Shown here one piece after another: positions 1 to 41,692 of a stretch of DNA of 41,692 bases. The stretch spans positions 1 to 41,692 of the forward strand of contig DTTO01000018.1 in the NCBI GenBank assembly GCA_012964665.1, read 5' to 3'. Both the position numbers and the translations under genes were made by a program. The notes below the pieces were generated by a model that was not told where the DNA came from, made no database searches, and saw only the letters and a list, made by a program, of their open reading frames with translations. Every line of letters begins with the position of its first letter. Positions within the stretch are counted from its first letter, which is position 1. Source of the stretch: Fidelibacterota bacterium. GTDB lineage: Bacteria > Fidelibacterota > Marinisomatia > Marinisomatales > TCS55.

Positions 1-20
1 CCCCTGTCGTGAAACAAGGG
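1..20 (-). terminator. Possible hairpin terminator downstream of tRNA-Val, cut by the window edge
   Basis: Minus strand CCCTTGTTTCACGACAGGGG can pair CCCxTGT/ACAxGGG with one mismatch. It lies just 3' of the tRNA; any T tract is outside the window. Confidence 0.4.
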
Positions 21-31
21 CTTTGTAACGG

Positions 32-105
32 TGGGCGTTGAGAGATTTGAACTCCCGACTTCCTCCTTGTAAGGGAGGCACTCTGACCAGCTGAGTTAAA
101 CGCCC
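32..105 (-). tRNA. tRNA-Val (anticodon TAC)
   Basis: Minus strand GGGCGTT...AACGCCC acceptor, CCTCC-CTTACAA-GGAGG anticodon arm, GGGAG-TTCAAAT-CTCTC T arm; cloverleaf folds by eye. Confidence 0.92.
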
Positions 106-123
106 TAAATTTCGGCGCGGAAC

Positions 124-2547
124 TTAGGCTACTTTTTTCGTTTTTGAGGCAGACTTTTTTGTCGTTTTCTTGCGTCCGTTCAATCCAGGTAGTGCCACAT
201 CGATCACATCCATCATTTCTTTCGCGAAATGAAAATCCAAATCTTTCTTAATGTGTTCCGGAATATCTTCCAGGTCTTTACGGTTATGGTCTGGTAAAAT
301 AATAGTCTTGATCCCGGAGCGGTGAGCGGCAGTTACTTTTTCTTTCACTCCGCCAATAGGCAGCACATTTCCACGAAGGGTGATTTCACCGGTCATGGCT
401 ACTTTATCTTCCACTGATTTTCCCATCAATAAAGAAACAATGGCCGTAAACATACTCACTCCAGCCGAAGGGCCATCTTTCGGGATCGCACCCGCAGGTA
501 CATGTACGTGAATATCGGTTTCTTTGTTAAAATCCTCGTCCAACCCCAATATATCCGTATGGGACCTTACATAGGTCATTGCGGCGGTGGCTGATTCTTT
601 CATCACATCACCCAGTTGCCCAGTGAGGGTCAAGATACCCTTTCCTTTCATTTTGGAAGCTTCCACAAAGAGAATATCGCCACCAGCAGCTGTCCAAGCC
701 AATCCAGTGACAACACCTGGTTTTGTTGTTCTTTCCGCAATTTCAGAATAGAAACGGGGCGCACCAAGATATTCAGTAACTTTCTTTTTGTTGACACGGA
801 CTTTTTTCGATTTTTTTTCAACCTGATCGCGGGCCACTTTCCGAAATACATTAGCAATTTCCCTTTCCAAGTTTCGGACACCTGCTTCCCGGGTATATGA
901 ATTTATCAATTCCTTAACTCCCTTTTCATCCAGTGTAACATCTTTCTTCGTGAGGCCGTTTTCTTCCAGTTGTTTGGGAATTAAATGTCGTTTTGCAATT
1001 TGTACTTTTTCATCTTCAATGTAACCCGAGAAACCAATGATTTCCATGCGGTCCTTTAAGGCCGGCGGAATGGGATCCTGGTAATTTGCCGTGGAAATAA
1101 ACATGACTTTACTTAAGTCAAAATCCACTTCCAGGTAATGATCGTTAAAGGTATTATTTTGTTCCGGATCCAATACTTCCAATAAAGCGGAAGAAGGATC
1201 GCCGCGGAAGTCCATACCCAACTTATCAATTTCATCGAGCATAAATACCGGGTTATTGGTGCCGGCTTTTTTTAAATATTGAATAATTCTACCTGGCAGT
1301 GCACCAATATAAGTTCGACGGTGACCACGAATCTCTGCCTCATCCCTCACACCGCCAAGAGAAATGCGAACGAATTCTCTTCCCATCGATCGAGCAATTG
1401 AGCGACCCAGCGATGTTTTGCCTACACCTGGAGGCCCTGCAAAACATAGAATCGGTCCACGGATTGCCCCTTCGGGATTTCTCTTCATTTTCAATGCCCG
1501 TACTGCTAAGTATTCTAATACTCTTTCTTTCACTTTATCCAACCCAAAATGGTCTTCATCAAGAATAGCTTTTGCATCCGGTACATTGATCGAATCCTCG
1601 GAGGTTTTCGACCAGGGTAATTCCGTAAGCCAATCCAAGTAAGTTCGTGACACAGTATATTCCGGAGACTGGGTAGGGATTTTTGAAAGACGATCTAATT
1701 CTTTCAGAGCTACCTTTTCTGTTTCTTCAGGCATCTTGGCAGCTTTGATTGCGTCTTCAATTTCCTTTAGTTCAACATGCGATTCATCCTCACCCAACTC
1801 CCGTTTAATGGCTTTCATTTGTTCCCGCAGGTAATATTCTCGCTGGGATTTAGCAATTTCATCATGGACTTCGGTCTGAATTTCTTCACCTAGTTTGATG
1901 CGCTGAATTTCTTTAGTTAAAATTTTTATTGCTTTCTCAACTCGCTTTTTGATATCTAGTTCTTCCAAAACATCCTGCTTTTCATGATTGGGAACAGTGA
2001 GTAGGGAGACAGCCCGGTCAGCTAAGCGGGATGGTTTCTGAATATTCGACAGCATTCCAGTATGTTCTTCGCTCAAGTTGGGAGCGACCTGAATCAATTC
2101 ATCGAAAACCTTGCGGAGATTGTTGGCCATGGCATCAAGTTTAATATCATCCGCCAGCGCCTTATCAGACATGCGCTGAACAGCGGCACGATAATAAGGC
2201 TCGCTTTCCTCAAATGATAAAATCTTGACTCGATCAATTCCCTGCACAATAGCTGATTTGCTGTTATCAGGCATATCAAATACTTTAAGAACCATCGCCA
2301 AGGTTCCAAAAGAATACAAATCTTCCGGATTAGGATCTTCAATAGATCCATCCTCCTGAGCCACCACAACAATATGTTTGCTGTTCGTGGGTAATTCATT
2401 GATCAATTTCAGAGATTTATCACGGCCGATATAAATGGGGATAACCTGTTGCGGGAATAATACCGTATTCCGCAGAGGCATGATTGGATAAGATTCGCTT
2501 TCCTCCAGCAGTTCCTCATTCATATCTTTTTCAATTTCGTCACTCAT
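124..2547 (-). CDS. lon: ATP-dependent protease La (Lon)
   Basis: 807 aa; N-terminal LON domain (PIMPLRNTVLFP), Walker A GPPGVGKTS, catalytic Ser region DGPSAGVSM. Confidence 0.97.
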   Translation of the reverse strand: MSDEIEKDMNEELLEESESYPIMPLRNTVLFPQQVIPIYIGRDKSLKLINELPTNSKHIVVVAQEDGSIEDPNPEDLYSFGTLAMVLKVFDMPDNSKSAIVQGIDRVKILSFEESEPYYRAAVQRMSDKALADDIKLDAMANNLRKVFDELIQVAPNLSEEHTGMLSNIQKPSRLADRAVSLLTVPNHEKQDVLEELDIKKRVEKAIKILTKEIQRIKLGEEIQTEVHDEIAKSQREYYLREQMKAIKRELGEDESHVELKEIEDAIKAAKMPEETEKVALKELDRLSKIPTQSPEYTVSRTYLDWLTELPWSKTSEDSINVPDAKAILDEDHFGLDKVKERVLEYLAVRALKMKRNPEGAIRGPILCFAGPPGVGKTSLGRSIARSMGREFVRISLGGVRDEAEIRGHRRTYIGALPGRIIQYLKKAGTNNPVFMLDEIDKLGMDFRGDPSSALLEVLDPEQNNTFNDHYLEVDFDLSKVMFISTANYQDPIPPALKDRMEIIGFSGYIEDEKVQIAKRHLIPKQLEENGLTKKDVTLDEKGVKELINSYTREAGVRNLEREIANVFRKVARDQVEKKSKKVRVNKKKVTEYLGAPRFYSEIAERTTKPGVVTGLAWTAAGGDILFVEASKMKGKGILTLTGQLGDVMKESATAAMTYVRSHTDILGLDEDFNKETDIHVHVPAGAIPKDGPSAGVSMFTAIVSLLMGKSVEDKVAMTGEITLRGNVLPIGGVKEKVTAAHRSGIKTIILPDHNRKDLEDIPEHIKKDLDFHFAKEMMDVIDVALPGLNGRKKTTKKSASKTKKVA

Positions 2548-2660
2548 GACATTCCTTATTTTATATCCAATACCAATTAATCAAACCGTATGCCATATAA
2601 GATACTATGCTTATATGACGTAAATTTACCGAAAATATCTTTTTTCTCTGCCATATAGGT

Positions 2661-2963
2661 TTACTTTGGTAACATATGACAAGCAACGCAATTTTCACGG
2701 AATTCGTGGGCCATTTGCTTTGCTATCACAGGTCCCGATCCAAAATTCATCTCACGTTCAGTAGCGTGACATCTTAAACAGGTATTTTCATCAATATACT
2801 GCATATGGGCCACAAAGTTCGAAAGTTTTGGTGGCACTTTTCCATCGACCAGGATCAAGGGAGGTTCCGTAACTGCAATTTCCGGTTTCATCTCAATTCC
2901 TTGATCGGCATAAATCATCCAGACTAAAACTAACCCAGCAATAACCACCATTCCGTAAATCAT
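2661..2963 (-). CDS. Small diheme c-type cytochrome, NapB-like
   Basis: Two CXXCH motifs (CLRCH, CVACH), N-terminal TM/signal, PPLI...NTCLRCH spacing resembles NapB. The ORF track starts at a TTG (2981); ATG at 2963 is the alternative. Confidence 0.7.
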   Translation of the reverse strand: MIYGMVVIAGLVLVWMIYADQGIEMKPEIAVTEPPLILVDGKVPPKLSNFVAHMQYIDENTCLRCHATEREMNFGSGPVIAKQMAHEFRENCVACHMLPK

Positions 2964-2977
2964 GTTTTTATATTGAT

Positions 2978-3853
2978 TCAATCTTCTATCTTTACCAAGC
3001 GGGCCTGTTCATCTGCATGGTATGAACTCCTCACCAATGGGCCTGATTCAACTACGCGAAATCCCAATTTGAGACCGATTCGTTTATAATCTTCAAATTC
3101 ATGACCTGCAACATAGCGGTCAACGGGAAGATGTTTTATTGTTGGTTGTAAATACTGACCGATTGTAAATATTTCGACCCCCAGATCTACAACTTCTTTC
3201 ATGGTCTCGATAACTTCATCTTTTACCTCGCCTAGGCCAACCATCATACCTGATTTCGTCCGCAGACCATAAACCACCGATTGCTTTAAAACATCCAAAC
3301 TGCGCGACCAAACCGCCTGGGCCCGAACCTGCCTACTGATCCGTTCCACGCATTCTACATTATGAGAGAATATTTCAGGTTCCGCCTCAAACACTGTTTT
3401 TAGCGCTGGCAAATATCCCTGGAAATCAGGCGTCAATACTTCCACTGTACATTCAGGTACATGGTGATGGACCTGTCGAATTGTTTCGGCCCAGATTTTT
3501 GCTCCGAAATCATCCTTTATATCATCACGATCCACAGAAGTAATTACCACATGTCGCAAATTCATTTTTTGAATTGCCATGGCCGTTCGAACCGGCTCCA
3601 TCCTATCCAAACCAACTGGTTTTCCTGTGCCCACTGAGCAAAATCCACAGGCACGGGTACAGATATCGCCCAGGATCATAATAGTCGCCGTTCCCCGATT
3701 CCAGCATTCATAAATGTTTGGGCAGCGTGCTTCTTCACACACCGTATGGAGATTATTCTGGGTAACCACATTTTGAACAAACCGGTAATCTTTACCGTAA
3801 TGCAGGCGAATTCTGGGTTTTTTACCAACAGTTCGATTTGCAAGTGTTTCCAT
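2978..3853 (-). CDS. lipA: Lipoyl synthase, radical SAM
   Basis: CEEARCPNIYECW and CTRACGFCSV cluster-binding motifs. ATG at 3853 overlaps the upstream stop (ATGA). Confidence 0.96.
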   Translation of the reverse strand: METLANRTVGKKPRIRLHYGKDYRFVQNVVTQNNLHTVCEEARCPNIYECWNRGTATIMILGDICTRACGFCSVGTGKPVGLDRMEPVRTAMAIQKMNLRHVVITSVDRDDIKDDFGAKIWAETIRQVHHHVPECTVEVLTPDFQGYLPALKTVFEAEPEIFSHNVECVERISRQVRAQAVWSRSLDVLKQSVVYGLRTKSGMMVGLGEVKDEVIETMKEVVDLGVEIFTIGQYLQPTIKHLPVDRYVAGHEFEDYKRIGLKLGFRVVESGPLVRSSYHADEQARLVKIED

Positions 3854-4677
3854 CAACTCACCTTCTGAAACAGGAAAATCATGTAACGTTTATACTTCCG
3901 GAATTCATTACTGTCCAACAGTGATAATTGCTTCATCTTTTCATTGACTCTTTTACCAAAGGCTTTCTTGAGTATTTTCATAATAAAAGAATAGTTTTTG
4001 TCCATATAGTTGGATGAGAATTCAACTGTCGGGTAGATATAGCGTTCCATGAATGCTTTGGCGCTGTCAAGTGTTGGCATGGTGTTCTCAGTTTGATCAT
4101 ACTCTTTTAGAAGCTTAAAGCCATATTCCTCTCCAATTTCCATGTACATTTTTTCATTATGGGAGGCTTTAATATGCCAATCACCACTACCATCATTATG
4201 ATGCAAAAAATAATCGGAGACCAGTAGGTAACCACCGTCACAAATAGTTTTTCTGGCAGTTTTCCATCCCGGTTGAATTTGAATATAACAGGCACTTTCA
4301 CTTTCCAAAACAAGATCATACTGTTTTTCAGAATCAAAATCTTCAAACTTGGCACGGTGGAATTTGACTTCACCATTATACTTTTCTGCAAATACCTGTT
4401 CTTGGTACTCATCGGGAGACAGTGCCTCCACTTTATATCCTTTATTCAAAAGATAACTGGAATTACCACCGATCCCAGCACCGACATCTAGTATTGTTTT
4501 CACATCTTCTGGAATAAAAGAAGCCAGGTGTTCTATGTAACGATCTTGGGCAGCAACAATGTCATACAGTGACAGATTTTCTGCAGTCACCGATTTAGGG
4601 TCGTCCCAAAAACCATAGTGCAGATAAGGGGAACGAACTGATTCCGAATAGAGTTTCAGAACGTGATCAATGGGCAT
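3853..4677 (-). CDS. Class I SAM-dependent methyltransferase
   Basis: TILDVGAGIGGNSSYLL motif I; 274 aa; embedded in the lipoate/2-oxoacid dehydrogenase operon. Confidence 0.82.
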   Translation of the reverse strand: MPIDHVLKLYSESVRSPYLHYGFWDDPKSVTAENLSLYDIVAAQDRYIEHLASFIPEDVKTILDVGAGIGGNSSYLLNKGYKVEALSPDEYQEQVFAEKYNGEVKFHRAKFEDFDSEKQYDLVLESESACYIQIQPGWKTARKTICDGGYLLVSDYFLHHNDGSGDWHIKASHNEKMYMEIGEEYGFKLLKEYDQTENTMPTLDSAKAFMERYIYPTVEFSSNYMDKNYSFIMKILKKAFGKRVNEKMKQLSLLDSNEFRKYKRYMIFLFQKVS

Positions 4678-5963
4678 TAGAGTATTGTTTCTAAATTCAT
4701 GTTCTCAAGATTCTTCCGCACAGTATCAACAAATTGACTGCCACCCGCACCATCGATCAGGCGATGATCAAAGCCCAGGGATAAAACCATCATACTTTTA
4801 ATTCCAATGGTATCGCCTTCTTTAGTTTCAATCACAACTGGTCGTTTTTTGACAACACCTACACCAAGGATTCCAACATTAGGCTGGTTGATAATAGGTG
4901 TACCCATGGTTGCATTAAAGACTCCAAAATTTGAAATTGAAAATGTGGAGCCTTGTAACTCATCGGGATTGAGCTGTTTATTTCTAGTGCGCAAAGCCGT
5001 GTCTCTCACTTTTCGGCACAAGCCTAAAAAATTAAGTTCCTCACATTTTTCAAGTACCGGTACCATCAGGCCCTTATTTACAGCAACAGCCATACCCATA
5101 TTTACATTTTTGTGGTAGACAATGGAAGAATCCTCAAGGGAAGCATTCATTTCCGGTTGACCGTTTAAGGCTTTTACACAGGCCCGGATAATAAATGGTG
5201 TGTAGGTCAGTTTATAACCTTCCCGCTGGTAAAAAGCATCTCCCTGGTTGTTTACAAAATTCACAATTGCGCTCATATCAACTTCTGTCATCACATAGAC
5301 ATGGACGGAGGTATCGATACTCTTTCGCATATGTTCTGCTATCAGTTTGCGCATGTGATCCATCTCGACTGTCTCATCCAATCCTGAGAAAGCAGGTGGT
5401 ATTATTAAAGGTTGTGCCATATCTGATGGTTTTGTCGATGGAACAGTCAATCGGGATTTGAGATAGTTTAATACATCAATCTTGGTCACCCTACCGCCCT
5501 TACCCGTACCAGAAATTGTCATTAATTCGTCTATTTCTATATTATTCTCGATTGCAATTTTATTTACAACGGGGGTAAAAAATTTCTTTTCACCTGAGTG
5601 TGTTTTTGGTTTGGGTGTTGGTGGAACTAGTTTTGGTATTTTGGCAGGTTTATCCTCAGCTAATTCCTCAGTTTTATCCTCTGATACTAATACATGTGGT
5701 GATTTTTGAACCATGGCCGCATCACTATCCGTTTCAACCTTGGCAATCACTGTCCCCACTTCCATTATATCATTCGGCTTAGCCAGGATTTCCACAATTG
5801 TCCCAGCTGCAGGGGAGGGAATTTCAGAATCTACTTTGTCGGTTCCAATTTCCAGCAGGATTTCATCCATTTCGACTATATCCCCGACTTTTTTCCGCCA
5901 TTCAATAATGGTACCCTCTGTAATAGATTCGCCCATCTTGGGCATGACAATATCTATAATCAT
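4677..5963 (-). CDS. Dihydrolipoyl acyltransferase (E2) of a 2-oxoacid dehydrogenase complex
   Basis: N-terminal lipoyl domain (EIGTDKVDSEIPSP), peripheral-subunit binding domain, C-terminal catalytic domain (LGFDHRLIDGAGGSQF). Confidence 0.94.
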   Translation of the reverse strand: MIIDIVMPKMGESITEGTIIEWRKKVGDIVEMDEILLEIGTDKVDSEIPSPAAGTIVEILAKPNDIMEVGTVIAKVETDSDAAMVQKSPHVLVSEDKTEELAEDKPAKIPKLVPPTPKPKTHSGEKKFFTPVVNKIAIENNIEIDELMTISGTGKGGRVTKIDVLNYLKSRLTVPSTKPSDMAQPLIIPPAFSGLDETVEMDHMRKLIAEHMRKSIDTSVHVYVMTEVDMSAIVNFVNNQGDAFYQREGYKLTYTPFIIRACVKALNGQPEMNASLEDSSIVYHKNVNMGMAVAVNKGLMVPVLEKCEELNFLGLCRKVRDTALRTRNKQLNPDELQGSTFSISNFGVFNATMGTPIINQPNVGILGVGVVKKRPVVIETKEGDTIGIKSMMVLSLGFDHRLIDGAGGSQFVDTVRKNLENMNLETIL

Positions 5964-7969
5964 CAGTACTCCAATAATTCTGTTAACGCTTTTTGAATAT
6001 CGCTGGTCTGGGGTAAAACTTTTTCCTCCAGAAACCAGTTGTAAGGCACATGGGCATCAGCAGCTCCAACCCGTTTAATGGGTCCGTCTAACGATTCAAA
6101 ATGCTGATCAGCAATAATAGCAGCAATTTCCGCACCGGGTCCATTAGTAAGCACGTCCTCGTATACTACCAGGACTTTCCCTGTTTTGGAAATGGAAGCT
6201 TCTATAGCAGAATGATCCAAGGGGTTTAATGTTCGCAGGTCAACAATTTCCACCAATTCAGGATCAATGCCTGCAGCCTTTACAGCTTCAATTGATTTTT
6301 GCACCATGGCTCCCCAGGTAATAATCGTGGCCACTGACCCTTCTTGCACCACACGCGCCTGACCAAATGGTAGAATATAATTTTCATCCGGTTCTGGCGT
6401 AGCGGCAAATCCCTGTCGATATAAGCCTTTGTGTTCCATAAACAGCACTGGATCATCCATTCGACATGCTGCTTTTAACAAACCTTTGGCATCAGCCGCA
6501 TTAGAAGGATAAGCAATCCGAATCCCTGGCATATGCATGAAATAACCATCGATAGACTGGCTATGGCAGATGGCGCCATGTATATATCCGCCAATAGGTA
6601 CTCGCATTATCAAGGGACATTTCCATTTTCCATTCGAGCGATACCGCATCGATGCAACTTCATTCCTTATTTGCATCATGGCGGGCCATATATAATCACC
6701 GAACTGGATCTCAACACATGGTTTCCAACCAGTGACGGCCAATCCTACTGCCGTACCGATAATGGAGGCTTCTGCCAGAGGTGAATTAAACACTCTTTTC
6801 TTTCCAAATTGATCCATTAACCCTCGAGTAGCTGTAAAAACACCTCCTTTTGGGTCAGCAATATCTTGGCCATAGATTACCATCTTTTCATCACGTTCCA
6901 TTTCTTCCGCCATGGCATGATTGATGGCATCCACCAATACAACTTTGTCATTTTTGATATTGAATGTTGTTTCTTTCAATGCTGGTTGATTGGTATAAAC
7001 ATGATCCAAAGCCGTATTTTGATCTGGGTGGTCCTGTTGATCTGCCCATTCTGCATCCGTATTCACTTGCTTTTTCACTTTCTCTCTGATTTTTTCAAAA
7101 TCCTTGGATATGGCAATTTTTGCTTGGATACAATCAGCTTCAAACTTGATGATCGGATCCTTTTTAAGATCTTTATTTAATTCATCCTTTGATCGATATT
7201 TCCGCTGATCATCTGAAGAAGAGTGAGACAACAAGCGAACTACATGAGATACAATAACCGAAGGGCCTTTGCCTTTCTGGGCCCGCTCTATTGCCTGTTG
7301 AAATGCCAGGTTTGTTTCAAAAAAGTTGGTTCCATCTACATCGTACCGCGATAGGTTTTTATACCCTGCCACCAAGGCAAACACAGAGCTGCCAGCGGTC
7401 TGTTCAGAAATATGAACACTGATGGCATATTCATTATCCTCAATATGAAAAATAACCGGTAGTTTTTCCCGGCTAGCCCAGTTCAAGGCTTCATGAAACT
7501 CACCTTCGCTTGAACTTCCTTCCCCTGATGACACATATACAATTTCTTTTGTTTGTTCCCATTTCCGGGACATAGCACAGCCAACAGCCTGTAAAAATTG
7601 AGTGCCGGTAGGACTGGATTGACTGACAATTCGCAAATCTTTATGACCATAATGCTGGGGCATTTGCCGGCCTCCAGAATTGGGGTCATCCTTTCGAGCC
7701 AAAAATGAAAGCAGTTGTTCTCTGCCAGTCATACCCAGGCCAAGACAAAGTGCCGCATCACGGTAATAAGGATAGGCCCAGTCTTGACCAGGATTCATAT
7801 TTACCGCAGCCGCCATTTGAGCTGCTTCATGTCCAGAACAACCGATATGAAAAAAGGCCTTGCCCTGTTTCAACATAATCAACTGCTTTTCATCCAGCCT
7901 TCGGGCCAATACCATTTTTCGGTATATTTCTAATAATTCTTTTTTCTGAAATCCGTGCAGCCTGGGCAT
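5963..7969 (-). CDS. 2-oxoacid dehydrogenase E1, fused alpha and beta (2-oxoisovalerate dehydrogenase-like)
   Basis: 668 aa; N-terminal TPP-binding alpha half (GEGSSSEGEFHEALNWA) followed by a transketolase-like beta half (NSPLAEASIIGTAVGLA). Confidence 0.92.
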   Translation of the reverse strand: MPRLHGFQKKELLEIYRKMVLARRLDEKQLIMLKQGKAFFHIGCSGHEAAQMAAAVNMNPGQDWAYPYYRDAALCLGLGMTGREQLLSFLARKDDPNSGGRQMPQHYGHKDLRIVSQSSPTGTQFLQAVGCAMSRKWEQTKEIVYVSSGEGSSSEGEFHEALNWASREKLPVIFHIEDNEYAISVHISEQTAGSSVFALVAGYKNLSRYDVDGTNFFETNLAFQQAIERAQKGKGPSVIVSHVVRLLSHSSSDDQRKYRSKDELNKDLKKDPIIKFEADCIQAKIAISKDFEKIREKVKKQVNTDAEWADQQDHPDQNTALDHVYTNQPALKETTFNIKNDKVVLVDAINHAMAEEMERDEKMVIYGQDIADPKGGVFTATRGLMDQFGKKRVFNSPLAEASIIGTAVGLAVTGWKPCVEIQFGDYIWPAMMQIRNEVASMRYRSNGKWKCPLIMRVPIGGYIHGAICHSQSIDGYFMHMPGIRIAYPSNAADAKGLLKAACRMDDPVLFMEHKGLYRQGFAATPEPDENYILPFGQARVVQEGSVATIITWGAMVQKSIEAVKAAGIDPELVEIVDLRTLNPLDHSAIEASISKTGKVLVVYEDVLTNGPGAEIAAIIADQHFESLDGPIKRVGAADAHVPYNWFLEEKVLPQTSDIQKALTELLEY

Positions 7970-8622
7970 TAAATCACACCCGCCTTTTCCTGATTTTGAA
8001 ATGCCTGATGAAATGACTTTAATATACTTTTTTTCACTTCACCCATATTTAGTTTTTCCCCAATAATCTTTTCCATAGACGTAACACCGTATTCAAAAAT
8101 ACCACAAGGGATAATACCACTGTAATAATCCAGGTCTGTATTTACATTCAGAGCAAAACCGTGCATGGTAACCCATCGTGAAATTCGTACCCCCTGGGCT
8201 CCAATTTTTTCATCACCTACCCAAACACCTGTTAATCCTTCTTTGACATCTGCTTTAATTTCATATTCATTTAGTGTATCGATAATAACTTGTTCTAGTC
8301 TACGCATATACCAACTTATACTTGTGGTATACCGATGAAGATCAAGGATTGGGTATCCTACTAATTGGCCGGGCCCATGATAAGTGATATCGCCACCACG
8401 TTCGATATGAAATATCTTTGCATCAGCTGCAGCGGATTGGAGTAGATGATTTTCATTCGCATTTTTTCCTAGTGTGTAAACAGACTCGTGCTCTACAAGC
8501 AATAGCGTGTCTGGTGTATCCCCATTTAAAACCTTCTTGTGATAATACTTTTGAAGGTCCCAGGTGGACTGATAATCCATATGACCGAGATCAATCACTT
8601 TGATATTTGCTTGAATAGACAT
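7969..8622 (-). CDS. lipB: Octanoyltransferase
   Basis: ERGGDITYHGPGQLVGYPILDL motif; start and stop abut E1 and lpdA. Confidence 0.95.
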   Translation of the reverse strand: MSIQANIKVIDLGHMDYQSTWDLQKYYHKKVLNGDTPDTLLLVEHESVYTLGKNANENHLLQSAAADAKIFHIERGGDITYHGPGQLVGYPILDLHRYTTSISWYMRRLEQVIIDTLNEYEIKADVKEGLTGVWVGDEKIGAQGVRISRWVTMHGFALNVNTDLDYYSGIIPCGIFEYGVTSMEKIIGEKLNMGEVKKSILKSFHQAFQNQEKAGVI

Positions 8623-10011
8623 TTACTGATGCACACCTTGTCCAAATGCATCCAAAGCAGCTTCCATTATAGCTTCAGATAATGTTGGGTGGGCATGGAC
8701 CGTCATGGCAATTTCCTGCCAAGTTGTTTCTAATGTTTTGGCCACACCCAATTCAGCAATCATTTCTGTCGCTTCACTACCGACAATATGACAGCCCAAT
8801 AATTCTCCATATGTTTCATCAAAAATAATTTTGACAAATCCAGTAGAATCTCCAGTCGCTAAGGCTTTCCCACTGGCTCGAAATTCAAACTTTCCAACTT
8901 TAATTTGGTGTCCTTTATCTTTGGCTGCCGTTTCTGTCATGCCCAGTGAAGCCACCTGAGGCTGGCAATAGGTACATGCGGGGATATTGCTATAATCGAC
9001 GGGATGGGTGGTATTCCCTGCTGCATGTTCAACTGCCACATGCCCCTGGGCAGAAGCTAAATGTGCCAGCCAAGGCGGGCCGGAGACATCACCGATAGCA
9101 TAAATATTTGGAACCGAGGTTTGATTGAACTCATTGATGGTTATAGCTCCTTGATCGGTGGCAACACTAATTTCTTCCAAGCCAATATTTTCAATATTTC
9201 CTGTAACTCCTGTCGCTACCAATACAATATCCGCATTTAGAACCTGGGTATTATCCCCCTTTTTAGCATTTACCTTCACTTTGGTTTTTAGTTTTTTAAT
9301 ACTAGTCACTTTTGTTTCTTTATAAATCTTGATTCCAGATTTCTTGAAACTTTTTTCTACTTCTTTTGAAACATCTACATCCTCTATCGGGAGGATATCT
9401 GGCATCATCTCAATAAGGTGAACCTCAGTTCCATACTCATTATAAAAATAGGCAAATTCCACACCAATCGCCCCGGCACCAATGATCACCATCTTTTTGG
9501 GTGGAGCTTTTAAAATCATGGCCTCCTTGGATGTGATCACTTGTTTTCTATCTGGTTCCATTCCCGGGAATACACGTGGTCGTCCGCCAGTGGCTATTAT
9601 AATCTTTTCCGCTTTGAGGGTATTCTTTTTTTTGCCTTTTTCAACTTGAATTTTATTAGTTGATTTGAACACGCCACGACCAGTTATGTGGGTAATCTTA
9701 TTTTTCTTCATTAAAAATTCAACGCCTTTGGATAGACGATCAGATACATCCCGGCTGCGTTTGATTGTTTTACCAAAATCCACATCATATTTTGGAATAT
9801 TAATACCAAATTTTTTGCTGTTTTTAACATAGTTAAGAATTTCCGCATTTTTGAGCAGTGCCTTTGTTGGGATACATCCCCAGTTCAGGCATATACCACC
9901 CAATCGATCTTCATCAATAATTGCAATTTTTTTACCTAATTGCGCTCCACGGATCGCAGCAACATAACCGCCAGGTCCACCACCTAAAACAATAATGTCA
10001 AACTGTTCCAT
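8623..10011 (-). CDS. lpdA: Dihydrolipoamide dehydrogenase (E3)
   Basis: GGGPGGYVAAIRGAQLG FAD motif, GGICLNWGCIPTKALL redox-active disulfide, C-terminal HAHPTLSEAIMEAA. ATG at 10011 preferred over the TTG at 10023. Confidence 0.96.
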   Translation of the reverse strand: MEQFDIIVLGGGPGGYVAAIRGAQLGKKIAIIDEDRLGGICLNWGCIPTKALLKNAEILNYVKNSKKFGINIPKYDVDFGKTIKRSRDVSDRLSKGVEFLMKKNKITHITGRGVFKSTNKIQVEKGKKKNTLKAEKIIIATGGRPRVFPGMEPDRKQVITSKEAMILKAPPKKMVIIGAGAIGVEFAYFYNEYGTEVHLIEMMPDILPIEDVDVSKEVEKSFKKSGIKIYKETKVTSIKKLKTKVKVNAKKGDNTQVLNADIVLVATGVTGNIENIGLEEISVATDQGAITINEFNQTSVPNIYAIGDVSGPPWLAHLASAQGHVAVEHAAGNTTHPVDYSNIPACTYCQPQVASLGMTETAAKDKGHQIKVGKFEFRASGKALATGDSTGFVKIIFDETYGELLGCHIVGSEATEMIAELGVAKTLETTWQEIAMTVHAHPTLSEAIMEAALDAFGQGVHQ

Positions 10012-10324
10012 AATCTCTTTCAACTTTTGCTACCCGTAAAAAATAATCTTCGTACCAATCACTCATACCCTTCGTCTGGGCTTCCTGATGTGCAAGATTC
10101 TGCTTCCACTTGGAGATCGATGCCGCATCACTCCAATAACAGGCCGTAATCCCACAACCATTTTCATCGCGTACTGATTCCATCCCTAAATACCCCGGCT
10201 GATCTTTTACCATTTGATCTATTTTTTCAGCCATTTCGTTATAACCGTCACTGGAATTATTTACCCGCATTGTGGTGAAAATCACCGCATAATATGGTGG
10301 TTTGGGTGTTTGGCAAAAATTCAT
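9998..10324 (-). CDS. Antibiotic biosynthesis monooxygenase (ABM)-like domain protein
   Basis: [40 protein letters not shown] is typical of the ABM/heme-degrading fold. ATGA overlap with folE. Confidence 0.7.
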
Positions 10325-10884
10325 TTTCCAATAATGCTTAAAAACTCAGCTCTTGTTTCGGCAGATTTTCTAAATTGGCCCAGCATAGCGGAAGTGGATG
10401 CATAGCTATTTTGTTTTTCCACACCGCGCATCTGCATACAGAGATGGCGGCCTTCCATTACAACAGCTACACCAATTGGTTTTAGCACCTCTTCCAATGT
10501 GTTGGCTACCTGAGATGTTAACCGTTCTTGAAGTTGAAGTCTGCGAGAGAACATATCTATAATCCGCGGAATTTTTGATAGACCAATCACTTTGCCATTG
10601 GGCAAATAACCTACATGTGCCCGACCAAAAAAAGGAATCATATGATGTTCACACATTGAGAAAAATTCGATATCTCTGACTACCACCATTTCACTGCAAT
10701 CCTCATGGAAGACTGCTTCATTAATAATATTATTTAGATCAGCGTGGTATCCTTCCGAGAAATATTCCCAGGATTTAGCGACACGTTTCGGCGTTTTTTT
10801 CAATCCTTCTCGGTTTGGATCCTCTCCAATCGTTTCAATTAAATTTCTTGTAATTTTTTCTAGTTGATCAAATTGTTTAGTCAT
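10321..10884 (-). CDS. folE: GTP cyclohydrolase I
   Basis: [29 protein letters not shown]-terminal EFLSIIG. Confidence 0.96.
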
Positions 10885-10919
10885 TACATCGACTCCTAAC
10901 TAAATGAAAGTTTTTGTTA

Positions 10920-11570
10920 TTAATCATGAGCTATATCAATCTTTCCTTTTAATAGATAAATAATTCCATAGATAATTGGTGTATCGATTAATGCCATCAT
11001 CATCTTAAACAACCATCCATCTATAATTGCTGAAAATATTTGATCTGTTTCCCATACTCCAATAAATATGATACATATTACTAATGTTGTATCCACCAAC
11101 TGTGAAGCTATCGTTGAACCATTATTTCTAAGCCATAAATGTTTTCCATTTGTCAACTTCTTCCAAAAGTGAAAAATTCTTACATCGATGAACTGAGCAA
11201 ATAAATAGGCTATCATAGATCCTGCAATAAGCCTCCACGCATTTTGAAAGACCGCATTATAAGTAACATCATCAACGATTGAAGTAGGTATTGAGTTAAA
11301 CTGACCTCCAAGCCATAAAAATAACAAAACAAATAATGAAGCAATAAAACCTGAAAAGACCACGAGGTTAGCCTTTTTCTGTCCGTAAAGCTCTGAAATT
11401 AAATCTGTGACAAGGAATGTTAATGGATAAGGGAGAATACCAGCAGAAACAACAAAAACCTTAAAGCCAAAATCAACTGTTACAAACTTATTCGCAATCA
11501 AATTACATGTGACCAGAGAGGCAATAAATATGCCGGCCAATATAAGATATAAACGGTTTTTAAATTCCAT
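10920..11570 (-). CDS. Queuosine precursor transporter family (YhhQ/DUF165)
   Basis: Multi-TM protein with FKVFVVSAGILPYPLTFLVTDLISELYG. ATG at 11570 overlaps the queD stop; the longer ORF to 11678 runs back through queD. Confidence 0.85.
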   Translation of the reverse strand: MEFKNRLYLILAGIFIASLVTCNLIANKFVTVDFGFKVFVVSAGILPYPLTFLVTDLISELYGQKKANLVVFSGFIASLFVLLFLWLGGQFNSIPTSIVDDVTYNAVFQNAWRLIAGSMIAYLFAQFIDVRIFHFWKKLTNGKHLWLRNNGSTIASQLVDTTLVICIIFIGVWETDQIFSAIIDGWLFKMMMALIDTPIIYGIIYLLKGKIDIAHD

Positions 11571-11989
11571 CAGTGATCGTTTTGCGGACCATAATAATCC
11601 GTGAAAATTGTGGGTGTCTCTTTTAGACGAAGTCGGTGCAGACGTGCGCCCTTTACCCGCGGATCTATTTTCTCCCAAATAAACATGACCAAGTTTTCCG
11701 AACTAGGTTGTTTATTCTTAAACCATTCAATTTCTTTTTCAATTTGGCTGTGATCGAGTACACGAATCACATGTGTATCAACAATATTTTTTAAATGATC
11801 TAAATCAATAATAAACCCTGTCTCTGGATTGATTTTTCCGGTGACCATAACTTCCAGTGTATAATTATGTCCATGCACTTTAGCATCAGCACCGAATATC
11901 TCCCGGTTCTTTTTTTTGGACCAATCAGAATGACCGTATTGATGTGCAGCATTGAAGTGGAAAACTTTGGTTAAATACGGATTATTCAT
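11570..11989 (-). CDS. queD: 6-carboxytetrahydropterin synthase (QueD) family
   Basis: FNAAHQYG, CxxxHGHNY-like AKVHGHNYTLEVMV, LDHSQIE...PSSENLVMFIWEKI. Confidence 0.88.
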   Translation of the reverse strand: MNNPYLTKVFHFNAAHQYGHSDWSKKKNREIFGADAKVHGHNYTLEVMVTGKINPETGFIIDLDHLKNIVDTHVIRVLDHSQIEKEIEWFKNKQPSSENLVMFIWEKIDPRVKGARLHRLRLKETPTIFTDYYGPQNDH

Positions 11990-12068
11990 TTTATTTGTAT
12001 GCTACAATTATTATTAACTAGTTAATTTAGTACCTACTGACGGAAAAGCCCCCTTTTTTCGATGATAT

Positions 12069-12719
12069 TTATATTTTTATTCCGACCGATGGGCAAAAAT
12101 GTGAAATAACACAGTCTTGGCATTTTGGTCGCCGCGCAATACAGACAGCGCGGCCATGATCAATCACCATATGAGTCAACTTAACCCAATCTTTCTCATC
12201 AAACAATTCCATCAGATCAAACTCAATCTTCTTTGCATCTTTTGTTGCTGTGAATTTGAGCAGGTTCATGATACGCACCATATGGGTGTCAATCACCATT
12301 GATGGTACATGATAAATTTCCCCCAAAACACAGTTGGCAGTTTTACGCCCCACTCCTGGAAGTTTTACAAGAGCCTCCATTTTATCAGGAATCTGACCAT
12401 CGTTCTCTTCTACTATCTTCAAACTAGCTCCTTGAATACTGCGCGCCTTTTGATTATGATATCCGCAGGAATGGATATCTTTCGCTAGTTTTGTTACATC
12501 ACAATAAGCAAAATCTTCCAAGGTCGAATATTTTTTAAATAAAGACGGTGTTACCTGATTTACGCGGTGATCTGTGCATTGGGCCGAAAGGATGGTGGCT
12601 ATGAGCAGTTCGTAGGGAGTTTTGTAATGTAGTGAACATTTGGCATTCGGATAGGCCTCAGACAAGGCCTGTGTTACCATTGCTGCTCGGCCTTTTTTTT
12701 TCGCTTGGCTTTCTCTCAT
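12069..12719 (-). CDS. nth: Endonuclease III
   Basis: HhH LPGVGRKTANCVLGE, VDTHMVRIMN, C-terminal 4Fe-4S CIARRPKCQDCVISHFC. Confidence 0.95.
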   Translation of the reverse strand: MRESQAKKKGRAAMVTQALSEAYPNAKCSLHYKTPYELLIATILSAQCTDHRVNQVTPSLFKKYSTLEDFAYCDVTKLAKDIHSCGYHNQKARSIQGASLKIVEENDGQIPDKMEALVKLPGVGRKTANCVLGEIYHVPSMVIDTHMVRIMNLLKFTATKDAKKIEFDLMELFDEKDWVKLTHMVIDHGRAVCIARRPKCQDCVISHFCPSVGIKI

Positions 12720-13054
12720 TTAGTTATTTCCTGAATAACACTCTGGATATTTTTCACCACCGATGCACTGGGTAAAATCATATTACATCCGGCGGCTTTT
12801 AGTTTATCTTGGATATCCTTTGTGATTTTTTCCATATATCCCAGTAGCATCATACCAGTATGTCGATTTAGCTCCGATACAAATTCTACATTGCCAAATT
12901 TCTCATCATCCAAATCTATGATTCCAATTTGGCATTGATCAGGCAAATCATAAATCGATTCGGCAAACGTTACATGCATATCGATGTCAGCCAGATGGTT
13001 CGATAATTCCGTTCCTTTCTGGAAATCTTTCACAAACAGTGCAATATCCTTCAT
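12716..13054 (-). CDS. Hypothetical small protein, possible receiver-like fold
   Basis: 112 aa, alternating hydrophobic strands and helices; ATGA overlap with nth. Confidence 0.55.
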   Translation of the reverse strand: MKDIALFVKDFQKGTELSNHLADIDMHVTFAESIYDLPDQCQIGIIDLDDEKFGNVEFVSELNRHTGMMLLGYMEKITKDIQDKLKAAGCNMILPSASVVKNIQSVIQEITK

Positions 13055-13055
13055 A

Positions 13056-13424
13056 TTATTCTTTCAAACTGGGAACCAGATCCCAATCAAATATTGTGGG
13101 ATCATCAATTTCTTCATATGCCAAAGCTACCGTTTCAATGCCCATTTTTAATTCATCCATATTGATCCCCCTTTGCAAATGCTGATACGGTTGGAATTTT
13201 TCACTGCATTTTTTCAAGAGACTCCGTGCACCGTTCATATTGCCGTTCCGCAAATGAACAAAACTGACCGAAAGCTGAATTAGGCCCTGGATAAATTTGC
13301 GGTCGGTTAAATTGTAGTCGGACCAGAGATCTTCCCAAGCTTCGTGGGCTTCAAAATAATCGCCCTTTTCATATTCCATTAAGCCCTTTTGAAACAGAGC
13401 TTCTTTTTCCGCCGCTTCATTCAC
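13056..13424 (-). CDS. DUF309 family protein
   Basis: FQKGLMEYEKGDYFEAHEAWEDLW...FIQGLIQLSVSFVHLRNGN signature. Confidence 0.85.
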   Translation of the reverse strand: MNEAAEKEALFQKGLMEYEKGDYFEAHEAWEDLWSDYNLTDRKFIQGLIQLSVSFVHLRNGNMNGARSLLKKCSEKFQPYQHLQRGINMDELKMGIETVALAYEEIDDPTIFDWDLVPSLKE

Positions 13425-14265
13425 TGACGGTAACAGATTCTTTTAGTCGGTAGTGCTTTCCATCAAATTGAACCGTACAGGCCTGGTGAATCGGATCATG
13501 TTCAAAAAATAGGTGCCAATTTTCATCCACAGCCTTTGGCAGAAGCACTCGTTTCTCCTGAATAGTCAAGACAGGATGCATATCGTAGGCCATCACCCAT
13601 GGCAATGGAATGTGAGCCGCCATTGGGACCAAATCCGCCACATAAATCATAGTATTGGAACTGTCTTGAATTTTTGGCATCATCATTCCGGTGGTATGAC
13701 CATAAGACAATTCAATTTCAATGTTGGGTAAAAAGGGCTCTTTCCCATCCACCATCTTTATCATGCCATTTTCTGCGAGTATAGACCAGTCTGCCTCCAT
13801 GAAACTCCCTTGGTCTTTTTCATTAGGGGAATTAGCTAGTTCCCAGTTTTCATTCTGCATCCAATAGGTAGCGTTGGAAAAGACCGGTTCCAGTTTTTCA
13901 TCCACAATTTTTGTATTCCCGCCTATATGGTCAAAATGAAGGTGTGTACAAAATACATCCGTAATTTCTTCTGGTGTAAAACCATACTTTGCTAGGGAAG
14001 AATCCATATTTACAGACTCCGTATCAATATCATACATGGTCTTGAATTTATCCTCCCATTTATCACCATTACCCGTATCAACAATGATTTTTCGATCGTG
14101 ACCCACTAATAGTAATGAACGGGTCACCATATGAATTCTGTTTTTGTCATCAGCTGGTGCTTCCTTTTCCCACAAGGGTTTAGGTATGATCCCAAACATA
14201 GCACCCCCATCTAGACCAAAACGGCTAGTTTCAATGCTGTAGAGGTCATATCCGCCGATTTTCAT
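13417..14265 (-). CDS. MBL-fold metallohydrolase
   Basis: THLHFDHIGG metal-binding motif, VDTGNGDKW, downstream H/D ligands. Confidence 0.88.
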   Translation of the reverse strand: MKIGGYDLYSIETSRFGLDGGAMFGIIPKPLWEKEAPADDKNRIHMVTRSLLLVGHDRKIIVDTGNGDKWEDKFKTMYDIDTESVNMDSSLAKYGFTPEEITDVFCTHLHFDHIGGNTKIVDEKLEPVFSNATYWMQNENWELANSPNEKDQGSFMEADWSILAENGMIKMVDGKEPFLPNIEIELSYGHTTGMMMPKIQDSSNTMIYVADLVPMAAHIPLPWVMAYDMHPVLTIQEKRVLLPKAVDENWHLFFEHDPIHQACTVQFDGKHYRLKESVTVSE

Positions 14266-15164
14266 TTCATTATTTCCTTTAAGTAAGATGAAATATCTAC
14301 TAGATCCTTATTGGATGTTACTTTGTTCGAAAAATATCGAAGTGCCTCTAATTCAATGATTTGCAGTTCCCATTCTTGATTTGTGGTCAATTCTTCAGCC
14401 ATTTGAATAAAAAAGTTACCGCCATTTTTAACATAATTCTCTAAACCTTTCATCCCTTTTTCATTGATTTCAATTTGTTGGTCAAAATTAAACTTACTGT
14501 ACCAGTGGGAAAGTTCACGGCGATATCCAGAGATTCTGACATATTCTCCCTCCCATAATCTGATAGCAGCAGCAAAATTTGAGATTGGGGAATCGATTCT
14601 TTTTGTTAATATTGTATTCATTATCAATTCAGGATTGACATCCTTTTTAGAATGAGGTACTGGCAGGGGTGCTTTGACTATTTCTTTCAGCAAAGATCTG
14701 GAATAGTGCCAGGTATTTTTTACATCCTGTTGAAAAATATTAGCCCGTTGTAAGTGATATGCAAATGTGCCTAACCGGTCAAAATCCTGCAGTGCCACCT
14801 CAATAAGACAATCGAGCCCTGCCAGACCATTTTCACTAACCCATTGAACGCGGGCGGCTTCCTTTTCCATTGCTAACGAATCCCCGCTTTGACAAGCATC
14901 CTCCAGATCAGCAATAAAAACCGTATTCCCTAATCCCTCTTTAGCTAATGTATCTAGAACAGCTTTATCGTCCTTTCTTTGGGGATATTTTTCTGCCAGA
15001 GCTGCCATTGCATCCAACAAACGCTGGGAAGGATTTTGGCGATCATCCCCAATGATATTTTTCAGCGCATTTAGTACAATGATTGGGTGTTTGTTAGAGG
15101 CTCCATTAAAAATCGAAGCGACACTATGGTCAAAATAAGATTTAATGGTTTTGGTTAAAGACAT
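14262..15164 (-). CDS. Hypothetical protein
   Basis: Intact 300 aa ORF overlapping the MBL gene start; no family I can name. Confidence 0.75.
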   Translation of the reverse strand: MSLTKTIKSYFDHSVASIFNGASNKHPIIVLNALKNIIGDDRQNPSQRLLDAMAALAEKYPQRKDDKAVLDTLAKEGLGNTVFIADLEDACQSGDSLAMEKEAARVQWVSENGLAGLDCLIEVALQDFDRLGTFAYHLQRANIFQQDVKNTWHYSRSLLKEIVKAPLPVPHSKKDVNPELIMNTILTKRIDSPISNFAAAIRLWEGEYVRISGYRRELSHWYSKFNFDQQIEINEKGMKGLENYVKNGGNFFIQMAEELTTNQEWELQIIELEALRYFSNKVTSNKDLVDISSYLKEIMK

Positions 15165-15215
15165 AGATAAAACAACTCAGGTGGTACTTAGAACTTAGTG
15201 CCTGATATTATTATT

Positions 15216-15899
15216 CTACTTTTTTTTCTCTTTTTTTGGTGCATCGAGATCAAAGAAAATGCTAAAGGACATACCTGTAAGGCGTGAATATTCCGATGGG
15301 AATCCTGTTGATTTATCTTTCATCGGTTTATCGGAGAATCGAGATGACACCCCATCCGCTGTTGGATCCCATTTTGGATTAAAAAGTTCTGTGATTGGAA
15401 TGGATGTAGGATCATGGAAATAACCCATTTCAAATCCCCAACGCGGGTTCCGTTGCATACCAAATAATATACCAATACGGTTGCTGGTATGATTTGTAAT
15501 GCCATTTGAAATAACCATTCCCCTAAGACCCCACCAGCGGGATTTCACAAACTTATCGGATCCTATTTTAGTCTTAAATTTGTAATAGGTTGCATCCACG
15601 TTAAAGTTTGGGTTCACCGACCAAGCCAGATTGATCATATCCCATTTATTATCTTTTTGATAAAGTACTCGGCTGTAATCAATGCCTGTACCATAAAAAG
15701 GCAGACCCAAACGCAAACCAATTTCACTTTTATCCGATATCCCTTTTCGATACCATAAATAAGGAAAAACATTTTCTGTAGAAAAGGCATATCCTTTTTT
15801 GGCCTTACCCGCTTCCGGTAAATGGGGATTGATGGTTGGATGGGACGCACATCCAACTATTAAGAGGATACAAAAACTGATAGGTATGAACCGTCTCAT
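15216..15899 (-). CDS. Predicted lipoprotein, possibly outer-membrane associated
   Basis: Lipobox LLIVGCAS, repeated aromatic/beta-rich segments. Confidence 0.7.
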   Translation of the reverse strand: MRRFIPISFCILLIVGCASHPTINPHLPEAGKAKKGYAFSTENVFPYLWYRKGISDKSEIGLRLGLPFYGTGIDYSRVLYQKDNKWDMINLAWSVNPNFNVDATYYKFKTKIGSDKFVKSRWWGLRGMVISNGITNHTSNRIGILFGMQRNPRWGFEMGYFHDPTSIPITELFNPKWDPTADGVSSRFSDKPMKDKSTGFPSEYSRLTGMSFSIFFDLDAPKKEKKK

Positions 15900-15941
15900 G
15901 ATTAATGTGAAGACGGAGAACTTAATGCAGAAAAGAGGACA

Positions 15942-16484
15942 CTACCCCCCCTCAGGTCGATCTAGAGCTTTTCGATCTGGCTGAGAAGGCAGGTTTACAA
16001 TTTGATCGGCATAATAGTTACCGATATGGGCAATGACATCTTTCACTGATACCAAGCCAAGTATTTTATTATCTGGTCCAAGCATTGGGATATGACGAAT
16101 ACCAAATACATGCATTTTATTCAAGCCATAGGCAATCGGATCATCCGCCTGCAAGGTTTCAGGATTGGGTGTCATAAAATCATCAATGACTTCTTTTTCC
16201 ATATCTAAACCCTTTGCGATGGTCCGAAGAAGAAAATCCCTTTCGGTCATAATGCCTACAATTTCATTATTGGATTCTACCATTACACAACCAACTTTTT
16301 GATCACGGAGAGTATCTATAACGGATTGAAGCTTCGTACCTGTTTGAACGATTGGATGTGCCCTTAATTTTAAATCTGAGATAGGATCATCAAGGGATAA
16401 TGCTTTATTTATGGGCGAGTCAGATTCCTTCTCCAATTCATCCATGCGGGATAATTCATCATCAAATTCAATATTCATATTCAT
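15942..16484 (-). CDS. Tandem CBS-domain protein
   Basis: VGCVMVESNNEIVGIMTERDFLLR and GIRHIPMLGPDNKILGLVSVKDVI. Confidence 0.9.
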   Translation of the reverse strand: MNMNIEFDDELSRMDELEKESDSPINKALSLDDPISDLKLRAHPIVQTGTKLQSVIDTLRDQKVGCVMVESNNEIVGIMTERDFLLRTIAKGLDMEKEVIDDFMTPNPETLQADDPIAYGLNKMHVFGIRHIPMLGPDNKILGLVSVKDVIAHIGNYYADQIVNLPSQPDRKALDRPEGG

Positions 16485-16540
16485 TTCTCTGATTTCATGG
16501 AATTTACATTATCCTATCAGGGTTCACAAATTCCACTTGA

Positions 16541-17800
16541 TTATGCATTTTGTTTTATCCAGTCGGTAGTAACAGATTTTGGCCGAGTAATGGGAATACC
16601 AAGGGCCCGGTTGATAACCATTTGTGAAATCATCCCCATGGTACGGGACATGCTAAATAAGACAGTATAATAATTGAATTCTGTTAAGCCATAATAATAA
16701 AGTAGCGATCCAGATACCGCATCCACGTTGGGCCAAGGGTTTTTCGCTTTCCCCTGCTCATTAAGTACGGGAGGAACTACTTCAAAAAGTGCACGAACAA
16801 TTGAAAAAATATCATCATCTTTAATATGATCCTTGCCAAACGCCATAAAAGCAATAAAGCGTGGATCCGGGCAGCGCAATACGGCATGGCCATAACCGGG
16901 GATAACCTGTCCGCTATTCAAGTGATCCCAACAAAATTGTTTCAGTGCTTCCTGAGACGGACATCCATCAAAATGTTCCCGCACCTTGAGAACAAATTTT
17001 AAACATCCCTGGTTAGCCAAACCATGGAGTGGTCCTGCCAATCCATTTAGACCCGCAGCCACAGATAAATAAGGGGACGATAACGCGGAAGCAACTGTCA
17101 GAGAACTGAATGCGCTGACATTGCCGCCTTCATGATCACAATGGAGCATAAGGTATAGGCGCATCAATTTTTTAAAATCATCATCTTCAATTCCTAGCAT
17201 ATGCGCAAAATTTCCTGCCCAATCCAGTGAATTATCAGGTGTAATGCGATCACCCTTGCTAAAACGTATGCGGTAAATACCAGCTGCTATCGCCGGGAGT
17301 TTAGCGACCAGGCGTATCCCATCTTCCAGTGTCCATTTCCAATAATCTGTTTTGGGAATACCCTCATCATATTTTCTGGCGAAAAGACTATCTACCTGCA
17401 TACTCTGAATTGCTGTCGTTAACATCGTCATTGGATGTGAGTCTGGCGGCATTGTTTTAAGAATCTGCCATACGTAACCGGGAATATCCTGGTGGGTTTT
17501 TAAATTATTTTGTATATCTCTTAATGCATCATCATTGGGTAAATCGCCAGTGAGTAAAAGATAAAAAACTTCTTCGGGAGATATATGTGTAATATCTAAT
17601 AATGGATAACCACGGATGATCAGTCCGCTATCGGGCGAAACGGATGAAGTCTCACATGTAAGTCCTTTAATGCCGCGCATTCCTCCATAAGCCTGAGATA
17701 CGGACACATCACTGATTATAACATCACCCTTTTCATTTATAACTGAATGAATTTCCTTTTGCCACCGGGGAATTTTTTCTGATAGTACTTTCTGAAGCAT
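16541..17800 (-). CDS. gltA: Citrate synthase, eukaryotic/mitochondrial-like type
   Basis: HCDHEGGNVSAFSSLTVASALSSPYLSVAAGLNGLAGPLHGLANQ, PGYGHAVLRCPDPR. Confidence 0.94.
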   Translation of the reverse strand: MLQKVLSEKIPRWQKEIHSVINEKGDVIISDVSVSQAYGGMRGIKGLTCETSSVSPDSGLIIRGYPLLDITHISPEEVFYLLLTGDLPNDDALRDIQNNLKTHQDIPGYVWQILKTMPPDSHPMTMLTTAIQSMQVDSLFARKYDEGIPKTDYWKWTLEDGIRLVAKLPAIAAGIYRIRFSKGDRITPDNSLDWAGNFAHMLGIEDDDFKKLMRLYLMLHCDHEGGNVSAFSSLTVASALSSPYLSVAAGLNGLAGPLHGLANQGCLKFVLKVREHFDGCPSQEALKQFCWDHLNSGQVIPGYGHAVLRCPDPRFIAFMAFGKDHIKDDDIFSIVRALFEVVPPVLNEQGKAKNPWPNVDAVSGSLLYYYGLTEFNYYTVLFSMSRTMGMISQMVINRALGIPITRPKSVTTDWIKQNA

Positions 17801-17872
17801 ATCTGCCTTAATTCAAAAGATTAAGTATAAGTTGAAATGCAATTTAGGGAAAATTGATGAAAAAAATTTCGA

Positions 17873-18538
17873 CTATTCAGCGACAAATTTGATATAATCA
17901 TCAATATTGGATAAGACAACATCCGCTACCTCACACACAGTATTACGGCGGATATTTTCGATAAAGGCAAAAAATTTTGTTGCTGGCCCTTCGGACTTAA
18001 TTTGATAATCGGTATATCCGTCTCCTATTACATGTATTTCACTAGTCAAATTCAATGTATTGGCCTGGGCGACTTTTCCCCCGGACTGCGCCATAATATT
18101 TTGGGCGTCCACCTGGGTAATCCGGCCTGTTGCTTCATAAACAAATTTATTGGCAAAAACCTGATTTTCAAGTATACCATATTCCGATACAATTGGAATA
18201 ATCATTTCATAAAATCCACCAGAAATAATCAGAATGTTCTGTGCATTTTCCTTCAAAAATTGTTTATTCCGCTTAAATGACGGAGTCACTTTTTTTGCTA
18301 AAGCGATAGTCGCCGCATGAATATCTCTTTGATTTATATCCAGCAATTCCATCCTCTTTGATAAAGATTCATCAAAGGGAATACTTCCCTCCATCCCGGC
18401 ACGGGTAATTTCCCGGATCCTTTCTAATCGCTGGGCGCTTTCTGGATCATCTTTCAGAACTATAAGTGCCAATTCATCCAGGGATTCTACGGTGATAAAG
18501 GTGCTGTCAAAATCGATAATCAGGTGATCAGGGAACAC
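17873..18538 (-). CDS. HAD-superfamily phosphatase, SerB-like
   Basis: DFDSTFITVESLDELA motif I, ISGGFYEMIIP motif II, GDGYTDYQIK motif IV. Confidence 0.82.
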   Translation of the reverse strand: MFPDHLIIDFDSTFITVESLDELALIVLKDDPESAQRLERIREITRAGMEGSIPFDESLSKRMELLDINQRDIHAATIALAKKVTPSFKRNKQFLKENAQNILIISGGFYEMIIPIVSEYGILENQVFANKFVYEATGRITQVDAQNIMAQSGGKVAQANTLNLTSEIHVIGDGYTDYQIKSEGPATKFFAFIENIRRNTVCEVADVVLSNIDDYIKFVAE

Positions 18539-18544
18539 AGAATA

Positions 18545-19273
18545 TTATTTGAACCAGTCTGAATTGACCAGTTCGCGGGCCTTTTCTAGGTCCTCAATAA
18601 AATCAATTTCAATACATGGTAAATCAGAAACATCTTCATAATAAACTGAATGTTCAGGCATTAATGGGTGGATGGCTGCTTCAAAATAATCTGCCGTACC
18701 CCCAGCATTGATAAGATGATCCAGTGAATTTCGAAATGCTGTTGAGAATTCGGTGGAGAATTTGGCCACACCAATAAATTCACCCAGTGTGTTATCTTCA
18801 ATCAGTTCTTTTCCAATCGCCACGAGCCGATTCTTATTCCCTTCAATCACTTTGACTTCTTCCCTTCCGCAAGGTTTAATTTCAACTGCCAGAACTGTGT
18901 CGTGAGATGATTGGATTACACGTTGCAATACTTCCCGAGGGTAAAGGACGTCAGCATTCATGAGTATAAAGTTCTGATCTTTTATTGAATCGCTACACAG
19001 ATGAAGTGAATAGGCTGTGTTTGTTTCGAAATAGTGATGATTGATTACAAATTCACAATTCATATCCGGAAAATTATTTTGCACATGTGTAATAATTGAT
19101 TCACGGTAATAACCAACAACCATAATAATATCGGTAACACCTGATGATTTTAGGGCTTCCAGCTGCCAGTCTAAAATCGGCTTACTTCCAACTTCAATTA
19201 GGCATTTCGGGATGGAGTATGTAAGCGGATAGAGACGGCGTGCAACGCCAGCGGCAAGGATAACAGCTTTCAT
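18545..19273 (-). CDS. Nucleotidyltransferase, phosphocholine cytidylyltransferase/LicC-like
   Basis: MKAVILAAGVARRLYPLTYSIPKCLIEVGSKPILD; MNADVLYP. Confidence 0.85.
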   Translation of the reverse strand: MKAVILAAGVARRLYPLTYSIPKCLIEVGSKPILDWQLEALKSSGVTDIIMVVGYYRESIITHVQNNFPDMNCEFVINHHYFETNTAYSLHLCSDSIKDQNFILMNADVLYPREVLQRVIQSSHDTVLAVEIKPCGREEVKVIEGNKNRLVAIGKELIEDNTLGEFIGVAKFSTEFSTAFRNSLDHLINAGGTADYFEAAIHPLMPEHSVYYEDVSDLPCIEIDFIEDLEKARELVNSDWFK

Positions 19274-19329
19274 AAGCGCGGAAATTAAGGCTGATAGTTA
19301 TTGTGGTGAAAAATAATTTATTGGTTTAA

Positions 19330-20418
19330 TTAACTTGTATCAAGGTTGGCCGAAGATAAAAATTCTGAAATTCGATCTATGGATTTACCATCATTGAAAT
19401 AAAAACAATGATGAAGCATTTTTTCAAAATCCTGTGGGTCATGATGGGCAAAAACACTTTCCACCACTTTTAAAATATTATCCTTTTTTCCCATTCTATT
19501 CGCGATCGTTGAAATATCCATTTCCGGCGACACATTATGTAAATCTACATGTTTAGTATTTGCTATTATAATTGGATTCCGTGTGATCAGGTATTCGTAT
19601 AGAATCGAGGATGTATCACTAATCAGCATATCCGAAAGAGCAAAATCGAACATTGTATCATTGGATAATATATTCGCAGGATTCGAAAAATATATGTGTT
19701 TTAGGCCTTTTGATTTGGCCCATAATTTAAATTTTAGAATATACTTTCGATCAAAATAGTGCGGCCGAATGATCAGATTATATTCTTTTGTAAACTCCTG
19801 ACAGAATCTATATCCATATTGATGAAGCGTTCCCGCTCCCCATTTCCAGGTTGGCGCATATAAAATAGTTTTACGATTCCGATCCTTTACACCTAGATAA
19901 TTCGCGTAAGCGGTTATATCAATTTCATTATTTACTATTTCATCAAAACGGGCATTACCAATTTTTACTAAATTGTTTTCCGGGATTCTGACATTTGAAT
20001 CGTTGAGTTTCTCCATGTGTTTTGGCCCGGAAATAAAGTGGTAATCATATGATTCTAATGCACTGGATTTCCCCCCATAACGTTTATCACCAGTACCATG
20101 CCCCATAAATATGGCTTTAGCAGTGTCCTTCTTACGTTGAACAATCGTATTGCTGTTTGAAATAATAATTCCCGGCAAGTCAAAGGGAATTTGATTCACA
20201 TTCTTAACCATAATCTTTGGCTGTTTAGTAAAAGCCGGATTATTGGAAAGCTTACGCTGACTCTGGCGAAAATACCATTTTGCTCGGAACTTTCGATTGG
20301 CTTTCCGGACTAAAAAAGTCCCTCCAAGATGACTATAAATTAATTTTACGTAAGAATATTCATATACCTGGTTAGCATAATAATAGATTGATTTTGATAA
20401 GTTCAATTGCTCCGCCAT
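19330..20418 (-). CDS. CDP-glycerol glycerophosphotransferase family protein (TagB/TagF-like)
   Basis: MGHGTGDK, ILYAPTWKWG, SDMLISDTSSILYEYLITRNPIII family pattern. Confidence 0.85.
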   Translation of the reverse strand: MAEQLNLSKSIYYYANQVYEYSYVKLIYSHLGGTFLVRKANRKFRAKWYFRQSQRKLSNNPAFTKQPKIMVKNVNQIPFDLPGIIISNSNTIVQRKKDTAKAIFMGHGTGDKRYGGKSSALESYDYHFISGPKHMEKLNDSNVRIPENNLVKIGNARFDEIVNNEIDITAYANYLGVKDRNRKTILYAPTWKWGAGTLHQYGYRFCQEFTKEYNLIIRPHYFDRKYILKFKLWAKSKGLKHIYFSNPANILSNDTMFDFALSDMLISDTSSILYEYLITRNPIIIANTKHVDLHNVSPEMDISTIANRMGKKDNILKVVESVFAHHDPQDFEKMLHHCFYFNDGKSIDRISEFLSSANLDTS

Positions 20419-20470
20419 ATTAAAAATTAAGCAAACTAATTACTAAACTAAACCGTTGTGCAAATTAAGT

Positions 20471-20556
20471 CATGTAATTCTTAATTGAAGATACCAAGAC
20501 ATTACATGTTTTGGATTGCATCAACTAGATTGATGCTTGGATTGACATAGTCAATC
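20471..20556. repeat. Cluster of inverted repeats in a 239-bp intergenic gap
   Basis: CATGTAAT(20471-20478)/ATTACATG(20501-20508); GCATCAA-CTAGA-TTGATGC (20518-20536); GATTGAC-ATA-GTCAATC (20540-20556). Confidence 0.75.
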
Positions 20557-20657
20557 TATTTCATATTTGATTATTTTTTTAAAATAATATGTATTTCGAT
20601 CTTACTTTCTTCAAAAATGTCATCAAAAAGAGTTGCCTTCCTCGAATATGCAACGGG

Positions 20658-21362
20658 TTAAACTAATGCTTCAATAGCTTCTGGCGTATCTACATCCATC
20701 CAAAATAAATTACCGATATCCACACCACCCATTCTCCCTTCACTGATTAATAAATTGCAGCCATCTGCCAAACTGCAATTACCTGATTCATTAGCGGTTT
20801 CCAAGGTATTGAAGAAACTAAAGTTGCATTTAAACACACCACAGTCAATTGCATCGAACTCAGATAAAGTTTTAGACATACCGGTAATTGTTGTATTGGT
20901 ATTTTTATCAACTGAAACTTTCATTCCATCGTCAATATCGAAAATATTATTAATCCGAAAATCCAAACCAACTAAAGCATCGTAATTATCTAAACTGTTC
21001 TGGAAAATATTATTCAATAATTCGGCATCATAAACATGATCGCTCATAGAAATCAGAAAAGGTTCCCCATTGGGGATTAGCGGCTTTGCAGCTAAAACAC
21101 TCAGGCCATTTGCCTTATCCCAATTCCCGTTATAGACGGTTTCAACATTAATTTCAAATTTATGATTGTCAATATACGATACTAAATCGGGACTTCTGTA
21201 ACCCGTAACAACCACAGCCTCCTTAATTCCTACAGAAGCGGCGTTTTCCAAAACCCTGTCTAATAAAGATTTCCCCTTCAATCTGAGCAACGTTTTAGGA
21301 ATTCCATCCGTTACAGACCGGATACGACTTCCTTGACCAGCGGCAATGATGATGAGTTTCAT
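20658..21362 (-). CDS. Nucleotidyltransferase resembling CTP:inositol-1-phosphate cytidylyltransferase (IPCT)
   Basis: IIIAAGQGSRIR...GIPKTLLRLKGKSLLDR; MSDHVYDAELL; EFDAIDCGVFKC; FWMDVDTPEA, matching the pattern I recall for archaeal IPCT domains; adjacent to inositol-1-P synthase. Confidence 0.8.
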   Translation of the reverse strand: MKLIIIAAGQGSRIRSVTDGIPKTLLRLKGKSLLDRVLENAASVGIKEAVVVTGYRSPDLVSYIDNHKFEINVETVYNGNWDKANGLSVLAAKPLIPNGEPFLISMSDHVYDAELLNNIFQNSLDNYDALVGLDFRINNIFDIDDGMKVSVDKNTNTTITGMSKTLSEFDAIDCGVFKCNFSFFNTLETANESGNCSLADGCNLLISEGRMGGVDIGNLFWMDVDTPEAIEALV

Positions 21363-21365
21363 CTA

Positions 21366-22670
21366 TTATTCTTCGTAATAGTCCAACCCAAGATGGGTTA
21401 TTAATTCCTCACCCATGATATGCCGAAGCGTATTTTTCAGTTTCGCGAGTTGGACAAATAAATCATGTTCGGGATATAACTCAGGAAGGGTCATGGGACT
21501 CTTAAAAAAGAATGAGAGCCATTCTTGGATACCAATCATGCCGGCCCGTTTAGCTAAGTCTAAAAATAGGACTAAATCCAGGCAAATTGGTGCCGCTAAA
21601 ATGCTGTCCCGGCAAAGAAAATCCACTTTTATCTGCATCGGATAACCAAGCCATCCAAAAATATCTATATTATCCCAACTCTCCTTGTTATCACCTCGGG
21701 GCGGGTAATAATTAATACGCACTTTATGATATAAGTCATTATACAAATCCGGATAAAGTTCAGGTTGGAGGATATAATCTAAAGCACCAAGCTTACTTTC
21801 TTCCTTGGTTTTAAAAGCATCCGGATCATCCAACACTTCCCCATCCCGATTGCCGAGAATATTTGTTGAGAACCAACCATTAATACCAATTTGTCTTGCT
21901 TTCAATCCCGGGGCCAGAATCGTTTTCATAAGCGTTTGACCTGTTTTGAAATCTTTCCCGGCCAAGGGTGAATCCTTCGCCTTAGCAAGTTCATTCAAGG
22001 CAGGGATATCCACAGTCAGGTTCGGTGCGCCATTTGCAAAAGGAATACCATTTTTGATAGCGGCATAAGCATAAATCATGCTGGGAGAAATGTCGGGATC
22101 ATTATTAAGAAGCCCTTCCTCAAATTTTTCAAGTGAAGAATGGACATCCTGAGATTTAAAAAATATTTCAGTACTTCCGCACCATATCATAACATTGGCC
22201 CTGGTATCGTGTTTTTTCGTGAAATTCTTAATGTCTTCTTCCACCTGATTAGCCAAATCCATTTTATTGGGGCCAGTTTTGATGAAGGTTCCTTCTAATC
22301 TTCTAACATAATTTTTATCGAATACCGCGGGCCATACTTCTAATTGTTCCAAAGACTCTTTCATTGAATCAATAAGAAATCTATCCAACACACCTGAACG
22401 AACACATATTTCGTATAAGTTCTCTTCGTTAATATCCCACCCACCAAATACCAAATCGTCCAAATCAGCGAGTGGAGCAAAATCCTTTATCAATGGAACA
22501 CGGTTTTCCGGTCTCTTCCCCAAGCGTATCGTTCCCATCTGTGTCATACTGCCAATTGGCTTCAAATTTCCATTTTTTATTGCTTCAATTCCGGCAATAA
22601 ATGTGCTAGCAACAGCCCCCATTCCAGGAATAAGAATACCCAGTTTTCCTTCAGGTTTTACATAATCCAT
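21366..22670 (-). CDS. Myo-inositol-1-phosphate synthase
   Basis: GILIPGMGAVASTFIAGIEAIKNG...GSMTQMGTIRLGKR; DFKTGQTLMKT; NGWFSTNILGNRDG. Start set at ATG 22670 behind an AGAGGT Shine-Dalgarno. Confidence 0.93.
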   Translation of the reverse strand: MDYVKPEGKLGILIPGMGAVASTFIAGIEAIKNGNLKPIGSMTQMGTIRLGKRPENRVPLIKDFAPLADLDDLVFGGWDINEENLYEICVRSGVLDRFLIDSMKESLEQLEVWPAVFDKNYVRRLEGTFIKTGPNKMDLANQVEEDIKNFTKKHDTRANVMIWCGSTEIFFKSQDVHSSLEKFEEGLLNNDPDISPSMIYAYAAIKNGIPFANGAPNLTVDIPALNELAKAKDSPLAGKDFKTGQTLMKTILAPGLKARQIGINGWFSTNILGNRDGEVLDDPDAFKTKEESKLGALDYILQPELYPDLYNDLYHKVRINYYPPRGDNKESWDNIDIFGWLGYPMQIKVDFLCRDSILAAPICLDLVLFLDLAKRAGMIGIQEWLSFFFKSPMTLPELYPEHDLFVQLAKLKNTLRHIMGEELITHLGLDYYEE

Positions 22671-22779
22671 TGTTACCTCTTTTTTAAAGAATTTAATTAA
22701 CAAGCGGGAAATTACTGAATTTCTGTCCCAACTTTATCCAATGATTTAATAACGATTTCTGTCGAAATCCATTCAGTAT

Positions 22780-23772
22780 TTATGCCTTGAGTTCTGATAA
22801 TACTTTCCACGGTAAATCGGGAAGGATTTCATTAAGACATAAAAGGGGTTCATTTCTATTGTGGCACTTATTTTTTAGACAAGGGCTACAGTGAACATTT
22901 TCATTTATAATTTTTGTGTAAGGGCCGATCGGTCCGGTAGATCCCGAATCACCGGCACCAAAAAGAGATACGGTTGGTACACCCAAATTTGCTGAAATAT
23001 GACCCAGGCCGCTATCTGTAGACACGGCACCCTTACACTGTGAAATCAAGGCCATGCTATCCCTAAGCCCATAATGTCCGGCAACTGTGTAAATATTTTT
23101 ATTTACGGATGCTTCTACCAATATTTCTGCTTTTGTTCGATCTCCTTTTCCACCTAAGACTAAAATGGGCTCAGACGTTTTCTCCAGCATTTCCAACACC
23201 TTTAATTGGGGAATACTTCGTGAGGAGGCCACGCTGAATGGGAATAAAGCGATTGGATTAGTTAATCCGATTTCCGCCAACTCCTGTTTAGCCCATTGCT
23301 TTTCTTCGTCCTGCAACTCAATTCCGTGATTGCCAGGTTTCATACCACGATGAAATCCATTCAATAAATAGAGGTATTGCAGGGATCGGTGCATTTTCAT
23401 TTTTGGCCTGGGAATAATCTCAGTAAGTAACCTTGACCTTCCTTGACCGGGAAATCCGATTCGGTGGGTTGTCTGTGATTTTTTGGCTAAATAAGCAGCT
23501 CGATATGAATCGGACAATAAATAAAATTTATCCAAATCAAGTGCATTTAAACTACGTCCGGAATTAGCAGTGGACCTGAATCCGTTTAAATCTTTTTTTT
23601 GAAAGGAAATAATACCATCAATTAACTGGTGGTTTTCAAAAATGGGTACCACCCAGGATTTGCAAATCACCAATATTGTTGCATCAGGGAATTCCTCTTT
23701 ACAAGCGTTAAAAAAAGGTAACGCCATGACAGCATCACCAACCCAATTTGGGCAGAATACACCAATCCTCAA
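22780..23772 (-). CDS. Lipopolysaccharide heptosyltransferase II-like (GT9)
   Basis: PNWVGDAVMALPFF, AVSTDSGLGHISANLGVPTVSLFGAGDSGSTGP. Confidence 0.9.
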   Translation of the reverse strand: MRIGVFCPNWVGDAVMALPFFNACKEEFPDATILVICKSWVVPIFENHQLIDGIISFQKKDLNGFRSTANSGRSLNALDLDKFYLLSDSYRAAYLAKKSQTTHRIGFPGQGRSRLLTEIIPRPKMKMHRSLQYLYLLNGFHRGMKPGNHGIELQDEEKQWAKQELAEIGLTNPIALFPFSVASSRSIPQLKVLEMLEKTSEPILVLGGKGDRTKAEILVEASVNKNIYTVAGHYGLRDSMALISQCKGAVSTDSGLGHISANLGVPTVSLFGAGDSGSTGPIGPYTKIINENVHCSPCLKNKCHNRNEPLLCLNEILPDLPWKVLSELKA

Positions 23773-23830
23773 TTTATTCAGCCCTTATAGTGTCGTGTTA
23801 AGCCTGTATTAGAACAAAATACCCCAATCA

Positions 23831-24925
23831 TCAAATTGAGCCCCCTGCCAGCTTATATTCTATAGCATCAACCAAACGAACAGAAGCTTTTCCATCCATT
23901 TTATACAGATATTCTGATTGTGCTGCTAAACGTTCCAATTTTAAATCATTTGGGTATTCCAGTGCATGGTAAACTAGAGAGGGTAAATCTTCAGGATTAT
24001 TCAGACGGAATCCAAAATCGACACCTTCCATTCGTTCCAAATCTAATTTTTTCAAAAATCGTTTATTAAAAATTCGGTGTTTCAATCTGAGGGTATAACA
24101 TTCCGCCATGATGATTGGACGATTCAAGTAAAGGTATTCAAACATGGTTGATGAAATATCCGAAACCAGCAGATCAGCCATATTGTAGTAGGGTATTATA
24201 TTATAATCCTCTGGCGGTATTAAAACAATTTTTGCATATTCACTGGCTAGCTTTTCCATTTCCTTGCTTTGATACAAATACCGATCCTGATACCAGCTGA
24301 AGTTATGAAGTTTAACAATAATATTGGTTTCATAGCTGAGTTTTCCTAATACAGGTGCCAATTGATCCAGCGATGATGGATAAAAACTAGGGGCATACAA
24401 AACCGTTTTCCGATTTGGATCTAAGCCGAATTTTTGCAATAATAATTTTCCAGAGTCATTTGAAGTAACAAGAGGATCACATTTGGTAAATCCGGTGAGA
24501 ACCAAATTAGTGTGCCCATGTGCTTTCAGTTCATTTAAACGCGGCTCCGATTCTACAGAACGCACATCAATCCGTTCATCAATATCATTATAATAGGATT
24601 GTTTTAAACCAATCCCATGATAGACCATAACGGCTAGAGTTTTATTTTGAACTATTGGTTTAAGCTGGCCCACATTACCTACCACTATTACGTCAAATGT
24701 CTTTTGTCTTAGTGCATCAATGCGGGACTTTTCATCTTTTTCAGCCACTGTTTTAATCTTCAGCTTTTTGCAAGTGGAATGGAATATTTCCTTTTCTTTT
24801 TTTCCCATCATAAATGGAATTGAGGCAACAATTTCATAACCCCCTCTCCCCCTCATTTCATCGATTATGGGAATGAAATTAGGTAAATAATAAAGATGAT
24901 GATTTTCAAACAGAACCTTGATCAT
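23831..24925 (-). CDS. CDP-glycerol glycerophosphotransferase family protein (second copy)
   Basis: VMVYHGIGLKQSYY, VLYAPSFYPSSLDQ, MADLLVSDISSTMFEYLYLNRPIIMAE. Confidence 0.87.
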   Translation of the reverse strand: MIKVLFENHHLYYLPNFIPIIDEMRGRGGYEIVASIPFMMGKKEKEIFHSTCKKLKIKTVAEKDEKSRIDALRQKTFDVIVVGNVGQLKPIVQNKTLAVMVYHGIGLKQSYYNDIDERIDVRSVESEPRLNELKAHGHTNLVLTGFTKCDPLVTSNDSGKLLLQKFGLDPNRKTVLYAPSFYPSSLDQLAPVLGKLSYETNIIVKLHNFSWYQDRYLYQSKEMEKLASEYAKIVLIPPEDYNIIPYYNMADLLVSDISSTMFEYLYLNRPIIMAECYTLRLKHRIFNKRFLKKLDLERMEGVDFGFRLNNPEDLPSLVYHALEYPNDLKLERLAAQSEYLYKMDGKASVRLVDAIEYKLAGGSI

Positions 24926-24934
24926 TATCTGGCT

Positions 24935-25984
24935 TTAATTTATCAATTCTTGAAAAGCATTGAAAACTTCAATGGGTTTAATATTTTGGATGGATAATGA
25001 TTGTGATTGCAGAATTTTATATTTTACCCAATAAGGCCTGTATCTTTCTACATTACGGTGATCCCCCGAGTATAAACCCACTATCGGCGTACCGACAGAA
25101 TCAGCGACATGAATCATAGCCGTGTCAGGTGAAATCAACAGGTTTGAATTTTGAATGATTGGACCTGCTTCAAGAATGGAATGCAAAGGGTGAACCAGGT
25201 TAATTGCCGAACTAAATTTTTTTTCGATTTGTTTTGCTAGATGAAAATCATTGCCTTCTACAAATACATTTATTTGGTAGTCCTTATTTTTTTTTAAGAC
25301 TAAATCAATCAATGTGATCCAATTTTCTAAGGGCCATTTACGTAACCAACTTCCAGAAGACAAATTAATTGAAATTTGATTCTCATTTTTTGGACGATTT
25401 AATTCAACATTTGGAAAAAATGATTTAATCGTAAAATCGAGATCATAAGCCCGAAGGATCATAGCATTCTTTTGCAGAATTCGATAGGTATTATTCGAGG
25501 TTAATCCATGATGATAATGTTGTTCCATTCGGCGATGGGCGATACATACCTTTACATTTGCCCTAACATTTTTTGAAATTTTAAAGGCGGTGATTGATGG
25601 ATGATCTTTTGCATTATAAAATAAATCATATTTTGTCTCTTTCAATGCATTCCAAAATCGGCGCCCAGATCGGTAAACCATTGTTTTTTCAACCTCTTTA
25701 ATCGATTGAAAAAGCGGCTCATTTATCCTTGAACATAGAAGGTGAATTACTGAGGCAGGAAAAAGCTTCCGTAATCCACCAATAGTGGGAAACAATAAAA
25801 CCGCATCACCGATTTTTTCTTGTGCTTGAACCAAAATTTTTTTCGGATTAGCCGGAAGTGGCTTATATGGTATTCGTTTGGAGAAAAAATTATAAATTCC
25901 AACTTGCAGTTTTCGGGGATAATGTCTTGGATTTTCCTGAAAAGATCGAGCCTGGCTAACGGTGGGATTGGCCATATTGCTCAT
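24935..25984 (-). CDS. Glycosyltransferase family 9 (heptosyltransferase-like)
   Basis: EKIGDAVLLFPTIGGLRKLFP; LLISPDTAMIHVADSVGTPIVGLYSGD. Confidence 0.88.
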   Translation of the reverse strand: MSNMANPTVSQARSFQENPRHYPRKLQVGIYNFFSKRIPYKPLPANPKKILVQAQEKIGDAVLLFPTIGGLRKLFPASVIHLLCSRINEPLFQSIKEVEKTMVYRSGRRFWNALKETKYDLFYNAKDHPSITAFKISKNVRANVKVCIAHRRMEQHYHHGLTSNNTYRILQKNAMILRAYDLDFTIKSFFPNVELNRPKNENQISINLSSGSWLRKWPLENWITLIDLVLKKNKDYQINVFVEGNDFHLAKQIEKKFSSAINLVHPLHSILEAGPIIQNSNLLISPDTAMIHVADSVGTPIVGLYSGDHRNVERYRPYWVKYKILQSQSLSIQNIKPIEVFNAFQELIN

Positions 25985-27068
25985 AAAAATAGGATTCTAA
26001 TCGATCGATCATTGTATCCAACGTAAAATGATCAGCCACCTGTTCTTTAGCTGCTATTCCCCAATTTGAAATTTCATCACTGCCATGTTGATTTAATACA
26101 AAATGCATCGCTTCACAAATTGCATCCACGTTCATGGGTTTAAAAATATATCCAGTTTTACGATGATCCATCAATTCCGGGACACCGTTTACATTGGCCG
26201 CCAGAATAGGTTTTCCTAATGCCATGCTTTCCATGACAACATTAGGCATACCTTCCTGCCGGGAGGGCATGATTACATAATCGGCTGCTTTCAAAATTGT
26301 AGAAAGATTATTCTGGAAACCAATCAACTTCACGCGCCCATTTAAATTGCTCTCGCGAATTTGTTTTTCCAATGCTTTCCGATCTTTCCCCATACCTGCG
26401 ATTAATAAAGTAAAGGGCCTTGCCATTCCATTCATTCGGTTTGCGGCTTCGATGAGAAGATCAAATCCTTTTTGACTGGTTAACCGTCCCGCCGCCACAA
26501 AAACAAGGTGATCTTTTGGAACATTCCAAATGGTATAAACATCAGCCGGTTTAACAGCACCATTCATCTTTAACCCATTATAGATTACCGTTGTTTTATC
26601 CTGGGCCATCCACGGAAAACGATTGTATGCAGTACGAATCGATTCGGAATTGGTAATAATGCCATCGACCAATCCTATGGTCTTTTTATGTTTCCACTTA
26701 TCAGAAAAAAGCTGAATCCCGTTCCGGGCGATAATGACCGGTACCTTGGCCAAGCGTGCCGCAATCCCAGCTACGCGAATATCTTTGTTTAAGTTTAGCA
26801 AAATCACATCCACTTTTTCTCTTTTCAGGATGCGTTTTGTATGCCAGATTTTAAACGGGCTGTAATCTGCATAAATGTTCAACGGTAATATATTGAGACC
26901 CGCTTCCTCAGCCTTGTTTAATAAGATGGAATTTGCTTTACCAGATAAGGTCACCCTATGCCCACGCTCTTGAAGACCGCAAGCAGCCGTAATCATCCAT
27001 TTCTCTCCACCACCCCACTTATGGGCCGAAATTGAGTTGCTGAAAAATATATTTAATTTTTTATCCAT
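25956..27068 (-). CDS. Glycosyltransferase family 4
   Basis: AAGRLTSQKGFDLLIEA; MPSRQEGMPNVVMESMALGKPILAANVNGVPEL. Confidence 0.92.
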   Translation of the reverse strand: MDKKLNIFFSNSISAHKWGGGEKWMITAACGLQERGHRVTLSGKANSILLNKAEEAGLNILPLNIYADYSPFKIWHTKRILKREKVDVILLNLNKDIRVAGIAARLAKVPVIIARNGIQLFSDKWKHKKTIGLVDGIITNSESIRTAYNRFPWMAQDKTTVIYNGLKMNGAVKPADVYTIWNVPKDHLVFVAAGRLTSQKGFDLLIEAANRMNGMARPFTLLIAGMGKDRKALEKQIRESNLNGRVKLIGFQNNLSTILKAADYVIMPSRQEGMPNVVMESMALGKPILAANVNGVPELMDHRKTGYIFKPMNVDAICEAMHFVLNQHGSDEISNWGIAAKEQVADHFTLDTMIDRLESYFYEQYGQSHR

Positions 27069-27077
27069 TTTTATTCT

Positions 27078-28910
27078 TTAGTCAAATTGAAAGTCATATA
27101 ATCGTCTGTATAGTCCCCCTTTTTCATATAGTTCCTTATGTGAACCTACCTCTAAAATTTTTCCTTTGTCCAGTACAACTATTTTATCAGCATTTTGAAC
27201 CGTTGATAATCGGTGTGCGATTACCAATGCCGTGCGGTCTTTCATTAATACTTCAATCGCTTTTTGTACCATTTTTTCTGATTCAGTATCCAGAGCTGAG
27301 GTAGCTTCATCTAAAATCAGAATGGGTGGATTTTTCAATAAGGCACGAGCGATGGCCAAGCGTTGTTTTTGTCCACCCGATAATTTTACCCCACGTTCCC
27401 CAATTACTGTATTAAATCCTTTCGGCATATCTTCAATAAATTTAAGCGCATTGGCCGCTTCAGCAGCGTGGCGAATCGCTTCATCTGACATATCTTTTTG
27501 GCCATAGGCAATATTGTTTTTCACTGTATCATTGAACAGTAATACTTCTTGTGTCACAATTCCCATTTGGCGCCGGAGGGATGACAAACTTACATCCCTA
27601 ATGTCATGACCATCAATTTTAATCATTCCTGATGACACATCGTAAAAACGAGGGATCAAATCAGCGATAGTGGATTTTCCCGCCCCGCTTGGACCGACTA
27701 AGGCCACATTTTTACCCTTATCAATTGAAAAACTGACTTGATCTAAAACCCGCTCATCCCCATTCTTGTATTCGAAATGCACATTTTCAAACCCAATGGA
27801 TTGTTCAATTGGCCTCAGGTGGATGGGGTTTAGTTTTTCGACAATTTCTGGTGGTGTATCTAAAAGGCCAAATACACGTTCGGCCGAAGCCATACCCATT
27901 TGAATTTTGACATTCACATTACTCAACTGTTTAATCGGACCAAGAATAGAAAATAAAATCAGAATAAAGCGGATGAAATCTTCGGCGCTTAGGCTTTGCT
28001 GGGCCAACACTTCCATTCCTCCATACCACAGTAAAACTACACCAATTATCACTCCAAAACTTTCAGTTACCGGACCGGCTAATAAATTCAACCGCCCTCG
28101 TTGGAAAAGTAATTTGAAATAATTATGGCTCTCATGGTTGAATTTTTTTATCTCTTCTTTTTCCACCACAAAAGCTTTCACAATCCGAATAGAAGAAAGT
28201 ATTTCCGACAGGATATTCATTATTTCCGCAATTTTTGATTGGGTCCGCCGGGACTTTCGGCGAATGCTTCGGCCAATGTAAATAATGAATACTCCCGCCA
28301 AGGGTATAATCGTAATGGCGATCAGGGCCAGTTTCCAACTGATAATAAACAAAAGCGAAGAGAACATAAGAATATTGATCGGTTCAACAAACAGGCGCAA
28401 GAAGGCAACCGATAAAGTCGTCTGTAACTGTTGAACATCATTAATTATGATTGAGCTGATTACACCAGTGCGTTTTTCATTAAAATAGCCCAAAGAAAGT
28501 GTCTGAATATGCTGATACAATTTTTCACGAATTTCTGTAACCAGTTTTAGCTGGACAAAGCGCATGAGAATATTCTTCAAATACAGAAATAGGTTCTTCA
28601 GGAAAAAGACACCCAAGATCGTAAAACATAGAATTTTTAAGGATTCCTGGGGCGTTTCCCTGAGAATCAATTTATTGGTCCAATATTTTAATTGTTCATT
28701 AGCCGTTAAAATGGATTTCCCGGCCAGTTCAGCCTGATTTTTAATGATTTCATCGAAATCAGTCAGGATATTGTTAATCAGGGTTGCTGTGAGCCAAATG
28801 GAAGCACTATTCAAGACCACAAATACAAAGGCCGAAACGACCGAAATAAAAATCAGTGGCCAATACTGAAGCAGCATATTGCCCATTCGTTTAAATATGG
28901 AACCAGACAT
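27078..28910 (-). CDS. ABC transporter ATP-binding/permease (MsbA-like exporter)
   Basis: TM domain plus Walker A GPSGAGKST, signature LSGGQKQRLAIARAL, Walker B ILILDEATSALD. Confidence 0.93.
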   Translation of the reverse strand: MSGSIFKRMGNMLLQYWPLIFISVVSAFVFVVLNSASIWLTATLINNILTDFDEIIKNQAELAGKSILTANEQLKYWTNKLILRETPQESLKILCFTILGVFFLKNLFLYLKNILMRFVQLKLVTEIREKLYQHIQTLSLGYFNEKRTGVISSIIINDVQQLQTTLSVAFLRLFVEPINILMFSSLLFIISWKLALIAITIIPLAGVFIIYIGRSIRRKSRRTQSKIAEIMNILSEILSSIRIVKAFVVEKEEIKKFNHESHNYFKLLFQRGRLNLLAGPVTESFGVIIGVVLLWYGGMEVLAQQSLSAEDFIRFILILFSILGPIKQLSNVNVKIQMGMASAERVFGLLDTPPEIVEKLNPIHLRPIEQSIGFENVHFEYKNGDERVLDQVSFSIDKGKNVALVGPSGAGKSTIADLIPRFYDVSSGMIKIDGHDIRDVSLSSLRRQMGIVTQEVLLFNDTVKNNIAYGQKDMSDEAIRHAAEAANALKFIEDMPKGFNTVIGERGVKLSGGQKQRLAIARALLKNPPILILDEATSALDTESEKMVQKAIEVLMKDRTALVIAHRLSTVQNADKIVVLDKGKILEVGSHKELYEKGGLYRRLYDFQFD

Positions 28911-28994
28911 GGATATTATTTATTTAGCTTTTGAATGATTGAAATTAAACAGAATATAAGAGGAAATTTGTGACAGAAAAACGACTGCTTTATC

Positions 28995-29426
28995 CTATTC
29001 ACTCTCCAGATATATCATTTTTTGATGAGGAATACCGTTTGCTTCATCAAATTTAGGCCCCACCGTTTGAAATCCGCATTTTTGGTAAAAAGGAATAACA
29101 GATTCCTGGGCATTCAGATAAATCGATTTTTGACTATTCATTTCATTCAGTATAAATCGGGTTAATTTTTTCCCTATACCATGACATCTAAAATGTGGTA
29201 ATACAGCAAATCGTTCTAGTTTTATGCCTAATTCTGTTTCCCGCCAGCGCGCTGTTCCCACCGGTTGGCCATCCACGTAAGCCAGAATATAGTTTGCTTT
29301 TTCTTCATTTGCATCGATTTCAATGTTTTGGGGAATATTTTGTTCCTCAATAAACACAGTTCTTCGAATCGCCAATACAGCGGCTTTTTCATCAGTTGTT
29401 TCGATAATCTTTACATTGACTTCCAT
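28995..29426 (-). CDS. GNAT-family N-acetyltransferase
   Basis: FIEEQNIP...GTARWRE...LERFAVLPHFRCHGIGKKLTRFIL. Confidence 0.88.
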   Translation of the reverse strand: MEVNVKIIETTDEKAAVLAIRRTVFIEEQNIPQNIEIDANEEKANYILAYVDGQPVGTARWRETELGIKLERFAVLPHFRCHGIGKKLTRFILNEMNSQKSIYLNAQESVIPFYQKCGFQTVGPKFDEANGIPHQKMIYLESE

Positions 29427-29510
29427 TCAAAAATTTCGGGGTCTATGTTTACAACTTCCAATGATTTCCTTGGCCTTGCTCAGATTCATTAATTTCCCCT
29501 AATTTCTATA

Positions 29511-29891
29511 ATGAAAAGTAAAAACAAACAAATACTTATTGTAGGCGATCGGATACTGATCCGTCCTGATAAAGGCGGGAAAAAGTCCAAGGCAGGGCTC
29601 TACCTACCACCTAGCGTTATCGAGAAACAGGAAGTGTTAAGCGGCGTAGTGGTTGAAGTGGGGCCTGGGATTCCCATGGGTAACCCCGAAGATCAGTTAG
29701 ATGAACCATGGTCTGCTAGAGATAATTCACCGGTAAAATATATACCAACACAGGCCGAATTGGGCGACGTGGCTTTATTTTTGAATAAAGCGTCGATTGA
29801 AGTCAAAATTGAAAATGAAGACTATCTTATTGTTCCTCAATCGGCTATTCTCATCCTGATTCGGGATGATCTACACAGTTTAGCTGATTAA
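29511..29891 (+). CDS. GroES-like co-chaperonin family protein
   Basis: ILIVGDRILIRPD...LSGVVVEVGPGIP...ENEDYLIVPQSAILILIRDD; carries an insertion relative to canonical GroES. Confidence 0.82.
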   Translation: MKSKNKQILIVGDRILIRPDKGGKKSKAGLYLPPSVIEKQEVLSGVVVEVGPGIPMGNPEDQLDEPWSARDNSPVKYIPTQAELGDVALFLNKASIEVKIENEDYLIVPQSAILILIRDDLHSLAD

Positions 29892-29907
29892 TACTTCTGC
29901 GCGGCTA

Positions 29908-31047
29908 ATGCCTAAGGCTGGCATCTATATCCATATTCCATTTTGTACGGTAAAGTGCATGTATTGCGACTTCTATACAGTGGCAGATAAAGAAGATGCT
30001 ATACCGACCTTTTTCAAAGCACTAATTAAGGAAATTGAATTATGCAAATTGGATACCAGCGATTGGATTATCGATACCATATTTATTGGTGGCGGAACAC
30101 CTAGTCTTACTCAGCCAGATCAACTAGAAAAGGTTATACAAGCACTAAAAAACAAATTTAATTTATCCAATGTAACAGAATTTACATTAGAGGCTAATCC
30201 AGGTGAAGCGCCTGCAGCAAGATTAAAAGCATTTCATGATCTGGGCATAAATCGTTTATCAATTGGTGTCCAATCGCTTGAACCAGATTTGCTTCAATTC
30301 CTCACCCGAAACCACGGCCCCGATGAAGTAATCCAAACAATTGAAATAGCACGAATGACCGGATTCGAGAACATAAATTGTGACCTTATTTTTAATATTC
30401 CTGGTCAGTCATTGGAAATCTGGCAGCGTGATCTGATGCGTGTATTGGATATGGGACCGGAACATATATCCTGCTACTCCCTTACCGTTGAAGAGGGAAC
30501 GAAATTATACCAATATGTAAATCGAAAAGAAGTTACTATGCCTAATGAGGATCAAAGCGCCGAATTTTATCAATGCGCCCAAACAACGATGCAAGAAAGT
30601 GGATTTGAGCAATATGAAATATCCAATTGGGGAAAACCAGAAAAATACTGCCAACATAATATCCATTATTGGGAAATTGATCCATATTTGGCGTTTGGAC
30701 CTTCGGCTCACGGATATGATGGTGTTCACCGTTTTGCTAATGTCCGCAATTTAGATAGTTATATTAAAATGCTGGGAGAGGGTGAACTCCCTCGGCAAGA
30801 TATTTACGAATTATCGGATATAGATCGTACAAATGAAATGATTGGATTTGGGCTGCGAATCAAAAATGGCATCAATCTCAATCAAATTCCAAAATCTTAT
30901 TTAAATATGGTAAACGAGAGTATTGAGCGTAACCAATCAAAATGGGGAGATTATTATATACTGGGCGGAAACCGTTTGAAATTAACGCCTCAAGGTTTTG
31001 TCTTCGCAGATACCATTGCTGTGGATTTAATGATTCCAGTACCCTAA
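29908..31047 (+). CDS. hemW: HemW-like radical SAM protein (oxygen-independent coproporphyrinogen oxidase-like)
   Basis: YIHIPFCTVKCMYCDFYT, FIGGGTPSLT, NIHYWEIDPYLAFGPSAHGY. Confidence 0.92.
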   Translation: MPKAGIYIHIPFCTVKCMYCDFYTVADKEDAIPTFFKALIKEIELCKLDTSDWIIDTIFIGGGTPSLTQPDQLEKVIQALKNKFNLSNVTEFTLEANPGEAPAARLKAFHDLGINRLSIGVQSLEPDLLQFLTRNHGPDEVIQTIEIARMTGFENINCDLIFNIPGQSLEIWQRDLMRVLDMGPEHISCYSLTVEEGTKLYQYVNRKEVTMPNEDQSAEFYQCAQTTMQESGFEQYEISNWGKPEKYCQHNIHYWEIDPYLAFGPSAHGYDGVHRFANVRNLDSYIKMLGEGELPRQDIYELSDIDRTNEMIGFGLRIKNGINLNQIPKSYLNMVNESIERNQSKWGDYYILGGNRLKLTPQGFVFADTIAVDLMIPVP

Positions 31048-31063
31048 TGACCGGATACTAAAT

Positions 31064-32407
31064 ATGAACCATTCCTTAAAAAGGCAGCTTGGACTGGTAG
31101 CTGTTTTATCCATTGTTATGGGTGATATGATGGGATCCGGTATTTTTTATACCCCTCAGGAGTTGGCCCTTGTTGCAACCCAATCCTGGCAGATATATTT
31201 TTTATGGGGTCTATGTGGATTCATTATACTATGTGGTGCCTTATCTGTTGCTGAAACTTGTACTTATTTCCCCGAATCCGGATCAGATTATTTTATTATC
31301 AAAGAAGGATGGGGGGATGGTCTGGGATTTTTACGTGTATGGACCAATATGTGGGTTTCCGGTCCGGGCTCTATTGCCGCAGTTGCTATTTTATTTGGAG
31401 AATTTTTTACCAAATTTTCAGGTTCGGGCATTGAACCGGTAATCATTGGTATTGCCGTTATTGTTTTTTTCGTTGGCATTAACCTTGTTGGTGTATCTTG
31501 GAGCAGTTGGACCCAAATTTTATTAACAACCATAAAAGTGTCCGCATTGCTGTTTATTGTAGTAATGAGCATTTTTCTTGTGGACACCACACTCCTTCTG
31601 GAGCCCACATTAAATGAGTCACAGCATAGTGGAGGCGGTATCCTTCAATTATTTCGTTTAACTGGTTTGGGTATTGGAGTGGTATTGTTTACCTACGACG
31701 GATGGATTGATATTATTCATGCCGCTGGAGAAGTTAAAAATCCCAAAAAAAACATACCCGCTGGTCTTATCATTGGTATCATTGGTATAACCGTGCTTTA
31801 CCTTTTTACCAATTATGCCTACTTGAGAGTTGTCCCGCTCAGTGAAATGGGTAGAGGTAATCAACTGGCTATCTTCAAAGTTGCAGAGGCGACCTTTGGT
31901 ATGATTGGTGGAAAATTTATTTCTATACTCTTGATGGTATCGATTTTGGGTGCCCTTGGCGGTTTAATTATGACCAACCCCCGACTAATTTATGGTATGA
32001 GTGCACAATTACAATCATCCGGAAAATTTTCCCTTTTCAAATTTCTATCGAATGTAAACAGCAAAACAGGTGTGCCAAGCGGGTCATTGTTATTTATGGG
32101 CGCTATTTCAATCGTGGCATTGATTTATTTACAATCATTTAGCAGGATTGTAAATTTTTTCGTTGTACCAAACCATTTTTTTAATATTTTGCTTGTTGCA
32201 GCAATTTTCAAATTTCGAAAAAAAATTGATAGAAAACCCCAAGATTATCACACGCCTTTTTATCCGGTCACACCCATATTATTTATTATCACAATATCGG
32301 GATTTTTGTTCGCTGCCATTATTTACCGTCCTCAGGATACGATCATTGGTATCTTATTAACTGCCATTGGTATTCCTTTTTACCTATGGTTTAAAGAAAG
32401 GAAATAG
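31064..32407 (+). CDS. APC-family amino acid permease
   Basis: 447 aa, 12-TM pattern, MGDMMGSGIFYTP and FTYDGWIDIIHAAGEVKNPKKNIP. Confidence 0.88.
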   Translation: MNHSLKRQLGLVAVLSIVMGDMMGSGIFYTPQELALVATQSWQIYFLWGLCGFIILCGALSVAETCTYFPESGSDYFIIKEGWGDGLGFLRVWTNMWVSGPGSIAAVAILFGEFFTKFSGSGIEPVIIGIAVIVFFVGINLVGVSWSSWTQILLTTIKVSALLFIVVMSIFLVDTTLLLEPTLNESQHSGGGILQLFRLTGLGIGVVLFTYDGWIDIIHAAGEVKNPKKNIPAGLIIGIIGITVLYLFTNYAYLRVVPLSEMGRGNQLAIFKVAEATFGMIGGKFISILLMVSILGALGGLIMTNPRLIYGMSAQLQSSGKFSLFKFLSNVNSKTGVPSGSLLFMGAISIVALIYLQSFSRIVNFFVVPNHFFNILLVAAIFKFRKKIDRKPQDYHTPFYPVTPILFIITISGFLFAAIIYRPQDTIIGILLTAIGIPFYLWFKERK

Positions 32408-32408
32408 C

Positions 32409-33347
32409 ATGGGTTTATTTGGTGTCTCTAACGGTTACGGTTCCTTAAAACGTGTGTTAATGCATCGACCAGATATCGAATTGGATAAAGTGACAGAAGA
32501 GAATAAAACTGAATTCAATTTTAAAAGAGCTGTTAATAAAGCAACATTTGTAAATGAGTATGATATCATGCTGTCCAAATTTCAAAATCATGGTACCGAA
32601 ACCATTCTACTTACAGATATATTAAAGGATGATTTGGATGCAATTGAATATATAAACCATCGACCCAATATGACCTATACCCGAGATCTGGCTGTAGTTT
32701 TTAATCATGGCGCCTATTTAATGAGTCCCAGGATTAAAAGCCGTTGGGGAGATCAATTTATTGTTGGACGCGCTTTTGAAAAACTGGGGGTACCGGTTAA
32801 GGGGATTGTTGAACCCCCAGGATATATAGAAGGTGGTGGTGTACAGCCTATCGATGAAGATACTTGCGCAGTATCAGTATGTGATCGCGCTAATGAAACG
32901 GGCACCCGCATGTTGAAAGAAATGATACTAGGAAAAGAAGTAAAATACTATCTGGAAGTACCTGTCCCCAAAGGGTCCATTCATATTGATGGCAGTTTTA
33001 TGGTTATTGATAAAAAACTATGCCTGGTTTGGCCCGAAAATTTTGAAACATTTCCCTGCCGACTCTATGAAGATGGGAAAATTGGATTTAAAAATATTAT
33101 GTTTATGGACTTTTTGAAAGAGCGTGGTTTCGATTGCATTATTGCTTCTAGTGATGACCGATATGCAGGTTATCTAAATGTTGTTGTAACAGTCCAATCG
33201 GAAAAAGCTATTGGATTCGAACAAGATAGTGATATTCTAAAGGGAATGACTTCTCGCGGATGGGTACTGGACAGTTTTCCCGCAAGCGAACTATGGCAAG
33301 GAAATGGCGGTGCCCATTGTATGACTTGCCCAATTTTGGTTAACTGA
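32409..33347 (+). CDS. Amidinotransferase-fold hydrolase (arginine deiminase / dimethylargininase-like)
   Basis: RPNMTYTRDLAVV, GGVQPIDEDTCAVSV, catalytic Cys region GNGGAHCMTCPI. ATG at 32409 is more plausible than the in-permease start at 32367. Confidence 0.85.
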   Translation: MGLFGVSNGYGSLKRVLMHRPDIELDKVTEENKTEFNFKRAVNKATFVNEYDIMLSKFQNHGTETILLTDILKDDLDAIEYINHRPNMTYTRDLAVVFNHGAYLMSPRIKSRWGDQFIVGRAFEKLGVPVKGIVEPPGYIEGGGVQPIDEDTCAVSVCDRANETGTRMLKEMILGKEVKYYLEVPVPKGSIHIDGSFMVIDKKLCLVWPENFETFPCRLYEDGKIGFKNIMFMDFLKERGFDCIIASSDDRYAGYLNVVVTVQSEKAIGFEQDSDILKGMTSRGWVLDSFPASELWQGNGGAHCMTCPILVN

Positions 33348-33370
33348 TTTCCGATAATTTTGAAATTATC

Positions 33371-34144
33371 TTAAATACCTTCGCTCTTTAAGGTCAGTGA
33401 TATGGGACAGTGATCCGAGCCCATAATGTCATCATGAATATCCGCATCTTGTAGTTGATCAATAAACTCCTCATTCACGAAAAAATAATCAATGCGCCAA
33501 CCTATATTGCGGTCTCTCGCCCCAAACCGATAAGTCCACCAGGTATATCGGTCTGGTTCTGTATGAAAATGGCGAAAAGAATCAACCCATCCTTTATTAA
33601 CATAGGTGTCTAGCCGCTCTCGTTCAATGGGCATAAAACCAGATGTTTTCACATTTTCCTTTGGACGGGCCAAGTCAATTTCATGATGGGCTGTATTCCA
33701 GTCACCAGTTACAACAACATTGGTTCCATTATCAACATGTTCATTAATAATAGGTAAAAGTTCATCATAAAAATCAAGTTTATATTGAAGACGGGTATCA
33801 TCTTTTTGCCCATTGGGAAAATAAATATTATATAGTAAAAAGTTATCGTGCTCTGTTATGAGAACTCTGCCTTCTGCATCAAAACGATCGATTCCCAGTC
33901 CTTCTTGGACATAGTAAGGTTCTTCCTTGCAGAAAGTAGCTACACTGCTGTAACCAGCCTTTTCGGCCGAATGCCAATAAGTATGATAGCCGTGGTCCTC
34001 TATAAGCGATGAACCCAGTTGATCCATCCGGGCCTTAGTCTCTTGGAGGCAAAGTACATCAGGCTGCGCCTCATCTAGCCAATCCAAAAATCCTTTTTTC
34101 TCAATAGCACGAATGCCGTTCACGTTCCATGAATACAGTATCAT
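33371..34144 (-). CDS. xth: Exodeoxyribonuclease III
   Basis: SWNVNGIRA, CLQETKA, GDWNTAHHEIDLARP, GSDHCPISL. Confidence 0.95.
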   Translation of the reverse strand: MILYSWNVNGIRAIEKKGFLDWLDEAQPDVLCLQETKARMDQLGSSLIEDHGYHTYWHSAEKAGYSSVATFCKEEPYYVQEGLGIDRFDAEGRVLITEHDNFLLYNIYFPNGQKDDTRLQYKLDFYDELLPIINEHVDNGTNVVVTGDWNTAHHEIDLARPKENVKTSGFMPIERERLDTYVNKGWVDSFRHFHTEPDRYTWWTYRFGARDRNIGWRIDYFFVNEEFIDQLQDADIHDDIMGSDHCPISLTLKSEGI

Positions 34145-34269
34145 TTTTGCCTAAATTTTTAGCATTGAAGTTGAAAATATCTGCAGAATTTACAGCCCTC
34201 TTTATGGCCATAATTATAGAATATTATAAAAATAATTGGCGATGATCATTGTAATTTCCGCTTCTAAAA

Positions 34270-34530
34270 TTGGACTTATTCATGGATCCTGAAGCCGTAA
34301 AAGAATTAATACAGGAAGGTATACCTGGTGCAAATATTGAAGTGGTGGATACAACCGGAACGAAGGATCATTTCAGTGCAATTGTGATTAGCGACAGCTT
34401 TGAAGGATTATCTTTAGTCGAACAGCATCAGGCTGTTTACCAAGCTGTTGGGGATCATATGACAAAGGAGATTCACGCACTGCAGCTAAAAACTTATTCG
34501 CCCGCTCAATGGGCCCAACACAATACATAG
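34270..34530 (+). CDS. BolA-family protein
   Basis: DHFSAIVISDSFEGLSLVEQHQAVYQAVGDHM...HALQLKTYSP. Confidence 0.92.
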   Translation: MDLFMDPEAVKELIQEGIPGANIEVVDTTGTKDHFSAIVISDSFEGLSLVEQHQAVYQAVGDHMTKEIHALQLKTYSPAQWAQHNT

Positions 34531-34539
34531 GAATCAAAT

Positions 34540-34857
34540 ATGGAATTATCCGAACAAATCAAAAATGATATTGCTGAAAATCCAATTATCCTGTACATGA
34601 AAGGTACCAAAGAAACGCCCATGTGCGGATTTTCCAACCAGGTGGTGCAAATCCTCAATCATTATGGAGTAGAATACAAAGATGTAAATGTTCTGGAAGA
34701 TCCTCAGATACGCGTCGAACTTTCAGAACAATCGGGATGGCCGACCATTCCCCAACTATTTGTAAAAGGTAAACTGATTGGCGGTGCGGATATCACCATG
34801 GAAATGCATCAGTCTGGCGAACTACTGGATACTTTAGACGTATCAGCCGATTCATAG
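34540..34857 (+). CDS. grxD: Monothiol glutaredoxin, Grx4 family
   Basis: ILYMKGTKETPMCGFSNQVVQIL (single-Cys CGFS); QLFVKGKLIGGADI. Confidence 0.95.
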   Translation: MELSEQIKNDIAENPIILYMKGTKETPMCGFSNQVVQILNHYGVEYKDVNVLEDPQIRVELSEQSGWPTIPQLFVKGKLIGGADITMEMHQSGELLDTLDVSADS

Positions 34858-34927
34858 AATTGGCTTGGGGCTTCAATATACCACTCTATAATTTCGCCAC
34901 CGCTAATTCACAACAATTAGATTATTT

Positions 34928-34999
34928 GGCCCGTTCGTCTAGTGGTTAGGACTCAGGATTTTCATTCCTGCAACAGGGGTTCGATTCCCCTACGGGCTA
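34928..34999 (+). tRNA. tRNA-Glu (anticodon TTC)
   Basis: GGCCCGT/ACGGGCT acceptor, TCGTCTAGTGGTTAGGAC D arm, CAGGA-TTTTCAT-TCCTG anticodon arm, AGGGGTTCGATTCCCCT T arm. Confidence 0.93.
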
Positions 35000-35004
35000 C
35001 AAAA

Positions 35005-35036
35005 AATCCCCGCTGAAAAACAGGGGTTTTTATTTT
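35005..35036 (+). terminator. Rho-independent terminator after tRNA-Glu
   Basis: AATCCCCGCTGAAAAACAGGGGTTTTTATTTT: hairpin followed by a T-rich tract. Confidence 0.75.
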
Positions 35037-35047
35037 AATTTCGACAG

Positions 35048-35485
35048 ATGAATTTCCCGCTTCATCCTGCTTTAGTTCACTTCCCCATTGCCTTTTTATA
35101 TGGAGCTCTCATTCTTCATGCAATACAAATTTGGCGACCAAACTGGATGTGCCGAGTCATCGGCATGTGGCTTTTGGGATTATCTGCTGCCCTTTCCATT
35201 TTTTCAGCCCTTACGGGTGAAAAGGAAGCCGCCCGTGCTGGTCAGGTAGGGTATTCTACTGAAATCCTGGAAATAATGAATCGTCATGAACTGATGGGGA
35301 ATATAGTTACATGGGGCTCAATCACCATTTTTCTGGTCTGGATATATTTATTTTTTAAAAATATGGAAGACCGTAGGATAGATATTTTGGCGCTGGCCTT
35401 CCTTACTCTTTTGGTTGGTATGGTATCTTTTACTGCTTACCTAGGAGGACAATTGGTATGGGTTCACGGGGTAGGTACCCCATAA
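35048..35485 (+). CDS. DUF2231-like membrane protein
   Basis: HPALVHFPIAFLYGALILHAIQ...GEKEAARAG...RHELMGN pattern with multiple TM segments. Confidence 0.8.
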   Translation: MNFPLHPALVHFPIAFLYGALILHAIQIWRPNWMCRVIGMWLLGLSAALSIFSALTGEKEAARAGQVGYSTEILEIMNRHELMGNIVTWGSITIFLVWIYLFFKNMEDRRIDILALAFLTLLVGMVSFTAYLGGQLVWVHGVGTP

Positions 35486-35491
35486 AATAGT

Positions 35492-36605
35492 CTATTTTAT
35501 CAAACCAACCATTGGATCAACTACATGACCAACGGGCTGGTTACTGATAAAATCATAGCCGAGTAGATAGCCTAATGTTGTGGCCAATTGACTGGTAGCG
35601 ATCGTATCAGTATTGGTCATTTCACCAATTGCAGGCGTATCCGGACCAATAATGGCTGTCCATAGAAATTCAGCCCCCGGCACACCATCGCCATGTGAAC
35701 CCCAGGCACCATTTTCATAACTTCCACGACCATGGTCAGTTGTTATCATCATGGTTGTTTTACCCCGATACATTTCATTGGATTGTGTCCAATCCCAAAT
35801 CGCTTTTATATAACCATCGGACCGGTTGGCTGTATTTAAATATTTGTCATATTCTCTTTGATGTGCAAACTCATCCGTTTCATCAAAAGAAATATATAAG
35901 AATCGAGGTTTATTCAGTTTTAAATATTCAAAAGCATATTCAAACGTAAACGCGTCCCAACGTACAGCACTGCCATACCATGGAGAGGGAACATCCTCAA
36001 TAAATGTGTTGAGCCACTGCTGTTTTGGGGTAAGCTTTTCATCATAAAATGGGTACCCGCCAGAATTAATAGTAAAATCATTTCTTTCCGTATTGATAAT
36101 CCAGTCAAACACATCCCAAGAAGCAAATGCGGCCACACGATCCTCAAAGCCTTCCTGCTGATCCAAAAATTCAAGCAAATTGATATTTGGATTCCATTCT
36201 TTTTCATTACTATTCACACTATCGTCATTAAAGCCAACTAACAATTCATTATATCCTGGGTAGGAAAACCAATAGGGGTTGGTCAATCGCATGACGCTCC
36301 CCTGTTCTTTATTCCCATAGATTTGACCCTGTTCTCCAATCGTGTTCCAAAAAAAAGGGGAAAACTAATTTTCGTCTTTCACGATAGTCCTCAGACCAAT
36401 ATTTAGCAGAAGTTGCTTCAACATCTTTTACGAACAAGGTATCAAGAACAATTTTTTCATCGGCGCCATAAAACAAATCTTCCCAACGTACACCATCTAA
36501 GGTAATCAGGATTATATTTTCCGTTTTTAATCCTTTGGGGTTTTTAGATAATTCATGGCCACATCCGGAAAAAATCAGTAGACAAAAGAGGATAGGTTTT
36601 TTCAC
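35492..36605 (-). pseudogene. Type I phosphodiesterase/alkaline phosphatase-superfamily lipoprotein interrupted by a one-base frameshift
   Basis: 5' ORF 36309..36605 (lipobox FSGCG, LITLDGVRWEDLF) and 3' ORF 35492..36292 (TTDHGRG, GSHGDG) join cleanly if one A is removed from the A8 run at 36349..36356. Confidence 0.85.
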
Positions 36606-36607
36606 TT

Positions 36608-37627
36608 TTATTCTGGCTTTAAATAGACGAAAAAGAAGTTTGCATAAGTCGAAGAGAATAGACCATAACCTCCATCAACATTTGACTTTGGCATTGTATA
36701 GATATTCTGCGCCAGTGGGTCCCCCTTAAGATATTCGAAGTAATTGTTATCTGTTGCTTGCACGGTAATTAACTGTAATCCATAATAATTAAAAAACAGC
36801 CAGCTCATGTTAACGGGCGCAGTTTCAACTGTCCACACAAACGGATTTTGGCGGTATGGATTATTATTTTCATCACGAAAATAAGCACCTTTCCACAACT
36901 GGTATACTCGGGTTGTATCATAGATTAAATTAATAAATGTACTATCTCTAAAACCATTACTGTTATAATCTTTACCTTCGGGCTCAAGACCTCTTTCAGC
37001 TGCTTCCAATGCGAGAGTTAAAATTCGTACAGTATTATAATCTTCAACATTAAAATCGATTTTAAAAAGCGGATATGAAGCAAAACTGGCAGTAAAACAC
37101 TCCCCCGACCGATAGGTAACCGTATCGATAGTGCCGGTTGCAATAAGTCCCACTGCCGTCATTTTTGCATTATTCGTATTAATATATGTTACCGGAATAC
37201 TTTCTTCCTTACATTGATAATTGGAATTTTTTATGGAGCCAATTTCCATTTTTTCTGGTGTCGTTGTTTTAGCAGTTAACGTTTTCCCATCAACCTCCAC
37301 AGTTAAATTGTATTTTGTTCCAGGTCGGTAAATATAATTTTTCCTCGTGAGATACCGTCCCGGTTTACCTGTAACTGGGTGAGCAATTTCATTTCCGTCT
37401 TTGCTTGAGATCTTCACATTTGCATTCGCAATCCATAATTCATCTGCATCGATTTCTTCATCCAGGGAAGCTGTTCGTGATACAAAAAGTGTATCTACCA
37501 TCGGTAGATTCGCCTGAATATTGCCAAAAACAACGAATTTTTTTTCATAAGGTTCGTCCACATCTTGAATATTGCATCCCAGGAAGATCAACATACTAAT
37601 AGCAGATAATTTTTTAAAAGTATTCAT
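36608..37627 (-). CDS. DUF4249-like lipoprotein
   Basis: Lipobox FLGCN; KFVVFGNIQ..., NANVKISSKDG; ATGA overlap with the TonB-dependent receptor upstream. Confidence 0.75.
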   Translation of the reverse strand: MNTFKKLSAISMLIFLGCNIQDVDEPYEKKFVVFGNIQANLPMVDTLFVSRTASLDEEIDADELWIANANVKISSKDGNEIAHPVTGKPGRYLTRKNYIYRPGTKYNLTVEVDGKTLTAKTTTPEKMEIGSIKNSNYQCKEESIPVTYINTNNAKMTAVGLIATGTIDTVTYRSGECFTASFASYPLFKIDFNVEDYNTVRILTLALEAAERGLEPEGKDYNSNGFRDSTFINLIYDTTRVYQLWKGAYFRDENNNPYRQNPFVWTVETAPVNMSWLFFNYYGLQLITVQATDNNYFEYLKGDPLAQNIYTMPKSNVDGGYGLFSSTYANFFFVYLKPE

Positions 37628-39981
37628 AATTCAAATGAAATACCTATTGAGGGAATAATTGGAAAAATGTTCAGCTGTGATCTTTGTATTCTACCTTCAT
37701 CAGACTCGTCAACATTGGGTTCCCCAAAATCAGGCCGCCCGTTTTTATTAATATCATGCTTTTTTATATCCCAGTCACCATCATCATCTATACCATTGTA
37801 CACATTTCCAAGCTGATAGATGTATCTGAAAACATTTTTTCGATTATATGTGTTGATGATTTGAACAAATAAATCAAATTTGGTATTTCGAATTTTAAAA
37901 TGGCGTACAGCTCCTAAATCTAATCGATGATAAACCGGATAACGTCCGCCATTTCTAGCGCCAGGTATTGTACGGTAACTTAGTTCTGGGTCACCCGGAA
38001 GGTTTTCCAAAAAATATCCATTAATAGGTGTAAAAGCCTGCCCGGATTGAAAGGTCCATTTCCAGTTTAATTCCCACTTTTTAGTAGTTTGGTAAGTTCC
38101 AACCACATTCAATACATGGCTTCGATCCCAATTGGTGAAGTATTCCATCTGATTCATTTGTTTACGACTCACAGACCACGTATAAGCGACCCATCCAGAT
38201 AACCTTCCTGCTGTTTTTTGCCAGAAAACTTCCAACCCATAAGCATATCCATTTGCTAGTGAAAGAATATCAGAAAGTTTTTCATCGGAGACTCTCCCAT
38301 CAGTGGATGCACGTGTTTCTTCAAAGGTTAACATATTACTGATATCTTTATAATAACCCTCAATTTGTAGCTTATAGTCGCGGCCAATAAACTGTTCATA
38401 GCCCAAAACAAACTGAGTGGATTTAGCCGGCTCAACGGAATCATCGATACCAATCCAATTATCCAAAATATTGGGGTTATAATCATCCTGAAAGGTTTCA
38501 ATAAACTGATGGTAATTCCCAATGGCCAGGTTAATAAATCTCGAATCATCAATAATATATTTCATCCCCAGCCGAAAGTCAGGATAGATACTCTGGCTAT
38601 GTCCGGTATATGTGTTTAACCTTAACCCGGGTTCCAAAATAAATTTTAAATTTGGTTTCCATTTAATTTTTGTATATATAGCTGCTTCGTTTGGATTGGT
38701 ACTTAAATCGAAGTCGGTGCTATCACCAAAAGTGTTGATATAACTAATATCTAATTTTTTTAATTGTCCGCCAAAAAAGAAATTGATATCCTGGTTTAAG
38801 AAAAAGGACAGGTTTGCAGAAAAACTGGCATCTTGTATTTTATTATGGCTATTTAATCCAGCATTCCCACCTAAACTAAAGTTGGTAAAAAATTGACTGT
38901 TTGCAAAAAGAAAATTGCCAATCAGTTTTTCATTAAATACTCTTCGGTAGGCCAAACTTCCCGTCCGGTTGCCCCATAAGGCACTAAGGTCAAAATCATT
39001 AAACAAAAAGTCATCGATACCATTATAAAAACTAAATGAAATGCGATCTTTCTCATTCAAATCCATAAATACATGACCTTGAATGTCGTAAAAATAATAG
39101 GGTGGTATTAATTCAGCTGTTTCTGCTGGCAACACCTTTGGTAGGAGTAAATCAAAATAAGTTCTTCTACCTGAGAACAGCCAGGCACCATTTAAGAATG
39201 GACCTTCAAGCGTTGTGTGCGCTGATAGTAAAGACACACTTGTTTTACCTTTAAATTCATTGCGATTTCCTTCCCGGCTCCGTATATCTAATACAGCAGA
39301 TAATCGCCCTCCATATTCAGCATTATAACCACCTTTAATTAATTCTGCCTCTTTTATAGCATCCACAATAAAATTGGAGAATACACCTCCTAAATGTGAA
39401 GGATTATATACTGTGATTCCATCCAGAAGGATCAGGTTCTGATCCGTGTTTCCTCCTCGGATAACTAATCCAGTACTGAATTCAGAAGTGGTAAGTACAC
39501 CTGGTAAGGACTGGATGGTGCGAAATAAATCTGGTTCCGCCAATGCAGGCTGCGCCTTAAGCATTCTTGGCGAAAGGCTAATCCGGCTGGGTTCGATTTT
39601 ATTCAGCCGTTCGATTTCTTCAGCAGTAACATCGACTTCAAAAAATTCAACCGCTTCAATCTCCAATGCTATATCAAGATTTATGGAAGTAATATCAAAA
39701 TCAATTACCTGTTCAAAGCGTTTATATCCCACATAGGATACCACCAGAGTCGCTTCATTCAATTCAATTTCTGAAAGGACATAATATCCATTAATATCTG
39801 TAGCCATACCCTGGCCAGTTTCTTTAATAAATACATTAGCCCCAATCAGCACTTCACCAGAATTGCTGTCAGTAATAAAACCATATATTTGATGAGAACT
39901 CTGGCCCCATAAAAGACCGGACCAAAGCATAAAAATAAGTTTATTTTTTTGCCAAAAGGTCATCCAGGATTTTTTCCGCAT
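37624..39981 (-). CDS. TonB-dependent receptor with N-terminal carboxypeptidase-like domain
   Basis: IYGFITDSNSGEVLIGANVFIKETGQGMATDINGYY; plug GVLTTSEFSTGLVIRGGNTDQNLILLDGITVYNPSH; long beta-rich C-terminus. Confidence 0.92.
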   Translation of the reverse strand: MRKKSWMTFWQKNKLIFMLWSGLLWGQSSHQIYGFITDSNSGEVLIGANVFIKETGQGMATDINGYYVLSEIELNEATLVVSYVGYKRFEQVIDFDITSINLDIALEIEAVEFFEVDVTAEEIERLNKIEPSRISLSPRMLKAQPALAEPDLFRTIQSLPGVLTTSEFSTGLVIRGGNTDQNLILLDGITVYNPSHLGGVFSNFIVDAIKEAELIKGGYNAEYGGRLSAVLDIRSREGNRNEFKGKTSVSLLSAHTTLEGPFLNGAWLFSGRRTYFDLLLPKVLPAETAELIPPYYFYDIQGHVFMDLNEKDRISFSFYNGIDDFLFNDFDLSALWGNRTGSLAYRRVFNEKLIGNFLFANSQFFTNFSLGGNAGLNSHNKIQDASFSANLSFFLNQDINFFFGGQLKKLDISYINTFGDSTDFDLSTNPNEAAIYTKIKWKPNLKFILEPGLRLNTYTGHSQSIYPDFRLGMKYIIDDSRFINLAIGNYHQFIETFQDDYNPNILDNWIGIDDSVEPAKSTQFVLGYEQFIGRDYKLQIEGYYKDISNMLTFEETRASTDGRVSDEKLSDILSLANGYAYGLEVFWQKTAGRLSGWVAYTWSVSRKQMNQMEYFTNWDRSHVLNVVGTYQTTKKWELNWKWTFQSGQAFTPINGYFLENLPGDPELSYRTIPGARNGGRYPVYHRLDLGAVRHFKIRNTKFDLFVQIINTYNRKNVFRYIYQLGNVYNGIDDDGDWDIKKHDINKNGRPDFGEPNVDESDEGRIQRSQLNIFPIIPSIGISFEL

Positions 39982-40465
39982 GAGTATTTACATTCACCTT
40001 TTCATAAATTTTTTCAATTTTTCCCTTAGGATCAATAATAAAAGTCATTCGTTTCGGCCAACCCCTACCCGCAGCACCATAAGCCTTTGACACTTCTTTA
40101 GTTTTATCAGAAAGAAAATTAAATGGCAGCACATATTTATCTTTAAATGCCTTTAACGCTTTTGGGGAATCATAACTGATACCAAAAACGATAATTTTTG
40201 CTTTTTTATATTCGCTGTATACGTCGCGGAACCCGCACGCCTCTTTGGTTCATCCAGGTGTGTCCGCTTTAGGAAAGTAATAAACAATAACTCGCTGTCC
40301 ACGATAATCAGATAGTTTATGTACTTTTCCATCCTGATCTTTCAATACAAAGTCCGGTGCCTTATCACCCACTTTAATGGCTTCAAGCGTGTGGCTACCC
40401 AAAAGCAATGTTGTACTAATAATAATTGAAAGAATGGAAATTGTAAGAAGTAAGGTCATTTTCAT
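39941..40465 (-). CDS. Probable selenocysteine-containing peroxiredoxin (PrxQ/Bcp type) with N-terminal signal/TM segment; in-frame TGA at 40250..40252 read as Sec
   Basis: 525 nt = 175 codons in one frame with one internal TGA. Translation across it: VGDKAPDFVLKDQDGKVHKLSDYRGQRVIVYYFPKADTPG-U-TKEACGFRDVYSEYKKAKIIVFGISYDSPKALKAFKDKYVLPFNFLSDKTKEVSKAYGAAGRGWPKRMTFIIDPKGKI. The TGA sits at the peroxidatic Cys; homology continues in the same frame. Confidence 0.85.
40221..40240 (-). promoter_or_regulatory. Candidate bacterial SECIS hairpin
   Basis: Minus strand GCGTGCGG-GTT-CCGCGACGT: 8 pairs (one G-U) with a single bulged G, 3-nt loop GUU starting 18 nt after the UGA. Confidence 0.65.
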
Positions 40466-40480
40466 AATGTTTAGCTTTAT

Positions 40481-41410
40481 TTAGTCACGCAAATAACTCA
40501 ATGTATCAGTATTAAATGGTGTCGGTTGGATTTCAAACAATTTATAGGCTTCCGTCGCATCACAAACGTTACCTTCCATGAGCATAGTAATTTGATCTGC
40601 AGTAATGGGAAACCAGCTGAAGCGTCCAAGAAAAGTTGCAATCGCTTTTACGCCCAGGGCTGGTGCAGGTATCATCCACTTCTTTTTCCCGCATCCTTCT
40701 GCGATGATTTTTATTAACTCTTTCCAGGAAAAAGCAATTTCTCCACCTAATTCAAATATTTTTTTATGGGTTGATTCCATATCAATTGATTGTACAAAAA
40801 ATCGGGCAACATCTCCTACATGAATTGGTGACATAGCAAACTTTCCAGCATTTAGAGGATTTAGGCCGGGATGAAAAAGAGGTGCTGGTATAGGTAAACT
40901 CAGCATATCTTTTTTCAGTTGGGAACAAAATTCAGGTCTTCCCTCGCCTCGTGGGTCTCCAAAAATTAATGAAGGTCTGAAAATTGTCCAATTTAATTCT
41001 TTATTTATTAAATATTGATCTGCTAGAAATTTTGTTTTTTGATAACCTGTCCCATCCATTTTAACGCCATTTGCGCTCATCAAAATAAATCTTTTTATCC
41101 CAAGATCTACTGCCGCATCCATACAATGCTTTGCACCCTCAAAGTGTAAATCTTCAAAAGTAATCCCTTTTTTAGGGAATTGCCTAATAATGCCAACATT
41201 ATAAATAACTGCATCTGTACCCTTCAAAGTCGATTCAATCGCAGAAGGCTCTGATAACGTACCATTAACAATATTACATTGTTTTGGATTTAATAATTTA
41301 TCATTGGAACCAGGCCGTATTAATAGCTGCGGTTTGTGGTCCTTTTTAATAAGCTCATCGATTAAATAGGACCCAACAAATCCAGTGCCTCCAAATAAGG
41401 CGACTTTCAT
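40481..41410 (-). CDS. NAD(P)-binding epimerase / NDUFA9-like short-chain protein
   Basis: ALFGGTGFVGSYLIDELIKKDH Rossmann motif; DAVIYNVGIIRQFPKKGITFEDLHFEGAKHCMDAA. Confidence 0.88.
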   Translation of the reverse strand: MKVALFGGTGFVGSYLIDELIKKDHKPQLLIRPGSNDKLLNPKQCNIVNGTLSEPSAIESTLKGTDAVIYNVGIIRQFPKKGITFEDLHFEGAKHCMDAAVDLGIKRFILMSANGVKMDGTGYQKTKFLADQYLINKELNWTIFRPSLIFGDPRGEGRPEFCSQLKKDMLSLPIPAPLFHPGLNPLNAGKFAMSPIHVGDVARFFVQSIDMESTHKKIFELGGEIAFSWKELIKIIAEGCGKKKWMIPAPALGVKAIATFLGRFSWFPITADQITMLMEGNVCDATEAYKLFEIQPTPFNTDTLSYLRD

Positions 41411-41483
41411 ACTGTAGCCCCTTTGTATTCATCCAATGAAGGATAACTCAAAGCAATTTTTTGATCAGCCATAAAGATAATTT

Positions 41484-41692
41484 TTATTTTCTGTAATCTA
41501 GTGGCGGTTTTCTATCTCCAAGCATGGAGTAATAATTAAATTTTGGCCCCCGACGTTCAATCAATTCCTGTTTGGCAGAAATAATTGCTTCCGGATCATT
41601 ATATAAATCCACCGCGGCACCAGCAATTGTCTTTGCCGCAATCATCATACCTTTCATGCCGATACTCATTCCGCCTGCAGCCACAGCCTGCC
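41484..41692 (-). CDS. C-terminal fragment of an M20-family amidohydrolase (AbgB-like), truncated by the window edge
   Basis: AAGGMSIGMKGMMIAAKTIAGAAVDLY...LGDRKPPLDYR; the frame stays open to 41692. Confidence 0.75.
   Translation of the reverse strand, partial: QAVAAGGMSIGMKGMMIAAKTIAGAAVDLYNDPEAIISAKQELIERRGPKFNYYSMLGDRKPPLDYRK

Follow-up and report, generated by a model that had tools for sequence, protein, structure and literature searches.

We asked whether two short open reading frames (ORFs) on the minus strand of this locus, separated by a single TGA codon, are the remains of a broken gene or the two halves of one selenoprotein gene that standard annotation has split into fragments. 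The stretch of DNA analyzed here (the window; 41,692 nucleotides) is contig C18 of a 1.59-Mb metagenome-assembled genome (MAG), 75.6% complete, from the Neomarinimicrobiota (SAR406/Marinimicrobia), an abundant uncultured marine phylum. Our answer, reached by computation on sequences, is that the seemingly stop-broken gene very probably encodes a previously unannotated exported enzyme that destroys peroxide and carries selenium at its reactive site.

A peroxiredoxin gene interrupted at its peroxidatic codon

The preliminary description of this DNA had proposed that the ORFs at positions 40250-40465 and 39941-40132 form one continuous frame broken only by TGA, with the TGA on the peroxidatic codon of a peroxiredoxin (Prx) and the resolving Cys kept five residues on. 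This is what we found: the two ORFs share a frame, and reading TGA as selenocysteine (Sec, U) gives 174 residues that end at a TAA stop. The features of the coding sequence are as follows.

39941..40465, minus strand: Sec-PrxQ/Bcp gene, 174 amino acids, single internal TGA, TAA stop
40250..40252, minus strand: TGA at the peroxidatic position, read as the codon for Sec72 in P65-K-A-D-T69-P-G-U72
40235..40237, minus strand: TGC codon of the resolving Cys77, at +5 from Sec and invariant in the alignment

The AhpC-TSA domain (PF00578) spans the TGA, covering residues 32 to 152 and positions 1 to 123 of the 124-position profile (E=2e-40). Among solved structures, those of Bcp/PrxQ proteins come closest (Sulfolobus Bcp1, E=8e-31), and the AlphaFold model has a Prx fold with a pLDDT of about 97 over the domain and Bcp/PrxQ proteins as its top Foldseek matches. 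No aligned sequence departs from Pro65, Thr69, Sec or Cys at 72, Cys77, and Arg139. Among the 28 main ORFs of the window the stop codon is TAA in 17, TGA in 8, and TAG in 3; because TGA is thus an ordinary stop here, nothing points to a global code change, as had been argued before, and we rejected genome-wide reassignment of UGA.

Relatives of this Prx are present in all 40 genomes of the window's family. The peroxidatic codon is TGA in 20 and TGC or TGT in 10 of the 30 best aligned family relatives, all of which have Cys at +5. Extending the set to the order, class, and phylum gives 50 loci with TGA and 24 with Cys, and eight further TGA homologues read singly (L052, L053, L056, L057, L143, L144, L146, and L153) bring the TGA total to 58, although all loci counted are best matches to the query and not a random sample. 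In nearly all 58 the peroxidatic TGA is the sole in-frame stop, and the remaining frame is intact in homologues that have diverged to roughly 50% identity. A maximum-likelihood tree requires just three state changes among the three groups, so that the use of TGC, TGT, and TGA tracks phylogeny; one Sec sequence (L149, from genome G069) falls inside the Cys clade on a long branch. A contig search, with patterns that favor close relatives, returned TGA only in L063, the other readable matches all being Cys forms.

These patterns bear directly on the possibility of a pseudogene or sequencing error, in which a nonsense TGA landed on the peroxidatic Cys codon by chance. The gene is indeed split by a single TGA, a codon that differs from TGC or TGT by one change, and in one genome lacking SelB (G044) the homologue carries a stray TGA at another site. 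However, TGA at the identical codon in 58 homologues from many genomes is more than chance, the exchange follows phylogeny with few changes, and the genome holds the Sec machinery described below. We therefore regard this explanation as refuted by the conservation pattern, and its probability as negligible. The preliminary description had likewise judged a random nonsense mutation unlikely; the exchange of U and C in aligned homologues on which it set store is present, and the aligned relatives show a frame that is intact apart from the TGA in place of unrelated inactivating mutations.

G044 had been a candidate for a TGA without SelB and was dropped, since its active site has TGC and the stray TGA lies elsewhere (C48:29915-30355, L214, LSDYUGHH); with a Cys active site and SelA/SelB undetected, it shows that TGA flags need a positional check. 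A few other loci deserve comment in their own right. The f13 MAG G143 holds, besides its own Sec form, a Cys-form Prx (contig C63, L179) nearly identical to the form of f1 genus g2, through contamination or recent transfer. Identical Sec-Prx proteins occur in two different families (L059 in G158 of f16; L060 in G149 of f15), reflecting recent transfer or a binning error, and one MAG (G019) has two near-identical Prx-receptor loci on C38 and C6 (L049 and L050), probably from strain redundancy.

Selenocysteine machinery and the RNA element after the TGA

The window's genome encodes the apparatus that decoding of UGA as Sec would need. It has a tRNA-Sec (Rfam 68.8 bits against a cut-off of 47 bits; anticodon UCA by ARAGORN), selA (439 bits) and selB (359 bits) side by side on contig C35, and selD on contig C67 (398 bits), which has an in-frame TGA of its own (HGSGUACK). 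Searches by family recovered other TGA-containing genes of this genome (G000), among them a cytoplasmic Sec-Bcp paralogue (C65:41798-42247; L046 1599-2051, minus strand) with the motif STPGUTIEGQGF, whose TGA recurs in almost all genomes of the family. A SelW/Rdx-like protein with an in-frame TGA (EYCNEUNYL) is encoded at C66:9828-10046 (L213, L215) and is a further predicted selenoprotein.

An in-frame UGA is also compatible with genome-wide or stochastic readthrough that inserts a residue other than Sec, for example Trp or Cys, and near-cognate tRNA readthrough occurs in bacteria. However, this genome uses UGA as an ordinary stop, dedicated tRNA-Sec, SelA, SelB, and SelD are present, UGA occupies redox-active Cys positions, and clades lacking SelB have Cys, which makes this explanation very improbable.

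SelB was detected in 167 of the 245 genomes of the phylum, and it is probable from this distribution that much of the SAR406/Neomarinimicrobiota can use Sec. Neither clade f9, which has small genomes, nor clade f23 (16 and 9 genomes) yielded a SelB, and the Prx homologues of both have Cys only and no TGA at the peroxidatic codon. Several MAGs have the TGA with SelA/SelB undetected (e.g., G022, 93% complete), and G033, G177, G187, and G188 have SelA; as selA and selB are adjacent, the loss of one contig could explain such cases. Three SAR406 single-cell genomes have been listed with only an "orphan" SelD (PMC5029168), and these earlier calls may reflect incomplete genomes.

Just downstream of the TGA lies a candidate RNA signal.

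40221..40240, minus strand: bacterial SECIS-type hairpin GCGU-GCGG-(GUU)-CCGC-g-ACGU, with positions 40230-40232 as the apical loop

With a spacing of 17 nt after the TGA, a 3-nt loop (GUU) that starts with GU, and 8 bp interrupted by one bulge (-8.6 to -9.7 kcal/mol), the hairpin agrees with the published bacterial SECIS model in loop, spacing, and stem (criteria from PMC13188914). Two of the follow-up checks suggested in the preliminary description, for selA, selB, selD, and tRNA-Sec and for a SECIS element, thus came out in favor of Sec. Compared with dinucleotide shuffles the native hairpin has an ordinary energy (z=-0.42), and a strict hairpin scan at a threshold of -7.5 kcal/mol, reached by 44% of Sec and 22% of Cys homologues, separates the two weakly. 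Because the folding energy of the single sequence is not significant, the argument for the RNA element is drawn from covariation, codon constraint, and phylogeny.

Because MAFFT put three hairpins out of register, pairs were counted by script on loop-centered sequences. All 31 distinct Sec sequences, a count that excludes four with a 5-nt loop or another register, form the three inner pairs, which show compensatory changes from G-C to A-U, C-G, and U-A. GCGG/CCGC becomes GCA/UGC in G103, G104, and G106, where the peptide changes from CGFR to CSLR, and GUA/UAC in G069, where it becomes CSIR. Across the 31 sequences 89% of cells pair in register, compared with 72, 46, 42, and 36% when the register is slid by -2, -1, +1, and +2. 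The outermost pairs are poorly kept (16 of 31 for the sixth pair). At the codon level, Gly78 is GGG in 39 of 46 Sec homologues (15% in window usage) and Phe79 is TTC in all 42 (23%), a bias looked for in the Cys homologues and not seen there; synonymous randomization gave a mean z of -1.44 for Sec and -0.63 for Cys homologues. Judged by these codon counts, pairing in the hairpin forces rare codons at Gly78 and Phe79. The hairpin downstream of the TGA in the cytoplasmic paralogue is different, with the loop CGGGAU and a spacing of 21 nt.

The N terminus and the receptor-linked neighborhood

The location of the protein and its genomic company involve four further features.

40400..40459, minus strand: N-terminal hydrophobic helix, residues 3-22, putative signal or anchor (hydropathy, AlphaFold)
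40481..41410, minus strand: SDR-type NAD(P)-binding protein, upstream, separated from the Prx start by 15 bases; shared by 24 of the 42 homologous loci
37624..39981, minus strand: TonB-receptor-like protein (CarboxypepD_reg + Plug), downstream; at 37 of 42 homologous loci
36608..37627, minus strand: putative lipoprotein overlapping the receptor's stop; no Pfam match; also adjacent to the receptor in the closest relative

The preliminary description had read the N terminus as a signal peptide or membrane anchor, and the homologues are consistent with this. Before the domain, the maximal 17-residue hydropathy exceeds about 1.4 for almost every homologue of the same type (the lowest values being 0.84 and 1.24); the hydrophobic segment is absent, by the same measure, from the cytoplasmic paralogues. 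Because this hydrophobic N terminus is common to the same-type homologues, the protein is likely exported, a prediction drawn from hydropathy. A true Sec-PrxQ that is not exported would have an N terminus acting as a cytoplasmic-facing membrane anchor, or a later start that removes it, and would fit the low AlphaFold confidence over residues 1 to 30, which include the helix, as well as the dependence of the export call on hydropathy. Nevertheless, homologues repeatedly show a short positive N terminus and then a hydrophobic stretch despite low identity there, those of genus g2 have lipoprotein-like, lipobox-like motifs (IIMSSC/IIFSC), and the cytoplasmic paralogue begins directly at the domain; we therefore consider this alternative unlikely.

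The link to a TonB-type receptor, which the preliminary description had noted in this contig, is real and widely conserved. Neighbors were counted in 1.5-kb flanks of the 42 loci, and the order SDR-Prx-TonB-receptor-like is common to Sec and Cys forms. The likely start of the receptor-like gene is at 39930, 10 bases past the Prx stop, and the spacings of about 15 and 10 bases are consistent with a single SDR-Prx-receptor operon. Further along the minus strand, a phosphodiesterase/sulfatase-like gene (window 35492-36605) is split by a frameshift beside a T run; both halves are in one frame in the relative G019 (L049), and the split may be a sequencing error or a recent lesion.

So tight and conserved a linkage could also suggest that the protein is a Sec-containing thiol-disulfide or maturation factor acting on the adjacent outer-membrane receptor rather than a peroxidase. 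It has, however, the full Prx signature PxxxTxxU plus the conserved Arg139 instead of a UxxC oxidoreductase motif, and its nearest structures are Bcp/PrxQ peroxidases, so that such a role seems quite unlikely.

Proposed function and comparison with known peroxiredoxins

Taken as a peroxidase, the product is, with high confidence, an exported PrxQ/Bcp protein, probably anchored in the inner membrane and periplasmic, whose UGA at 40250-40252 would be decoded as Sec by SelB and tRNA-Sec under the direction of the hairpin at 40221-40240; every in-silico check that the preliminary description had suggested for one Sec-containing peroxiredoxin in place of two ORFs was positive. We infer that Sec72, with Thr69 and Arg139, would attack H2O2 or an alkyl hydroperoxide and become a selenenic acid, which Cys77 would resolve to a Sec72-Cys77 selenenylsulfide. 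Re-reduction of this bond would fall to a periplasmic thiol carrier, perhaps the TlpA/ResA-like protein and the DsbD-like transporter that lie together on contig C15 as candidate electron donors. Since the gene probably shares an operon with an outer-membrane TonB-type receptor, the peroxiredoxin may guard envelope functions against peroxide; a selenium-based peroxidase would then sit next to an uptake receptor in the envelope.

A broader proposal, whose chances we consider evenly balanced, is that the Neomarinimicrobiota have an exported Sec-Prx subfamily, unlike those described, that shares a transcript with one specific TonB-type receptor and defends the outer envelope or the receptor from ocean peroxide. 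It would have switched repeatedly between Sec and Cys, for example in G069, whose Sec form lies in the Cys clade and has a SECIS of its own with different pairing, and reverted to Cys where SelB was lost. The swap of selenium and sulfur in this enzyme can be traced through the whole phylum, and one conserved operon offers a natural experiment that includes Sec forms, Cys forms despite SelB, and Cys forms in SelB-less clades.

Sec-containing peroxiredoxins are already known in bacteria, as had been stated at the outset: the TxxU peroxiredoxin (COG1225/Bcp) is an established selenoprotein family (PMC9312934), with 253 "Prx" sequences in the GOS data (PMC2398784), occurrence in 78 organisms (PMC5029168), and a Sec-peroxiredoxin of Eubacterium acidaminophilum for which PMC13188914 cites Sohling et al. 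2001. Since the family is established, the gene is a new member and not a new family. The 2026 review that defines the PxxxTxxU motif (PMC13188914) makes no mention of Marinimicrobia, the periplasm, or signal peptides, and we found no paper on Sec proteins in Neomarinimicrobiota in the searchable, mostly open-access literature; within that scope, neither the exported subfamily with its receptor link nor the occurrence of Sec throughout SAR406 seems to have been reported.

The gene scores under all NCBIfam cut-offs, with 54.8 bits for PrxU (NF040737), far below the 270-bit cut-off, and 137.5 bits for E. coli-type Bcp/PrxQ (NF006960), slightly under the curated cut-off of 140 bits. It shares with the latter the Prx fold, a peroxidatic residue with the resolving residue at +5, and the conserved Thr and Arg, but has Sec in place of Cys and is probably exported. 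The cytoplasmic Sec-Bcp paralogue has TGA at the same codon and is 48% identical, but at 150 amino acids it is without the N-terminal extension and the Cys at +5, and it forms a separate clade with 100/100 support. Known Sec-Prx proteins (PF00578/COG1225) resemble ours in domain, in the TxxU position of Sec, in having Cys homologues, and in a SECIS directly downstream; as in other PxxxTxxU members, the AhpC-TSA domain extends across the UGA, the UGA aligns with Cys, and the host has Sec machinery. The protein described here may differ from them in its predicted N-terminal export segment, and it differs in its conserved linkage to a TonB-type receptor in the Neomarinimicrobiota.
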